Assembly: GCA_903823115.1 (NCBI GenBank)
Contig: CAIJRN010000052.1
Span: 28,285-92,284, forward strand
Direction of reading: 5' to 3'
DNA length: 64,000 nt
DNA from: an uncultured cyanobacterium
GTDB taxonomy: Bacteria; Cyanobacteriota; Cyanobacteriia; PCC-6307; Cyanobiaceae
Shown here in pieces: positions 1 through 64,000 of the stretch; the first letter of the stretch is position 1, and each line of letters opens with the position of its first letter. A model generated the notes under the pieces. It was not told the DNA's origin. It searched no databases and saw only the letters and a list, made by a program, of their open reading frames with translations. The translations under genes were made by a program, and so were the position numbers.

Positions 1-379
1 GGTGGCCGAAGCCGGTGGCTACGGCATGCTGATCGGTCCCCACGCCAGCGCTGAGCAGATCAGCGAATTCGCCGCCAAGATCGAGGCCGATCCCCGCAAC
101 TACATCGCCCAGCCCACCCTGGAACTCTCCACCGTCCCCTCCCTCAGCGAGGGTGAGCTCTACCCCTGCCACGTCGATCTGCGGCCCTACGTGCTGCGCG
201 GCAAGGGGGCCTGGGTGACCCCCGGCGGCCTCACCCGGGTGGCCCTGCGCCGGGGCTCCCTGGTGGTCAACTCCTCCCAGGGGGGCGGCTGCAAGGACAC
301 CTGGATCGTCGATGAGAGCTCCGGTCTGCAGAGCCAGAGCCAAACCCAGACCCAGAGCCAGGAGGTGGCCCCATGCTGA
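1..379 (+). CDS. Circularly permuted ATP-grasp protein (C-terminal end, partial)
   Basis: Only the last ~125 codons are in the window; the reading frame is open at the left edge. The residues match the C-terminal part of the circularly permuted ATP-grasp family (DUF404/DUF407 type): a 'LRPYVLRG' stretch, then '[11 protein letters not shown]' and '[12 protein letters not shown]', which I recognise as the conserved end of this family. These enzymes are predicted amidoligases acting with alpha-E and transglutaminase-like partners, and both partners follow directly here. A Ser/Gln/Thr-rich tail ([10 protein letters not shown]) ends the protein. The stop overlaps the next start by 7 bp, so the genes are translationally coupled. 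Family assignment is firm; substrate is unknown. Confidence 0.85.
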
Positions 380-1353
380 GCCGCGTCGCCGACTCCCTGT
401 ACTGGATCAATCGCTATGTCGAGCGAGCCGAGAACATCTCACGCTTTGTCGAGGTGAGTGAGGCGATGGCGCTCGATTGTCCCCCCGGCAGTGCGGAACC
501 CTGGCTGCCCCTGATCGATGCCAGCGGCGATCGCGAGCTGTTTGACAAGCTCTACCCCGCCGGCACGCCGGACAATGTGATTCGCTTCCTGGTGCGCGAC
601 GCCGACAATCCCAGCAGCGTGCTCAATTGCATCGACTTCGCCCGCGAAAACGCGCGCCAGATCCGCGATGTGATCACCACCGAGATGTGGGAGCAGATGA
701 ACGACGTCTACTGGAACCTGCAGGAAGCCAGCTTCTGGAACCAGCCACCCCAGGAACAACTGCGCGACATCCGCCGGGCCTGCCAGTTGTTCTATGGCAT
801 CACCGATGCCACCCTCAGCCGCGATCTCTCCTGGCAGTTCAGCCGCCTCGGCAGATTGCTGGAGCGGGCCGAGAAGACCACCCGCATCCTCGACGTCAAA
901 TACTTCCTGCTGCTGCCCACCAATGAGGACGTGGGCGGTGTGCTCGATGAGCTGCAGTGGATTGCCCTGCTGCGCACGGCCGGGGCTTACCAGATGTTCC
1001 GCCAGTCCCAGCAACAGGCGATCGCACCGAAAGCCGTGGCCTCCTTCCTGTTGCTGGATCCGATCTTCCCCCGCTCGGTGCGCTACTGCCTGGAACGCAT
1101 CAGCGACACCTTGCGCATCATCCGCAGCAGCGCTGTTCCTGGTCCGCCGGATGATCTGGAATGTCTGGTTGGCCTGGTGCTGGCCCGCTGGAGTTTCACC
1201 CGCATCGACGAACTGATCGCCAATGGGCTGCATGAAGCGATCGATCATCTGCAACAGGATCTCAACCGGCTCCACGATCTGATCGAAGCGCGCTATTTCA
1301 TCTCCTCCACCAGCACCCCTTCCGGTTCTGAACCCGCATGCGCGCCCGCGTAA
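373..1353 (+). CDS. Alpha-E domain protein (DUF403)
   Basis: A 326-aa, mostly helical protein beginning [21 protein letters not shown], the typical opening of alpha-E (DUF403) proteins. Later stretches such as '[30 protein letters not shown]' are also family hallmarks. Alpha-E proteins are nearly always encoded next to circularly permuted ATP-grasp and transglutaminase-like genes and are thought to act with them in synthesis or modification of a peptide; no reaction is proven for this domain. It overlaps the upstream ATP-grasp gene by 7 bp and the downstream transglutaminase gene by 16 bp, so the three form a tight operon. Start ATG fits both the family N-terminus and the overlap. Confidence 0.9.
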
Positions 1354-2237
1354 CCCATAGCCTCGATTATCACTACAGCGCACCGGTGCTGCTGGGGCCC
1401 CATCGCTTCTGCCTCAAGCCCCGCGGCCACGGCTTCCAGCGTCTGGTGCACTTTCAGTTCGCGATCACACCGGAACCGGCCTGGCTCTATCCCCTGGTGG
1501 CCGCCAGCGGGGATGAGATTCTGCGGGCCCGCTTCGACGGCAGCACGGACCACTTCAGCGTGCGCTCGGTGAGCGAGGTGGAGACCCAGCTGCCGCCGCC
1601 GCTGGCGATCTGCCTGGAGGAGAACGAGCCCCAGCTTCCCTATCCCATCGGCCATCTCAACACCGATCTCAGCGGGGCGATCGCCGGCTGGCTCCCCAAC
1701 GGCCAGCATGATCCCGCCGCGGTCGACCTGGCCCAGGAGGCGCTGATGGGCAGCGATCAGCGCGCCCTGATGTTTCTGGACCAACTGGTGGAGATCATCC
1801 AGGACCGGGTCAAATACACCCAGCGCCACGTCGGTCCAGCCTGGCCGGCCGGCCGCACCCTCAAGGAGCGGGTGGGCTCCTGCCGCGATCTGGCGATGCT
1901 GATGATCGAATCCTGTCGCTGTGTCGGACTGCCGGCCCGTTTCGTCAGCGGTTATCACCTGGTGGAGCCGAAACCCAGGCAATACGACCTGCACGCCTGG
2001 GCTGAGATCTATCTGCCGGGAGCCGGTTGGCGCGGCTTCGACCCCAGCGGCATGGGAGCCATCGACGATCGCTACATCACCCTGGCCACCTCCTCCAAAC
2101 CCCTGCTCACCGCCGCCATCAATGGCAGCTTCTCCGGCGACGAGCCCGTGCAGAGCGAGATGACCTGGAACATCGAGGCCGAAATCCTGGAAACCAACCA
2201 CCTGGCCGCCGAAGCCATGGACGTGCTGCAGATCTGA
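1338..2237 (+). CDS. Transglutaminase-like cysteine peptidase family protein
   Basis: A 299-aa protein with an N-terminal beta-rich region (about residues 1-90, 'YHYSAPVLLGPHRFCLKPR') matching the bacterial transglutaminase-like N-terminal domain, followed by a transglutaminase core. The catalytic triad is readable: Cys182 in 'GSCRDLA', His219 in 'HAWAEIY' and Asp235 in 'GFDPSG'. Such proteins are predicted to cleave or transfer amide bonds on a peptide made or modified by the ATP-grasp/alpha-E partners encoded directly upstream. It overlaps the alpha-E gene by 16 bp. There is no signal peptide, so it should be cytoplasmic. The physiological substrate cannot be told from sequence. Confidence 0.9.
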   Translation: MRARVTHSLDYHYSAPVLLGPHRFCLKPRGHGFQRLVHFQFAITPEPAWLYPLVAASGDEILRARFDGSTDHFSVRSVSEVETQLPPPLAICLEENEPQLPYPIGHLNTDLSGAIAGWLPNGQHDPAAVDLAQEALMGSDQRALMFLDQLVEIIQDRVKYTQRHVGPAWPAGRTLKERVGSCRDLAMLMIESCRCVGLPARFVSGYHLVEPKPRQYDLHAWAEIYLPGAGWRGFDPSGMGAIDDRYITLATSSKPLLTAAINGSFSGDEPVQSEMTWNIEAEILETNHLAAEAMDVLQI

Positions 2238-2363
2238 GCCACAGCCACCGCGAGCTGCCCGCGATCCAAAGCGAGCCTTAAGGATTCCAGCCTGGTAGCG
2301 GATGGAACAACAAAGCGCTCGATACCGGGCGATGACTGCAGCCCCTTCGCCCTTGCCCTCGCC

Positions 2364-4784
<2,421 letters not shown>

Positions 4785-4794
4785 CCCCTGGACG

Positions 4795-6879
4795 ATGACC
4801 TGGATGGAACCCGCAGCCCGGGCGGCTGAAGCCCGTTTGATCAAGGCCGGCATCCAGCTGACCCTGGGCGGTGAGCCCACCTTCGTGCCGCTCGAACCCG
4901 AGGGGGCCGAGTGGAGCATCACGGCCGATGGCCCCACCAAGCTGCCGATCGCCCGCCGCCTCGGCCGGGAGCTGCAGCTGAGCGCCTGGCCCGGCAGCAC
5001 CCTGCTCTATTGCCCCGGCAAGCGCTACGACGGCGAGGTCAACCCGCGCTGGGCCCTGCGGCTGATCACCGGCCTGGCCGGACAGCCGCCGGTGCACTGG
5101 CCCAACCCCTGCCAGCCGGGCCTGACCGGCCGGCAGCTGGCGGGCGATGAGGGCGAGGCCTGGCTGGCCCGGCTGGCGGAACTCCTGGGCATCGAGCTCG
5201 AACCCGTGCCCCTGCGCGATCCCCTCGACGGCGAGCGGCGGGTCTGGGCCGTGCCGCTGAGCTGCGATCCCGACACAGCCAGCGATCCCGACGACGACAG
5301 CGACCCGGCCCGGCGCTCGATCCCCTGGCGGCCGGCCGCCTGGCCCCTGGACGAGGCCCTGCGGGAACTCAGCGGGGCGCCGGGACCTGCCGGCCTGCGC
5401 CTGCCCCTGGAGCACATGCCGGAATCGCTGCCACGTCAGGTGCTCACCCTGGAGATCGGCGCCGATGGCTGGGAGCTGTTCCTGCCGCCCCTCACCCGCC
5501 GCCCGCTGGAAACCCTGCTGCAGGCGGTGGCCGACAGCCTTGCTGATCTGGCGGCGCCGCGGCTCAGCGGCGTGCTGCCGGTGGACACCGAAGGCCACTG
5601 GCAGGTGCTCGGGCTCACCGCCGATCCGGGCGTTCTCGAGATCAATCTGCCGATCTGCCACGGCTGGGCCGACTATCACGGCTGGATGACCCTGCTGGAG
5701 CAGGCCTGCGCGACGGTGGGCCTGCGCAGCTGGAAACCAGCGGCCGGCGGCCGCCAGGAGAGCACCGGCGGCGGCAACCACCTGCTCTGGGGTGGACCGG
5801 ACCTGGCCCACCATCCCTTCTTCAGCCGGCCGGCCTGGCTGGTGGGAATCCTGCGCTACTGGCAGCACCACCCGGCGCTGGCCTACCTGTTCAGCGGCCC
5901 CGGCGTGGGTCCGTCCTCCCAGGCGCCACGGCCTGATGAGGCGGCCGGCTCGATCGTTGATCTGGAGCTGGCCTACCGGGCCCTGGAGCAGGCCGACGAC
6001 GGCCGCAGTGCCGACGATCCCCGCGGCGACCATCGCAGCCTGATCGGCGAAACCCTGCGCCATCTGCACGCCGACCGCAGCGGCAACAACCATCGCTGCG
6101 AGATCAGCTTCGACAAGTTCTGGAATCCCGGCGCCCCCGCCGGTTGCCTCGGCCTGGTGGAGTTCCGGGCCCTGGAAAGCCTGCCCCAGGTGGGCTGGAG
6201 CAGCGCCATCGCCCTGCTCTGGAGCAGCCTGGCCGCCCACCTGCTGGAGCCGGCCCATCGCCCCCGGGCCCTGCGGGACTGGGGCCCGGAGCTGCACGAC
6301 CGGATGCTGCTGCCCAGCCAGCTGTGGGCGGATCTCGAAGCGATCCTGGCCGAATTGGCCGCCGCTGGCCTGCCGCTCGATCCCACCCCCTACAGACAGG
6401 TCTGGGAGTGGCGCTTCCCGCCCCTGCTGGAGTGGCGGCAGAACGACGACTGGGTGGTGCTGAGGCCGGCCCTCGAGCCCTGGCCCCTGATCTGTGACAC
6501 CCCGGTCCAGGGGGGCTTCACCAGCCGCTTCATCGATGGCTCCCTGCGGCGCTTCGAAGTGAGCGTCAGCGAGGGTTTCCGCCAGCACGGCAGCCTGCTG
6601 CTCAACGGCCGCCCCCTGCCCCTGCAGGGACCAACCCTGGCGGTGCGCTACCGCCATCTCAGGCTTTATCCCTGCCTGCATCCCGCCATCGCCCCCCAGC
6701 TACCGCTGGAGCTGGAGATCATCACTCCCGCGGACTGCAGCCGCTTTCGGCTTGAGGAGCAGGATCTGGCCTTCAGGCCCCTGGATCAAAGCTCCGAGGC
6801 CGGGTCCCCGTCGGCGGGGGCACCCTGGAGCGGCCGCCAACGTCCTGACGATGTGACGCTCGATCTGCGGCTGGATTGA
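4795..6879 (+). CDS. DUF2126 protein (stand-alone, no transglutaminase domain)
   Basis: A roughly 694-aa protein matching the DUF2126 region that in many bacteria is the C-terminal two thirds of a ~1100-aa transglutaminase-DUF2126 protein. Recognisable parts are 'LTLGGEPTFV' near the N-terminus, 'NLPICHGWADYHGWM', 'STGGGNHLLWGG', 'HRCEISFDKFWNPGAPAG', 'GLVEFRALES', and a C-terminal 'GFTSRFIDGSLRRFEV'. There is no N-terminal transglutaminase domain here; that activity is encoded separately at 1338-2237. The ORF track starts at a GTG inside glgP, but ATG 4795 lies just past the glgP stop and is my preferred start. DUF2126 has conserved acidic and His residues suggesting an enzyme, but its reaction is unproven. 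Confidence 0.85.
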   Translation: MTWMEPAARAAEARLIKAGIQLTLGGEPTFVPLEPEGAEWSITADGPTKLPIARRLGRELQLSAWPGSTLLYCPGKRYDGEVNPRWALRLITGLAGQPPVHWPNPCQPGLTGRQLAGDEGEAWLARLAELLGIELEPVPLRDPLDGERRVWAVPLSCDPDTASDPDDDSDPARRSIPWRPAAWPLDEALRELSGAPGPAGLRLPLEHMPESLPRQVLTLEIGADGWELFLPPLTRRPLETLLQAVADSLADLAAPRLSGVLPVDTEGHWQVLGLTADPGVLEINLPICHGWADYHGWMTLLEQACATVGLRSWKPAAGGRQESTGGGNHLLWGGPDLAHHPFFSRPAWLVGILRYWQHHPALAYLFSGPGVGPSSQAPRPDEAAGSIVDLELAYRALEQADDGRSADDPRGDHRSLIGETLRHLHADRSGNNHRCEISFDKFWNPGAPAGCLGLVEFRALESLPQVGWSSAIALLWSSLAAHLLEPAHRPRALRDWGPELHDRMLLPSQLWADLEAILAELAAAGLPLDPTPYRQVWEWRFPPLLEWRQNDDWVVLRPALEPWPLICDTPVQGGFTSRFIDGSLRRFEVSVSEGFRQHGSLLLNGRPLPLQGPTLAVRYRHLRLYPCLHPAIAPQLPLELEIITPADCSRFRLEEQDLAFRPLDQSSEAGSPSAGAPWSGRQRPDDVTLDLRLD

Positions 6880-6924
6880 GGCGGCACCAAGTCTGAATCT
6901 CGGTGCCCTGGAGGCCGCCTGGCC

Positions 6925-7470
6925 TTACCAGCTGACGCCGTGCAGCTTGGGCAGGGGAGCCGTGCGGAACGTAGTGGCAAACAGGCGAGGGATGCGGCGG
7001 CTGTTGTACACGCGGAACTCACGCATCACGTTGGCACCCGGATCGCGCACGGCCTGATTGAGCACGACGGAACCATCGGGATCCGAGACGGAGCGATGGA
7101 AGGTGCCGGGAGGAATGCGCAGGATGTCGCCGCCGGTTTCAAGGCGAACAATGTGGTACGGGTAATTCCAGCCGAGATTCACCAGATAAAAGGTGCGGCC
7201 ACCATGCAGGGCCAGCAGATTGTCCTCCTGGTGGGGATGCAGATAGAACTGCCAGGCGCCGGTCTTTTCCTCATCGGGAGGGCTGATGGCGGGCCCGCTA
7301 TGAATCACCAGATCGCGAGCATTCGATGTGGCTACGGTGATATCAAAGAAACGGACAGCCGGGGTATCGCGGAACTTTTCATAGGGGACCAGTTCGAACA
7401 TCGGCGCCTGGCGGGGCGCCCTCTGCGGGCTGGGGTGCAGATGTTCGCTGCTGGGGCGACTGATGGTCAT
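6925..7470 (-). CDS. Cupin-like hypothetical protein
   Basis: About 181 aa from the ATG at 7470 (MTISRPSSEH), or 142 aa from a later Met before 'FELVPYEKF'. The ORF track extends further upstream, but that segment reads like non-coding sequence. The body looks like a double-stranded beta-helix: 'WQFYLHPHQEDNLLALHGGRTFYLVNLGWNYPYH' then 'GDILRIPPGTFHRSVSDPDGS', where the His, Glu/Asp and 'PPGTFHR' motif resemble cupin metal sites. The protein could be a sugar epimerase-like or regulatory cupin; no specific function is recognisable. It is convergent with the DUF2126 gene and divergent from the CsgG-like gene. Confidence 0.7.
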   Translation of the reverse strand: MTISRPSSEHLHPSPQRAPRQAPMFELVPYEKFRDTPAVRFFDITVATSNARDLVIHSGPAISPPDEEKTGAWQFYLHPHQEDNLLALHGGRTFYLVNLGWNYPYHIVRLETGGDILRIPPGTFHRSVSDPDGSVVLNQAVRDPGANVMREFRVYNSRRIPRLFATTFRTAPLPKLHGVSW

Positions 7471-7684
7471 GGCGGAGGCTGCGGTTGGGCAGCCCTGGGC
7501 TTGGTGATCAACCAGTGAACCGAACGTCGCCCCTGCCAACCGTCGAGCTGGCTACCGAATTGCGTCACAGGTGGTCCACTTTGCCGATTGGTGAGGCCCG
7601 GGGCGACGGCTCCCGCCGCCGCGAGCCGAGCAAGCGACCGACTTGCGGTTGCTTGAATGGAGGTTGCGAGATCTGGGGGTTTCG

Positions 7685-8542
7685 ATGCTGAAGCAGTCGA
7701 TCAAGGCCCGCCTCACCAACCTGCTGCTGGCCGGACTGTTGACGCCCCTGCCGGCAGCCCTCGCCCAGCCCAGCGGCCCCGTTGGCGTTCCCTACAGGCC
7801 CACGGTCTCCGTACCGGATTTCAAGAACACCGTCACCCAGCCCACCTGGTGGTGGCAGGGGCCCGTGGCGGCGGATCTGGCGGCGGCCCTGGCCAATGAA
7901 CTGCAGGCCACCGGCAGCCTGCAGGTGGTGGAACGCAGCAACGTCGGTGCCGTGCTGAGCGAACAGGAACTGACCGAACTGGGCATCGTGCGCCCGGGTC
8001 CGAATGCCGCCCGCAAGGGCCAGATGACCGGCGCCCGCTACATCGTGCTGGGCACGGTGACCTCCTACGACTCCAATGTCGAGGAGAAGGCCAGCGGCAG
8101 TCACTTCGGCCTGATGGGCTTCGGCAACAACCAGCAGCAGCTCGAAACCAAGGACTACGTGGCGATCGACATCCGTGTGGTCGACAGCAGCAGCGGCGAG
8201 GTGGTGGGCGCCCGCACCGTCGAAGGCCGCGCCAGCAATGTCGCCGAGGCCAGGGAGCAAGGGGTCAGCCTGCTGCCCCTGGCGGGCGCCGCCCTGCTGC
8301 TGGCGCCGAACATGGGTCGCACCGGCCAGGTGCTGACCGGCGCCGCCGGCACCCTCAACTTCGGCAACAGCAGCTCCCAGGCCCAGCGCACCCCCGCCGC
8401 CAAGGCGATCCGGGCCGCCCTGGCCGAGGCCTCCGAGTACGTCAGCTGTGTGCTCGTGCCCCAGGGGGACTGCCTGGCCCGCTTCGCCGCCAAGGACCAG
8501 CTGCGGCGCGAGCGCAATCAGGGCGTGCTGAAGCTGGATTGA
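7685..8542 (+). CDS. CsgG/HfaB-family secreted or envelope protein
   Basis: A 285-aa protein beginning with a Sec-type signal peptide (basic 'MLKQSIKAR', a hydrophobic leucine run, and a likely ALA-Q cleavage site near residue 27). The mature part carries CsgG-like features: 'VSVPDFKN', 'LANELQATGSLQVVERSNVGAVLSEQE', 'GARYIVLGTVTSYD' and 'IDIRVVDSSSGEVVGARTVEG'. CsgG-family proteins form or assemble outer-membrane export channels. The family's usual lipobox cysteine is not seen, so it may be periplasmic rather than a lipoprotein. ATG 7685 was preferred over the track start because the signal peptide begins there. No curli-type partner genes are nearby, so the exported substrate is unknown. 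Confidence 0.8.
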   Translation: MLKQSIKARLTNLLLAGLLTPLPAALAQPSGPVGVPYRPTVSVPDFKNTVTQPTWWWQGPVAADLAAALANELQATGSLQVVERSNVGAVLSEQELTELGIVRPGPNAARKGQMTGARYIVLGTVTSYDSNVEEKASGSHFGLMGFGNNQQQLETKDYVAIDIRVVDSSSGEVVGARTVEGRASNVAEAREQGVSLLPLAGAALLLAPNMGRTGQVLTGAAGTLNFGNSSSQAQRTPAAKAIRAALAEASEYVSCVLVPQGDCLARFAAKDQLRRERNQGVLKLD

Positions 8543-8574
8543 GGTCCGCTCAGAGGGGGCTCAAGGGAGACCAC

Positions 8575-9435
8575 TCAGAAGGGGATCGGCATCGTCACGT
8601 CGGCGGGCTCGGGCGCACAGAGCGGCACCCGCTGATTCACCACCTCGCCGATCACCACGATCGAAGGAGAGGCGAAACCCTCGGCTTCCACCCGCTCGGC
8701 CAGGTCCGCCAGGGTGGCCACCAGCGACCGCTGGCCCCTCACGGTGCCCTGCTGGATCACGGCGGCGGGCGTGGCGGGTGCCAGGCCACCGGCGACCAGC
8801 TCCGCGACGATGCGGGCCAGGTTGTGCAGGCCCATGTAGATCACCAGGCCGTCGCTGCTGCGGGCCAGGCCGCGCCAGTCGACGCCGGCACGGCCCTTGT
8901 CGATCTCCTCATGGCCGGTGACAAAGGTGACGCTGGAGCCCGCCTTGCGATGGGTGACGGGGATGCCGGCATAGGCCGGGGCGGCGATGCCGGCGGTGAC
9001 CCCCGGCACCACCTGCACCGGAATACCCCGCGCCGCCAGATGGGCCGCCTCCTCACCGCCGCGGCCGAACAGAAACGGATCGCCGCCCTTGAGCCGCACG
9101 ATCGTGCCGAGGCGGCCGGCCAGCTCCACCAGCACGGCGTTGGTGCTGGGCTGGGGCACCGAATGGTGGCCGCGGCGCTTGCCGACGAAGTGGCGCTCGC
9201 AGCCCGCCGGCACCAGATCGAGAACAGCCTTGGGCACCAGCGAGTCGTAGACGAGGGCGTCGCATTGGCGCAACAGCCGGTGAGCCTTGAGGGTCAGCAG
9301 CTCGGGATCTCCGGGCCCCGCCCCCACCAGATAGACGGTGCCCGGGGGCTGCGGAACTGGCGGCGATACGTTCGCGCCGGCATCGGCAGCGTCGGCAATG
9401 GCGGGATCGGCAAGGGGTGCGCTGTCACGGCTCAT
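8575..9435 (-). CDS. cobA: Uroporphyrinogen-III C-methyltransferase (SUMT)
   Basis: A 286-aa protein that makes precorrin-2 from uroporphyrinogen III, the first step to siroheme and cobalamin. Motifs: 'VYLVGAGPGDPELLTLKA' (SAM-site glycine-rich loop), 'VRLKGGDPFLFGRGGEEA', 'VVPGVTAGIAAPAYAGIPVTHR', and 'LVIYMGLHNL'. The true start is the ATG at 9435; the longer ORF upstream is the antisense of other genes. An Ala/Asp/Pro-rich extension of about 30 residues (ADPAIADAADAGA) precedes the catalytic domain. The start overlaps the stop of the upstream cbiX-like gene by 4 bp (ATGA), so the two are co-translated; together they can supply siroheme for nitrite reductase. Confidence 0.95.
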   Translation of the reverse strand: MSRDSAPLADPAIADAADAGANVSPPVPQPPGTVYLVGAGPGDPELLTLKAHRLLRQCDALVYDSLVPKAVLDLVPAGCERHFVGKRRGHHSVPQPSTNAVLVELAGRLGTIVRLKGGDPFLFGRGGEEAAHLAARGIPVQVVPGVTAGIAAPAYAGIPVTHRKAGSSVTFVTGHEEIDKGRAGVDWRGLARSSDGLVIYMGLHNLARIVAELVAGGLAPATPAAVIQQGTVRGQRSLVATLADLAERVEAEGFASPSIVVIGEVVNQRVPLCAPEPADVTMPIPF

Positions 9436-10109
9436 GGCAAGGCGGCGAGTTGCTCGAGCAGCAGCTGGCGCAGCCGCGGCCTCTCCAGCAGCGGCGCCGC
9501 CTGAGATCTGCTGAGCAGGGGCTCCAGCCGCTCGGTGAGCCGGTTGGCGGCCAGGGCCAGGGGGAGTACGGGGCCGTCGATGGCCAGGGCGAGTTCTTCG
9601 GGATTCTGCGAACTGTATGGAGTCGCCAGACAGCGGCAGCCGAGGCTGCGTTGCAGATGGGCCAGGTAGCGAAGGGCCAGCTGCCCCTCCAGCGGGTGAT
9701 GCAGCAGCAGTGGCGGCCGCGCCGGAAGCCGCTCGCCGGCGACGACCGGATCCGCCAGGGCGACCAACTCCGCCGCCAGGGCTTGCTGCCAGGCCGGCCA
9801 GGCGCCCAGGAACGGCAGGCGCCGCACGCCGGCGCCGGCTGGAACGACTGCCGGGTTGGGCCGCAGCTGCCGGGCCAGGGCCGGCACATCGACGCGGGCG
9901 TGGTTGCCCGGCAGCAGCAACAGGGGCACCAGGGTCAGCCCAGAGCCCCACAGGGCAAGCGCCTCGCCGGGTGGCGGCGGCGCCGTCAGGGCCCGCAGGC
10001 CCACCGGCGCCTGACGGCGCTGCTGCAACTCCTGCGCCAGCTGGCGATACACCTCGGGAATCTCGCCGCCGGTGCGCCCATGCACCACCAGCAGCAGGGG
10101 AGTTGCCAT
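9432..10109 (-). CDS. CbiX/SirB-like sirohydrochlorin chelatase family protein
   Basis: A 225-aa protein starting MATPLLLVVHGRTGGE, with the His in the family's 'HG' motif after the first strand, then 'LVPLLLLPGNHARVDVP' (second His). This is the CbiX/SirB fold used to insert iron or cobalt into sirohydrochlorin. Placement 4 bp upstream of cobA, on the same strand, fits a role in siroheme synthesis. The second half (about residues 110-225) keeps a His ('LLHHPLEGQLALRYLAHL') but is diverged, so catalytic competence and metal choice are uncertain. Start ATG 10109 lies 42 bp from the divergent trpD-like/narM gene. Confidence 0.82.
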   Translation of the reverse strand: MATPLLLVVHGRTGGEIPEVYRQLAQELQQRRQAPVGLRALTAPPPPGEALALWGSGLTLVPLLLLPGNHARVDVPALARQLRPNPAVVPAGAGVRRLPFLGAWPAWQQALAAELVALADPVVAGERLPARPPLLLHHPLEGQLALRYLAHLQRSLGCRCLATPYSSQNPEELALAIDGPVLPLALAANRLTERLEPLLSRSQAAPLLERPRLRQLLLEQLAALP

Positions 10110-10151
10110 GATCCGCTGCACCACCTGCGCCGGGCTCCGGACCGAACTCCC

Positions 10152-11711
10152 ATGCTGCCTCCCGAGCCGGGCGATGGGCTGATCAGCGAGCGGCGCGGCC
10201 GCTACAGCGAGCAGCTGGGCGCCGACGCCCTGCGCTTCCGGGAGCTGATCGGCAAGCTCGGCAGCGGCGAGCGCACCAGCACCGGCCTCAGTCGCGAGGA
10301 AGCTGCCGAAGCCCTCGATCGCCTGCTGCAGGGGCGCGTCAGCGACGCCCAGGCCGCCGCCTTCCTGATCGCCCATCGCCTGCGGCGCCCCGAACCCCAG
10401 GAGCTTGCCGGCCTGATCGACAGCTACCGGCGCCAGGGGCCGACCCTGCAGCCGGCGGGGCGACGGGTGGTCAGTTTCGGCGTGCCGTTTGATGGCCGCT
10501 GCCGCACCGCTCCCGTGCTGCCGCTGACGGCCCTGCTGCTGGCCAGCGCCGGGCTGGCGGTGGTGCTGCACGGCGGCGCACCGATGCCGGTGAAATATGG
10601 CCTCAGCCACGGCGAAGCCCTGGCCGCCCTGGGCCTGGAGCTGCGCCAGCTGGACTGGCCGGCGGTGCAGGCCGGTTTCGCCTCCTGCGGCCTGGCCCTG
10701 CTGCACCAGCCGCGCCACTTCGCCGCAGCCGAACGGCTGATTGCGATCCGCCGCCAGATCGGCAAACGCCCGCCGATCGCCACCCTGGAGCTGCTGTGGA
10801 GCTGCTGCCCCCAGGCCGATCTGCAGGTGAGCGGCTTCGTGCACGCCCCCACCGAAGCGTTGTCCTGGGAAGCCCTGGAAGCGGTGGGACAGGCGGAGGT
10901 GCTGATGATCAAGGGGCTGGAGGGGGGCGTCGATCTGCCCACCAGCCGGGTGGCGATCGCCGCCCATCGCCGCAGCGGCCAGGACACACCGGAGCGCCTG
11001 CTCCTGCAGGCGCGCGATCACGGCCTGCGCACGCCGGAGGTGGAGCTCACCAGCCTGGAGGCCTGGCGCGATCAGGCTCTGGCGGCCCTGGTGGGCGAGG
11101 GGCCCCTGCGGCAGGGCCTGATCTGGAACGGCGGCTTCCAGCTCTGGCGGGCGGGGCTGGCCGCCTCCCTGGCGGAGGGGCTGGAGCAGGCCGAGGCATT
11201 ACTGGCCGGGGGTGCGGTGGAACGCTGGCGCCAGGCCTGCAGCGCCCGGCTGGAGCGGCCGCGGCGCTGCTTCGCCTTTGAGGCCGATTTCGTCGCCGAT
11301 CTGCGCTGCCTGCCGATGGCGGTGCGGCGCAAACTCGATCTGGCCGGGGTGAAGCTCAAGCTCAGCCACTGGCACGGGCTCGACGGCGCAGAGCGAGAAC
11401 GACTGCTGGCCTGGGGGGACGAGCCGTCCGCGATCGAGGCTTTGCGTCGCTGGCTGCTGCAGCGCTGCGCCGCCCTGCCGCCCGCGCCACCAACCCTGCT
11501 GGAGCCGGCCCGCGACTGCGCCTGGCAGCGCCAGGACGGGCCACCGGCGGAGCTGCTGGCTTCCTGCGAACAACTGGGGCTGCAGCTGGCGCCAAGGCCC
11601 TGGGCCGAACTCGACGAACTGGAGCGCTTCGCCCTGGTGAAGCTCAGCCACCCGGGCCACGAACACCACAACCTGCCCAGGGCGCTGGCGGAATTCGGGT
11701 TGCTGGCCTGA
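10152..11711 (+). CDS. TrpD-like (glycosyltransferase family 3) protein fused to a NarM domain
   Basis: One uninterrupted 519-aa ORF with two modules. Residues about 1-360 resemble anthranilate phosphoribosyltransferase-like proteins (helical N-domain 'LSREEAAEALDRLLQGRVSDAQAAAFLIAHRLR', then 'GLSHGEALAALG'), but the canonical PRPP-binding GTGGD is absent, replaced by 'SFGVPFDGR', so it is a TrpD2-type paralogue, not the tryptophan enzyme. From about residue 371 to the end it matches NarM, the nitrate-reductase-associated protein of cyanobacteria ('FAFEADFVADLRCLPMAVRRKLDLAGVKLKL' ... 'RFALVKLSHPGHEHHNLP'). NarM is needed for active nitrate reductase. No stop or frameshift is visible between the modules. 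mobA follows after 10 bp. ATG 10152 fits the domain start; the track's longer N-terminus is antisense to cobA/cbiX. Confidence 0.85.
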   Translation: MLPPEPGDGLISERRGRYSEQLGADALRFRELIGKLGSGERTSTGLSREEAAEALDRLLQGRVSDAQAAAFLIAHRLRRPEPQELAGLIDSYRRQGPTLQPAGRRVVSFGVPFDGRCRTAPVLPLTALLLASAGLAVVLHGGAPMPVKYGLSHGEALAALGLELRQLDWPAVQAGFASCGLALLHQPRHFAAAERLIAIRRQIGKRPPIATLELLWSCCPQADLQVSGFVHAPTEALSWEALEAVGQAEVLMIKGLEGGVDLPTSRVAIAAHRRSGQDTPERLLLQARDHGLRTPEVELTSLEAWRDQALAALVGEGPLRQGLIWNGGFQLWRAGLAASLAEGLEQAEALLAGGAVERWRQACSARLERPRRCFAFEADFVADLRCLPMAVRRKLDLAGVKLKLSHWHGLDGAERERLLAWGDEPSAIEALRRWLLQRCAALPPAPPTLLEPARDCAWQRQDGPPAELLASCEQLGLQLAPRPWAELDELERFALVKLSHPGHEHHNLPRALAEFGLLA

Positions 11712-11721
11712 CGGACCCGCC

Positions 11722-12312
11722 ATGACCCTGCCCCCTGTGACCCTGCGCTGCTGCCTGCTCAGCGGTGGCGCCAGCCGGCGCATGGGCCGGGACAAGGCCC
11801 TGCTGCCCCACCCCGAGGGCGGCACCTGGCTCGAGCACAGCCTGGAGCTGCTGGCCCAGCTGGAGCGGCCGATCACCTTGCTCACTCGCCACCCCGCCCA
11901 CCTGGAGATTGCCGCGGCCCTGCCCCAGGTCACCCCGATCGCTGAGCCGGCCCCCTGGGAGGGCCCACTGCTGGCCCTGCACCGCTTGATGCAGCGCCAC
12001 CCCGATCAGCGCCTGCTGCTCTGTCCAGTGGACATGCCGGACCTCAGCCTGGCGGCGATGCGTGAGCTGCTGGCGGCAGCGGCCCAGGCGCCCCAGGGGA
12101 TCCACCTGGCCCACGACGGCCGGCGCCTGCAGCCGTTGCTGGCGGTCTATCCCAGTTCGATCTCACTGCGCCAGCACCTGGCCGCCAGCATCGACGGCGG
12201 CGAGCGGCGCCTGCAGAGCTGGCTGGATGCCCATCCCTGCACCCCGGTGCCGCTGGATCCCCGGGCGCTGCGCAACGTCAACCGGCCGGAGCGCGATCAG
12301 CCAAGGGCCTGA
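11722..12312 (+). CDS. mobA: Molybdenum cofactor guanylyltransferase
   Basis: A 196-aa nucleotidyltransferase that attaches GMP to molybdopterin, giving the bis-MGD cofactor used by nitrate reductase and formate-dehydrogenase-type enzymes. The N-terminal nucleotide-binding motif 'LLSGGASRRMGRDKALL' is clear, followed by 'LCPVDMPDLS' (the metal-binding acidic motif) and 'RNVNRPE' near the end, as in MobA. It lies 10 bp behind the TrpD-like/NarM gene on the same strand, making a nitrate-reductase maturation operon. Its 3' end overlaps the convergent HEPN gene by 16 bp. Confidence 0.93.
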   Translation: MTLPPVTLRCCLLSGGASRRMGRDKALLPHPEGGTWLEHSLELLAQLERPITLLTRHPAHLEIAAALPQVTPIAEPAPWEGPLLALHRLMQRHPDQRLLLCPVDMPDLSLAAMRELLAAAAQAPQGIHLAHDGRRLQPLLAVYPSSISLRQHLAASIDGGERRLQSWLDAHPCTPVPLDPRALRNVNRPERDQPRA

Positions 12313-12668
12313 ACCGCGGCGTCACAGCGCTGCAGCATCGCCTCGAGTTCCGCCAGCAGCAGCCCCCGCTCCCCGGGCAACGGGAAGGGACCCTCCTCAT
12401 AGCGGGCTTCCACAGCGAAAACCTGCAGGGCCAGCAGTCCCGGCGCCACGCGCTGGCCAGCCAGATCGGCCAGTTCGGCGAGATCATGCACCCGCGGCGG
12501 CTGACGGTCCGCCAGCACGATCCAGGCCTTGAGCAGCTTCTCCAGCGTCTGCTGGGCTGTGAATCCCCAGTCCTCCTGCGGATAGGCCGGATCCAGACCG
12601 ATCCGCAGACTGCGCAGATGGCGGCGCACAATCGCCAGCAGCAACCTGGCGTCCTCAGCCGGCGACAT
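12297..12668 (-). CDS. HEPN-domain protein (candidate toxin/RNase of a HEPN/MNT pair)
   Basis: A 123-aa helical protein starting MSPAEDARLLLAIVRRHL. It carries 'DWGFTAQQTLEKLLKAWIVL' and the 'RQPPRVHDLAEL' segment that fits the HEPN R-x(4-6)-H ribonuclease motif. It follows a minimal nucleotidyltransferase gene with a 14-bp overlap, the standard order and coupling of MNT/HEPN toxin-antitoxin modules. In those, the HEPN protein is an RNA-cleaving toxin and the MNT partner neutralises it, in some cases by AMPylation. The pair sits between mobA and moaA on the opposite strand. The later ATG (12668) was preferred to the track start. Confidence 0.8.
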   Translation of the reverse strand: MSPAEDARLLLAIVRRHLRSLRIGLDPAYPQEDWGFTAQQTLEKLLKAWIVLADRQPPRVHDLAELADLAGQRVAPGLLALQVFAVEARYEEGPFPLPGERGLLLAELEAMLQRCDAAVQALG

Positions 12669-13074
12669 ACAGCACCCGCCCCTCCCGGGCCACATCGCCG
12701 AACACATGCCAGCGCGACTGGCTCAGCCGCTCAGCAGCGGCCGCACCGGCCACCACGAGGTCGACTCCGACGCCTGAAGGGCCGATCAGCTGGCGGAACC
12801 GGCGCCAGCAGGAGGCCTTCTGCGCTGGTGTGAGCTCGGGCTGGGCCACGATCACGGCCAGATCCAGATCGGAATCAGCCCGGGCATCACCCCGCCCCCG
12901 CGATCCGAACACCAGCACGGCCCGCACGTCCGGCTGGCCGCAGAGACGGCCCAGCGCTGCGCCACACACCTCCTCCTCCAGCCCCGGCCCCAGATCCAGC
13001 ACCCCTGGCAGCTCCTGCGCCTGGAGCCAGGGAATGGCCGGCGGGCAGAAAAGCTGGGTGGAGGGTGCAACCAT
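12655..13074 (-). CDS. Minimal nucleotidyltransferase (MNT), partner of the HEPN protein
   Basis: A 139-aa protein with the nucleotidyltransferase signature 'GSRGRGDARADSDLDLAV', which matches GS-x10-DxD and includes the two metal-binding aspartates. 'GVGVDLVVAG' supplies a plausible third acidic residue. The stop overlaps the HEPN start by 14 bp, so the pair is one transcription unit. Its start lies about 50 bp from the divergent moaA start. It is likely the antitoxin half of the module. MNT proteins also occur in aminoglycoside-type nucleotidyltransferases, but size and partner argue for toxin-antitoxin. Confidence 0.82.
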   Translation of the reverse strand: MVAPSTQLFCPPAIPWLQAQELPGVLDLGPGLEEEVCGAALGRLCGQPDVRAVLVFGSRGRGDARADSDLDLAVIVAQPELTPAQKASCWRRFRQLIGPSGVGVDLVVAGAAAAERLSQSRWHVFGDVAREGRVLYVAG

Positions 13075-13123
13075 GCCCAGACGCTACCCCCGGCAACTGG
13101 GCTCCAGCCATAGCGTGAGCCCC

Positions 13124-14335
13124 ATGGCCAGCCCTGCCCCGCTCGACCGCCACCACCGGCCCCTGGGGGTGTTGCGGCTGTCGCTGACGGCCCGCTGCAA
13201 CCTGGCCTGCCCCTACTGCCTGCCGGATGGCCAGGAGCCCCCCGGCCTGCTGAGCCTGGAGGAGCGCCTGTTGCTGGTGGAGGCGGCGGTGCAGCTCGGC
13301 GTCCACACCCTGCGGCTCACCGGCGGCGAACCGCTGCTGCATGGCGATCTGGAGGCGCTGATCGGCGCCCTGGCACCGCTGCGCCAGCGTCCGGCGGGCG
13401 ATCGCCGCGGCCGGCTGCGGCAGATCGCCCTCACCACCAACGGCACCCTGCTCAGCGCCGAGCGGGCCCGATCCCTCCGTGAAGCGGGCCTGGAACGGAT
13501 CACCATCAGCCTCGACGGCGCCGATGGGACCAGCGTCGCCCGCATGGCGGGGCTGGCATCAACGGCTGTGCCGCCGGCATCCGTGGGATCTGCGGCCATG
13601 GGAGCGGGGGGCGCGGGGCCGGGAACGGAGGGCGAAACGAACAACAGCCGCGCCCGCGGCGAAGTCCTGCTGGCCCGGGTGCTGGCCGCCATTGAGCACG
13701 CCCGCGCCGCCGGCTTCGATCCGGCCGCCGGCGAGCTCAAGCTCAACGCCGTGATCACCCGCCACGGCAACGCCGACCAGCTGCTGCCCCTGGCGGCCCT
13801 GGCCCGGGAGCGGGGGCTGGAGCTGCGGCTGATCGAATACATGGATGTGGGCAACCGCAACGGCTGGGATCCGGCCGAGGTGATCAGCGCCGCCGAGATG
13901 GTGGGCCGCATCGACACCCGCTGGCCCCTGGAGCCCCTGGGCCGCGACTGCCACGGCACCGCCAGCCGCTGGCGCTACCGCGATGGCGGCGGTCTGCTGG
14001 CGGCCGTGGCCTCGATCAGCGCGCCCTTCTGCGGCGACTGCAACCGGCTGCGCATCACCGCCGACGGCGTCGCCTATAGCTGCCTGTTCGCCGCCCACGG
14101 CACCGATCTGCGCCCCTGGCTGCGGCCACGACCGGATCGGGACGGGCTGCTGGCGGCGCTCAGCTCACTCTGGCGCCAGCGCGACGATCGCTACAGCGAG
14201 GAGCGCAGCCTGAGTGCCATGGCGACGGCCAATGGCAGCATCGCAACCCCCGACGCGACGGCCATTCCCGACGCAGCGGTGGCCAGGCAGGCCAGGCCGC
14301 CAGCCCATGCCGAAATGGCCTACCTGGGGGGCTGA
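13124..14335 (+). CDS. moaA: GTP 3',8-cyclase (molybdopterin biosynthesis)
   Basis: A 403-aa radical-SAM enzyme that starts molybdopterin synthesis by converting GTP to 3',8-cyclo-H2GTP, with MoaC next. The N-terminal cluster motif 'CNLACPYC' is at residues 25-32, 'LRLTGGEPLL' follows, and the C-terminal cluster cysteines are in 'PFCGDCNRLRITADGVAYSCLFA'. It ends in Gly-Gly, as MoaA should. It is longer than the usual ~330 aa because of an Ala/Gly/Pro/Ser-rich insertion of about 35 residues after 'GADGTSVARM' and another of about 30 near the C-terminus ('MATANGSIATPDATAIPD'). ATG 13124 was chosen; ATG 13073 adds 17 residues. The end overlaps the convergent oxidoreductase gene by 16 bp. Confidence 0.93.
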   Translation: MASPAPLDRHHRPLGVLRLSLTARCNLACPYCLPDGQEPPGLLSLEERLLLVEAAVQLGVHTLRLTGGEPLLHGDLEALIGALAPLRQRPAGDRRGRLRQIALTTNGTLLSAERARSLREAGLERITISLDGADGTSVARMAGLASTAVPPASVGSAAMGAGGAGPGTEGETNNSRARGEVLLARVLAAIEHARAAGFDPAAGELKLNAVITRHGNADQLLPLAALARERGLELRLIEYMDVGNRNGWDPAEVISAAEMVGRIDTRWPLEPLGRDCHGTASRWRYRDGGGLLAAVASISAPFCGDCNRLRITADGVAYSCLFAAHGTDLRPWLRPRPDRDGLLAALSSLWRQRDDRYSEERSLSAMATANGSIATPDATAIPDAAVARQARPPAHAEMAYLGG

Positions 14336-16635
14336 GGCCGCACCAGCACCGGCACCCGCTTGAAGGCGGGTGTGCCGCAGCGGGGATCCCGATCGCCCTT
14401 CATCAGCACATTGGCCTCGGGGAAGAACATCAGGGCCGCCCCGGCGCAGATCTCGCCGGGGATGATCTCGATGTCGTCGAGCCGGCCCGCCTCCCCCTGC
14501 ACCCGCACCCGCTGGTGAGCCCGCAGGCCGCTGCGCTGCAGGTCGTCGCGGTTCATCAGGATCGTCTGGCGATGGGGCATGCCGCGGTAGCTGTCGGCCT
14601 GCTTGTAGACGACGGTGTTGTGCTGGCCGTAGCTGCGGGCGGTGATCAGGCTCAGCACCAGCCCCGGGGGCTCCGCAGCACGCCCGCCGCCCTCGAAATG
14701 GCTGCGATCCGGCAGGCTGAGCTGGGGCAGGGGCGTGACCGCCAGCCGCGCCCGGCCGCTGGGAGTGGGGAAACAGGGCTCGTCAAAGAGCCGGCCCAGC
14801 ACGCTGAACTCCTCGCCGCTGGCATCGATCTGGGCCAGGGGGCCGTAGCCCGGCACGGTGCGGGCGATCAGCTGGCGCACGTAGGTCGCATCCTGCAGGC
14901 GGCGCCAGTCGATCGTCGCCTCGCCATGCACCCGATGGGCCAGTTCGCCCAGGAACACCACCTCGCTGATCAGATCGGCATCGCGCAGATGGGTACTGCC
15001 GGGTTCATTGAGGCGCACCCAGTTGTTGCCCGATTCCACCGTGGTGCGATGGGGCGTCTCAAAGCGGTTGAACACCGGCAGCAGCAGCGTCTGCCGCGCC
15101 CCCAGTCCATGAAAATGGCCGGTGTTGGGCTTGGTGGCCAGGTAGACGATCGTGTCGATCCGGCCCAGGGCGCGGCCCGCCTGGGTGGCATCGGGATTGG
15201 CGCCATACAGATTGCCGCCGAGACACAGCAGCGTGTCCACGCGCCCCGCCTCGGCGGCCTCGATCAGGTTGCGGGTGTCGTAGCCGGGTACAGGGCTGAG
15301 GGGACGGCCCAGCAGGGTTTCGAGCGCCCGTTGCATCGGTTCGCGCAGCTGGGTGCTGACACCCATCGAACCGAAGCCCTGCACGTTGGAGTGGCCGCGA
15401 ATCGGCATCGTGCCAGCGCCGGGACGGCCGACGTTGCCGGTGAGCACGGCCGTGTTGGCGATCGCCTGGACGTTGTCGCAGCCATTGACGTGGTGGGTGA
15501 TGCCCATCGCCCAGGCGAACACCACCGCCGGGGCGGCGGCGATGCGCTCGGCCGCCAGCTCCAGCTCCTCGCGGCTGAGGCCGCAGCAAGCGCAGATCTC
15601 CTGCCAGGAGAGGCCTCGCAGCTGCTCAAGCAACGGCTCCCAGCCCTCGGCATGGGCGCGTACAAAATCCATCTGCAGGCGATCCGCCTCCAGCAGCGCC
15701 TTCTGGATGCCCAGGAAGACCGCCGTGTCGGAGCCGGGCAGGGGCTGCAGGAACAGGGAGGCGATCTCCGAACCGCGCAGCAGCGAGCGGATCGGGAACG
15801 CCGGCGAGCCGAAGCGCTGCAGGCCCACCTCCAGCACCGGATTGATCACGATCACGGTGCCGCCCCGCTGCCGCAGCCGGATCAGCTCATTCATCAGCCG
15901 CGGGTGATTGGCCGGCGCATTCGAGCCCACCAGCACGACGCAGTCGGCCTGCTGCAGGCTCTCGAGGCTGACATTGGAGGTGCCCGAACCGAACACCTGG
16001 TTGAGCACGACGCTGGAGGCGGCGTGGCAGAGATCGGAGCAGTCGGCGAGATTGTTGGAGCCAAGCGCCCGCAGCAGCAGCTGCAGCAGCCAGGCGGCCT
16101 CATTGGAGGAACGGCCGGAGCTGTAAGAAGCGAGGCGCTCCGGCGGCACGCGGAAGGCCTGCTCCGTCAGCTCAAAGACCTCGTCCCAGCCGATCGGCTC
16201 GTAGTGGCTGCTCCCCTGGCGCAAGATCAGCGGCCGCGAGAGTCGGCCCAGCTCATCGCACTCGGAGGAGCTGAGCTGCTGCAGTTCGGCCCGATGGCGC
16301 GAGGCAAACACCTGCGGCGGCACGGCGGGCTGCAGTTCGGCCACCACCGCCTCGACGCTCTTGAGACAGCGCTGCAGAGATTCGCCCAGTTCGTCGCGGA
16401 AGCCGCCCTTCTGGCCGCCGGTGCCCCAGGCACAGGAGAGGCAGGCGCTCTGATGGCTGAGGGTCTGCCAGAGCCTGGGGCCGATGCCGGAGAGGGTGGC
16501 CCGCGCCCAGCCATCGATCAGCGGCCAGCCGCCACCAACCGTGGGTGTCACCCCGGCTCCGGGGCTGGCGATGGGCTCAGGGGCGGCCGGATCGGCAACG
16601 GTCGGGTCGGGAACGGCGGCGGCGGGATCGGCCAT
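14320..16635 (-). CDS. FdhF/YdeP-type molybdopterin oxidoreductase, alpha subunit
   Basis: A 771-aa protein of the molybdopterin oxidoreductase superfamily, closest by eye to the FdhF/YdeP (formate-dehydrogenase-alpha-like) branch. Evidence is the segment 'LADCSDLCHAASSVVLNQVFG' (where formate dehydrogenases carry the Mo ligand region), 'VVLVGSNAPANHPRLMNEL', 'TGNVGRPGAGTMPIRGHSNVQG', and a C-terminal dinucleotide-binding domain with 'SYGQHNTVVYKQADSYRGMP'. The N-terminus has only a short 'CLSC' motif, not the four-cysteine Fe-S motif of NarB, so this is not nitrate reductase. The first 30 residues are an ADPAAP-rich extension. It is the only molybdoenzyme in the window. Substrate unknown; YdeP has been linked to acid resistance. 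Confidence 0.85.
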   Translation of the reverse strand: MADPAAAVPDPTVADPAAPEPIASPGAGVTPTVGGGWPLIDGWARATLSGIGPRLWQTLSHQSACLSCAWGTGGQKGGFRDELGESLQRCLKSVEAVVAELQPAVPPQVFASRHRAELQQLSSSECDELGRLSRPLILRQGSSHYEPIGWDEVFELTEQAFRVPPERLASYSSGRSSNEAAWLLQLLLRALGSNNLADCSDLCHAASSVVLNQVFGSGTSNVSLESLQQADCVVLVGSNAPANHPRLMNELIRLRQRGGTVIVINPVLEVGLQRFGSPAFPIRSLLRGSEIASLFLQPLPGSDTAVFLGIQKALLEADRLQMDFVRAHAEGWEPLLEQLRGLSWQEICACCGLSREELELAAERIAAAPAVVFAWAMGITHHVNGCDNVQAIANTAVLTGNVGRPGAGTMPIRGHSNVQGFGSMGVSTQLREPMQRALETLLGRPLSPVPGYDTRNLIEAAEAGRVDTLLCLGGNLYGANPDATQAGRALGRIDTIVYLATKPNTGHFHGLGARQTLLLPVFNRFETPHRTTVESGNNWVRLNEPGSTHLRDADLISEVVFLGELAHRVHGEATIDWRRLQDATYVRQLIARTVPGYGPLAQIDASGEEFSVLGRLFDEPCFPTPSGRARLAVTPLPQLSLPDRSHFEGGGRAAEPPGLVLSLITARSYGQHNTVVYKQADSYRGMPHRQTILMNRDDLQRSGLRAHQRVRVQGEAGRLDDIEIIPGEICAGAALMFFPEANVLMKGDRDPRCGTPAFKRVPVLVRPQPPR

Positions 16636-16711
16636 CGGCGTCCTGGAAGCGAAGGCTCAGGTTAAGGGGATCAGCTGCTGGCGGGCTTGCCGCCGCCAGG
16701 CCGCCGGCGAC

Positions 16712-16969
16712 TCAGGCCAGCAGGGCGTCCAGCTGGCCCTGGCGCTCCAGCCGGTGCAGATCGTCGCAGCCCCCGAGGTGTTGATCGTTGATGAAGATCT
16801 GGGGCACGGAACGGGAGCCGCCGGTGCCGCGCTGCACCATCGCCTGTCGGGCCCGCTCATCACCGTCGATCACGTATTCGGTGTAAGCGACTGCCTTGCG
16901 ATCGAGGAGCTGCTTGGCGCGGATGCAGAAGGGACAGGCTGTCCAGACGTAGATCTCGACCTTGGCCAT
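16712..16969 (-). CDS. grxC: Glutaredoxin 3
   Basis: An 85-aa dithiol glutaredoxin with the active site 'CPFC' at residues 12-15, the 'SVPQIFIND' cis-Pro motif and '[13 protein letters not shown]' GSH-binding end. It would reduce protein disulfides or glutathione mixed disulfides in the cytoplasm. It lies 76 bp upstream of the molybdopterin oxidoreductase gene on the same strand and may share its transcript. Size and motifs are entirely standard. Confidence 0.95.
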
Positions 16970-17010
16970 GGCGGACGGATTTGGCGAAAAAGCCAGAAGT
17001 GGCAGCCAGT

Positions 17011-17046
17011 ATGGCGAGCCACAGCCGGATGGCGAGCCACAGCCGG
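17011..17046. repeat. Perfect 18-bp tandem duplication upstream of grxC
   Basis: The 18-bp unit atggcgagccacagccgg occurs twice with no gap in the 121-bp interval between the moaB stop and the grxC start, both read on the minus strand. It lies 42 bp upstream of the grxC start codon, so it could affect leader or promoter spacing. No other meaning is evident. Confidence 0.85.
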
Positions 17047-17090
17047 AACCCGGCGCCGCCTCAGCGCCCCGCCTGCGTTGAGGCGGCGGC

Positions 17091-17618
17091 TCAGGGCGCC
17101 TCCCTGAGCCGCGGCAGCAGCTGCACCAGGTTGCACGGCCGGGTGGTGTCGTCGAGCTGGGCGCGGATCAGCCGATCCCAGGCGGTGCAGACGGCATCGA
17201 GCGAACCGGGCAGCACGAAGATCACCGTGCCATTGGCGACGCCGGCCAGGCAGCGGCTCTGCAGGCTGCTGGTGCCGATCGTCTCGAACGACAGCACCCG
17301 GAACAGCTCCCCGAAACCTTCGATCGTCTTGTCCAGCAAGGGCGCCACCGCTTCGGGAGTGCCATCGCGACCCGTCAGGCCGGTGCCGCCGGAGCTGATC
17401 ACCACCTGCACGGCCGGATCGGCGATCCAGCGACTCAGCTCAGCGCGGATGCGGTAGCGGTCGTCGGGCACCAGAAGCCGCTCCACCAGCCCGTGGCCGG
17501 CCGCCTCCAGGCGCTGCTGCAGGGCGTCGCCCGAGGCATCCTCCGCCAGGCTGCGGCTGTCGGAGATCGTCAGCAGGGCGATGGCGAGAGCCAAGGGGGA
17601 CAGCGCAGCGAGCCCCAT
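17091..17618 (-). CDS. moaB: MoaB/Mog-type molybdenum cofactor biosynthesis protein
   Basis: A 175-aa protein of the MoaB/MogA molybdopterin-binding fold, which adenylylates molybdopterin before Mo insertion by MoeA or binds the intermediate. Visible motifs are '[20 protein letters not shown]' (substrate-binding N-terminus), the diagnostic '[20 protein letters not shown]', and '[24 protein letters not shown]'. It is encoded on the minus strand upstream of grxC. About 190 bp separate its start from the divergent moaD start. Confidence 0.92.
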
Positions 17619-17808
17619 TGTCCGGTTGCGAGCTGAATCCGGCTGCGGGCTGGATCGGGCACTCCCCAGGGGCGGAGTGGGGCCCGCAGTGCAGCGCCCC
17701 TCGCCAGAGTGGACGGCAAAGCGCTCAGCTCTGCAACCTTGGGCAGCCGAGCAGCGAGCAACCCACGATCACGCCCAGGCCCAACGGAACCCCAGCCAGG
17801 CCCAGACC

Positions 17809-18165
17809 ATGGCGTCGCCGACGAGCCCAACCCCGACCATCGCCATGCCAACCCCAGTGCCACCAGACCCGCTGACGACGAGCCCTGGGACGACCGGCCT
17901 GCGGGTGCGCCTGTTCGCCGGCCTGCGTGAAGCCGCCGGCTGGGACGAGCGGCTGGTGAGCTGGAACGAGGCCGGCACCGCGGCCAGCCAGGACGCTGGC
18001 GCCGGCGACGTCACCCCCCGCAGCCTCTGGCATCAGCTGCAGCTGGGATCAGTGGCACTGCCGGCAGGCCTGCGGGTGGCCGTCAACCACGCCTTCGCCC
18101 ACCCCGAGCAGCCGCTGCAGCCCGGCGATGAGGTGGCCTTCCTGCCCCCGATCAGCGGTGGTTGA
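17809..18165 (+). CDS. moaD: Molybdopterin synthase sulfur carrier subunit
   Basis: A ubiquitin-fold sulfur carrier with 'LRVRLFAGLREAAGW', 'VAVNHAFAHP', 'GDEVAFLPPISGG' and the obligatory C-terminal Gly-Gly, which is thiocarboxylated and donates sulfur to molybdopterin in complex with MoaE. From ATG 17809 it is 118 aa, longer than the usual ~80: a Pro/Thr-rich N-terminal stretch and a 'GTAASQDAGAGD' insertion account for the excess. ATG 17845 is an alternative start. The end overlaps the likely GTG start of moaE. Confidence 0.88.
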   Translation: MASPTSPTPTIAMPTPVPPDPLTTSPGTTGLRVRLFAGLREAAGWDERLVSWNEAGTAASQDAGAGDVTPRSLWHQLQLGSVALPAGLRVAVNHAFAHPEQPLQPGDEVAFLPPISGG

Positions 18166-18649
18166 ACCCCTCGTTCCCCAGGAGCCGGCAGCGGAGCGAG
18201 TGCCGTTGCTGGAGGTGCAGCTGCACCCGGAGGCCTTCGAACCGCCTGAAGTCCTGGCCGGCTGGCAAGCCCGATTGACGGCGCTGCAGGGCGCAGCGGC
18301 GGCGGAAAGCCTGTTCATCGGCAGGGTGCGGGGCATCAACGCCGCTGGGGAGCCCATCGAAGCCCTGGAGCTGGAGCATTACCCCGGCATGACCGAAGCC
18401 TGCCTCCTGGCCCTGGCCGAGAGCTGCGGCCTGGGCCACGGAGTGGCGGCGGTGCTCATCAGGCATCGCATCGGCCGGGTGCTGCCGGGGCAGGCGATCG
18501 TGCTGGTGGCCGTGTCCGCCGATCGCCGCGGGCCGGCCCAGCGCTGCGGCCAGGAGCTGCTGGAAGCGCTCAAGCACGAGGCGCCGTTCTGGAAGCGGGA
18601 GTGGAGTGGCGGCCGGGGCACCTGGCTGACGGGGAACACGCCGCTGTAG
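18158..18649 (+). CDS. moaE: Molybdopterin synthase catalytic subunit
   Basis: A 163-aa MoaE that, with MoaD, converts precursor Z (cPMP) into molybdopterin. Diagnostic segments: 'FIGRVRG', 'LELEHYPGMTEA', 'HRIGRVLPGQAIVLVAVSADRR' and the active-site 'LKHEAPFWKRE'. The ORF track starts at ATG 18128, deep inside moaD; I prefer the GTG at 18158, which overlaps the moaD stop by 8 bp and gives 'VVEPLVPQE' as the N-terminus. Translational coupling to moaD suits their 2:2 complex. Confidence 0.93.
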   Translation: MVEPLVPQEPAAERVPLLEVQLHPEAFEPPEVLAGWQARLTALQGAAAAESLFIGRVRGINAAGEPIEALELEHYPGMTEACLLALAESCGLGHGVAAVLIRHRIGRVLPGQAIVLVAVSADRRGPAQRCGQELLEALKHEAPFWKREWSGGRGTWLTGNTPL

Positions 18650-18815
18650 GCGAGGCCGCGACCACGCGACTGCAGGCCAGCCATGGCGCCTCAGGCCGGG
18701 ACAGGCCTCAGCCAACGACCAGCGACGAAGACCTGCCGCAGCCGAGCGAGCGCCGAACTCCTGCGGCAACGGTGAATCGCGACAACAGCTGTCACCAGGA
18801 ACTCCGGGCAAATCA

Positions 18816-19300
18816 TCATCGTCCTGACAAAGCATGAGCATCGCCTGGATCATTCACAGAGGGCCTCCAGCCATCCCCATCAAACCGGATCACCGACGAG
18901 TTCCAGCAACTGAGCATCAAACTGCCGGCGCACTGACAGGACTCGATCCATACCCACCAACAGATCTCGAGCCTCACCTGAAGGTTCTTATCGACCTGAA
19001 CCGTATAACCCTTACTTCCCGGCAGACGCCCCAGAGAACCATCAATCAAGTCGGGCAAATGACGCTTTTCATCATGCTCAATGTGATCGACGAACAACAG
19101 CTGGTGTTCGGGCCTGGCCCCATCCACAAGTGCGGGGAAAGCCGTAGTGGCGGCTCAAAGCCTGTGCCGGAAATCGGCCGATTGACATCGAGATCAACAC
19201 CACGCGGCTCCAGCACAAAGCCATGCTCCACTGGCCCATTGGCAGCGGCCCGGCAGCGCCGCCAGGGTGCAGGGCCGCTGACATCGAAGCCCAGCCACCC
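18816..19300 (-). pseudogene. Possible decayed gene in the moaE-moeA gap (unidentified)
   Basis: The 657-bp interval between convergent moaE and moeA holds no intact gene. On the minus strand two ORFs in different frames overlap: one with 'HGFVLEPRGVDLDVNRPISGTGF' and one with 'FPALVDGARPEHQLLFVDHIEHDEKRHLPDL'. Joined by a single frameshift near 19155-19170 they read as one plausible protein that then trails into a region poorer in G+C than its neighbours. I do not recognise the family. It may instead be non-coding sequence that happens to be open. The remaining part (18650-18815) shows nothing. Confidence 0.3.
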
Positions 19301-19306
19301 ACCCCT

Positions 19307-20605
19307 TCAGAAGATCGGCAACCGCAACAGCTGCGCCCACAGCTCCATCCCCTGCTCCAGATCACCCTGCTCCGCCGGAATCTCCAGCAGCAGATCGGCC
19401 CCCTGCAGCGAGCCGATGCGCGACGACGCCTGGGTTCCTTCGAGGCGGGCCAGCAGGGTGCCCTCCGGGCTCACCTCCAGACGCGCCCGGGCCAGTTCCG
19501 GCCGACCGGAGACCCGCTTCAGCGGTTGGGCCAGCCGCACCCGCAGCCTGGGCAGCAGCTGCACCTGGGCGCCTTCGAGCTGCTGCAGGGCGGGCCAGAG
19601 CAACTGCAGCGCCGTGATCGCCGCGGCCACCGGATTGCCCGGCAATCCGAAGAAGGGTGTGCCGCCCACGTGTCCCCAGGCAAAGGGCCGCCCCGGCTTG
19701 AGAAACAGCTTCCAGAAGCTCACCTCCCCCAGCTCCGCCACCAGGGCGCGAATCCAGTCGCTGTCGCCGGCCGAGATGCCACCGGTGCTGACCACCAGAT
19801 CGCAGCTGGCGGCCAGCTCCCCCAGGGCCCGGCGCAGCCGATCGGGTCGATCGCTCACCACCTGCACCTGAGCCACGCCGTAACCCAGCCGCTCCAGCAG
19901 GGCCGTCAGCAGGGCCGAATTGCTCTCCCAGATCTGACCGGGGCCGCGCGGCGCGCCGGGCGGCAGCAGCTCATCGCCGCTGATCAGCAGACCCAGCCGC
20001 GGCCGCGCCGTCAGCGCCAGCTGCTCGATGCCGCAGCTGGCCAGGCGGCCCAGATCGGCCACGCCGAGACGATGACCGACTGGCACCAGCTCCACTCCGG
20101 CAGCGCATTCCTCCTGGGGCGAACGGATCCAGGCGTTGGCACCGCAGGCGCCCACCAGCTCGATGGTGGGGTCGGCTGTCCTGGCCAGGCTGTCGCCTGT
20201 GCTCGCGGTGGCGGTGTCCCGGTCGCCTTCGGCATCCACAAGGCGCACCAGCTCCTGGGGCAACACCCGGCCGCTGCCCTCGGGCACCACCGCGCCGGTG
20301 AGGATGCGAACCGCCTCGCCCGCACCCAGCACCCCGGCGTGGGGACGGCCGGCGGCCGAGCGGCCCACCAGGCGCCAGCACTGACCCATCGCCGGCGGAT
20401 CGCTGCCGGCGATGGCGTAGCCATCCATGATCGAGGCGCGGAACCCCGGCACCGCCGCCACGGCCCGCACCGGCTCGGCGGTGGTGCGGCCCAGGGCCAG
20501 GGCCAGCGGCAGCGTCTCCCGTCCTCCCAGGGGCTGCAGGGCCGCCAGGATGAGCCGGCGCGCCTCCTCGAGGGGCAGGCCCTCGGCCGGGAACGGCTCA
20601 GCCAT
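19307..20605 (-). CDS. moeA: Molybdopterin molybdenumtransferase
   Basis: A 432-aa MoeA that inserts molybdate into (adenylylated) molybdopterin. Motifs: '[15 protein letters not shown]', '[13 protein letters not shown]', '[15 protein letters not shown]', '[21 protein letters not shown]', '[26 protein letters not shown]', and a C-terminal domain ending 'LRLPIF'. A Thr/Ala-rich insertion ('[19 protein letters not shown]') lengthens the central domain. ATG 20605 was chosen: it gives the normal N-terminus and overlaps the moaC stop by 8 bp, indicating coupling. The longer track ORF is antisense to moaC's tail. Confidence 0.95.
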
Positions 20606-21215
20606 GGTCAGGGGTCGGCGCGGGAGCCGCTGCCGGGCTGGAACCAGCGACCTGGGCGGCAGAAGCGGCGCCTGTCCCCTGGCCATCCCCGTGACCGACA
20701 TCGTCACGCTGCCAGAGGCCATGGCGTCCGCCGTCCTTGCGCAGCAGACGCACCGGCCCGATCGTCATCGCCGGATCCGCCGATTTGACCATGTCATAGA
20801 GGGTCAGCAGCCCCACCGAAACGGCGGTGAGCGCCTCCATCTCGACGCCGGTGCTGCCGTTGGTGCGGGCACTCACCTGCAGTCGCAGGCCGGAGCCATC
20901 AACGGCCGGCTCGATCAACACCTCCAGCCCCGTCAGGCCGATCGGGTGGCACAGGGGAATCAACTCCCAGGTGCGCTTGGCCGCCTGGATCGCCGCCACC
21001 CGCGCCACCGCCAGCACATCGCCCTTGCCGGCCCGGCCCTCCAGCACCAGGGCCAGCACCTCGGGAGCCATGGCGATGAAGCCCTCGGCCAGGGCGCGCC
21101 GATCCGTGGCGGGGCGATCACCCACCTCCACCATGTGCACCTCACCACGGGCGCTGAGATGGCTCAGCTGGGGCGCCGGGGCCACGGGGGCGGGGAGCTC
21201 CGACAACTCATCCAT
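20598..21215 (-). CDS. moaC: Cyclic pyranopterin monophosphate synthase
   Basis: A 205-aa MoaC, the partner of MoaA that forms cPMP. It shows '[17 protein letters not shown]', '[24 protein letters not shown]' and '[20 protein letters not shown]', covering the catalytic Asp/Lys region. The standard enzyme ends near 'LLRKDGGR'; this protein has an extra ~35-residue Gly/Ala/Pro tail ('[20 protein letters not shown]') that runs into the moeA start. ATG 21215 gives a normal N-terminus. Confidence 0.94.
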
Positions 21216-21360
21216 GGTGCGGGCGGGCGGTGAGGGCAAGCTGGGAAAGCCGCTGGCGAAACAGGGCTGAGCCGAAGAGCCTCAAGCTAACGAGAGCCGT
21301 CAGAGTGTTGGCCATGACACCGCCGTCACGGCTACCGACAACGCTTGCTGACGGCCCCCC

Positions 21361-22926
21361 ATGAGCCTGGCGATCGAGATCCTGCAGCGCAGCGGCGAGC
21401 ATCTGCTGCTGGTGGCGATCGCCATCGGCCTGGCCCTGCTGATCGCCCTGCCGCTCAGCCTCGCCATCCAGCGCCGGCCGCGCTGGGCCGCACCGGTGCT
21501 GGCGCTGGCCAACGCGGTGCAGACCGTCCCCAGCCTGGCGATCTTCGGACTGCTGCTGACGGTGCCCCTGCTCGGCGGCATCGGCACGACGCCGGCGGTG
21601 GTGGCGCTGACCCTCTATGCCCTGCTGCCGTTGCTGCGGGGCCTGCTCACCGGCCTGGCCCAGGTGCCTGCGGGGCTGAAGCAGGCCGGCCGGGCCCTGG
21701 GGTTGAACGGGGCCCAGGTGCTGCGCCACATCGAAGCGCCGCTGGCCCTGCCGGCGGCCATGGCCGGCCTGCGGGTGGCCACCGTGATCAGCGTCAGCGT
21801 GGCCACCATCGCCGCCGCCATCGGCGCCGGTGGCCTGGGGGTGTTCATCTTCCGCGGCATCGCCACGGTGGACAACGGCCAGATCCTGGCGGGCGCCCTG
21901 CCGGCGGCGGCGATCGCCCTGGCGGCCGATGCCGGCCTGGGGGCCCTGGAGCGCAGGCTGTCGCGGCCATCCAGCCGGATCAGCGGTGGACCCCAACCTC
22001 CCCGCCGCTGGCTCCAGGCCAGCCTGGTGCTGGCGAGCCTGGCGGTCGTGCTCGGCCTCGGCCTGACGAACCTTCGTGGCGACGAGTCGATCCGGATCGG
22101 CTCCAAGGCCTTCACCGAGCAGCTGATCCTGGGCGAACTGCTGGCCCAGCAGATCGAAAGCGACACGACGCTGACGGTGAAGCGCAGCTTCGGCCTCGGT
22201 GGCACCGGCCTGCTGCACGACAGCTTGCGCCATGGTCGCCTCGACGCCTACGTGGAGTACACCGGCACGGCCTGGACGGCGATCCTCAGACAGCCGCCGC
22301 CCACACCCGGCCCCGATGCCGCCCGGCAGATCTGGCAGAACACGCACACGGCCTACAGCCGCCGCTTCGATCTGCGGGTGTTTCCGTCCCTGGGCTTCGA
22401 GAACAGCTTCGCGATCCTGGTGCGCCAGGGCGATGCCCAGCGTCTCGGCCTGCGGACGATCAGTGACGCCACGGCCCACACCCCCGACTGGCACGCCGGC
22501 TTCGGCTACGAGTTCCTCAATCGGGCCGATGGCTACGCCGGCCTGGCCCAGCGCTACGGACTGCGCTTCGCCGCGCCGCCCCGCAGCATGGATCTCGGCC
22601 TCACCTACCGGGCCCTGGCCGCGGGCCAGGTGGATCTGATCGCCGGCGACACCACCAACGGCCTGATCCCGACGCTGAAGTTGCAGCTGCTACGCGATGA
22701 CCGCGGCTACTTCCCGCCCTACGACGCCGTGCCGATCGTCCGCAGCGCCGTCCTGCGGCGCCATCCGCAGCTGGTGGCCGCCATCGATCGGCTGACTGGC
22801 CGATTGAACGTGGCCACGATGCAGCGGCTCAATGCCGAAGTGGATCTGCAGAAGCGGCCGGTGGAGGCGGTGGTGCGCCAGTGGCGCCGGCAGGTGGGGC
22901 TGGAGCGATCACCGCCGCACAGCTGA
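21361..22926 (+). CDS. Osmoprotectant-type ABC transporter, fused permease and substrate-binding protein
   Basis: A 521-aa two-domain protein. Residues about 1-205 form a ProW/OpuCB-type permease with several membrane segments and the 'ALGLNGAQVLRHIEAPLALPAAMAGL' EAA loop. After a further membrane anchor (about 215-235) comes an OpuAC/OsmF-type binding domain: 'IRIGSKAFTEQLILGELLAQQIE', 'YVEYTGTAW', 'GLTYRALAAGQVDLIAGDTTNGLI'. It should import a quaternary amine such as glycine betaine or choline. No ATPase gene is adjacent: upstream is divergent moaC, downstream a convergent cupin gene. Fusion of permease and binding domain is known in this transporter class; the ATPase must be encoded elsewhere or is lost. 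Confidence 0.9.
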   Translation: MSLAIEILQRSGEHLLLVAIAIGLALLIALPLSLAIQRRPRWAAPVLALANAVQTVPSLAIFGLLLTVPLLGGIGTTPAVVALTLYALLPLLRGLLTGLAQVPAGLKQAGRALGLNGAQVLRHIEAPLALPAAMAGLRVATVISVSVATIAAAIGAGGLGVFIFRGIATVDNGQILAGALPAAAIALAADAGLGALERRLSRPSSRISGGPQPPRRWLQASLVLASLAVVLGLGLTNLRGDESIRIGSKAFTEQLILGELLAQQIESDTTLTVKRSFGLGGTGLLHDSLRHGRLDAYVEYTGTAWTAILRQPPPTPGPDAARQIWQNTHTAYSRRFDLRVFPSLGFENSFAILVRQGDAQRLGLRTISDATAHTPDWHAGFGYEFLNRADGYAGLAQRYGLRFAAPPRSMDLGLTYRALAAGQVDLIAGDTTNGLIPTLKLQLLRDDRGYFPPYDAVPIVRSAVLRRHPQLVAAIDRLTGRLNVATMQRLNAEVDLQKRPVEAVVRQWRRQVGLERSPPHS

Positions 22927-22950
22927 GCTGGCCCAGCCGCCTCCAGCCAC

Positions 22951-23430
22951 TCAGAGACTGCGCAGCACCTGCAGATCCTCGGCATCGAGGGGGCTGGGAA
23001 TGCCGTGACGCAGCTGATCGGCGAAACCGTCATCCGTACTGACGATCGTCAACAGGTAAACCCTGCCGGGGCCGGGATTCTCGAAGTCATGCAGGGAACC
23101 CTCCGGCACCACCACACTGTCACCGGTGCTGGCTTCAATCGTGGCGCCGTCGACGTGAAAACGCACCCGACCGCGCAGCACGAAATAGAGCTCGACCGCA
23201 TGGGCGTGGCGATGGGGCGGCACCCGCTCGCTGGCGTCGTGGATCTCGAGCATCAACGTCGGCCCGCCGCTGTCGGTGGAGGGATCGGCGATCAGGGCCA
23301 GACGGCAGTGATCACTCTCACTGAACCGATAGGCCCTCAATTGCTCGGGGTGCAGTCTCTGGGGCAGCACGGTCACACAGGTGCCAGGCGGCACAGCGGC
23401 CCTGACTCTGGCAGCACTCCACGAAGCCAC
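22951..23430 (-). CDS. Cupin-domain protein
   Basis: A 159-aa single-domain cupin. The two conserved motifs are readable: 'ERVPPHRHAHAVELYFVLRGRVRFHVDG' (G-x5-H-x-H-x3-E-x6-G type, metal ligands His/His/Glu) and 'GDSVVVPEGSLHDFENPG' (second His). Such proteins range from dioxygenases and epimerases to sensors, and nothing here points to one. It is convergent with the ABC-transporter gene and lies upstream of nothing on its own strand that shares an obvious function. A later start (for example before 'VTVLPQRLH') is possible. Confidence 0.75.
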   Translation of the reverse strand: MASWSAARVRAAVPPGTCVTVLPQRLHPEQLRAYRFSESDHCRLALIADPSTDSGGPTLMLEIHDASERVPPHRHAHAVELYFVLRGRVRFHVDGATIEASTGDSVVVPEGSLHDFENPGPGRVYLLTIVSTDDGFADQLRHGIPSPLDAEDLQVLRSL

Positions 23431-23477
23431 TCGGAGCGTGTCTCCGGGATGGGGATCTGCACACGCAAGCGGCCCGC

Positions 23478-24242
23478 TCAGGCCCTGGCCACCAGGAGCA
23501 AGGACACGCCCATCAGCACCATCATCAGATTTTCCAGCACACTCACCGCCCCCAGCGGCGTGCGGGTGTTGCCGCCGACGCAGGCGCAGTCGAGGTCAAG
23601 CTTGTCGACATAGACGGCCTTGATCACCGAGAAGCCTCCCTCCAGGCCCATGGCGATGGCCAGCACCCCCACCGGCAGGGCCCCCAGCCGCGACAGGATC
23701 CCCAGGCCCACCAGCAACTCCAGCCAGGGATAGAGGTGGCCGTAGCGGGACCACTGCTGGCTGAGGCGGTCGTACTTGCGGAAGGTGGTGCGGAAAGCGC
23801 CCGGATCCATCAGCTTCAGGCAGGCCAGAAAAGCCAGGGCCACCCCCATGAAGCCAGCCACCACCCTGAAGCCAGCCACCCCCAGGTCAGCCGCCACGGC
23901 CACCAGCAGGGCCGTGCCGAACACCGCGACCACGGCCCGATAACTGCGCTCGCCACTTTTTTCCGGCGTCACCCCAAGCCGGCGGGCCAGATCGGTGTAG
24001 CCGCCGATTCGCTCCTCAGCGGCGAAGATCTGAGGGGTGGCGGCAACGCCGTGCTGCCGCTTGAAGGCCTCCACCGCCGCAGCGGTTTCCAGGGGATGGT
24101 CCTCAAAGGCAATCCCCTGGGCCTGGAGCAGCTCCAACGCCTTGAGTCCATAGGGGCAGAGATGGTCCGGGGTGACCATCCGGTACAGCCGCACCGGTGC
24201 CGCCAGTGCGGCGGGGGAGTGAGCTTTGGAGGCGGAGGCCAT
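23478..24242 (-). CDS. Glutaredoxin-like / MauE-DoxX-like membrane fusion protein
   Basis: About 254 aa from ATG 24242 (ATG 24251 adds three residues). Residues about 15-90 are glutaredoxin-like: 'LYRMVTPDHLCPYGLKALELLQAQGIAFEDHPLE' then 'ATPQIFAAEERIGGYTDLARRLG'. The active site reads CPYG, so the second cysteine of CPYC is missing. The rest is a four-helix membrane domain of the MauE/DoxX type ('LYPWLELLVGLGILSRLGALPVGVLAIAMGL') with a 'DLDCACVGG' motif near the end, typical of MauE-like proteins. A role in thiol/disulfide traffic at the membrane is likely; the electron partner is unknown. The upstream in-frame ORF extension is not convincing. Confidence 0.75.
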   Translation of the reverse strand: MASASKAHSPAALAAPVRLYRMVTPDHLCPYGLKALELLQAQGIAFEDHPLETAAAVEAFKRQHGVAATPQIFAAEERIGGYTDLARRLGVTPEKSGERSYRAVVAVFGTALLVAVAADLGVAGFRVVAGFMGVALAFLACLKLMDPGAFRTTFRKYDRLSQQWSRYGHLYPWLELLVGLGILSRLGALPVGVLAIAMGLEGGFSVIKAVYVDKLDLDCACVGGNTRTPLGAVSVLENLMMVLMGVSLLLVARA

Positions 24243-24312
24243 GCAACACATCAGAGATGCCCAGCCTGGCAAAGACTGGCGCGGTTGACCGAGCGACCCG
24301 CCACCCCCGGCC

Positions 24313-25058
24313 TCAGCGCCAGCTCTCGCGCCGCATCCAGCTGATCCAGTCGGCGGAGATCTGCTTGGGGCAGACCGCCTCACACTCGAGATGATTGCTG
24401 CAGCTGCCGAAGCCCTCGGCCGCCATCCGCTGCTGCATCGCCAACGCCCGCCGGGCCCGCTCCGGCTGGCCCTGGGGCAACTGGCCGAGATGGGCCAGCT
24501 TCGCCGCCACGAACAGGCTGGCCGAAGCATTGGGACAGCTGGCCACACAGGCGCCGCAGCCGATGCAGGTGGCGGTGTCGAAGGCGCTGGTGGCCTGGTC
24601 GCGGCCGATCAGGATCGCATTGGCCTCCGGGGCGCTGCCGGTGTTGACCGAGCAGTAACCGCCGGCCATCAGCAGGCGATCGAAGGCCGAACGATCGACG
24701 CTCAGGTCCTGCAGCAACGGGAAGGCCCGCGCCCGGAAGGGCTCCAGCACCAGGGTGTCGCCGTCGGCGAACTGGCGCAGATAGAGCTGACAGACGGTGG
24801 TGGCCGCCTGGGGCCCATGGGCCTGGCCATTGACCAGAAAGCCGCAGGCGCCGCAGATGCCCTCGCGGCAATCGTGCTCAAAACCCACGGGCCGCTCGCC
24901 GGCGGCGATCAACTGGCCATTGAGGCGATCGAGGGCCTCCAGCAACGACAGATCGGTGGACACCTGCTCCAGCCGGTAGGACGCGAAGGCCCCGGCAGCG
25001 TCCGCCGTGGCCTGGCGCCAGATGCGCAGATTCAGGCAGATCGTGGTCGCTGGATCGC

Positions 25059-25062
<4 letters not shown>
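24313..25062 (-). CDS. sdhB: Succinate dehydrogenase/fumarate reductase iron-sulfur subunit
   Basis: A 249-aa SdhB/FrdB. The [2Fe-2S] site is in '[16 protein letters not shown]' with a later 'TTVCQLY'; the [4Fe-4S] site is '[13 protein letters not shown]' and the [3Fe-4S] region '[15 protein letters not shown]'. It carries electrons from SdhA to the membrane anchor. It is the last gene of a three-gene operon and its start overlaps the sdhA stop by 4 bp. The cluster pattern and sdhCAB order resemble the cytochrome-b558 (Bacillus/epsilon-type) enzymes rather than the proteobacterial SdhCDAB form. Confidence 0.96.
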
Positions 25063-27001
<1,939 letters not shown>

Positions 27002-27005
<4 letters not shown>

Positions 27006-27700
27006 CCGCCGGCCCCCGTTGCAGCCGGGCCGAGCCACACCAGCAGCAGTGGCAGCAGGGCGAAGCCAGCCCCCAGAACCAGGGCCAGACCGCGCCCAGT
27101 GGCGCGAATTCGGCCGCCATTGGCGCCGTCGAGCAGGCCGAGGCTGCGATGGGCGCTCTCATGGCCATGGAACAGATGCAGGGCCAGGGCCAGGCCTGCC
27201 GCCGCATACAACAGCAGGGACCAGGGCGAGCTCAACACCGCCAGCAGCATGGCCAGCTCCTGACCCGCCGGCGGCCGATGCCAGCGCAGCTGGCCCAGAT
27301 GCACGCTCACAAACACCAGCAGCAGGGCACCACTGGCGGGCAGCAGCCGGGCGCTCCAGGCCGCCCGGGTCTCGGCACCGGCCCCACGGCGACTGACCAG
27401 GGCAGAGCCGGCTGGACCACGGAGCCGGGCATTGGCCAGCAGTTTGACCAGGGCCAGCAGCGGATGGGCCAGCAACACGGCAGCCAGGGCCAGCTCCAGC
27501 GGCGCCAGCCACACCTGGCCGTGCAACCAGAGGGCAAGGCGCTCGAAGGCGGCAGGATCGAACAGGGCCAGGCCCAGGCCACCGAGATGGGCCACCAGGA
27601 ACAGCACCAGCGCCAGACCCGTGACAGGGATCCAGAGAGGTCGCCGAAGGGAACCGTTCAAGGCGAGCCGAGACTGCAGCGCCAACCCATGGTCGCCCAT
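27002..27700 (-). CDS. sdhC: Succinate dehydrogenase cytochrome b558 subunit
   Basis: A 232-aa protein with five predicted membrane helices and histidines placed in them as expected for a di-heme anchor: '[13 protein letters not shown]', '[13 protein letters not shown]', '[13 protein letters not shown]' and '[17 protein letters not shown]'. This is the membrane anchor and quinone site of B. subtilis-type succinate:quinone reductase, anchoring SdhAB. It overlaps sdhA by 4 bp. Many cyanobacterial genomes are annotated with sdhA and sdhB only, scattered; a compact sdhCAB operon is therefore notable. Confidence 0.9.
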
Positions 27701-27702
27701 CC

Positions 27703-27831
27703 TCAGGCCTCAGGTCGGCCGCGGCTGTTGCCGCTGAACCAGCAGCGCCGAGGCAGACGGGGCTTGTGTTCAACGCCCACCCAGCGCCCCTGATCCGCCA
27801 CGCCCCTGCCAGCCAGCCATTCGCTGAGCAT
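27703..27831 (-). CDS. Candidate small ORF upstream of sdhC
   Basis: A 42-aa ORF beginning MLSEWLAGRGV and ending two bases before the sdhC start, in sdhC orientation. The frame stays open upstream for another ~38 codons with a Cys-rich 'CNGPCCC' stretch, so the true start may be earlier. Third codon positions are strongly G/C, like neighbouring genes, and the spacing suggests operon membership. I do not recognise it. The rest of the 274-bp interval before the MFS gene shows no other feature. Confidence 0.35.
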   Translation of the reverse strand: MLSEWLAGRGVADQGRWVGVEHKPRLPRRCWFSGNSRGRPEA

Positions 27832-27974
27832 GCAGCAGCAGGGGCCGTTGCAATCGACAGGAAGACCACCGGATCCCAAGGCCAAGGGCCTACAGCGGCG
27901 AATCCGGGCGTTGGCCGGCGCGCCAGCCCTGCCGGCCCCGGCCATGGGAGGGTGAGCCTCACCGTGGATGGCCC

Positions 27975-29246
27975 ATGCGACTCACGCGCCCTTCAACGCT
28001 GCTGAGCGCCTTTCTCACTCTGCTCAACGACAGGCTGGGCGAAAGCATCGTCTTTCCACTGCTGCCGTTCCTGCTGGCCGGCTTCACCAGCAACGACCGC
28101 AATCTCGGCCTGACCGTCGGCCTGCTCGGGGGGTGCTACGCCCTGGCCCAATTCACCGTCACGCCCCTGATCGGCGCCATGAGCGACCGCTTCGGCCGCA
28201 AGCCGGTGATCACGGTCTGCGTGGCTGGCTCGGTGCTGGGGCTGGCCCTGTTCGCCCTCACCATCAGCCTGCCCTGGCAGCGGCTCTGGCCCGGGGCCAC
28301 CGCCGCCGGCGTGCCCCTGGCCCTGATGTTCCTGGCCCGTCTGATCGACGGGGTCAGCGGCGGCACGGCGGCCACGGCCGGCGCCGTGCTGGCCGACATC
28401 TCGCCACCGGAGCAGCGGGCGCGGGCCTTCGGCCTGATCGGCGTGGCCTTCGGCCTGGGCTTCATCCTCGGGCCGGCCCTGGGGGGGCTGCTGGCGGGGA
28501 TCTCGGTCACCCTGCCGGTGCTGGTGGCCCTGGGCTTCGCCGTGCTGAATCTGGTGGTGGTGCTGACGTTGCTGCCGGAAACGCACCCGCTGGAAGCCCG
28601 CCTGGCCCTGCCGCGCAAGCGGGAGCTGCAGCCCTTCAGCCAGCTGGCGCGCGTGTTCCGCAATCCCCAGGTGCGGCGCCTCTGCCTGGCCTTCTTCCTG
28701 TTCTTCCTGGCCTTCAGCGGCTTCACCGCCGAGCTGGTGGTCTATTTCAAACAGAACTTCGGCTGGGGGCCGGGGATCTCGGCCAGCGCCTTCGTGGTGG
28801 TGGGAGTCGTGGCCACGGTGGTGCAGGGCGGCCTGATCGGCCCGCTGGTCAAGCGCTTCGGCGAATGGCGGCTCAGCCTGGCGGGGGTGGGCCTGGTGGT
28901 GGTGGGCTGCCTGATGATCCCGCTGGCCCGGGTGGATCATGCGGTGGTCGTGGTGTTTCCGGCGGTGGCGATCCTGGCCAGCGGCACCGGCCTGATCACC
29001 CCGTGCCTGCGCAGCCTCGTCTCCCGCCGCCTCGATGACAGCGGCCAGGGGGCAGCCCTGGGCAGCCTCCAGGGCCTGCAGAGCCTGGGCAGCTTCCTGG
29101 GCCCACCGCTGGCTGGTCTGGCCTACGTGAATCTGAACCGGCAGGCCCCCTTCTGGCTGGGCATCGCCCTGATGCTGGGGGTGGCGGTGCTGGTGGCCGG
29201 CGGCCTGCCCGGGCAAAAGCCGTCGATACATAGGTCGAGCCGCTGA
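27975..29246 (+). CDS. MFS transporter
   Basis: A 423-aa major facilitator with about 12 hydrophobic segments in two halves. The signature loop between helices 2 and 3 is 'GAMSDRFGRKPVITVC'; 'RLIDGVSGGTAATAGAVLADISPPEQRARAFGLIGVAFGLGFILGPALGG' matches the helix 4-5 region of drug:H+ antiporters such as tetracycline/multidrug exporters. Substrate cannot be inferred. It is divergent from the sdh operon and 44 bp upstream of ppk. Confidence 0.92.
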   Translation: MRLTRPSTLLSAFLTLLNDRLGESIVFPLLPFLLAGFTSNDRNLGLTVGLLGGCYALAQFTVTPLIGAMSDRFGRKPVITVCVAGSVLGLALFALTISLPWQRLWPGATAAGVPLALMFLARLIDGVSGGTAATAGAVLADISPPEQRARAFGLIGVAFGLGFILGPALGGLLAGISVTLPVLVALGFAVLNLVVVLTLLPETHPLEARLALPRKRELQPFSQLARVFRNPQVRRLCLAFFLFFLAFSGFTAELVVYFKQNFGWGPGISASAFVVVGVVATVVQGGLIGPLVKRFGEWRLSLAGVGLVVVGCLMIPLARVDHAVVVVFPAVAILASGTGLITPCLRSLVSRRLDDSGQGAALGSLQGLQSLGSFLGPPLAGLAYVNLNRQAPFWLGIALMLGVAVLVAGGLPGQKPSIHRSSR

Positions 29247-29290
29247 GATTGCTACGTTCGAATCCCTGAGCTGCCCGAACACGGAGCACC

Positions 29291-31414
29291 ATGACGCAAC
29301 CGGTCGCTCCTGAGCTGTACATCAACCGCGAACTGAGCTGGATTGACTTCAACCATCGCGTCCTGGCCCAGGCGCTGGACGAACAGACGCCGTTGCTGGA
29401 GCAGGCGAAGTTCAGCGCCATTTTCAGCAACAACCTGGATGAATTCTTCATGGTGAGGGTGGCCTCCCTCAAATCCCAGCTGGAAGCTGGTGTCACCACC
29501 CGCAGCGACGACGGCCTCACCCCCAAGGAGCAACTGCAGGCCATCCACGCCAAACTGAGGCCCCTGCTGGAACTGCAGCAGCAGCACTACCGCCATTCGC
29601 TCAAGAGTCAGCTGTTCGAATACGGCGTGCAGCTGATCGATTATCTGCGCCTTAACGAACAGCAGAAAGCCTGGGCCGACGACTACTTCCAGCGCCTGAT
29701 CTTTCCGGTGCTGACGCCCCTGGCCGTGGATCCGGCCCACCCGTTCCCGTTCATGAGCAACCTCAGCCTCAACGTGGCGGCCCTGATCCGCGATCCGGAC
29801 AGCGGTCAGCAACAGTTCGCCCGCGTCAAGGTGCCCCAGAAAATCCTGCCGCGCTTCGTGCAGATCCCCACCGAGCTCTGCGCCCGCTTCCCCAGCCCCT
29901 GCTTCACGGCCGTGCCGCTGGAGCAGCTGGTGGCCTTCAACCTGAAATTGCTCTTCCCCGGCATGACGGTGGAGGGGCACTACTTCTTCCGGGTCACCCG
30001 CGACGCCGACCTGGAACTGCGGGATCTGGAGGCCGATGACCTGATGGAGGCCCTGCAGGAAGGCCTGCGCAAGCGCCGCATGGGCGGCGAGGTGGTGCGG
30101 CTCGAGGTGGCCGATGAGATGCCCGACGAGATCGTCCAGGTGCTGCTGGAAGGCACCGATGTGGAGGCCGAGGATCTCTACCGCATCAACGGACCGCTCG
30201 GGCTCGATGACCTGATGAGCCTCACCGGCATCCCCCTGCCCCAGCTGCGCGACGCCCCGTACCAGGGCCGCACCGTGCCCAGGCTGGCCCGGGCCCAGCG
30301 CAGTCGCCTGGCCGATGGCTCCCTGAAGCAGGAAGAATTTGAAAGCATCTTCCGGGTGATCCGCCGGGGCGATGTGCTGCTGCACCACCCCTACGACCTG
30401 TTCGCCACCTCGGTGGAGGAATTCCTGCATCAGGCCGCCGAAGACCCCTCGGTGCTGGCGATCAAGATGACCCTCTATCGCACCTCCAAGAACTCTCCGG
30501 TGGTGGCGGCCCTGATCCGCGCCGCCGAGAACGGCAAGCAGGTGATGGCCCTGGTGGAGCTCAAGGCCCGCTTCGATGAGGACAACAACATCCAGTGGGC
30601 TCGCCAGCTGGAACACGCCGGCGTGCACGTGGTGTACGGGGTGATCGGTCTGAAGACCCACACCAAAGTGGCCCTGGTGGTGCGGCGGGAGAAGGAACGG
30701 CTGCGCAGCTACATGCACATCGGCACCGGCAACTACAACTCAAAAACCTCGAATCTCTACACCGACATTGGGCTGCTGACGGCACGGGAAGACTTCGGCC
30801 AGGACGTGGTGGAGCTCTTCAACTACCTCACCGGCTTCTCCAAGCAACAGAGCTTCCGCAAACTGCTGGTGGCCCCCGTCACCCTGCGCAAAGGCATGGA
30901 GGGCCTGATCCGCCGCGAGATCGAGCACGCCCGCAACGGCCGTGGTGGCCATATCCGCGGCAAGATGAATTCCCTTGTGGATCCCGCGATCATCGCCCTG
31001 CTTTATGAGGCCTCCCAGGCGGGGGTGATCATTGAGCTGGTGATCCGCGGCATGTGCTCGCTGCGGCCAGGGGTGCAGGGAGTGAGCGAAACGATCAGTG
31101 TCAGCAGCGTGATCGGCCGTTTCCTGGAACACTCCCGCCTGTTCTGGTTCGCCAATGGCGGCCAGAGCGAATTATTCATCGGTAGCGCCGACTGGATGAC
31201 CCGCAACCTGGACCGGCGCGTCGAGGCGCTCGCCCCGATCGAAGATCCCCAGCAGCGCAGCCAGCTCGAACGCCTGATCCAGCTCTACCTGGAGGACAGT
31301 GGCGCCTGGCACATGCACAGCGACGGCCACTTCGACCAGCGCCAGCCGGAAGGCGAACCGCGACGGGCTCAGGCCTCTCTGATGGAACGCTGGCGCGGCG
31401 GATTGCCTAACTGA
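29291..31414 (+). CDS. ppk1: Polyphosphate kinase 1
   Basis: A 707-aa PPK1 that polymerises the gamma-phosphate of ATP into polyphosphate reversibly. It opens with 'YINRELSWIDFNHRVLAQA', has 'PLAVDPAHPFPFMSNLSLN', the catalytic histidine in 'SYMHIGTGNYNSKTSNLYTDIGLLT', and the second conserved His region 'GVIGLKTHTKVALVVR'. The C-terminal 'RNLDRRVEALAPI' matches the family end. Length is normal. Cyanobacteria use PPK1 for phosphate storage; a phosphate-binding protein gene (pstS) lies in the same window but not adjacent. Confidence 0.97.
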   Translation: MTQPVAPELYINRELSWIDFNHRVLAQALDEQTPLLEQAKFSAIFSNNLDEFFMVRVASLKSQLEAGVTTRSDDGLTPKEQLQAIHAKLRPLLELQQQHYRHSLKSQLFEYGVQLIDYLRLNEQQKAWADDYFQRLIFPVLTPLAVDPAHPFPFMSNLSLNVAALIRDPDSGQQQFARVKVPQKILPRFVQIPTELCARFPSPCFTAVPLEQLVAFNLKLLFPGMTVEGHYFFRVTRDADLELRDLEADDLMEALQEGLRKRRMGGEVVRLEVADEMPDEIVQVLLEGTDVEAEDLYRINGPLGLDDLMSLTGIPLPQLRDAPYQGRTVPRLARAQRSRLADGSLKQEEFESIFRVIRRGDVLLHHPYDLFATSVEEFLHQAAEDPSVLAIKMTLYRTSKNSPVVAALIRAAENGKQVMALVELKARFDEDNNIQWARQLEHAGVHVVYGVIGLKTHTKVALVVRREKERLRSYMHIGTGNYNSKTSNLYTDIGLLTAREDFGQDVVELFNYLTGFSKQQSFRKLLVAPVTLRKGMEGLIRREIEHARNGRGGHIRGKMNSLVDPAIIALLYEASQAGVIIELVIRGMCSLRPGVQGVSETISVSSVIGRFLEHSRLFWFANGGQSELFIGSADWMTRNLDRRVEALAPIEDPQQRSQLERLIQLYLEDSGAWHMHSDGHFDQRQPEGEPRRAQASLMERWRGGLPN

Positions 31415-31487
31415 CGACCCCAGGCTGCCGATGTAATCAACGACACAGTAAAAAATCTTTGCGCAATGCTTACAGGGAATCCTCGGT

Positions 31488-31523
31488 TTGCGGACAACAC
31501 ATCCGCGCAACCGGTGCTACATT
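31488..31523 (+). promoter_or_regulatory. Candidate promoter with imperfect palindrome upstream of the sigma factor gene
   Basis: The 140-bp gap after ppk1 is unusually A/T-rich. It holds an imperfect inverted repeat ttgcgga...tccgcgcaa, followed by tgctacatt, which fits an extended -10 element 32 bp before the start codon. No good -35 box sits at 17 bp. The palindrome could be an operator or a stem in the leader. By-eye call only. Confidence 0.3.
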
Positions 31524-31554
31524 CCGGACAAATTCATTTCGGAGGCCTGGGGTG

Positions 31555-32682
31555 ATGGGGACACCTCTGCATTCCGCTCTCAATGTGCTGCATGCCAATG
31601 GCAGTAGCACACAAGGGGGCCGAGCAGTCACCTTGTCTGCTACTGCAGACCTGACAATTTCAGCCGATTCCACCGAAGACAAATCCAGCATTTGTGCTGC
31701 GGATCACAATCAATCTGCACCAAATGCAACGCCTGTCAAGGCGAGCCCGAAAACGAAGGCCGCCAGCGCCAAGGCCGCTAACCAGCGAGCAACAGGGCGT
31801 CTCAGTGCCGACTCGATCGGCTGGTATCTGAGCACGATCGGTCGGGTGCCCCTGCTCACCCCCGCCGAAGAGATTGAGCTGGCCCACCACGTGCAGGCGG
31901 CCAAACGCCTGACCCAGGAGATCGGCGAGGGCTACACGGCCAAGCAGCAGCGCCAGCTGCGCATGGGACAGCGAGCCCGGGATCGGATGATGGCCGCCAA
32001 TCTGCGCCTCGTGGTGAGCGTGGCGAAGAAGTATCAGAATCAGGGGTTGGAGTTGCTGGATCTGGTCCAGGAGGGGGCCATCGGCCTGGAACGGGCTGTC
32101 GACAAGTTCGATCCGGCCATGGGCTACAAATTCTCCACCTATGCCTACTGGTGGATCCGCCAGGGCATGACCAGGGCCATCGACAACAGCGCCCGCACGA
32201 TTCGCCTGCCGATTCATATCAGCGAAAAGCTCTCGAAGATGCGGCGCATCACCCGGGAGCTCTCCCATCGACTGGGCCGCCAGCCCAATCGCCTGGAGCT
32301 GTCCCACGCCCTGGGCATGGCACCCGAGGAACTGGAGGAGCTGATGACCCAGAGCGCCCCCTGTGCCTCCCTGGATGCCCATGCCCGCGGCGAAGAGGAT
32401 CGCAGCACCCTGGGCGAGCTGATCGCCGATCCGGCCAGTGGTGAGCACTTCGACTCGCTGGATCGGCATCTGCAGAAGGAGCACCTGGGCACCTGGCTCT
32501 CCCAGCTCAATGATCGCGAGCAGAAAATCCTGAAACTGCGCTTTGGGCTGGAGGGCAGCGACCCCCTCACCCTCGCCGAGATCGGCCGGCAGATCAATGT
32601 GTCGCGGGAACGGGTGCGGCAGCTGGAGGCCAAGGCGATCATGAAACTGCGGCTGATGAGCAACATGCAGCAGGCGGCCTGA
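31555..32682 (+). CDS. RNA polymerase sigma-70 family factor (group 2 type)
   Basis: A 375-aa sigma factor. The first ~110 residues are Ser/Ala/Lys-rich and not conserved. Then come region 1.2 ('DSIGWYLSTIGRVPLLTPAEEIELAHHVQ'), region 2 ('NLRLVVSVAKKYQNQGLELLDLVQEGAIGLERAVDKFDP' and 'KFSTYAYWWIRQGMTRAIDN'), region 3 and region 4 ('LTLAEIGRQINVSRERVRQLEAKAIMKLR'). The -10 recognition residues match primary-like sigmas, and the absence of the long non-conserved region of RpoD suggests a non-essential group 2 factor of the kind cyanobacteria use for stress and circadian responses. ATG 31555 has a ggagg ribosome site 10 bp upstream. Confidence 0.93.
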   Translation: MGTPLHSALNVLHANGSSTQGGRAVTLSATADLTISADSTEDKSSICAADHNQSAPNATPVKASPKTKAASAKAANQRATGRLSADSIGWYLSTIGRVPLLTPAEEIELAHHVQAAKRLTQEIGEGYTAKQQRQLRMGQRARDRMMAANLRLVVSVAKKYQNQGLELLDLVQEGAIGLERAVDKFDPAMGYKFSTYAYWWIRQGMTRAIDNSARTIRLPIHISEKLSKMRRITRELSHRLGRQPNRLELSHALGMAPEELEELMTQSAPCASLDAHARGEEDRSTLGELIADPASGEHFDSLDRHLQKEHLGTWLSQLNDREQKILKLRFGLEGSDPLTLAEIGRQINVSRERVRQLEAKAIMKLRLMSNMQQAA

Positions 32683-32697
32683 GTCCTGATCTTGGGC

Positions 32698-33381
32698 ATG
32701 CCGAGCGGCGGATGGAGTCAACAGCTGATCGGCTCGGCCGCCGTGCTGCTCTGGCTCCTGGTGCTGGCGGTCCTGACCATGGCGCTGCGGGCCCGCTGGC
32801 CTGAACAACCGGAATGGAGCCGCAAGCTGGTCCACATCGGCGCCGGCCTGGTGGTGCCCCTGGCCTGGGGTCTGGGGATCGATCGCTGGATCGCCATCGG
32901 TGCGGCGGCACTCGTCACCCTGTTGGCCGCCTACAACCAGCGCCACAGGCTGCTGCCAGGGATTGAGGATGTGGGCCGCTCCAGCTACGGCACCATCGGC
33001 TACGGCGCCTCAATCACGCTGCTGCTGCTGCTCTGGTGGCCCGACCAGCACGCCACCGTGACCGCCGGCGTGCTGGTGATGGCGTTCGCGGATGGGCTGG
33101 CGGGACTGGTCGGTTCGAGCGTCGTCTCGCCCAGCTGGACGGTGCTGGGCCAGCGGCGCTCCCTGGTGGGCACACTGATCATGGCCATCACCAGCCTGGC
33201 GGTGCTGCAGGGGCTGGGGATGGTCTGCGCTGCCGCGGGCCTGCCGGCGCCGACCCCGCCCGAGGTGCTCGCTCTGGCCCTGACGGCCGTCCTGCTCGAG
33301 CAGATCGCCGTGCTCGGTCTGGACAATTTCACCGTACCGATCGGCATTGGCCTGCTCTGGCAACTGCTGAGTCAAACCTGA
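32698..33381 (+). CDS. Phytol/dolichol kinase-like membrane protein
   Basis: A 227-aa multi-pass membrane protein with 'WSRKLVHIGAGLVVPLAWGL' near residue 40, 'DVGRSSYGTIGYG', 'VLVMAFADGLAGLVGSS' and 'GQRRSLVGTL'. This set is typical of the phytol kinase/dolichol kinase (VTE5-like, CTP-dependent) family. In cyanobacteria such enzymes recycle phytol from chlorophyll into tocopherol or chlorophyll precursors. It could be phytol kinase or the phytyl-phosphate kinase paralogue. ATG 32698 was preferred over TTG 32692. It follows the sigma gene closely. Confidence 0.82.
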   Translation: MPSGGWSQQLIGSAAVLLWLLVLAVLTMALRARWPEQPEWSRKLVHIGAGLVVPLAWGLGIDRWIAIGAAALVTLLAAYNQRHRLLPGIEDVGRSSYGTIGYGASITLLLLLWWPDQHATVTAGVLVMAFADGLAGLVGSSVVSPSWTVLGQRRSLVGTLIMAITSLAVLQGLGMVCAAAGLPAPTPPEVLALALTAVLLEQIAVLGLDNFTVPIGIGLLWQLLSQT

Positions 33382-33404
33382 ACCGCGCGCCTGGGGGCTT
33401 CACT

Positions 33405-33752
33405 TCAGACCTGAAGCAGAGCTTCACAGCGCCGCTCCCAGTCCCGTTGACTGCCCAGAGCCGCCACCAGCAAGCGATCGCCAGGTTCCTCCCGCAGGCG
33501 CAGCTGCCATTGCCGGATCAGATCGGCCCGCTCCATCCAGACATCGAGCACGGTGCGCTGAATGGCCTCGCCATCCCAATCGCGACCCCGGGCGGTGTCG
33601 ACGGCCCAGGCGAGCAGATCATCGAGCTGAAAGGAGCGAAAGCCGGCGAAGGCGGGACCAGCGGCGGTGGCATCGGCTGTGCTGCTGCGCTGCTCCAGAT
33701 AGAACAACTGCAGGGGATCGGAAAGACCACAGAGCTGCAAGAGGTAAGTCAT
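33405..33752 (-). CDS. Hypothetical protein under a CIRCE-type operator
   Basis: A 115-aa protein from ATG 33752 (MTYLLQLCGLSDP). It has no membrane segment or recognisable motif and looks mostly helical ('FRSFQLDDLLAWAVDT', 'VWMERADLIRQWQLRLREEPGDRLLVAALGSQRDWERRCEALLQV'). It reads like a conserved cyanobacterial protein, but I cannot name a family. The longer ORF upstream runs through the operator and is not coding. The gene is preceded by a CIRCE-like inverted repeat about 95 bp upstream of the start codon, so it is probably repressed by HrcA and induced by heat. Confidence 0.75.
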   Translation of the reverse strand: MTYLLQLCGLSDPLQLFYLEQRSSTADATAAGPAFAGFRSFQLDDLLAWAVDTARGRDWDGEAIQRTVLDVWMERADLIRQWQLRLREEPGDRLLVAALGSQRDWERRCEALLQV

Positions 33753-33846
33753 GCGCCAACCCGCAGGGAACAACGACAGGCAACACCGTAAAGAATGCAC
33801 CGAGTCGCGGCGTCCACCGCGAACATTCCTTGAGGTGACTGATGTT

Positions 33847-33873
33847 CTGGCACTCACAATCCTTGAGTGCCAA
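33847..33873 (-). promoter_or_regulatory. CIRCE-type HrcA operator
   Basis: Read on the minus strand: ttggcactc, nine bases, gagtgccag. The CIRCE consensus is TTAGCACTC-N9-GAGTGCTAA; 15 of 18 arm positions match, the two hexamers GCACTC and GAGTGC are perfect, and the spacer is exactly 9 nt. It lies in the 160-bp gap between the convergent-side end of the glutamine-synthetase-like gene and the minus-strand 115-aa gene, the only gene it could control. HrcA/CIRCE normally represses groESL in cyanobacteria; dnaK in this same window shows no such site. Confidence 0.8.
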
Positions 33874-33912
33874 TACAACCAGGCTGCCGTCTTTCCGATC
33901 ACACTGACACCT

Positions 33913-35268
33913 TCAGCCCAGGCCTCCCACCAGCGGCCACCAGCAGCTGGCCGCCACCTGCTGCTCCGGGCTGAGCTGGGCGCAGCGGCGCACCTCGGCC
34001 GCCTGGCTGTCGAGCAGGGAGCCGTGCAGGGCCTCCCCCATCCCCTGGCGCAGCAGGGCACTGGCCGCGAAGGCCGCCGAAGCCTGCTCCAGGCTGCCGG
34101 GCAGGCGCGACACCTGACCCAGCGGCAGGGCGGCCGGATCACCGCTCAGGGGAGGTGGCAGGCTCCGTTGTTGTCCCGCCAGGCCCTGCCGCACCAGCAG
34201 CTGCACCGCCCCCAGCAGCAGATAGGGATTGGCCCCGAGATCGCTCACCTTCAGCTCCAGATGAGCCGCGGCGCCATCGGCAGCGCTGGGGATCAGCCGC
34301 AGGGCCGCCTCGCGGTTCTCCACACCCCACACCTGGAACGGAGCCGACCAGGAGCTGGGCCCGAGCCGCAGATAGGAGACCGCCAGGGGACAGGCGAGGG
34401 CCATCAGGGCCGGCAGCTCCTCGAGCAGGGTCGCCAGCAGTTGCTGCCCCGCCTCGCTGAGCCCGGCGACACCCTCGCCGCCCTGCAGCAGCGGCTGGCC
34501 AGCGCGCTGAACGCTGAAGTGCAGATGGCCCCCATCCCCCACCCGCTCCAGGCTGGGTTTGGGGCTGAAACTGCAGCGCCAGCCGAAGCGCCGGCTGACG
34601 CGCTGGATGACGAGACGGGCCCGCACCAGCCGGTCCGCCGCCTCCAGAGCGGTCCCGGGAGCCAGGGACAGCTCGAACTGGGAGGCCCCGTATTCGGGGT
34701 GGAACTGCAGCCAGGGCAGCCCCGCCGCCTCGATCGCCTCCAGCAGCGCCGTGGCGTAGTCGAACCCCTCCACCAGTCGGTCGGCACCGTACGGACCTCC
34801 CGGCATCGCCGGTCGTGGCGCCGCACCCGGCTCGGCCTCAGCCACCAGCCACTCCAGCTCGAAACCCGCCTGCAGCGTCAGTCCCGCCGCCTCGAGCCCC
34901 TCCTGCTGACGGCGGCAGAAGTGGCGCTGGTCGGCGGCGTAGGGCTCACCGTTGCGTTGCCAGCGCTCCCCTGGTGCCCAGGCCCAGCCCCGGGCCGGGG
35001 CCAGGGGCGCCAGGGCCGCCGGATCGGCCTTCAAGCGCAGGTCGCCATCGGGCACGGCCAGCCTGTGGGCTGGATCGATGCTGCCGTCCGTGCCGAAAGC
35101 ATCCGCCACCGGCGAGAAGCCCACGCCCGTCCGCACCGCCTGCTGCAGATGGGCCAGGGGCACCACCTTCACCAGGGGCGCCCCGGCATGGTTCACCCAG
35201 GTGATGGCCAGCCAGCGCAGCCCCTGATCCGCCAGGGAGCTGGCGAGGGCGGCAGGGGAGAGGGTCAT
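33913..35268 (-). CDS. Glutamine synthetase family protein (non-canonical)
   Basis: A 451-aa member of the GS superfamily. Motifs in order: 'ITWVNHAGAPLVKVVP' (N-terminal beta-grasp), 'LQAGFELEWLVAE' (metal-site Glu), 'FHPEYGASQFELSLAPG', 'GDGGHLHFSV', 'SWSAPFQVWGVENREAALRLI', and 'HLELKVSDLGANPYLLLGAVQLLV'. The last motif is E-x-R-x-x-D in true glutamine synthetases; here the Arg is Lys, and the adenylylation loop is not seen. It may be a gamma-glutamyl-polyamine or other glutamate-amine ligase. It starts 3 bp after the DAHP synthase stop, so the two are co-transcribed; a link to aromatic metabolism is possible but unproven. Confidence 0.82.
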   Translation of the reverse strand: MTLSPAALASSLADQGLRWLAITWVNHAGAPLVKVVPLAHLQQAVRTGVGFSPVADAFGTDGSIDPAHRLAVPDGDLRLKADPAALAPLAPARGWAWAPGERWQRNGEPYAADQRHFCRRQQEGLEAAGLTLQAGFELEWLVAEAEPGAAPRPAMPGGPYGADRLVEGFDYATALLEAIEAAGLPWLQFHPEYGASQFELSLAPGTALEAADRLVRARLVIQRVSRRFGWRCSFSPKPSLERVGDGGHLHFSVQRAGQPLLQGGEGVAGLSEAGQQLLATLLEELPALMALACPLAVSYLRLGPSSWSAPFQVWGVENREAALRLIPSAADGAAAHLELKVSDLGANPYLLLGAVQLLVRQGLAGQQRSLPPPLSGDPAALPLGQVSRLPGSLEQASAAFAASALLRQGMGEALHGSLLDSQAAEVRRCAQLSPEQQVAASCWWPLVGGLG

Positions 35269-35271
35269 GGC

Positions 35272-36345
35272 TCAGGCCACTGCCAGCCGGCCCTCTCTCA
35301 GCTCCCGCACGGCGACGGCCAGGTGCTCCAGCAGCTCCAGCGTGGTGGGCAGATCGATGCAGGCATCGGTGACACTCTGGCCGTAGGTGAGCAGCGAGAG
35401 ATCGGTGGGGATCTTCTGATTACCTTCCACCAGGTGGCTCTCGATCATCACGCCCATCACGTGAACCGAACCGGCGCTGACCTGCCGGGCCACCTCCTGG
35501 AGCACCTCGCCCTGGCGGCGGTAGTCCTTGTTGGAATTGCCGTGGCTGCAGTCCACCATCAGCCGGGCCGGCAGACCCTCGGCCGCCAGCTGGGCCGCCG
35601 CCGCCTCCACCGCCTCGCTGTGGAAATTGGGGCCGGCCTTACCACCGCGCAACACCAGATGGCCATCGGGATTGCCGGTGGTGGTGACGATGGCGGCCTG
35701 GCCGTCCTTGTTGATGCCGAGGAAATGGTGGGACAGGGCCGACGCCTCCATGGCGTTGATGGCGGTGATGGTGCTGCCATCGGTGCCGTTCTTGAAACCG
35801 ATCGGCATCGACAGCCCCGAAGCCATCTCCCGGTGCGTCTGACTTTCGGTGGTGCGGGCGCCGATGGCGGTCCAGCTGATCAGATCGGCGATGTACTGGG
35901 GCACCACCGGATCCAGCAGCTCGGTGGCCGCCGGCAAACCCAGCTCCGCCAGATGCAGCAACAGCCCCCGGGCCCGTCGCAGGCCGGTGTTGATGTCGTA
36001 GCTGCCGTCGAGATGGGGATCGTTGATCAGGCCCTTCCAGCCCACGGTGGTGCGCGGTTTTTCGAAGTACACCCGCATCACCACCTCGAGATCGTCCCGA
36101 TGGCGGCGCTGGGCCTCGGCGATGATCGCCGCATAGTCCCTGGCAGCCGCCACGTCGTGGACCGAACAGGGTCCGACGATCACCAGCAGACGGTGATCGC
36201 CGGCATGCAGAATCGCCTTGATCCGTTCCCTGGCCAGCTGCACGGTGCGGGAAGCCTGCTCACTGATCGGCAGCTCGGCGTGCAGAACCGCCGGCGGCAC
36301 CAGGGGCCGGGTTTCCACCACGTGGAGATCGGAGGTGGGAATCAT
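35272..36345 (-). CDS. 3-deoxy-7-phosphoheptulonate synthase (class I, AroF/G/H type)
   Basis: A 357-aa DAHP synthase, the first committed enzyme of the shikimate pathway (phosphoenolpyruvate + erythrose-4-phosphate). Motifs: 'LLVIVGPCSVHDVAAARDYA', 'MRVYFEKPRTTVGWKGLINDPHLDGS', 'ATELLDPVVPQYIADLISWTAIGARTTESQTHREMASGLSMPIGFKNGT', and 'LMVDCSHGNSNKDYRRQ' with metal-binding residues. This is the E. coli-type AroFGH family with its short N-terminal regulatory extension, so feedback control by an aromatic amino acid is likely; which one cannot be read. aroE (shikimate dehydrogenase) is also in the window but 17 kb away. Confidence 0.96.
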   Translation of the reverse strand: MIPTSDLHVVETRPLVPPAVLHAELPISEQASRTVQLARERIKAILHAGDHRLLVIVGPCSVHDVAAARDYAAIIAEAQRRHRDDLEVVMRVYFEKPRTTVGWKGLINDPHLDGSYDINTGLRRARGLLLHLAELGLPAATELLDPVVPQYIADLISWTAIGARTTESQTHREMASGLSMPIGFKNGTDGSTITAINAMEASALSHHFLGINKDGQAAIVTTTGNPDGHLVLRGGKAGPNFHSEAVEAAAAQLAAEGLPARLMVDCSHGNSNKDYRRQGEVLQEVARQVSAGSVHVMGVMIESHLVEGNQKIPTDLSLLTYGQSVTDACIDLPTTLELLEHLAVAVRELREGRLAVA

Positions 36346-36553
36346 GCTGCGGAAGTGGGCAGACGAACCTGACGGACCAGCCTATGTGGCCGCAGCGTGA
36401 GCGACCGCGGTCTCCACAGGGACAACCCAGCAAACCCTGCCTGGAGGCCGAGGACGTTCCTGCTCGGGGGATGACACCAGCCGGGGTGTCACGCCAGGGG
36501 GGGGAGGAACAGGCTGCTGCAGCCTGCGAACTGATCCAGTTGGTGGCACTGGA

Positions 36554-37009
36554 ATGGTGGCCACTGAAGCGGGGAGTCCCGTCCCGATTAGCGTGAGACC
36601 CAGCTTCGACAGCCAGGCCAGCTTCACGATCGCCGCGGCGGTACTCCTGGCCCTGATCACCCTGTTCAGCAGTTACGACCATGTCAACCTGCCAGGAATC
36701 GGTACCGTTGAAGTACCGCAGCAGCTCGGATTACCTTGCCTCGTTGCCGCCGTGGCGGCGGCTGCTGGCGAGGCTCAACTGGCATCCCGTGCGCGAAATC
36801 GAGATCGAGACCGAGCGACTGAGAGCGAGGAAACTACAACTGCGGAGAGAAAGCGAGCTTTGGAGGCAAGAATCGATCAACAAGAGGCAGCTCGACGCGC
36901 AGATCAAAGCACTGTTCTCATCGGACGCTTCCTGCTCAATGCCAACCGCGCCAACCGACGACGGCTCGATGCCTTGATGAGCCTCCTGGAGAGCGAACCG
37001 CCCGGCTGA
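36554..37009 (+). CDS. Small membrane-anchored hypothetical protein
   Basis: A 151-aa ORF from ATG 36554; GTG 36592 ('VRPSFDSQ') is an alternative start. It has a hydrophobic segment 'FTIAAAVLLALITLF', a second weaker one ('LGLPCLVAAVAAAA'), and a charged, probably coiled-coil tail ('RALEARIDQQEAARRADQSTVLIGRFLLNANRANRRRLDALMSLLE'). A second ORF (36681-36977, +) overlaps in another frame and also looks partly protein-like, so a frameshift or misread frame cannot be excluded. No family recognised. The 208 bp before it contains only a short tgacacc/ggtgtca hairpin around 36470. Confidence 0.5.
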   Translation: MVATEAGSPVPISVRPSFDSQASFTIAAAVLLALITLFSSYDHVNLPGIGTVEVPQQLGLPCLVAAVAAAAGEAQLASRARNRDRDRATESEETTTAERKRALEARIDQQEAARRADQSTVLIGRFLLNANRANRRRLDALMSLLESEPPG

Positions 37010-37141
37010 GGAGAGGTCAGGGGGGCCCGCTGCGCCAGGGCGCTCAGCCCCGGCCCGCCGCCAACCTGTCGCCATTGCCACCAAGGCGGGTACCGGCCAG
37101 AGCGGAAAATGGATCCATCGCCACGCGCAGAGCCGAACGGT

Positions 37142-39772
37142 ATGACGACCACCCCCCTCTCCCCCGCCGAGCTGCTGCCCGCCTATCGCGCCGCCGCGGC
37201 CGAGCGTGAGGCCCTGGGGGTGCCGGCCCTGCCCCTGAGTGCAGCCCAGGCCCAGGCCCTCACCGAACTGCTGCAGCAGCCCCCCGCCGGCGAGGAGGCC
37301 TTCCTGCTGGAACTGCTGAGCGAGCGCATTCCGCCTGGGGTGGATGAGGCCGCCTACGTCAAGGCCACCTGGCTGAGCGCAGTCGCCCAGGGCAGCGCCA
37401 CCAGCCCCCTGGTGTCCCCCATCGCAGCGGTGCGGCTGCTGGCGACGATGATCGGCGGCTACAACGTCGCCGCCCTGATTGCCCTGCTGGCCAGCGCCGA
37501 TTCCACCATCGCCGCCGAAGCCGCCAGCGGCCTGAGCCGCACCCTGCTCGTCTACGACGCCTACAACGACGTGCTGGAACTGGCCGCCACCAACCCCTGG
37601 GCCAAGCAGGTGGTGGACAGCTGGGCGACAGCCGCATGGTTCACCGCCAAACCCCAGCTGCCGGCTGAGATCACGGTGACGGTGTTCAAGGTGGAGGGTG
37701 AAACCAACACCGACGATCTCTCCCCCGCCACCCACGCCACCACCCGCCCCGACATCCCCCTGCACGCCAACGCGATGCTGGAAACGCGGATGCCCGGCGG
37801 GCTGGAACTGATCGCCGAACTCAAGCAAAAGGGCCATCCCGTCGCCTACGTGGGCGATGTCGTCGGTACCGGCAGCTCGCGCAAATCCGCCATCAACTCG
37901 GTGCTGTGGCACACCGGCACCGACATCCCCCATGTGCCCAACAAGCGCAGTGGTGGTGTGATCCTGGGCGGCAAGATCGCGCCGATCTTCTTCAACACGG
38001 CCGAGGATTCCGGCGCCCTGCCGATCGAATGCGATGTCAGCGCTCTCAACTCCGGCGATGTGATCACGATCCGCCCCTACGACGGCACGATTGAACGGGC
38101 TGCCGGCGAAGCGAATGCCGGCGAGATCGTCGCCCAGTTCGAGCTCAAACCCAGCACCATCACCGATGAAGTGCGCGCCGGCGGCCGCATCCCGCTGCTG
38201 ATCGGTCGCTCGCTGACGGACAAGGTGCGCGCCCAGCTGGGCCTTCCCCCCAACGATCTGTTCATCCGCCCGGCCCCCCCCGCTGACAGCGCCAGGGGCT
38301 TCACCCTGGCCCAGAAAATGGTGGGCAAGGCCTGTGGCCTGGCCGGCGTGCGACCCGGCACCAGCTGCGAGCCGCTGATGACCACCGTCGGCTCCCAGGA
38401 CACCACCGGGCCGATGACCCGCGATGAGATGAAGGAGCTGGCCTGCCTGGGCTTCTCGGCGGACCTGGTGATGCAGAGCTTCTGCCACACCGCCGCCTAT
38501 CCCAAGCCGGTGGACCTCAGGACCCACGCCGAGCTGCCCGATTTCATCAGCTCCCGCGGCGGCGTCGCCCTGCGCCCCGGCGACGGCATCATCCACAGCT
38601 GGCTCAACCGCCTGCTGCTGCCCGACACCGTCGGCACCGGCGGCGACAGCCACACCCGCTTCCCGCTGGGCATCTCCTTCCCGGCCGGCTCGGGCCTGGT
38701 GGCCTTCGCCGCCGCCATCGGCGCCATGCCGCTGGACATGCCCGAATCGGTGCTGGTGAGGTTTTCAGGTCAACTGCAGCCGGGCATCACCCTGCGCGAT
38801 GTGGTCAACGCCATCCCCTATGTGGCGATCCAGCAGGGCCTGCTGACAGTGGCAAAAGCCGGCAAGAAAAACATCTTCTCCGGCCGGATCATGGAGATCG
38901 AAGGTCTACCCGATCTCAAACTGGAGCAGGCCTTTGAACTCACCGATGCCACCGCCGAACGCTCCTGCGCCGGCAGCACGATCAAGCTCTCGGTGGACAC
39001 CGTGAGCGAATACCTGCGCAGCAATGTGGCGCTGATGAAGAACATGATTGCCCGCGGCTACCAGGATGCCCGCACCCTGGCCCGCCGCATCAAGGCGATG
39101 GAGGCCTGGCTGGCCAAGCCGGTGCTGCTGGAGGCCGACAGCGATGCCGACTACGCCGCCGTGATCGACATCAACCTCGATGAACTCAAAGAACCGATCC
39201 TGGCCTGCCCCAATGACCCCGACAACGTCAAGCTGCTCTCAGAGGTGGCTGGAGCGCAGATCGATGAGGTGTTCATCGGCTCCTGCATGACCAACATCGG
39301 CCATTACCGCGCCGCCGCCAAGGTGCTGGAGGGCCAGGGTGCCAACACCGCCCAACTCTGGGTCTGCCCGCCCACCCGCATGGATGAGGAGATGCTGAAA
39401 GAGGAGGGCTACTACGCGATCTTCGAAGCCGCCGGCAGCCGTATGGAGATGCCCGGCTGCTCGCTCTGCATGGGCAACCAGGCCCGGGTGGAGGACAACA
39501 CCAGCGTGTTCTCCACCAGCACCCGCAACTTCAACAACCGCCTCGGCAATGGCGCCCAGGTGTATCTGGGCAGCGCCGAACTGGCGGCGGTCTGCGCCCA
39601 GCTGGGTCGCATCCCCTCCACGGAGGAGTATCTGGCGATCGCCGCGGCCAAGATCGATCCACTGGCCGATGAGCTCTACCGCTACCTCAACTTCGATCAG
39701 ATCGAAGGCTTTGAAGACAGCGGCCGGGTGGTGAGCGCCGAGGACGAGGCGAAAGTGCTGGCGGAGGTGTAG
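37142..39772 (+). CDS. acnB: Aconitate hydratase B
   Basis: An 876-aa AcnB that isomerises citrate to isocitrate. N-terminal HEAT-like region ('[30 protein letters not shown]'), the swivel domain ('[22 protein letters not shown]'), and the Fe-S catalytic core with '[21 protein letters not shown]', '[20 protein letters not shown]' and '[14 protein letters not shown]' (three cluster cysteines). Length is normal. ATG 37142 was chosen over an in-frame upstream codon. The last 68 bp are repeated almost exactly at 41089-41156, downstream of the J-domain gene, showing a past duplication. Confidence 0.97.
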
Positions 39773-39787
39773 GCGACCAGCCGATCC

Positions 39788-40585
39788 TCAACGGGCCATC
39801 AGCAGCCGGTAGGCGGCATCCAGACGCAAAAAGGCCTCGGCATCACCGCCCAGGTCGGGATGGTGGTTCTTGGCCAGCTGTCGGTAGGTGCGCTTGATCA
39901 GGTCCCGGCTGGCGCCGGCCTCCAGGCCCAGCAGCCGAAGCGCCTCGCCGCGCGGATCGGGCGGCGCTGGCTTCCGCTTCGGCCTGGCGCCTGCGGAGGG
40001 ACCATCGGTGGGGTCGCCGGTGGCGCTGTGGTTCGCGGTGCGCGTACCCCGGCGCTGTTCTCCCCTCTCCAGCCGTCGCCGCAGCTCCACCACCACCCGC
40101 AACGGTTCCTCGCTCAGCCACTCGCTCGCCCGCGGGCCGTAGAGGGCGAAGGCGGCGCGCACCGCCCAACGGCTGCGGCTGTGGGGCCCCCGCAGAGCAG
40201 CCTCCAGCTCGGCGCCGAGACCGGCCTGTTGCCGATTGAGCCCCTCCTCCAGGCTGAGGGCGGGGTTCCAGGCCTGGGCGCGCAGCTCCTCCACCAGGCC
40301 CCGCAGGCCCCCGGGCGGGCCGATCCGCAACCCGGACCAGCCGGGATGGCGGGCCATGGCCTGCCCCCAGCGCTCCACCAGCTGGGAGGTGATGGTGGGC
40401 GCCGCCCCGTTGCTGACCCGGCTGCCACCGTCCTGGGGGCGGGGCTGCCGCAATTGCTCCAGCTGCTGGCGCAGTTGGCGCACCTCCCGGTGCAGGGACG
40501 CGTTCTCAGCCAGTAGACCGTCCAGATTGGCGGTGACCGGCTGGCGGCCAGGACCTGGCCGCCAGCGGCGGGGATCAAAACCCAT
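39788..40585 (-). CDS. J-domain (DnaJ-like) protein
   Basis: A 265-aa protein with a J-domain at the C-terminus: 'EALRLLGLEAGASRDLIKRTYRQLAKNHHPDLGGDAEAFLRLDAAYRLL' including the HPD triad. The N-terminal part starts with a coiled coil ('LLAENASLHREVRQLRQQLEQLR') and a middle domain of unknown type. J-domain proteins stimulate DnaK ATPase; a C-terminal J-domain with a coiled-coil front is common in cyanobacteria-specific members. It is convergent with acnB (15 bp apart) and divergent from the broken radical-SAM fragment. Confidence 0.85.
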   Translation of the reverse strand: MGFDPRRWRPGPGRQPVTANLDGLLAENASLHREVRQLRQQLEQLRQPRPQDGGSRVSNGAAPTITSQLVERWGQAMARHPGWSGLRIGPPGGLRGLVEELRAQAWNPALSLEEGLNRQQAGLGAELEAALRGPHSRSRWAVRAAFALYGPRASEWLSEEPLRVVVELRRRLERGEQRRGTRTANHSATGDPTDGPSAGARPKRKPAPPDPRGEALRLLGLEAGASRDLIKRTYRQLAKNHHPDLGGDAEAFLRLDAAYRLLMAR

Positions 40586-40702
40586 CCGGACCGCCCCGAG
40601 GACCAGGTGAATCCCATTGTGGTGGAAGCCCCCGCGGCCGCCGCTCAGCGGCGCCGGAAGGGCCCAGGGCTCCAGAAGCTGGAGGCTGATCCCGGTACCC
40701 CC

Positions 40703-41086
40703 TGAACCAGGAAACCCTGCGGTTCAAGCCCGCCGTGCCCGAGCCCGGCCCACGGTGCTGGCCTTCCCCAGCACCTACGCGGTGGGGCATCACCAGCCTG
40801 GGGGATCAGCTCGTGTGGGCCACCCTCGCCCGCCGCGCCGATCTCGATGTGCGCCGCCTGTTCACCGACCAGGGCGACCCGGCGCACCGCGATCCCGAGC
40901 TGGTCCGCCTCTCCCTCAGCTGGGAGCTGGATGGCCCGGAGTTGCTGGATCTGCTCGAACGCCAGCGCATCCCCCTTTGGAGCCACCAGCGCGGCGGGCG
41001 CGATCCGATCGTCTTCGGCGGCGAACCGGTGCTCACCGCCAATCCCGAACCGCTGGCCCCCTTCCTCAATGTGGTGCCGCTCGGCG
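40703..41086 (+). pseudogene. 5' fragment of the radical-SAM gene, frameshifted
   Basis: This segment repeats the first ~130 codons of the intact radical-SAM gene at 43483-45147 with roughly 90% nucleotide identity (for example 'LARRADLDVRRLFTDQGDP' is identical). It is broken: an 11-bp stretch after 'cccgagcccgg' is missing, an extra g occurs in 'gtggggcatc', and the copy stops abruptly where the acnB tail begins. Upstream, an open stretch from about 40619 (GTG, 'VVEAPAAAAQRRRKG') looks like the natural N-terminus that the intact copy lacks, also out of frame. It cannot make a functional protein. Confidence 0.88.
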
Positions 41087-41088
41087 TC

Positions 41089-41156
41089 AAGGCTTTGAAG
41101 ACAGCGGCCGGGTGGTGAGCGCCGAGGAAGAGGCGAAAGTGCTGGCGGAGGTGTAG
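41089..41156 (+). pseudogene. Duplicate of the acnB 3' end (22 codons)
   Basis: A 68-bp copy of acnB positions 39705-39772, with one mismatch (gaggaagagg for gaggacgagg), ending at the same tag stop. It is joined directly to the broken radical-SAM fragment. It has no start or remaining acnB sequence. Its position shows that the DNA to its right once followed a second acnB copy or was brought in on a fragment carrying that end. Confidence 0.9.
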
Positions 41157-41177
41157 CCGAACCGGGGCAGCCAGCCT

Positions 41178-42872
41178 CTAGGGATTGGCCAAGAACTCAG
41201 GATAGAGCTGACGCCAGAATCCACAGAAATGGGCCGCATCCGCATCGTGCAAGGCTGAACGCTTCGGCACCAGCAGCATCACATCATCCTTGCCGGAGTT
41301 GTATACCGGCCAGGCAGGTAGCCCCTTGGCCATAGGCACACCCTGAGTCGCAAAACTCGCAACCAATGCCTGCATCTGGCCTGCCAGGAGCTGGGAATCG
41401 GCAGGCAGATCAGGGGCATCCATACGCTTGGTATTGGAGAGATTGGGGAACAGATAATTGAGCGCAGCTGAATGCACGGCGCCAAAGTCCATGCCGGGAT
41501 CAGGCTTGGCAGCAATGCCGACGCCAAGCACCAACGCCTTGGGATCAGCAAATTCAAACTGATAAATCGGCACCTTGGCAAAACGCCGAAAAGCGCTGGC
41601 GGTATGCAAGTAGAGACAGTTGTTGATGCCCACCGCCGGGTTGTAGTGAGACATCACCGAACCGACCTGCTCCGGCGCCCGCTGCGGATCCTGCAGCGGG
41701 AAACGAGCCAGAATCTGCTGCGGCCGATCTTCGTTGATCTGATCAGGTGTATAGCCGTACTTGCCAATCAGTCTTTGCTTGTAGTTCCCCGCAGTCACCA
41801 CCCGCGCAGGGTCCTGGGACTGCTGGTCGTAGCCGATATAAAGCCGTAGCTCATCCCTTGCCCCACCCATCAACAACGGCACCTTCATCACCTGACCATT
41901 GCGCAGCGCATCCCGAACGGTGCGCGGCGTGGCCTGGACAGCCCCGATCGAGGGGCCAAACGACATGGTCTTGCCTGCCGTCACCTCGCCACCGACCTGT
42001 ACCAGGCGCTGCACCGGGATGCGGCGTAAGCAGGCCAGGGCGTCGCCGACCTTGTCACAGCCCAGCCTGGCCGCGATCGGCAGACCCACCTCTTGCTCAT
42101 AGGTCTGCACCGAAGGCAAGGAAGCCAGGCAGCCGCCACTGATCACCAGCGCCTGATGAAAGAGACCTCGTGACAGCTCGGGTGCGGCGAGATGCATGCA
42201 GATTGAACCCGCCCCGGCCGACTCTCCACCCAGGGTGACGTTGGCCGGATCACCACCGAAGGCGGCAATGTTGCTCTGGACCCAGCGCAGGGCCTGCCGC
42301 TGATCCAGCAGGCCCAGGTTGCCATTGGTGGCCGAATCAAAGGCTGGATGGGGCATGAACCCCAGCACCCCGAGCCGATAGTTGAAGCTCACCACCACCA
42401 CGCCCTGCCTGGCCAGGGCATCGAGCCGATAGAGATTGGAGCCACCGCCCACGAAGGCACCGCCGTGGATCCAGACCAGCACCGGCAATCGCCGCCCGAC
42501 AGGACGCCGCTGCGGCACACTCACATTGATGCTGAGGCAGTCTTCAGCGTTGCTGGCCTCGGTGAGATTGAACCGTGCCTCCTGGGGACAGGCGGGCCCG
42601 AAGGCGCTGGCATCGCGCAACCCGGACCAACCTTTGGCGGGTAGCGGCAAGGTCCAGCGCTTGTCTGCCGCCGTGGAGGCGGCGTAGGGAATGCCGCGGA
42701 ATTCGATCACGTCGTGACGCCGCACGCCGCGCAGCCATCCCTGCTCGAGCTTCACCTTGGCGGGCTGATTCAGCAGCGGCTCCATGCCCCCCTTGGCCCG
42801 GGCGACCTGGGGAGGAAGCAGGGCCAGCGAGGGAAGGGCCAGGCCCAGACTCAACCAGGCCATGGCTTGCAT
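41178..42872 (-). CDS. Type-B carboxylesterase/lipase, exported
   Basis: A 564-aa alpha/beta-hydrolase from ATG 42872 (MQAMAWLSLGLALPSLALL), with a Sec signal peptide ending near 'VARA'. Carboxylesterase type-B motifs are clear: 'EFRGIPYAAS', 'EDCLSINVSVP', 'VLVWIHGGAFVGGGSNLY' (oxyanion hole), the nucleophile elbow 'VTLGGESAGAG', and a late His in 'FGAVHSAALNYLF'. It would hydrolyse esters in the periplasm or outside. Codon and base use look less GC-biased than neighbours, and the gene sits just inside a recombination scar, so horizontal acquisition is plausible. The ORF track's longer N-terminus comes from an 18-bp tandem repeat in front of the gene. Confidence 0.9.
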   Translation of the reverse strand: MQAMAWLSLGLALPSLALLPPQVARAKGGMEPLLNQPAKVKLEQGWLRGVRRHDVIEFRGIPYAASTAADKRWTLPLPAKGWSGLRDASAFGPACPQEARFNLTEASNAEDCLSINVSVPQRRPVGRRLPVLVWIHGGAFVGGGSNLYRLDALARQGVVVVSFNYRLGVLGFMPHPAFDSATNGNLGLLDQRQALRWVQSNIAAFGGDPANVTLGGESAGAGSICMHLAAPELSRGLFHQALVISGGCLASLPSVQTYEQEVGLPIAARLGCDKVGDALACLRRIPVQRLVQVGGEVTAGKTMSFGPSIGAVQATPRTVRDALRNGQVMKVPLLMGGARDELRLYIGYDQQSQDPARVVTAGNYKQRLIGKYGYTPDQINEDRPQQILARFPLQDPQRAPEQVGSVMSHYNPAVGINNCLYLHTASAFRRFAKVPIYQFEFADPKALVLGVGIAAKPDPGMDFGAVHSAALNYLFPNLSNTKRMDAPDLPADSQLLAGQMQALVASFATQGVPMAKGLPAWPVYNSGKDDVMLLVPKRSALHDADAAHFCGFWRQLYPEFLANP

Positions 42873-42882
42873 TCGTAACAGC

Positions 42883-42928
42883 ACAGCCTTTCTTGTCTGG
42901 ACAGCCTTTCTTGTCTGGACAGCCTTTC
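42883..42928. repeat. 18-bp tandem repeat (2.5 copies) at the esterase 5' end
   Basis: The unit acagcctttcttgtctgg is present twice exactly and a third time for 10 bp. It lies 10 bp upstream of the ATG I chose for the esterase; read in frame it would encode repeated 'RKAVQT'. It could be N-terminal coding sequence from a GTG at 42938 or leader DNA. Slippage here could change the leader length. Confidence 0.9.
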
Positions 42929-43109
42929 GCAACACCACAATCTTCTCGACGATTTCACTCGGTCTAGCAAGCTAGCCCAGTCCGTACCCACGGCTCCTGC
43001 ACCAACGCCTGCAACGTCCACAACCACTGGCTCCGTGGCCACCCCCTTTTTTTGTCAATCTCTGGAGATCACGTCTGCCAAGATCAATCCCCTGGCTATC
43101 GGATCAGCC

Positions 43110-43499
43110 ATGTTTGAGAATCCATGCCACATCCTGGAGCAGGTGTTTGCAGCCCTTGATCGCCGGGATGCCGACGCCATCGTCGAGCTGATGGCAGCCG
43201 ATGTGGTTCTGGTGGATGAAATCAGCCGCCGCTGGCTCAAGGGCCGCGACGAGGTCGCCGACCAGCTCCGCACCATGCTGGCGGCCACCTCCAGCGTGAA
43301 CAGCCGCCTCAGCGATCTGCACAGCCGCCCCCTGGGCAGCGACGCTGTGCTGGTGACCGGCTGGCTGGATCAGCGCTACTGCCTCGACGGCCAGGACCAG
43401 ACCATCACGGCACCCTTGAGTGCCTGCCTGGAAGCCGAACAGGGCGGATGGCGGTTGGTGAGCCTGCACGCCGTGCCGCTGGTTGAGAATCAGAACTGA
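43110..43499 (+). CDS. NTF2-like (SnoaL/DUF4440-type) protein
   Basis: A 129-aa protein from ATG 43110 (MFENPCHILEQVFAALDRRD). The pattern 'FAALDRRDADAIVELMAADVVLVDEISRRWLKGRDEVADQL' and 'GWRLVSLHAVPL' is that of a SnoaL/DUF4440 cone-shaped alpha+beta domain, often a small isomerase/hydrolase or ligand-binding protein. No catalytic residues can be assigned. It lies between the esterase and the intact radical-SAM gene, within the rearranged interval, and its 3' end overlaps the annotated radical-SAM start by 17 bp. The 237 bp between it and the esterase holds the tandem repeat and a T-run, nothing else. Confidence 0.8.
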   Translation: MFENPCHILEQVFAALDRRDADAIVELMAADVVLVDEISRRWLKGRDEVADQLRTMLAATSSVNSRLSDLHSRPLGSDAVLVTGWLDQRYCLDGQDQTITAPLSACLEAEQGGWRLVSLHAVPLVENQN

Positions 43500-45147
43500 T
43501 CCCCCCTTCCCTGGTCCTCCGCGCCTGAATCAGGAAACCCTGCTGTTCGAGCCCGCCGTCCCCGAGCCCGGCGCCCTGCGCACGGTGCTGGCCTTCCCCA
43601 GCACCTACTCGGTGGGCATCACCAGCCTGGGCTACCAGGTGGTGTGGGCCACGCTCGCCCGCCGCGCCGATCTCGATGTGCGCCGCCTGTTCACCGACCA
43701 GGGCGACCCAGGACACCGCGATCCCGAGCTGTTCGGCCTCTCCCTCAGCTGGGAACTGGATGGCCCGGTGTTGCTGGATCTGCTCGAACGCCAGCGCATC
43801 CCGCTGTGGAGCCACCAGCGCGGCGATGGTGATCCGATCGTCTTCGGCGGCGGTCCGGTGCTCACCGCCAATCCCGAACCGCTGGCCCCCTTCTTTGATG
43901 TGGTGCTGCTCGGCGATGGTGAGCAGCTGCTGCCCGCCTTCATCGATGCCCTGCTGGCGCGGCGCGGCGCCCCCCGTTCCGAGCGGCTGCACGCCCTGGC
44001 CCAGGTGCCCGGCGTCTATGTTCCGGCCCTGTATGCGCCGCGCTACAGCCCCGCCGGCGAACTGCTGGCGGTCGAACCGCTGCAGGCCACGATTCCAGCC
44101 ACCGTGACCAAGCAGACCTGGCGGGGCAACACCCTCAGCCACTCGACGGTGATCACGCCGGAGGCGGCCTGGCCCTCGATCCACATGGTGGAGGTGGCCC
44201 GCAGCTGCCCGGAACTCTGCCGCTTCTGCCTGGCCAGCTACCTCACCCTGCCGTTTCGCACCGCCTCCCTCGACGACGGCCTGATCCCGGCGGTGGAGAC
44301 CGGCCTCAAGGCCACCCAACGGCTGGGCCTGCTGGGTGCTTCCGTCACCCAGCACCCCCAGTTCGCCGACCTGCTGAGCTGGCTCGATCAGGACCGCTTC
44401 GAGGGCACCCGGGTGAGCGTCAGCTCGGTGCGGGCCGCCACGGTCACGCCGCAACTGGCCCAGATCCTGAGCAAGCGAGGCAGCAAATCGCTGACGATCG
44501 CGATCGAGAGCGGCAGCGAGCGCCTGCGCCGGGTGGTGAATAAAAAGCTCAGCAACGAGGAGATCTTCGCCGCCGCCCGCTACGCCAAGGAAGGCGGCCT
44601 CAGCGCCCTGAAGCTCTACGGCATGGCCGGATTGCCGACGGAGGAGGAGGCGGACATCGAGGCCACCGCCGAGCTGCTGCTCTCGCTCAAGCGGTCCGTG
44701 CCGGGCCTGCGCCTGAGCCTGGGGGTGAGCACCTTCGTGCCCAAGGCCCACACACCCTTCCAATGGCAAGGGGTGCGGCCGGAAGCCGAGAAGCGGCTCA
44801 AGGGGCTGGCCAAACGCCTGAAGCCCAAAGGCATCGAGCTGCGTCCCGAAAGCTACGGCTGGAGCGTGATCCAGGCCCTGATTTCCCGCAGCGATCGTCG
44901 CCTGGCACCGGTGATCGCCGCCGCCCGCGGCCAGCACGAAAGCCTGGGGGGCTGGAAAAAGGCCTACCGGGCCGTGCTCGCCGGTGACGCCCCCCTGATC
45001 GATCCGGCCCAGTCGGTGCTGCCACCCCCCTGGGAGCAGGTGGTGCATGACACCTGGAGCGACCAGCGGGTGCTGCCCTGGGAGCATCTGGAAGGGCCCC
45101 TACCCAAGGCCACCCTCGCCGGCCATCGCCGCGAAGCCCTGGCCTGA
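43483..45147 (+). CDS. B12-binding-type radical-SAM protein (start uncertain)
   Basis: An ORF of 554 aa with an N-terminal 'VLAFPSTYSVGITSLGYQVVW' domain (B12-binding-like, no DxHxxG cobalamin motif seen) and a radical-SAM core with 'SCPELCRFCLASY' (CxxxCxxC), 'LGASVTQHPQFADLLSWL' and 'GLSALKLYGMAGLPTEEEADI'. It belongs to a family of uncharacterised cyanobacterial radical-SAM proteins related to methylthiotransferase/TIGR03960-like enzymes. There is no ATG at the front: the frame opens at TTG 43483 inside the preceding gene, with GTG 43585 as another option. The broken copy at 40.7 kb keeps upstream coding-like sequence that is absent here, so this copy may have lost its original start in the rearrangement. 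Confidence 0.8.
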   Translation: MRIRTDPPFPGPPRLNQETLLFEPAVPEPGALRTVLAFPSTYSVGITSLGYQVVWATLARRADLDVRRLFTDQGDPGHRDPELFGLSLSWELDGPVLLDLLERQRIPLWSHQRGDGDPIVFGGGPVLTANPEPLAPFFDVVLLGDGEQLLPAFIDALLARRGAPRSERLHALAQVPGVYVPALYAPRYSPAGELLAVEPLQATIPATVTKQTWRGNTLSHSTVITPEAAWPSIHMVEVARSCPELCRFCLASYLTLPFRTASLDDGLIPAVETGLKATQRLGLLGASVTQHPQFADLLSWLDQDRFEGTRVSVSSVRAATVTPQLAQILSKRGSKSLTIAIESGSERLRRVVNKKLSNEEIFAAARYAKEGGLSALKLYGMAGLPTEEEADIEATAELLLSLKRSVPGLRLSLGVSTFVPKAHTPFQWQGVRPEAEKRLKGLAKRLKPKGIELRPESYGWSVIQALISRSDRRLAPVIAAARGQHESLGGWKKAYRAVLAGDAPLIDPAQSVLPPPWEQVVHDTWSDQRVLPWEHLEGPLPKATLAGHRREALA

Positions 45148-45162
45148 GCCTGGTCCGGCCTT

Positions 45163-46446
45163 TCAGGTCAGTTCAGGCTCAGGCCGCGCCGCCATGCGCA
45201 GCCCCACCAGCAACACCCAGCCGGCGATGTTGATGCGGCTGTCATAGAAAGGAATGTCGGTGGCGTGCAGGCACACCAGCACCAGCACCGAGGCCCACCA
45301 GGCACGCTCGAACGCCGCCGCCGCCAGCATGCCCTGGCGGGCTGAGCGCCAGAGCAGCCAGAGCACCAGGCCCACCACCAGGATCGCCACCGGCAGACCA
45401 TGGCTGAGCGCCAGGTCGATCGGCAGATTGTGGGGATGGCCGTGCCAATGGCCGGTGCGCAGGGGGTAAATGAGGCTGAAGGCGGCTGCTCCCCAGCCCA
45501 GCCAGGGCCGCTCGCCGATCAGGCCGATGGCGACCTGCCACTGGGCCAGGCGGGTCACGGCCAGGGGGCGGTGACCGGCGAACTGGAGATCGCTGAGCCG
45601 GCCCCAGATCGCCTCCGGCACCAGGGCGCGGGCGGGATGCTGCAGCAGCTCCGGCACCCAGGCCACGCTGGCCGCGGCCAGGATCAACACCGCCACGGCC
45701 AGGATCGGCAGCAGCCAGAACCAGCTGGCGGGCCCCACCACCAGCGGCAGCGCCAGCAGCAGGGCGCCCCAGGCATTGCGCGAATCCGTCAGGAAGATCG
45801 CCGCCACCACAGCGGCCGCCAGCACCAGGGCGACCCCTCTCAACCAACGGGCCAGGCCGGGCTGCAGTAGGGCCGCCAGGGCGAAGGGCCAGGCCAGGGC
45901 CAGCCAGGAGCCGGCAATGTTGGCGTAATCAAACAGGCCCGCCAGCCGACCGGGCGGATTGCCGCCGGCATGCAGATGCCAGATGATCAGCCCTCCCAAC
46001 TGCTGGAAGGGCCCGCTCCAGCCCCACCACAACTGGCCGAGCCCGGTGACGATCACCGGCACCGTGCCCGAGAGCAGCAGCAGGCCGATGCGGCGACGGG
46101 CCGCGGCGCTGGCCAGGTAGGGCTGGAAGCCCCAGAAAGCCCAGAAGAACGGCAGCCAATTGCCCATGCCGACCCAGGCCAGCCAGCCACTGCTGGCCTG
46201 GCTGCAGCCCAGCAGCATCAGAATCGACACCACCAGCAGCACCAGATTCAGCCGATCCTCGAAGGGCGAACGGCGGCCGCGGCTGCCGAAGATCAGGGCC
46301 GCCAACAACGGGATGGCCGCCAGGAAGGCACTGCTGGCCACCAACAGCATCCCCAGCTGAAAACAGCGCCAGCCGAAGGGAGTGGCCTGGGGCGGCCGAT
46401 GGGCCAGCAGGCGTTGATCGAGAGCTGGTGGAACGCTCAGAGCCAT
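45163..46446 (-). CDS. O-antigen ligase/polymerase-like (Wzy_C) membrane protein
   Basis: About 427 aa from ATG 46446 (MALSVPPALDQRLL); TTG 46461 is the track start. It has some 10-12 membrane helices and the conserved periplasmic segment typical of the Wzy_C/O-antigen ligase family: 'FDYANIAGSWLALAWPFAL', 'IFLTDSRNAWGALLLALPL', and 'RLAQWQVAIGLIGERPWLGWG' ... 'HPHNLPIDLALSHGLP'. It could ligate O-antigen to lipid A-core, or be the IctB-like homologue of the same family. It follows purU on the minus strand with an 11-bp gap. Confidence 0.82.
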   Translation of the reverse strand: MALSVPPALDQRLLAHRPPQATPFGWRCFQLGMLLVASSAFLAAIPLLAALIFGSRGRRSPFEDRLNLVLLVVSILMLLGCSQASSGWLAWVGMGNWLPFFWAFWGFQPYLASAAARRRIGLLLLSGTVPVIVTGLGQLWWGWSGPFQQLGGLIIWHLHAGGNPPGRLAGLFDYANIAGSWLALAWPFALAALLQPGLARWLRGVALVLAAAVVAAIFLTDSRNAWGALLLALPLVVGPASWFWLLPILAVAVLILAAASVAWVPELLQHPARALVPEAIWGRLSDLQFAGHRPLAVTRLAQWQVAIGLIGERPWLGWGAAAFSLIYPLRTGHWHGHPHNLPIDLALSHGLPVAILVVGLVLWLLWRSARQGMLAAAAFERAWWASVLVLVCLHATDIPFYDSRINIAGWVLLVGLRMAARPEPELT

Positions 46447-46457
46447 CTCGTTCCGGC

Positions 46458-47312
46458 TCAATCGAACACGGCCGTGCGGCCGCGATAGACCATCACCTGT
46501 CGCCTCAGGTAGAGACGCACCGCCCGGGCCAGGGCCAGCCGCTCGGTGTCCCGTCCCTTGCGGATCAGATCCTCCACCTCATCGCGGTGACTCACATGCA
46601 CGGTGGCCTGCTCGATGATCGGCCCGCCATCGAGCTCCTCGGTCACGAAGTGGGCGGTGGCGCCGATCAGCTTGACGCCCCGCTCCCAGGCACGGTGATA
46701 GGGCTGGGCCCCCTGGAAGGCGGGCAGAAAGGAATGGTGGATGTTGATCACGGTGCTGAAGCGTGCCAGAAAATCGGCACTCAGCACCTGCATGTATTTG
46801 GCCAGCACCACCAGCTCGATGCCGTGCTCGGCCAACAGGGCCAGCTGCTGCTCCTCTGCGGCCGCCCGGGTGGCGGCGCTGATCGGCGTGTGCACAAAGC
46901 GGGCGCCGCAGGCCTCCGCCTCCACCTGGAGATCGACATGGTTGGACAGCACCAGCGGCACCTGCATCGGCAGCTCACCGCAGCGGGTGCGCCAGAGCAG
47001 ATCCACCAGGCCATGGCTCTGACGGCTGACGAAGATCGCCACCCGGGGCAGCACATCGGAGAAGTGCACCTGACCTTCCCCACCCAGGCGGCTCCCCAGG
47101 GCGACGACGGCCGGCGCGATCGCCTCGCGCGGCAGTCCGAATCCATCCAGGCCCCACTCGATGCGGCTCAGGAACAGGCCGGCGCCGGCATCGGTGTGGT
47201 GATCGGCATGGCGGATGTTGCCACCATTGGCCGCCACCCAGCCCGAAAGCTCGCTGACCAACCCGGGACGGTCGGGGCAGATCAGCTGCAGGATTGCGGT
47301 TGGAGAAGGCAT
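46458..47312 (-). CDS. purU: Formyltetrahydrofolate deformylase
   Basis: A 284-aa PurU that hydrolyses 10-formyl-THF to formate and THF. An N-terminal ACT domain ('ILQLICPDRPGLVSELSGWVAANGGNI') is followed by the formyltransferase-like catalytic domain with 'LVLSNHVDLQVEAEACG', 'VVLAKYMQVLSADFLARF', 'NIHHSFLPAFQGAQPYHRAWERGVKLIGATAHFV' and 'TEELDGGPIIEQ'. The conserved Asn/His/Asp are present. ATG 47312 gives the standard start. The formate made can feed PurT, which is also encoded in this window. Confidence 0.96.
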   Translation of the reverse strand: MPSPTAILQLICPDRPGLVSELSGWVAANGGNIRHADHHTDAGAGLFLSRIEWGLDGFGLPREAIAPAVVALGSRLGGEGQVHFSDVLPRVAIFVSRQSHGLVDLLWRTRCGELPMQVPLVLSNHVDLQVEAEACGARFVHTPISAATRAAAEEQQLALLAEHGIELVVLAKYMQVLSADFLARFSTVINIHHSFLPAFQGAQPYHRAWERGVKLIGATAHFVTEELDGGPIIEQATVHVSHRDEVEDLIRKGRDTERLALARAVRLYLRRQVMVYRGRTAVFD

Positions 47313-47402
47313 GAGACCTCGGGGCCATGGCCATTGTGGCCGCAGCCGAGCCAGGACCATGTGCTCTGGCTGGCTCCGTTGCGAGGGACGACAGAACCGG
47401 CC

Positions 47403-47428
47403 TTGAAACCTAGGACTCTCGGTACAGT
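47403..47428 (+). promoter_or_regulatory. Candidate sigma-70 promoter for psbQ
   Basis: ttgaaa (5/6 to the -35 consensus) and tacagt (4/6 to the -10 consensus) lie 28-53 bp upstream of the psbQ ATG. The 14-bp spacer is too short for an ideal promoter, so only the -10 may be used. The same -10 hexamer appears before the hypothetical gene at 55797. By-eye call. Confidence 0.35.
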
Positions 47429-47455
47429 CGCCAAACCGACTCAATCGCCCGCCCC

Positions 47456-48043
47456 ATGGCCGTGAGCATGTCCAAGGCCGTTCAGCAGTCTCAGGCTGTC
47501 TTCCAACCGCCCATGCCCCAGTCCCTGTTCGCTGGTGGGGAGGGTGCCGCCCCCGTGCCCGCCGCCAACGGTCTGTTCCAGGGTCTCAGGACACTGCTGA
47601 TGCTCCTCCTGGCCGTTGTGCTGAGCGTGTCCCTGGTGGCCTGCGACAGCCAGTCCAAAGCCGCCGCCAGCATCAGCCCCGACAACATCGCCGCGATCGA
47701 GCGCCAGGCGGTGGGCTTCCTGGCGGCCCGCGATCGCCTGCCCGAATTGGCCGCCCTGGTCAACGATCGCAACTGGGTCTTCACCCGCAACCTCATCCAC
47801 GGGCCGATGCAGGAAGTGAGCCGCGAGATGCTCTACATCAATCGCCTGCTGCTCCCGGCTGACCAACCCGAAGCCGAAGCCCGCGCCAACAAGCTCAAAA
47901 CCGCCCTCGCCCAGCTCGATGAGGCCGCCCGCCTCCAGGATGGTGAGGCCCTGCGCAAGTCCTACATCAAGGTGGCCAGTGGCTTTGGCCTCTACGCCCA
48001 GGTGCTGCCCGAGCAGGTGAAAGTCGACCTCAAACAGGTCTGA
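47456..48043 (+). CDS. psbQ: Photosystem II lipoprotein PsbQ (CyanoQ)
   Basis: A 195-aa protein with a hydrophobic export signal ('GLRTLLMLLLAVVLSVSLVAC') ending in a lipobox, so Cys63 would be lipidated on the lumenal face of the thylakoid. The mature four-helix part has 'NDRNWVFTRNLIHGPMQEVSREMLYINRLLLP' and 'YIKVASGFGLYAQVLPEQV', typical of cyanobacterial PsbQ, an extrinsic subunit that stabilises the PSII oxygen-evolving side. The ~40 residues before the signal are unusually long, so translation may begin further in (for example Met20). Confidence 0.9.
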   Translation: MAVSMSKAVQQSQAVFQPPMPQSLFAGGEGAAPVPAANGLFQGLRTLLMLLLAVVLSVSLVACDSQSKAAASISPDNIAAIERQAVGFLAARDRLPELAALVNDRNWVFTRNLIHGPMQEVSREMLYINRLLLPADQPEAEARANKLKTALAQLDEAARLQDGEALRKSYIKVASGFGLYAQVLPEQVKVDLKQV

Positions 48044-48050
48044 GCAGCCC

Positions 48051-49214
48051 GTGGTGGCTGAGCCCGCCTCGGCCAATGGCAGCAGCGCCCACCGGCCCAG
48101 CAGCGTCATCGTCGTCGGCGGCGGGTTGGTGGGCCTGTCCTCTGCCTGGCGCCTGGGGTTGCGTGGGCATGACGTCCAGCTGATCGACGCCGGCAACCGT
48201 CCGGGACACCCCAACGGCAGCCAAGCGGCGTTGGGGGTGTTGATGGCCAGGGTGTTCCATCGCAGCAGCGGCCGCAACTGGCGCCTGCGCCAGCAGAGCC
48301 TGGAACTCTGGGGCCAGTGGCGCCAGGAGCTGGCCAGTCGCGGCCTGCCCATCCCCTGGCGCCAGGGCCTGTTGCTGCTCGCCGCCAGCAGCGCCGACCT
48401 GGAGCGGCAGCAGCTGCTGAGCGCCGATCCACGCCGCCAGACCCTGGGCCTCGAGCTCTGGGATCAATCGCGCCTTGAGGCCCTCAGCCCAGAGCTGCCG
48501 AGCGGTGCCCTGGGCGGCTTGCACAGTCCGGACGATGGCCAGATCGATCCAGGCAAGGCCCTTGAGGCCATCGCCAGGGACAGCGCCCGGCTGGGGATCA
48601 CAGCCCTCAGCGACAGCGCCGTCGCCCTCGAGCCTGTCGGCGAGGGCTGGCGGGTGCTGCTTGAGAGCGGCGGCCACAGCGAGGCCGCCTGGGTGGTCCT
48701 GGCGGGAGGGGTCGGCCTGCGGGGACTGCTGGCCAGCCTGGGCCGAGAGCTGGCGATGGAACCGGTGCTGGGCCAGGCCCTGGAGCTGGAACGGGTCGAC
48801 GCGGGCGCAGCCCACACCCCCGCCTGGAACTGGCCGGGCGTCATCAACTGGCAGGGCGCCAACCTGATTCCCAGGCCCGATCTGGCGGGAGGCCATCACT
48901 TCTGGCTCGGAGCCACGCTCGAACCGGGCCAGGCAGCCGATGCAGCCGCCCTCTCGGCTCTGCGCAGCCTCAACGGCAGCGCACCAGGCTGGCTTCGGCA
49001 GGCCCAGGAACGGCGCCGCTGGCAGGGGCTCAGACCCAGGCCGGTCGGAAGGGCGGCGCCGGTGCTGGAGGCGATCGCCCCCGGAGTGCTGCTGGCCAGC
49101 GGCCATTACCGCAATGGGGTGCTGCTGGCACCGGCAACGGCCGCCTGGGTGCTGGAGCAGATTGAATCCGGCAGAACAGACGCCCAGGAGCCTGCTGAAC
49201 AACCTCTCGGCTGA
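48051..49214 (+). CDS. FAD-dependent glycine-oxidase-like (ThiO/DAO family) protein
   Basis: A 387-aa protein starting at GTG 48051, 8 bp after psbQ. FAD-binding 'VIVVGGGLVGLSSAWRLGLRGHDVQLIDAG' is near residue 18, and the C-terminal 'GLRPRPVGRAAPVLEAIAPGVLLASGHYRNGVLLAPATA' matches the ThiO/D-amino-acid-oxidase fold, including the 'GHYRNG' motif. ThiO oxidises glycine to the imine for thiazole (thiamine) synthesis. Other DAO-family roles are possible. A short gccgaca/tgtcggc hairpin lies just after its stop, without a T-run. Confidence 0.88.
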   Translation: MVAEPASANGSSAHRPSSVIVVGGGLVGLSSAWRLGLRGHDVQLIDAGNRPGHPNGSQAALGVLMARVFHRSSGRNWRLRQQSLELWGQWRQELASRGLPIPWRQGLLLLAASSADLERQQLLSADPRRQTLGLELWDQSRLEALSPELPSGALGGLHSPDDGQIDPGKALEAIARDSARLGITALSDSAVALEPVGEGWRVLLESGGHSEAAWVVLAGGVGLRGLLASLGRELAMEPVLGQALELERVDAGAAHTPAWNWPGVINWQGANLIPRPDLAGGHHFWLGATLEPGQAADAAALSALRSLNGSAPGWLRQAQERRRWQGLRPRPVGRAAPVLEAIAPGVLLASGHYRNGVLLAPATAAWVLEQIESGRTDAQEPAEQPLG

Positions 49215-49348
49215 GCCGACAGGCGTTGTCGGCTGTCCGGCAAGCCGATGAAGGCAGGGGTTGCGGGGGGCAGCGAGGCCATCCCACGGGCTTTAAGGCT
49301 GCTTTTCCAGCAAGCACCTAAGGTCCAGCTGGCTCCGTCCGGTCCTTG

Positions 49349-50326
49349 ATGGCTGCTCCCCCCCGCCGCAGACTCGCGAACGCCCTGGTGTTCAGCGCCG
49401 CCAGCCTTGGCCTGGCCGGCTGCAACACCCCTGGTCTCAGCGGAGCGGGAGCTTCCTTTCCAGCCGCCATCTATCAGCGCTGGTTTCAGGATGTGGCCGG
49501 CCAGGGAACCCGGGTCAACTACCAGTCGGTGGGATCAGGGGCGGGAGTGCGCCAATTCATCGCCGGCACCGTCGACTTCGCTGCCAGCGACGTGCCGATG
49601 AAAGCCTCTGAAATCGAGAAGGTGCCCAGAGGAGTGGTCCAGCTGCCGATGACGGCCGGTGCGATTGCGGTGGCCTACAACAACAAGGGTTGCGAGCTGA
49701 AACTCAGCCAGGGCCAGCTGGCCGCCATCTTCCTCGGCACGATCAACGACTTCAAGCATTTGGGCTGCGCCACCAAGCCGATCAAGGTGGTGTTCCGATC
49801 GGACGGCTCCGGTACCACCGCCAACTTCACGGCCCACCTGGCTGCGATCAGTCCGGGCTGGAAGGCAGGTCCGGGCCAGGGCAAGGCCGTCACCTGGCCC
49901 ACCGGCGTGGGAGCCAAGGGAAATGAAGGGGTGGCCGCGCAACTCAGCCTGATGGATGGCTCCATCGGCTATGTGGAAATGGCCTATGTCAAAGGGGGCC
50001 TGCAGGCCGCCAGCCTCAGCAATGCCTCCGGTGCCACGGTCAGGCCCAGCACCGAAAACGCCGCCGAAGCCCTGGCCTCCATCGACCTCGGCACCGATCT
50101 CACCGGCAGCAATCCCAACCCGATGACGGGCTACCCGATCGTGACCTTCTCCTGGATCCTGCTCTACAAGGGGGGCAACGGCGCCAAGCTGCCGGTGCTG
50201 CAGAAGACCTTCGCCTACACCCTCTCCGATCGCGCCCAGGCCAAAGCCCCCGCCCTCGGCTACGTGAGCCTGCCGGCGCCGGTGCTGGACCAGTCGCGCC
50301 GCGCCCTGGCGGCCCTGAAGTCTTAA
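49349..50326 (+). CDS. pstS: Phosphate ABC transporter substrate-binding lipoprotein
   Basis: A 325-aa PstS from ATG 49349 (TTG 49346 adds one codon). Signal peptide with lipobox 'LGLAGC' (Cys25), then 'LSGAGASFPAAIYQRWFQD', 'VNYQSVGSGAGVRQFIAGTVDFAASDVPM' and 'VVFRSDGSGTTANFTAHL', which carry the phosphate-binding Ser/Asp/Arg/Thr residues. It captures phosphate in the periplasm for PstCAB, none of which is adjacent. A convincing Pho box was not found upstream. Confidence 0.95.
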   Translation: MAAPPRRRLANALVFSAASLGLAGCNTPGLSGAGASFPAAIYQRWFQDVAGQGTRVNYQSVGSGAGVRQFIAGTVDFAASDVPMKASEIEKVPRGVVQLPMTAGAIAVAYNNKGCELKLSQGQLAAIFLGTINDFKHLGCATKPIKVVFRSDGSGTTANFTAHLAAISPGWKAGPGQGKAVTWPTGVGAKGNEGVAAQLSLMDGSIGYVEMAYVKGGLQAASLSNASGATVRPSTENAAEALASIDLGTDLTGSNPNPMTGYPIVTFSWILLYKGGNGAKLPVLQKTFAYTLSDRAQAKAPALGYVSLPAPVLDQSRRALAALKS

Positions 50327-50417
50327 CCGTCTGCCGAAGCAGATCTGTCAGGAGAGCGGCTCAATGGCGCTCCAGCTCACCGACAAGCCTGGGTTCAAGG
50401 GCATGTTGAGAGGCGGA

Positions 50418-51185
50418 TCAGTGCACGTCAGCAGCCGGAGCCTGGCGGGCGATGGAACTGATCAGCTCCTGCAATCCCTCAGCCTCCGAAATCGGATTAT
50501 AGAGCGAGCGATTGGAAAGAAACCAGATATAGTCTGCGGCGGCAAGATTCTGAACAGCCCACATCGCCTGCATCGAACGAATACCGTCCTCCACCAGAGG
50601 TATTAACGGCCTCCACAACAGGGTCTGGGGATTGCCACCATCGGCCAGGGTCAGCAGACAAAGATCACAGTGAAACAGCGCCAGGAGCGGTACGACCTTA
50701 TAGCTGTCGCCATGCCATTGAATGTCACTAGAATTAGCATATCGGGAGCGCAGACTAAGACATTCCTGCTGATCACGACAGGAGGAAAAGACATCACTGG
50801 GTGCCGTATCGTCGATCAGAATCACCGTTCCAGGATGGCTGTGGCGCAGCGCATGAACGATGTCACGATAAGTCTGCTCGAACGTGTGCAAACCATCCAG
50901 AAAGATCAGGTCATAATGTGTCGACGCCTCCAGCCCGGCAAAAAATAGATCACTGCTGCAGCGATGCAGCTGCAAACCATCTTTACCCTGATGAGACTGC
51001 CAGTCGAAGGCGAAGCAGGGATCCACACCCGTGCGCTGCTCGACAGCCACCTCCAACAAGGTCGCTCCCGTTTCAACCCCGATCTCCAGGTAGCTACGGC
51101 AACCCAGGGCTGCCGCCAGGGTGTTGAGGCGCCGCACGGAGTGATTCCGGCTGGGATCGGTCGGTGGAGCGTTGGTCACGACCAT
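50418..51185 (-). CDS. Class I SAM-dependent methyltransferase
   Basis: A 255-aa protein with the SAM-binding core 'SYLEIGVETGATLLEVAV' (motif I), 'DLFFAGLEASTHYDLIFLDGLHTFEQTYRDIVHAL' (motif II/'DG.H' as in the Methyltransf_24 group), and 'GTVILIDDTAPSD'. This subgroup often modifies sugars or glycan-linked groups and appears in glycosylation or secondary-metabolite loci. Codons use more A/T at third positions than the neighbours (for example 'tatagctgtcgcc', 'agaattagcatatcg'), which hints at recent transfer. It is downstream of dnaK, beyond its terminator, so likely transcribed separately. Confidence 0.8.
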   Translation of the reverse strand: MVVTNAPPTDPSRNHSVRRLNTLAAALGCRSYLEIGVETGATLLEVAVEQRTGVDPCFAFDWQSHQGKDGLQLHRCSSDLFFAGLEASTHYDLIFLDGLHTFEQTYRDIVHALRHSHPGTVILIDDTAPSDVFSSCRDQQECLSLRSRYANSSDIQWHGDSYKVVPLLALFHCDLCLLTLADGGNPQTLLWRPLIPLVEDGIRSMQAMWAVQNLAAADYIWFLSNRSLYNPISEAEGLQELISSIARQAPAADVH

Positions 51186-51236
51186 TCGCCAGCCCAGGTT
51201 GGATCGACCCTAGGGACAGAAAGGGCCTCTGGCCAC

Positions 51237-51261
51237 AAAAAAGCCTCCGCTTGACGGAGGC
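51237..51261 (-). terminator. Rho-independent terminator of dnaK
   Basis: On the minus strand: gcctccg-tcaag-cggaggc followed by tttttt, a perfect 7-bp stem with a 5-nt loop and six Ts, 102 bp after the dnaK stop. Because A-runs also flank the other side, it may end transcription from both directions. Confidence 0.88.
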
Positions 51262-51362
51262 CTGAAGAAAAAATCGTTAGTCCGCCTGGGCTGAAACGCT
51301 CAGACGATCGCCGGCAGACAACAGCTGGGGGTTGGGGCCACAACAGCGGCCCCAACCGGGCT

Positions 51363-53270
51363 TCACTTGCTCTCGCTGAACTCGGCGTCGATGACGTCGT
51401 CGGCATTGGCGTTGGCGGAACCGGCGGAAGAGCCATTGCCCCCGGGAGCAGCGGCGCCATCGGCGGCGGCGGCGTTCTGATACACAGCGGCACCGGCGGC
51501 ATAAAGAGCCTGTTGCAGAATTTCAAGCTCAGACTTCATCGTGTCGAAGTCTTCGCTCTCAATCGCCTGCTTGAGCTTGACCGAGGAGCTTTCCACCTTG
51601 GCCTTATCTTCGGCGCCCACCTTGTCGCCCAGCTCACCGAGCTGCTTCTCCGCTTGGTAGACGAGGGTTTCGGCCTGGTTCTTCAGGTCGATCTTCTCGC
51701 GCTTCTCCTTGTCGGCAGAGGCATTGGCCTCCGCATCCTTCACCATCTTGTCCACCTCGTTATCGCTGAGCGTGGAAGCTCCGGTGATCGAGATGCTCTG
51801 CTCCTTGCCGCTGCCCTTGTCCTTGGCGGTGACGCTGAGGATGCCGTTGGCGTCGATGTCGAAGATGACCTCGATCTGGGGCACACCCCGGGGGGACGGC
51901 GGGATGCCATCGAGGCGGAAGGTACCCAGGGATTTGTTATCGCTGGCCATTTCGCGCTCACCCTGGAGCACGTGAATCTCCACGTTCGTCTGGCCATCCA
52001 CCGCGGTGGAATACACCTCGGACTTCTTGGTGGGGATCGTGGTGTTGCGGGTGATCATCTTGGTCATCACGCCGCCGAGGGTTTCCACCCCGAGGGACAG
52101 GGGCGTGACATCGAGCAGCAGGATGTCCTTGACCTCTCCGGCCAGCACACCGCCCTGGATGGCGGCACCAACAGCCACCACTTCATCGGGGTTGACGGTC
52201 TGGTTGGGATCCTTGCCGGTGACCCGCTTGACCAGCTCGAGCACGGCCGGGATGCGGGTGGAACCACCCACCATCACGATCTCGTCGAGTTCGCTGGTGG
52301 AGAGCTTGGCGTCCTTGAGGGCCTGCTCCACCGGCACGCGGCAGCGATCAATCAGCTTGCTGGCCAGCTCCTCGAACTTCGCCCGGGTGAGGGTGAGATC
52401 GAGATGCTTGGGCCCTTCCGGCGTGGCCGTGATGAAGGGCAGGTTGATTTCGCTCTGGGTAGCGCTGGAGAGCTCGATCTTGGCTTTTTCAGCTGCCTCG
52501 GTGAGGCGCTGCAGGGCCTGTTTGTCCTGGCGCAGATCGATGCCTTCATTGCCCTTGAAGGTGGCAGCCAGGTAATCAACGATCACCTTGTCGAAGTCAT
52601 CGCCGCCCAGATGGGTATCGCCACTGGTGGAGAGCACCTCAAACACACCGTCGCCCACCTCCAGCACCGACACGTCGAACGTACCGCCGCCCAGATCGAA
52701 GACCAGGATGCGTTCGTTGCTCTTGCGATCCAGGCCGTAGGCCAGAGCTGCGGCCGTGGGCTCGTTGATGATGCGCAGCACTTCAAGGCCGGCGATCTTG
52801 CCAGCGTCTTTGGTGGCCTGGCGCTGGGAATCGTTGAAGTAGGCCGGCACCGTGATCACCGCCTGGGTGACCGTTTCACCGAGGTACTTGCCGGCATCTT
52901 CGGCGAGCTTGCGCAGCACTTCGGCCGAGATTTCCTCGGGGGCGAATTGCTTGTTGAGCACCGACGACTTGATCTTGACGTTGGCGCCGGCCTTCTCAAC
53001 CGTATAGCTCACCTCTTTCGACTCTTCGGTGACTTCATCGACGCGGCGGCCGATGAAGCGCTTCACCGAATAAAAGGTGTTCTCGGGATTCATGACCGCC
53101 TGGCGCTTGGCGATCTGACCGACCAGCTTGTCCTGGTTCTTGGTGTAGGCCACCACCGAGGGGGTCGTGCGGAACCCTTCGGCGTTGGCGATCACCGTGG
53201 GCTTGCCGCCCTCCATGACGGCGACGCAACTGTTCGTCGTGCCGAGGTCAATACCGACAACCTTACCCAT
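51363..53270 (-). CDS. dnaK: Chaperone DnaK (Hsp70)
   Basis: A 635-aa Hsp70 with '[18 protein letters not shown]' at the start, '[24 protein letters not shown]', '[19 protein letters not shown]', '[14 protein letters not shown]', the linker '[19 protein letters not shown]' and a C-terminal lid ending in a Gly/Ala/Asn-rich tail and '[10 protein letters not shown]'. It folds client proteins with DnaJ and GrpE. Cyanobacteria have several dnaK genes; this one resembles the general DnaK2 type by its ending. No CIRCE is present upstream; the 187 bp to divergent aroE should hold both promoters. A caggag ribosome site precedes the ATG. Confidence 0.98.
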
Positions 53271-53457
53271 GGGTTCCCAACTCCTGGTGTGAATGGAATC
53301 TGACTGGGTGCATCTTCAGCAGTGGCCCTGCGCCAAGGCGAGGGGTGGTTCCCGAACCGTTGCCGTACCTCCTGAGGGGCATAACCCTGTCTGCGCCTAC
53401 GGTCTGGGAGAAGTGAACGGCCTTTGTCCCGCCTCGATCCGCCCCGCTCGCCGCCGT

Positions 53458-54411
53458 ATGTCCAGCCCAGCTCACTTGATTTCAGCCTCCACCGCCCTGG
53501 TCGGGGTGCTCGGGGATCCCGTGCGCCATTCCCTTTCGCCAGCGATGCACAACGCCGCCCTGGCGGCCCTGGGGCTCGACTGGGCCTACCTGGCCCTGCC
53601 GGTCACGGCCGCCGATCTGGCAGTGGTGGTGGCGGGGCTGAGGGCGATCGACTGCCGGGGCCTCAACGTGACCCTGCCCCACAAACAGGGGGCGGCCCGC
53701 CTGGCCACCCAGCTGACGCCGCTGGCGGCCCGGCTGGGGGCTGTGAACACCCTGGTGCCCCTGGCGGAGGGCGGCTGGCTGGGCACCAACACCGATGCAG
53801 AGGGCTTTCTGGCCCCCCTGTGCCCAGGCCAGACGGGGGCAGCGGCTGCGGCTGCCGGCGCCTGGCAGGGACGCCAGGCGCTGGTGCTGGGCTGCGGCGG
53901 CAGTGCCCGGGCCGTGGTGGCGGCCCTGGCGGAGCTGGGGCTGGCGCGCATCCTGGTGGCCGGACGCCAGCCCGACTCCCTGGCTTCCTTCATGGGGGAC
54001 TGCTGCGGCTGGGCGCCGGGGCTGGCCGCCCTGGCCTGGCCCACGGGCGAGCCGCACGACGCCCTGGCCGAGGAATCCTTCCAACGGGCCCTGGCCGGCA
54101 GTGATCTGATCGTCAACACCACGCCCGTGGGCATGGCCTCGAACCGGGATCCCGAGGCGGCGAGCCGCTCTCCGCTCACTTCGGCCCAGGTGCGGAGCCT
54201 GCAGGCCGGCAGCACCGTCTACGACCTCATTTATGTGCCCCACCCCAGCACCCTGCTCAGGGCCGCTGCCGGACAGGGCTGCCTGACGATCGACGGACTG
54301 GAGATGCTGGTGAACCAGGGGGCCGCCAGCCTGCGTCTCTGGACCGGCCTGGCCGACGTGCCGGTGGCGGCGATGCGACAGGCCGCCCTGCAGCGGCTGG
54401 AGGCGGCCTAG
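53458..54411 (+). CDS. aroE: Shikimate dehydrogenase
   Basis: A 317-aa AroE reducing 3-dehydroshikimate with NADPH. Substrate-site 'GDPVRHSLSPAMHNAALAALGLDWAYLALPV' and catalytic 'GLNVTLPHKQGAA' (Lys) and 'AVNTLVP' 'GTNTDAEGF' (Asp), then NADP site 'ALVLGCGGSARAVVAALAELGLARILVAGR', 'DLIVNTTPVGM' and 'DGLEMLVNQGAASLRLWTG'. ATG 53458 gives the normal N-terminus; the ORF-track start lies in the dnaK promoter region. An Ala-rich loop ('GAAAAAAGAW') extends the middle. Confidence 0.96.
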   Translation: MSSPAHLISASTALVGVLGDPVRHSLSPAMHNAALAALGLDWAYLALPVTAADLAVVVAGLRAIDCRGLNVTLPHKQGAARLATQLTPLAARLGAVNTLVPLAEGGWLGTNTDAEGFLAPLCPGQTGAAAAAAGAWQGRQALVLGCGGSARAVVAALAELGLARILVAGRQPDSLASFMGDCCGWAPGLAALAWPTGEPHDALAEESFQRALAGSDLIVNTTPVGMASNRDPEAASRSPLTSAQVRSLQAGSTVYDLIYVPHPSTLLRAAAGQGCLTIDGLEMLVNQGAASLRLWTGLADVPVAAMRQAALQRLEAA

Positions 54412-54434
54412 CCTGAGCTGCCACGCGCGAGTCC

Positions 54435-54902
54435 ATGGACGGACCCCCGATCTGGCAGCGGCCGCTGGCCGCCCTGGCCTATCTGTTGCCCCTGAGCGAC
54501 GCCCTCCGATTCGGCGAAGGGCTGCTGCGGCAATTTCCCGTGCTGCAACTGCTGGCCCTGCCTGCCCTGCCGCTGATCACCCTGCAGCAGGCCATTCCCT
54601 TCGGCGGGCTGGTGGTGTTCCTGGCGCTCTACCTGCTCGTGGTGCGCAACAGCCAGGTGCCCTACCTGATCCGCTTCAACGTCCTGCAGGCGATCCTGCT
54701 GGACATCGTGCTGGTGCTGCTCACCCTCGCTTTCGACACCCTGCTCGGCCCCCTGGGCGCCAGCTTCGCGGTGCGCACCCTGGAGAACACGATCTTCCTC
54801 GGCACCGTGGTGCTGGTGTTGTTCGCCCTGGTGCAGAGCCTGCGGGGCAAGGAAGCGGAGATCCCCAGCGTGTCCGAGGCGGTGCGCATGCAGCTCAACT
54901 GA
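54435..54902 (+). CDS. Tic20-family membrane protein
   Basis: A 155-aa protein with about four membrane helices beginning 'WQRPLAALAYLLPLSDALRFGEGLLRQFP' and containing 'VPYLIRFNVLQAILLDIVLVL', the Tic20 signature. Cyanobacterial Tic20 proteins are the ancestors of the plastid import channel; their own role is unsettled. It starts 23 bp after aroE on the same strand. Confidence 0.88.
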   Translation: MDGPPIWQRPLAALAYLLPLSDALRFGEGLLRQFPVLQLLALPALPLITLQQAIPFGGLVVFLALYLLVVRNSQVPYLIRFNVLQAILLDIVLVLLTLAFDTLLGPLGASFAVRTLENTIFLGTVVLVLFALVQSLRGKEAEIPSVSEAVRMQLN

Positions 54903-55281
54903 GGGTGTTCTGGGGGGCTGGAATCGCCCGGCTCTCGCTGCCTTCGGTTGCATCGCCAGAGGCATCAGGAGCCTGGGGCCGAGGCCGAAACCGCGTCCGA
55001 AGTCCAGAGCCCGCAGGCCCCTGTGGCTACAACGCCAACGCGAGCTGGACGCCACCAGCTCTCGGGGCAATCGGCGCCGCTGGCCTTCCTGCAGCAGCGG
55101 CTGCCATCAAGAAGCGCGATCAGGCATCGAAGAACCTCCGGGACAAGACCGCAGGGGCGAGGCCCTGCTATTGGCTTCGCCAGTGCGGGTCCAAGGCGGA
55201 CCCTGAGCTAGGGTTCGAGATTCGTCGCTGATGGATCCCTTCCTTCAGCCCCTCGCGCAGGCGACCACGACGCTTTCGACC
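54903..55281 (+). promoter_or_regulatory. Long non-coding leader before rpsF with two hairpins
   Basis: No gene is supported in this 379-bp interval. Near its end are two perfect 6-bp stems: gcaggg-gcgagg-ccctgc (55151-55168) and gggtcc-aaggc-ggaccc (55187-55203), 78-130 bp before the rpsF ATG. They are not terminators (no T-run). Many bacteria carry an S6:S18-binding autoregulatory leader upstream of rpsF; I cannot confirm that motif here. The ORF track's MFWGAG... and MHRQRH... frames do not look coding. Confidence 0.35.
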
Positions 55282-55659
55282 ATGAGCCAGCCTTACTACG
55301 AAACGATGTACATCCTCCGCCCGGACATTCCGGAAGAGGAAGTCGAAACCCACGTCACCAAGTACCGCGACATCGTGGTTGAAGCCGGTGGTGAGGTGCT
55401 CGACACCCAGATGCGGGGCAAGCGCCGGCTGGCCTACCCGATCGCCAAGCATCGCGAAGGCATCTACGTCCAGCTCAACCACAACGGTGACGGCCAGCAG
55501 GTGGGTCCCCTCGAGCGGGCCATGCGCCTCTCGGAGGACGTCATCCGCTATCTCACCGTCAAGCAGGACGGCCCCCTGCCCACCCCCCGCTCCCTGACGA
55601 CCGGTGCCAGCGGCGCTGGCGAGAGTGCGGCGGCCGCCACCGAAACAGTCGAGGCCTGA
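55282..55659 (+). CDS. rpsF: 30S ribosomal protein S6
   Basis: A 125-aa S6 starting [22 protein letters not shown], with '[33 protein letters not shown]' and '[19 protein letters not shown]'. It binds S18 and the central domain of 16S rRNA. The C-terminal ~20 residues are an Ala/Ser/Thr tail, common in cyanobacterial S6. ATG 55282 is preferred to the upstream in-frame start. Confidence 0.97.
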
Positions 55660-55742
55660 GCCCTCGCAGCCTGCGCCCGGTTCAGGGCCTGGTCCATGCA
55701 AGGAGCAGTCCGACGCAAGGCCGCTTCAGCGGCAGTCGCGGC

Positions 55743-55771
55743 GCTTGTCTACCCAATCCAATGCCCTTACA
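55743..55771 (+). promoter_or_regulatory. Sigma-70-type promoter for the 303-aa hypothetical gene
   Basis: ttgtct (4/6 to TTGACA), a 17-bp spacer, then tacagt (4/6 to TATAAT), placing the start of transcription about 20 bp before the ATG at 55797. Spacing is ideal; hexamers are moderate. Confidence 0.5.
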
Positions 55772-55796
55772 GTCCATCAACGTGGGCTGGTAGGGC

Positions 55797-56708
55797 ATGA
55801 ATGATTCCGGTGAGACCAGTTCTGGCCAGCGAAACCGTGCCCGGGGACTGGGTCCCGATTCCCGCCAGCTTCAGGATGCCGCCGATGTCGACCGTCGCTG
55901 GTGGGAAGCCGAGAACGGCAACCAGCCAGCGGCCCGATCCAGGCCCAGCCAGCCAGCCGGGTCTCGCCAGCCCGTAGGCGGAAGCTTCAATCCACCACCA
56001 CCGCCACCGCTGAACCCGGAGTGGTTCAGGGTGACAGCGCAGCACTCCCAGGAATCCGGCACTCCGGAGCCGAAGAGCACCGCCGACAATCCTGTCCATT
56101 CGCACTGGGGCCCCGGCACGGCTGTTCCTGTTACCACGGCTGTTCCTGTTAACACGGCTGTTCCCAACACCACAGCGGTTCCAGACCACTCAGCCTTTGC
56201 CAGCCATTCAGCCCCTGCCAGTGGCTTCGCCATCGCTGATGATTCAGCTGGGCAGGGCACACCTGATGGGCCATCGGCCCCCACGGCTGCCCAGTTCAAT
56301 ACAGGTGCTCCCATCCAGCCAACGGCTCAGGCCGGCCTTGATGCGCTCACCGTGCAGCGTCTTGAGATGGAATTGGCGGCCTGCCGCGATGAGGCGGCGG
56401 CCTTGCACGAGATGCTCGAGGACCTGCCGGAGATCTTTGAGCGCAAATTCCGGCAGCGCCTGCAGAGCATCCTCGAACAACAACAGCAGCTGCTCGCCGA
56501 CAATCAGGCCCTGAGGGAGCGGCTCCACAGCCTCGCCCCAGGGGCTCCAGCGGTGGAAACGAGGCCCAGCCGACTGTTGCTGCCGTCCTCCCAGGGGAGC
56601 ATGCCACCACTGCCGAAGCGCAATCCCCTGGGTGAAACCCTGCGCAAGGTCCTGGGGCTGGGGCGGCCTGTCGACCCCGGGAGGATCAATCCAGGCCGCT
56701 TCAGCTAG
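55797..56708 (+). CDS. Hypothetical protein with TAVP repeats and a coiled coil
   Basis: A 303-aa protein with no recognised catalytic domain. Residues 1-100 are polar and Pro/Gln-rich with a 'PPPPPPLNPEWF' run. Residues about 108-131 are four copies of a six-residue repeat (TAVPVT type) encoded by an 18-bp tandem repeat. Residues about 185-245 form a clear coiled coil ('LEMELAACRDEAAALHEMLEDLPEIFERKFRQRLQSILEQQQQLLADNQALRERL'), and the C-terminus is basic ('LPKRNPLGETLRKVLGLG'). It may be a scaffold or membrane-associated structural protein. It is convergent with argG, 5 bp apart. Confidence 0.7.
   Translation: MNDSGETSSGQRNRARGLGPDSRQLQDAADVDRRWWEAENGNQPAARSRPSQPAGSRQPVGGSFNPPPPPPLNPEWFRVTAQHSQESGTPEPKSTADNPVHSHWGPGTAVPVTTAVPVNTAVPNTTAVPDHSAFASHSAPASGFAIADDSAGQGTPDGPSAPTAAQFNTGAPIQPTAQAGLDALTVQRLEMELAACRDEAAALHEMLEDLPEIFERKFRQRLQSILEQQQQLLADNQALRERLHSLAPGAPAVETRPSRLLLPSSQGSMPPLPKRNPLGETLRKVLGLGRPVDPGRINPGRFS
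56118..56189 (+). repeat. 18-bp tandem repeat, four copies, in frame
   Basis: Units acggctgttcctgttacc, acggctgttcctgttaac, acggctgttcccaacacc and acagcggttccagaccac, decaying left to right, encode TAVPVT-TAVPVN-TAVPNT-TAVPDH. Copy-number change would keep the reading frame. Confidence 0.9.
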
Positions 56709-56713
56709 CTGAC

Positions 56714-58015
56714 TCAGCCGGCCCGATGGCGGGCTGACCACAGCCGTGTGGGCAGACCCCACACATAGATGAAGCCCTCGGCGGCGCGATGGTCGAACAG
56801 ATCCTCTGAACCATACGTGGCCATATCGGGCACATAGAGGCTGTCGCTGTCGCTGCTGCGACCGACCACGGTGGCATTGCCGCGATGGAGCTTCAGCCGC
56901 ACCCGGCCGTTGACCGTGTCCTGGGTGCGGTCGAGGAAGCCATCAAGGGCCTGCTTGAGCGGGCCATACCAGAGGCCCTGATAGACCAGATCGGCCCAGC
57001 TCATCTCCACCTGGCGCTTGTAGCGCAGCACATCGGCGGCGAGGGTGAGGCTCTCGAGCTCCTGGTGGGCCTTGATCAGCAGCAACAGTCCCGGCGTCTC
57101 GTAGATCTCGCGGCTCTTGATGCCCACCACCCGGTTCTCCACCATGTCGAGGCGGCCGAAGCCATGGCTGCCGGCCAGGGCATTGGCGCGCCGGATCATG
57201 GTCACCGGATCGAGCCGTTCGCCGTCGAGGCTCACCGGATTGCCGTGCTCAAAGCCGATCTCCACCACCTGGGGGGTGGCGGGGGCGGCCTCGACCGAGC
57301 AGGTCATGGCGTAGATCTCCTCCGGCGGCTCCACATCGGGATCCTCAAGGCTGCCGGCCTCGATCGAGCGGCCCAGCAGGTTGAGATCGATCGAATAAGG
57401 CGACTTCTTGCTCACCGGCGCGGCGATACCGCAGCGCTCGCCGTAGGCGATCGTCTGCTCGCGGCTCATGCCCCACTCCCGGGCCGGCGCCAGCACCTTG
57501 AGCTCGGGGGCAAGGGCGCCGATGGCGACATCGAAGCGCACCTGATCGTTGCCCTTGCCGGTGCAGCCGTGGGCCACCGCATCGGCCCCCACCTCCCGGG
57601 CGATCTCCACCAGCCGGCGGGCGATCAGGGGCCGAGCCAGAGCGGTGGACAGCGGATACCGGCCCTCATAGAGGGCATTGGCGCGGATCGCCGGGAAGGC
57701 GAACTCGGTGATGAAGGGTTCGATCAGATCAGACACGATCGACTGACTGGCACCGGAAGCGAGCGCCTTCAGACGAATCGGCTCGAGTTCATCGCCCTGG
57801 CCGAGATCGGCGGCGAAGGTGATCACCTCCTCCACACCCCACTCCTGCTTCAGGTAGGGAATGCAGACGCTGGTATCGACCCCGCCGGAATAGGCCAGCA
57901 CCGCCTTGCGGGCCCGGGATTTCGGTGTGGCGGGCTGCTGGTTCGGCTGCGGGCAGAACTGCTGCTGCGGCGATGGCCGCTTCGATGGCTGTGCCGACTG
58001 GCCCGTACCCACCAT
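56714..58015 (-). CDS. argG: Argininosuccinate synthase
   Basis: A 433-aa ArgG joining citrulline and aspartate in arginine synthesis. ATP-binding '[24 protein letters not shown]', then '[18 protein letters not shown]', '[24 protein letters not shown]', '[28 protein letters not shown]' and '[33 protein letters not shown]'. The catalytic domain would normally start near residue 35; about 35 extra residues, Gln/Pro/Ser-rich ('[17 protein letters not shown]'), precede it, so an internal start is possible though no Met is there. ATG 58015 overlaps the stop of the upstream small gene. Confidence 0.95.
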
Positions 58016-58272
58016 CACTGCTGCTCCTGAATCGAATCCTCCGATTCTCTCTCCTGACCGGGCAGGGTCAAATCGGGCGCGGCCGGCAGGGACCAGCGCC
58101 CCAGCACCAACAGCACCATCCCCAGGGAAGGAAGCAGCAGCAGAGCCCAGACCAGCGAATCTCCGATCGGCAGGGGCTCACTCCAGCGCTGCCCGGCGGC
58201 CACCAGGATGGCGCTGATCGCCAAGGCGAAAGCCCAGAGCTGAAGAACCTGAAGGATCTTGGCGGAGTTCAT
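58015..58272 (-). CDS. Small two-helix membrane protein
   Basis: An 85-aa protein from ATG 58272 ([13 protein letters not shown]) with two membrane helices ('[17 protein letters not shown]' and '[20 protein letters not shown]') and an acidic tail. Its stop overlaps the argG ATG, so it is probably translated just before argG. It resembles small cyanobacterial proteins of unknown function; I do not recognise a named family. Confidence 0.65.
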
Positions 58273-58325
58273 CGTCACGGCGCGGTAGGGTGGTGGATGG
58301 GTCCCGCGGAAGCCAGGCAGGCGGT

Positions 58326-58577
58326 ATGAGCATTCTCGACACCATCAACCCCTCGCTGACGCGCTACCGCCGGGACGAACCGGCGCCAGTGCTGCCCCTG
58401 AGGGACGAACCCGATCTACTGAGTCTGCTTGAGGCCAGTGGCCGACTGGTCGCCGATGAGGAAAGCGCCAGCACCGATGTCAGCACGGTGGAAGAAGAAG
58501 AACTCTCGGCTCTGATGGGTGAGAAGGAGGACTACAACCAGGCCGACGAACAGTCCGAAGAAGACTGGGAAGACTGA
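58326..58577 (+). CDS. DUF3134-like small acidic protein
   Basis: An 83-aa protein from ATG 58326 ([46 protein letters not shown]). The 'NPSL', 'P-V-LPL', '[11 protein letters not shown]' and acidic C-terminus ('[16 protein letters not shown]') fit the cyanobacterial DUF3134 family as I remember it. Function unknown. It is 14 bp upstream of mraY and likely in the same transcript. Confidence 0.7.
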
Positions 58578-58591
58578 ACCCGGCCGTCTCC

Positions 58592-59668
58592 ATGAACCGC
58601 CCCGATGGCCGACTTGCGGCCGGCCTTCTCGGCCTCACCCTTCTGGCTGGCTGCCTGCTGAGCGACGCCTTGGTGGCCAATTCGATGCTCACCCTGCCCC
58701 TGGTGCTCAGCGCTGGGATCAGCGCTGGGGTCTGCCGCTGGGGAGTGCCTCGGCTGCGCCAGCTGAAGCTGGGACAAGTGATCCGCGAAGAAGGGCCCCA
58801 GGCCCATCTCAGCAAGGCCGGTACCCCGACGATGGGAGGCCTGCTGGTGGTGCCGGTGGGGGTGCTGATCGGAGCGCTGGTGAGTCCCGGAGATCCACGC
58901 CTGCTGGCCGTGGCCGCCGTCAGCCTGGCCTACATGGCGATCGGCGCCGTCGATGACTGGCGCAGCCTCACCAAGCGCACGAACACGGGCCTCACCCCCA
59001 GGGGCAAGCTGCTGCTTCAGGGCGGTGCGGCCGTGCTGTTTCTGCTCTGGGCCTGGTTCGGCGGCTGGCTCGGCGGGGGCGTGCCCGGCGATGTGGCCCT
59101 GCCCTTCGGCTGGATCCTGCCCCTGGGGCTGCTGATCTGGCCCCTGGGGCTGTTTGTGTTCCTGGCCGAAAGCAACGCCACCAACCTCACCGATGGGCTC
59201 GACGGCCTGGCGGGCGGCTGCGGCGCCGTGGTGTTCACCGGCATGGGCCTGCAGCTGATGCTGCGCGGCCATGGCGGCGATCCGGCCCTGGCGGCATTTG
59301 CGATGGCGATGGCGGGCTCCTGGCTGGGCTTCCTCAGCCAGAACCACCATCCGGCCAGGGTGTTCATGGGGGACACCGGATCCCTGGCGATGGGGGCGGC
59401 CCTGTCCGCGATCGCCCTGCTCAGCAACAGCCTCTGGCCCCTGCTGCTGATGGGTGGCGTCTTTCTGGCGGAATCCCTCTCGGTGATCCTGCAGGTGTGG
59501 GTGTTCAAAGCCACCAAGGGGCCGGACGGCCAGGGCCGGCGGCTGTTTCGCATGGCGCCCCTGCATCACCATTTCGAGCTGGCAGGAATCCCCGAACAGG
59601 GTGTGGTGATCGGCTTCTGGGGTGTCAGCCTGGTGTTGGTGCTGCTGGGCCTGGTGCTGCTGCCCTGA
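58592..59668 (+). CDS. mraY: Phospho-N-acetylmuramoyl-pentapeptide-transferase
   Basis: A 358-aa membrane enzyme that makes lipid I from UDP-MurNAc-pentapeptide and undecaprenyl phosphate. About ten helices plus the family motifs: '[21 protein letters not shown]', '[26 protein letters not shown]' (catalytic Asp pair), '[20 protein letters not shown]', '[24 protein letters not shown]' and '[24 protein letters not shown]'. Length and motif order are standard. Confidence 0.97.
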
Positions 59669-59727
59669 GCGGTGTGCCCCAGGCCCGACCGGCGGCTCCC
59701 ACACACACCGAATTCAGGAGTTCAGCC

Positions 59728-59964
59728 ATGGCGTACTTCACCTGGAGGGAAGCGGGCCTCACCGCCGACTGCGCCAGCCTCGATTCGATGGCGTCCCGCT
59801 TTGAAGAGGCGGCCGCCCTGATGCGACGTATGGCCGCCGAGGGTTTCCGGCTGGAGAAGGACAGCCAGGGCCAGCGCATCACCCACCCGGACCCGGCGGT
59901 GTTCGAGGCCTATGGCTTCATCAGCGAGGAAACGGCCGAGCGCCAGTTGACGGTGTTCAACTGA
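59728..59964 (+). CDS. Conserved cyanobacterial-type hypothetical protein (78 aa)
   Basis: A 78-aa protein from ATG 59728 with a good caggag ribosome site 12 bp upstream. Sequence features are 'ASRFEEAAALMRRMAAEGFRLEK' (helical) and 'ITHPDPAVFEAYGFISEETAERQLTVF'. It looks like a small soluble protein widely seen in cyanobacteria, function unknown; the ORF-track start is antisense to mraY's end and not used. Confidence 0.72.
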   Translation: MAYFTWREAGLTADCASLDSMASRFEEAAALMRRMAAEGFRLEKDSQGQRITHPDPAVFEAYGFISEETAERQLTVFN

Positions 59965-59985
59965 GCAACGGCGCCTGGCGAGGCC

Positions 59986-60162
59986 TCAGCGCCGCAGCAG
60001 ACCGATCACCCAGACCGCCACGAAGCCCAGGGACGACAGGCCCAGATAGATCAGCGTCCAGGTCTGCAGATCGGCCATCTCCAGGCCGAACGGCAGAGCG
60101 CCACCGACCGCATCGCCAGCGGTCTGCAGGGCCAGAGGCAGGCTCAAGGTGGTGCGAAGCAT
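59986..60162 (-). CDS. Small single-pass membrane protein (58 aa)
   Basis: Below the ORF track's cutoff. On the minus strand ATG 60162 opens MLRTTLSLPLALQTAGDAVG and ends LRR at 59986. It has a hydrophobic helix 'WTLIYLGLSSLGFVAVWVIGLL' near the C-terminus. Third positions are G/C as in neighbours and it fills the gap between the 78-aa gene and purT. Size and shape recall small photosynthetic-membrane subunits, but I cannot assign one. Confidence 0.55.
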   Translation of the reverse strand: MLRTTLSLPLALQTAGDAVGGALPFGLEMADLQTWTLIYLGLSSLGFVAVWVIGLLRR

Positions 60163-60233
60163 GGCGGAACGCTACGTGAAGCCGCGCCGGTCAGCCGCCC
60201 GCAGGGCAGGATCAGGAGGTTGGTGACAGTCCG

Positions 60234-61427
60234 ATGACATCCCGATCAGCCCCCTTCCCCCGCACCTTGATGCTGCTGGGCAGCGGCGAACTGGGCAAGG
60301 AGGTGGCGATCGCCGCCCAGCGACTGGGCTGCCATGTGATCGCGGTGGACCGCTACCCAGGGGCGCCCGCCATGCAGGTGGCCGATCAGGCCGAAGTGGT
60401 GGCGATGACGGACCCGGAGGCCCTCAAGGCCGTGGTGCGCCGCCATCAACCGGACCTGGTGATTCCCGAAATCGAAGCTCTGGCCGTGGATGCCCTGGCG
60501 GAGCTCGAAAGCGAGGGGATCACCGTGATCCCGACGGCCCGGGCCACGGCGGTGACGATGAACCGGGACCGCATCCGCGACCTGGCCGCCGGCCCCCTCG
60601 GCCTGCGCACGGCCCGCTTCGCCTATGCCGAAAGCGCCGCCGAGCTGGCGGCCGCCGCCGCCCCCCTGGGCTGGCCCGTGGTGGTCAAACCGGTGATGAG
60701 CTCCTCCGGCAAGGGCCAGAGCGTGGTGCACGGACCCGAGCAGATCGCCGCCGCCTGGGATGGGGCCATGGCCGGAGCCCGTGGCGCCGGAGCCCGGGTG
60801 ATCGTGGAGGAATACCTGCGCTTTGGGCTGGAGATCACCCTGTTGACCGTGAAACAGTGGGACGGACCCACCCTCTTCTGCCCGGCGATCGGCCACATCC
60901 AGGAACGAGGCGACTACCAGTGCAGCTGGCAACCGGCGCTCCTGGGACCAAGCCAGCTGCAGGCCGCCCAGGCGATGGCCCGCCGTGTCACCGATGAGCT
61001 GGGGGGTGCCGGCCTCTTCGGCGTGGAGTTCTTCCTCTGTGGCGAACCCGGCCAGGAGGAGGTGGTGTTCTCGGAACTCTCCCCTCGCCCGCACGACACC
61101 GGTCTGGTCACCCTGGTGGGCCAGAACCTGAGCGAATTCGAGCTGCACCTGAGAGCTGTGCTGGGCCTGCCGATCCCCGGGATCCGCTCCCTGGGTCCAG
61201 CTGCCAGTCGCGTGATCCTGGCCGAATCCAGCGCCGAGGAGGTTCACTATGAGGGGTTGGCCGAAGCCCTGAGCATCCCCGAAACCCAGGTTCTGCTGTT
61301 CGGCAAACCCGATGCCAGACCCCTGCGCCGCATGGGCGTCGCCCTCGCCCGCGGCGACAATGAGGCTCAGGCCCGTCAGCGCGCCGATACGGCCGCCGGC
61401 CGCATCCGGGTGGGTGCCAGCCGTTAA
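60234..61427 (+). CDS. purT: Formate-dependent phosphoribosylglycinamide formyltransferase (GAR transformylase 2)
   Basis: A 397-aa ATP-grasp enzyme that formylates GAR with formate and ATP in purine synthesis. N-terminal 'MLLGSGELGKEVAIAAQRLGCHVIAVDRY', then 'VIPEIEALAVDALAELESEG', ATP-grasp segments 'GWPVVVKPVMSSSGKGQSVV' and 'VIVEEYLRFGLEITLLTVKQWDGPTLFCPAIGHIQERGDYQCSWQPA', and 'FFLCGEPGQEEVVFSELSPRPHDTGLVTL'. Ribosome site aggagg lies upstream. PurU, a formate producer, is encoded at 46.5 kb. Confidence 0.97.
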   Translation: MTSRSAPFPRTLMLLGSGELGKEVAIAAQRLGCHVIAVDRYPGAPAMQVADQAEVVAMTDPEALKAVVRRHQPDLVIPEIEALAVDALAELESEGITVIPTARATAVTMNRDRIRDLAAGPLGLRTARFAYAESAAELAAAAAPLGWPVVVKPVMSSSGKGQSVVHGPEQIAAAWDGAMAGARGAGARVIVEEYLRFGLEITLLTVKQWDGPTLFCPAIGHIQERGDYQCSWQPALLGPSQLQAAQAMARRVTDELGGAGLFGVEFFLCGEPGQEEVVFSELSPRPHDTGLVTLVGQNLSEFELHLRAVLGLPIPGIRSLGPAASRVILAESSAEEVHYEGLAEALSIPETQVLLFGKPDARPLRRMGVALARGDNEAQARQRADTAAGRIRVGASR

Positions 61428-61490
61428 ACCCACCGACACCCCTCGCCTGGCCTGTCTTTGGGCCGTAAGGTGCACCCATCCAGGAGAACG

Positions 61491-62516
61491 ATGGGCCAGG
61501 CCGCTCCCACCCCGTCAGCCCCGACCCCATCGCCATCCAGGCGCTCGAAGGGTCAAAACGGACGCTCAACGTCCGAACCCCGATCGATTGCCGTGCCTGA
61601 ACTGCTAGCCCGTCGCCAGGCAATGCCAGCGCCCAGACCACGCCGCGCCAGGGGCCTGTTCTGCTTTGCGCTGGGAATTGCACTCGGCTATGGCGTCGCC
61701 AGCCCCTACGGCCAACGGCTGCCCCAGTTGGCGGCTCAGCTGCTGGCAGGTTTGAGTCGCGGCCCCAACAGCCTGGCGGCGATGGTGAACCCCCTGAGCT
61801 TCAGCCATCACCGCGTCTTGATTCTGGGCCGGGACAATGTGGCCGACAACACCGATGTGATGTTCACCGTCGAGCTCAAAGACGGCATCACCCAGATCAC
61901 CCAGGTGCCAAGAGACACCTTCATCGAATCTGAAAAACTGGGCACCATCAAGGCCAATGCCCTGTATGAACTCGGGGGAATTGGCACCGCCAAAGCTCAG
62001 GTCGCCCAGTTGGTGGGCGCTCCGGTTGAACGCTATCTGAAGCTGAATCTCAATGCCGTTGCCAAGGTGGCCGATGCCCTCGGCGGCGTTCAGATCGACG
62101 TCCCCAAGCGGATGTACTACGTGGACAACGCCCAGGGTCTGTACATCGATCTGCAGCCGGGCCCCCAGAATCTCAAAGGCAAGGATCTGGAGGGCTTTCT
62201 GCGCTTCCGCCACGATGAACTCGGCGATCTGGGTCGCATGGAACGGCAGCGCCTGGTGCTGGCGAAGATCTTCGAGAAACTGGCCCAACCCAGCACCCTG
62301 ACGAGCCTGCCAGCCCTGCTCAAGATTGCTGGCGACGATGTCATCACCGATCTTTCGCCCATCGAGCTCACCCAATTGATGGGCAGCATGGCCCACACCA
62401 AGCTGAGCACGAAGCGGCTGCCCGGCCGTCTCTTCTGGCAGAACGATCTCAGCTACTGGATGCCGGATTCCAATACCCACTATCCAACCGGCAGCGGCGA
62501 AGAACCCAGAAACTGA
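61491..62516 (+). CDS. LytR-CpsA-Psr (LCP) family protein
   Basis: A 341-aa protein from ATG 61491 (ribosome site ggag). After a basic, Pro/Ser-rich cytoplasmic region and a membrane helix ('GLFCFALGIALGYGVASPYG'), the extracytoplasmic LCP domain shows 'VLILGRDNVADNTDVMFTVELKD', 'ITQVPRDTFIE', 'KLNLNAVAKVADALGGVQIDVPKRMYYVD' and 'GFLRFRHDELGDLGRMERQRLVL'. The conserved Asp and Arg residues of this phosphotransferase fold are present. LCP enzymes attach glycopolymers to peptidoglycan. It starts 63 bp after purT. Confidence 0.93.
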   Translation: MGQAAPTPSAPTPSPSRRSKGQNGRSTSEPRSIAVPELLARRQAMPAPRPRRARGLFCFALGIALGYGVASPYGQRLPQLAAQLLAGLSRGPNSLAAMVNPLSFSHHRVLILGRDNVADNTDVMFTVELKDGITQITQVPRDTFIESEKLGTIKANALYELGGIGTAKAQVAQLVGAPVERYLKLNLNAVAKVADALGGVQIDVPKRMYYVDNAQGLYIDLQPGPQNLKGKDLEGFLRFRHDELGDLGRMERQRLVLAKIFEKLAQPSTLTSLPALLKIAGDDVITDLSPIELTQLMGSMAHTKLSTKRLPGRLFWQNDLSYWMPDSNTHYPTGSGEEPRN

Positions 62517-62595
62517 GGTGGAAACGGGGCCCCTGCCTGGGCACGGACCCTGAAGCGTTTGACGGTCATCCGTTCTGCAGGTAAGCGCCAGGCTC

Positions 62596-64000
62596 TCAGC
62601 GCGCCACCCGCACCAGGGCCATCTCCGCATCACCCCAGCCTGCGGGGGGCAGCAGGCTGGCAGCGGCCGGAGCTGGCCGCACTCCGGCTCCGGCCGCAAA
62701 GGCGCCGTTGACCCAGGCCAGCAACAGGCCCCGCAGGGGGCCGCCGGCTGTCTCCTGGGGGCCCCGCAGGTTGAAGTGATCGCCGCCAGCCACCAGCACC
62801 AGATCATGGCCGCCGGGGCTGGAGGAGCGGAAGGGATCAATCGCCTCTGGATCCGCTGGCACCACCCAGTCCTGGCTGCCGCTCACCAGCAGCACCCGGG
62901 CCTGCAAGGCCATCGACGAGCCAGGTGCAAACAACAGTTGCAACGGCGGACTGACCGCCGCCACCGCCATCACCCGCGGATCAACCAGGCCGGCGCGATC
63001 CGCCGCATTGAGAAAGCTGCACTGAAGCACCCAGCTGAGGTTGCGACCCGGATCAGCCAGGCTGCTGCAGCGCTGCTTGAGCAGCTCGGAACTGGGCGTG
63101 GCCCCCGCCAGCTGCAACGCCGTGGTGGCACCCCAGGAATGGCCGATCACCACGACGCGATCGGCCTTGACAGCGTTCAAACCGGCGATCTGGCCGGCAG
63201 CGACGGCATCGATCACCGCCGAGATATCCAGGGGACGCAGTTTCAGCTCCTCCGGTCCAGGAGGCGGGGCGCTGCCGGAGAGCATCGCCTGCTGCTGACT
63301 GTGATCACTGCCGGGATGGAAGGGCAGGATCACCGTGTAGCCGTGGCTGGCCAGATGACGAGCCCAGCCCTCGAAACTGATGGGGCCATCCCAGAGGCCA
63401 TGGGAGATGACGACCAGTTGGCCATTGCCCCCCTGGGAGGGCCTGATCACCTCCATCTCCAGGGGAGCAGGGCGGTGCTTCACCACCAGACTGGCCTTGC
63501 TCTGCTGCAGCGCCAAGGGACCGGCGGCCTCCATCCGGGGATCCACGCTCACCGCCGGCTGACTGGCAGCCAACTGCCGCGCCTCCGTTTGCTGGCGCTT
63601 GAGCCGGTTGAGACCACGCAGGGCCGGCTCGAAATCCAGGGTGGCGGTATGGCCGGGCAACGCCTGAATCAGGCCCAGAACCGTGAGCTCGCCGTTGACC
63701 TTGGCCTTCTCCAGGGCCTGATTGAGCTGCTCGCCATCCACCCGGTTCGGCAGGCCATCGATCTTGCCCAGAATCGACGCCACCAGCAGGGCCTGCTCAA
63801 ACAGGGGCGTGCCGGCCGAATTGGCCACCAGCTTCTTGACCCGCAACGGCAGGGGAGTGTCGAACAGCTGCTCGAGCTGGCGACCGAGGGCGCCGTTGCT
63901 GGCCCGATCCAGCTCGGCCAGATCACTGTTGCCCTGCCGCAGCTTTTGGCGGCTGCCGAGCTCACTCACCTTGATGATGAAGTTGGTTTCGAGCAGGGGC
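62596..64000 (-). CDS. Alpha/beta hydrolase with DUF1400-type N-terminus (5' end outside window)
   Basis: A minus-strand gene open to the right edge: upstream of the track's GTG the frame continues (PLLETNFIIK), so 457+ residues are present and the start lies beyond 64,000. The first visible ~110 residues resemble the DUF1400 helical domain common in cyanobacterial hydrolases. The hydrolase domain has 'LVVISHGLWDGPISFEGWARHLASHGYTVILPFHPGSDH', the nucleophile elbow 'VVVIGHSWGATTALQLAG' and a late 'GGDHFNL' with the catalytic His. It is probably exported and acts on esters or lipids. Substrate unknown. Confidence 0.85.
   Translation of the reverse strand, partial: PLLETNFIIKVSELGSRQKLRQGNSDLAELDRASNGALGRQLEQLFDTPLPLRVKKLVANSAGTPLFEQALLVASILGKIDGLPNRVDGEQLNQALEKAKVNGELTVLGLIQALPGHTATLDFEPALRGLNRLKRQQTEARQLAASQPAVSVDPRMEAAGPLALQQSKASLVVKHRPAPLEMEVIRPSQGGNGQLVVISHGLWDGPISFEGWARHLASHGYTVILPFHPGSDHSQQQAMLSGSAPPPGPEELKLRPLDISAVIDAVAAGQIAGLNAVKADRVVVIGHSWGATTALQLAGATPSSELLKQRCSSLADPGRNLSWVLQCSFLNAADRAGLVDPRVMAVAAVSPPLQLLFAPGSSMALQARVLLVSGSQDWVVPADPEAIDPFRSSSPGGHDLVLVAGGDHFNLRGPQETAGGPLRGLLLAWVNGAFAAGAGVRPAPAAASLLPPAGWGDAEMALVRVAR

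Follow-up and report, generated by a model that had tools for sequence, protein, structure and literature searches.

A CIRCE operator conserved upstream of a small cyanobacterial gene points to a probable third member of the HrcA chaperonin circuit

The gene for a conserved cyanobacterial protein of 115 amino acids very probably belongs to the chaperonin control circuit as a third member that has been overlooked, since the CIRCE element in front of it is kept before its relatives in at least ten families. In all likelihood, the gene belongs to the HrcA/CIRCE regulon, and it is predicted to be repressed by HrcA. The comparison of genomes establishes the site itself, its conservation, its symmetry under change, the presence of hrcA, and the make-up of the regulon. 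The features of the locus, which lies in the 64-kb stretch of DNA analysed as a whole (the window), are given in Table 1.

Table 1. Features of the 115-aa gene and its upstream region (positions in the window)
Feature	Position	Strand	Sequence or remark	Basis
115-aa ORF, conserved cyanobacterial protein	33405..33752	(-)	ATG at 33752, stop included	Orthologues; codon-change pattern
Likely -10 hexamer, predicted	33785..33790	(-)	TACGGT (TANNNT)	Exactly 20 nt past second repeat
Second inverted repeat	33811..33825	(-)	TGTTCGCGGTGGACG; genus consensus TGTTC-N5-GAACA	Kept in 30 of 31 same-genus sequences
CIRCE, predicted HrcA operator	33847..33873	(-)	TTGGCACTC-AAGGATTGT-GAGTGCCAG	Kept 5' of orthologues

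The window was scanned for the pattern TTAGCACTC-N9-GAGTGCTAA, allowing up to three mismatches. A single site was obtained, and 100 dinucleotide shuffles yielded none. Read on the minus strand, the element is TTGGCACTCAAGGATTGTGAGTGCCAG; its arms, TTGGCACTC-N9-GAGTGCCAG, match the consensus at 15 of 18 positions (three mismatches), and the spacer is exactly 9 nt, as the preliminary description had claimed. The same scan bore out the claim that dnaK, located in the same window at 51363-53315 on the minus strand (HSP70, PF00012, E = 1e-263), has no CIRCE. An Rfam search of the region returned no RNA family.

Conservation of the inverted repeat upstream of orthologues, on which the preliminary description had let its proposal depend, was surveyed by scanning 350 nt 5' of each orthologue, with shuffled upstream sequences and downstream regions as controls. 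CIRCE was found in none of 2720 shuffled upstream regions and in none of the downstream regions. In the same genus, 31 loci had enough upstream sequence (one further locus had too little and was left out). The element was present in 28 of them, with up to three mismatches in 22 and with four or five in 6; three loci (L009, L028, and L032) had none. Outside the genus, sites with up to three mismatches occurred within the same family (g31 and g32) and in nine others, namely f2, f4, f15, f19, f22, f24, f29, f32, and f37, so that the element precedes orthologues in ten cyanobacterial families overall. Among named Nostocales loci, 79 of 80 had CIRCE at this threshold, the remaining locus having just 167 nt of upstream sequence. 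Some Nostocales loci carry two or three sites 5' of the gene, and the distance from CIRCE to the ATG in Nostocaceae is most often 133-140 nt. Two or three copies upstream of the 115-aa gene were seen at G267 (L115), L175, L200, L208, and L217, among others.

The changes within the element follow its symmetry. In the 28 sites of the genus, arm position 2 is T-A in 16 and C-G in 11, arm position 3 is A-T in 14 and G-C in 12, and the spacer displays no symmetry. Symmetric changes in the arms around an asymmetric spacer are the pattern expected of a protein-binding palindrome. Both the core GCACTC/GAGTGC and the spacer length of 9 nt persist across families. A chance palindrome, a reading to which the three consensus mismatches and the three genus loci devoid of the site might be taken to point, is refuted by this comparison: with no occurrence in shuffles, conservation in ten families, and symmetric arm changes, its probability is negligible.

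Orthologues in f12, f25, f31, and f11, and likewise in most of f24, have no CIRCE with up to three mismatches in the 350 nt upstream. hrcA was found in the sampled gene-bearing genomes of f12, f25, f31, and f11. As site-less orthologues occur in many lineages despite hrcA, membership in the regulon is not universal, and the gene may have been overlooked because the orthologues of some lineages lack the element.

The genes upstream of the 115-aa gene vary by lineage and include a glutamine synthetase-like or a DAHP synthase gene in tandem, a divergent gene for an EamA transporter, and a phosphorylase gene in tandem. Since the neighbours change between lineages, CIRCE goes with the 115-aa gene. 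It is conceivable that the element is real but serves a neighbouring gene, or represents a terminator or structural repeat, with the 115-aa gene as a bystander. The window CIRCE begins 40 nt past the end of a glutamine synthetase-like gene, and in Nostocaceae, L039 (f15), and L041 (f19) the site is located between divergent genes and could act on both. However, the neighbours are often arranged in tandem, and CIRCE remains 5' of the 115-aa gene as they change. Furthermore, no T-run was seen in the sequence 3' of the window repeat, and a terminator does not need the core and the 9-nt spacer that are kept across families. We therefore consider a bystander role of the 115-aa gene very unlikely.

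One hrcA gene, whose presence had been left to be checked, occurs in the source genome (PF01628, E = 7.3e-31, passing the cut-off). Genome-wide, this genome has two CIRCE sites with up to three mismatches, at groESL and at the 115-aa gene. The groESL element lies 112 nt 5' of the groES ATG, similar to the 94 nt between the end of CIRCE and the ATG of the 115-aa ORF. A second groEL of this genome has no CIRCE within five mismatches in the surrounding stretch. The perfect core GCACTC-N9-GAGTGC occurs once in the source genome, at the site 5' of the 115-aa gene, and in several genomes of the genus the second CIRCE site is that of groESL. Extra core matches in genomes of the genus (L252 and L256) are not located before groE genes, form poor full-length CIRCEs, and were taken as chance occurrences. 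In addition, a genome-wide scan with up to two mismatches was run on 12 genomes from four families that had been selected for bearing the site. CIRCE was found at groESL, at a lone groEL (groEL2), and at the 115-aa gene, and nowhere else; in one of these genomes, three copies were present at the 115-aa gene. This agrees with the very small regulon that had been claimed, and the 115-aa gene is the only non-groE member found in the genomes scanned.

In the portions of the cyanobacterial literature covered here, as distinct from regulon databases, the genes named with CIRCE are groESL and groEL2. The 115-aa gene has the operator and the 9-nt spacer in common with this groESL1/groEL2 regulon, and hrcA is encoded in the same genome. 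In contrast to these chaperone genes, it is a non-chaperone gene. In the source genome, a perfect K-box, GTTCGGTCACCCGAAC, identified by what we take to be the K-box consensus, is located at L140:1457-1472, 28 nt 5' of the groESL CIRCE, whereas no K-box was found at the 115-aa gene.

Among the genomes sampled from the window's family, the 15 that lack hrcA are without exception also devoid of the 115-aa gene; of the 16 genomes with hrcA, 8 lack it. A separate observation was made in G171 (a single contig of 3.8 Mb from f32; L054, L232, and L247), which gave no hrcA match and yet has CIRCE at groESL, groEL, and the 115-aa gene.

The upstream region of the gene in this genus differs from that of the groESL1/groEL2 regulon by an additional inverted repeat. 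In 30 of 31 genus sequences, TGTTC-N5-GAACA (with zero to two mismatches) is followed exactly 20 nt downstream by TANNNT. The distance between CIRCE and this repeat is mostly 20-21 nt; it is 41 nt in L019 and L024, where CIRCE is displaced upstream by about 20 nt (two helical turns) and the spacing between the repeat and the -10 is unchanged. L009 has neither the repeat/TANNNT module nor CIRCE, and in L028 and L032 the repeat and TANNNT are present and CIRCE is absent. Exact copies of TGTTC-N4-TGAACA are present elsewhere in genomes of the genus. The conserved -10 suggests that transcription starts downstream of CIRCE. If TANNNT is indeed the -10, the start in this genus would follow CIRCE at a distance of about 70-95 nt. 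By comparison, a published study places the transcription start of Synechocystis groES inside CIRCE (PMC2662882), whereas at the 115-aa gene CIRCE would lie upstream of the predicted core promoter.

This arrangement could mean that HrcA binds CIRCE but only modulates expression from upstream, the main control being exerted by another regulator at TGTTC-N5-GAACA. The centre of the repeat would be near -40 of the start, a position fitting a class II activator, and both the fixed distance to TANNNT and its preservation where CIRCE has shifted (L019 and L024) are in line with such a regulator. However, CIRCE remains conserved beyond the genus, where the second repeat is weak or missing, and transcription could also start inside CIRCE, as it does at Synechocystis groES. 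Main control by a second regulator thus appears rather unlikely, and we favor repression by HrcA at CIRCE.

Orthologues of the 115-aa protein were identified by profile matches in 110 of 242 sampled genomes, across Cyanobacteriia. A search of 194 genomes sampled from the phylum, for which the share of other classes is not given, yielded 60 matches, all of them in Cyanobacteriia; the family is accordingly restricted to this class within the samples searched. The gene is nearly always present in one copy per genome. Compared with each of five relatives, synonymous codon changes exceed nonsynonymous ones, and differences are enriched at the third position. Outside the window's family, identity drops to about 20-30%, with a glycine, several tryptophans, and an L-D pair retained.

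The protein is neither GroES nor HSP20. No Pfam or NCBIfam model, including those of GroES and known chaperone families, matched it over the cut-off, and no sequence relative was found in the PDB. Across 44 family members, no Pfam family matched more than two; these matches, each limited to one or two members, were not considered credible, and neither was AAA_25 (E = 0.19), which is under its own cut-off. An AlphaFold model (pLDDT 89.8) consists of strand-helix-strand-three helices-strand-helix. With this confident model as query, Foldseek found no match at E ≤ 0.001 among PDB entries or viral models. A second model, of 14 sequences from outside the window's family, had a pLDDT of 43.6 and was left out of the analysis. 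A helix-turn-helix or antitoxin assignment (phrog_1381, E = 0.008-0.03; YbaQ, PDB 2eby, E = 0.05) was rejected because these weak hits lack significance; for the window protein, no PHROG match was obtained.

Based on the sequence comparisons, HrcA is expected to bind the element, and the gene is expected to be induced by heat. In unstressed cells, CIRCE-bound HrcA would repress the 115-aa gene. Heat or other stress that occupies GroEL would lead to loss of HrcA activity, and the gene would then be switched on along with groESL. The product, predicted to be a small soluble alpha/beta protein, may act with or alongside the chaperonins as a cofactor, adaptor, or client-handling factor. Like GroES-like small accessory proteins, it is small, predicted to be soluble, and predicted to be co-induced with GroEL. 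We propose a chaperonin-linked role tentatively, on the basis of the regulation of the gene. A direct partnership with the chaperonins is more doubtful. Equally speculative is a cyanobacteria-specific chaperonin partner (a cofactor, an adaptor, or a modulator of HrcA/GroEL feedback) whose supply would be tied to GroEL load via HrcA and whose fold would be absent from solved structures.

Regulation by HrcA reports the availability of GroEL, and cyanobacteria possess two GroELs with different roles. The occurrence of one non-chaperone gene in this circuit in the 12 genomes scanned points to a protein that is needed when chaperonin capacity is short. As a co-regulated partner, it would be a concrete candidate to test.
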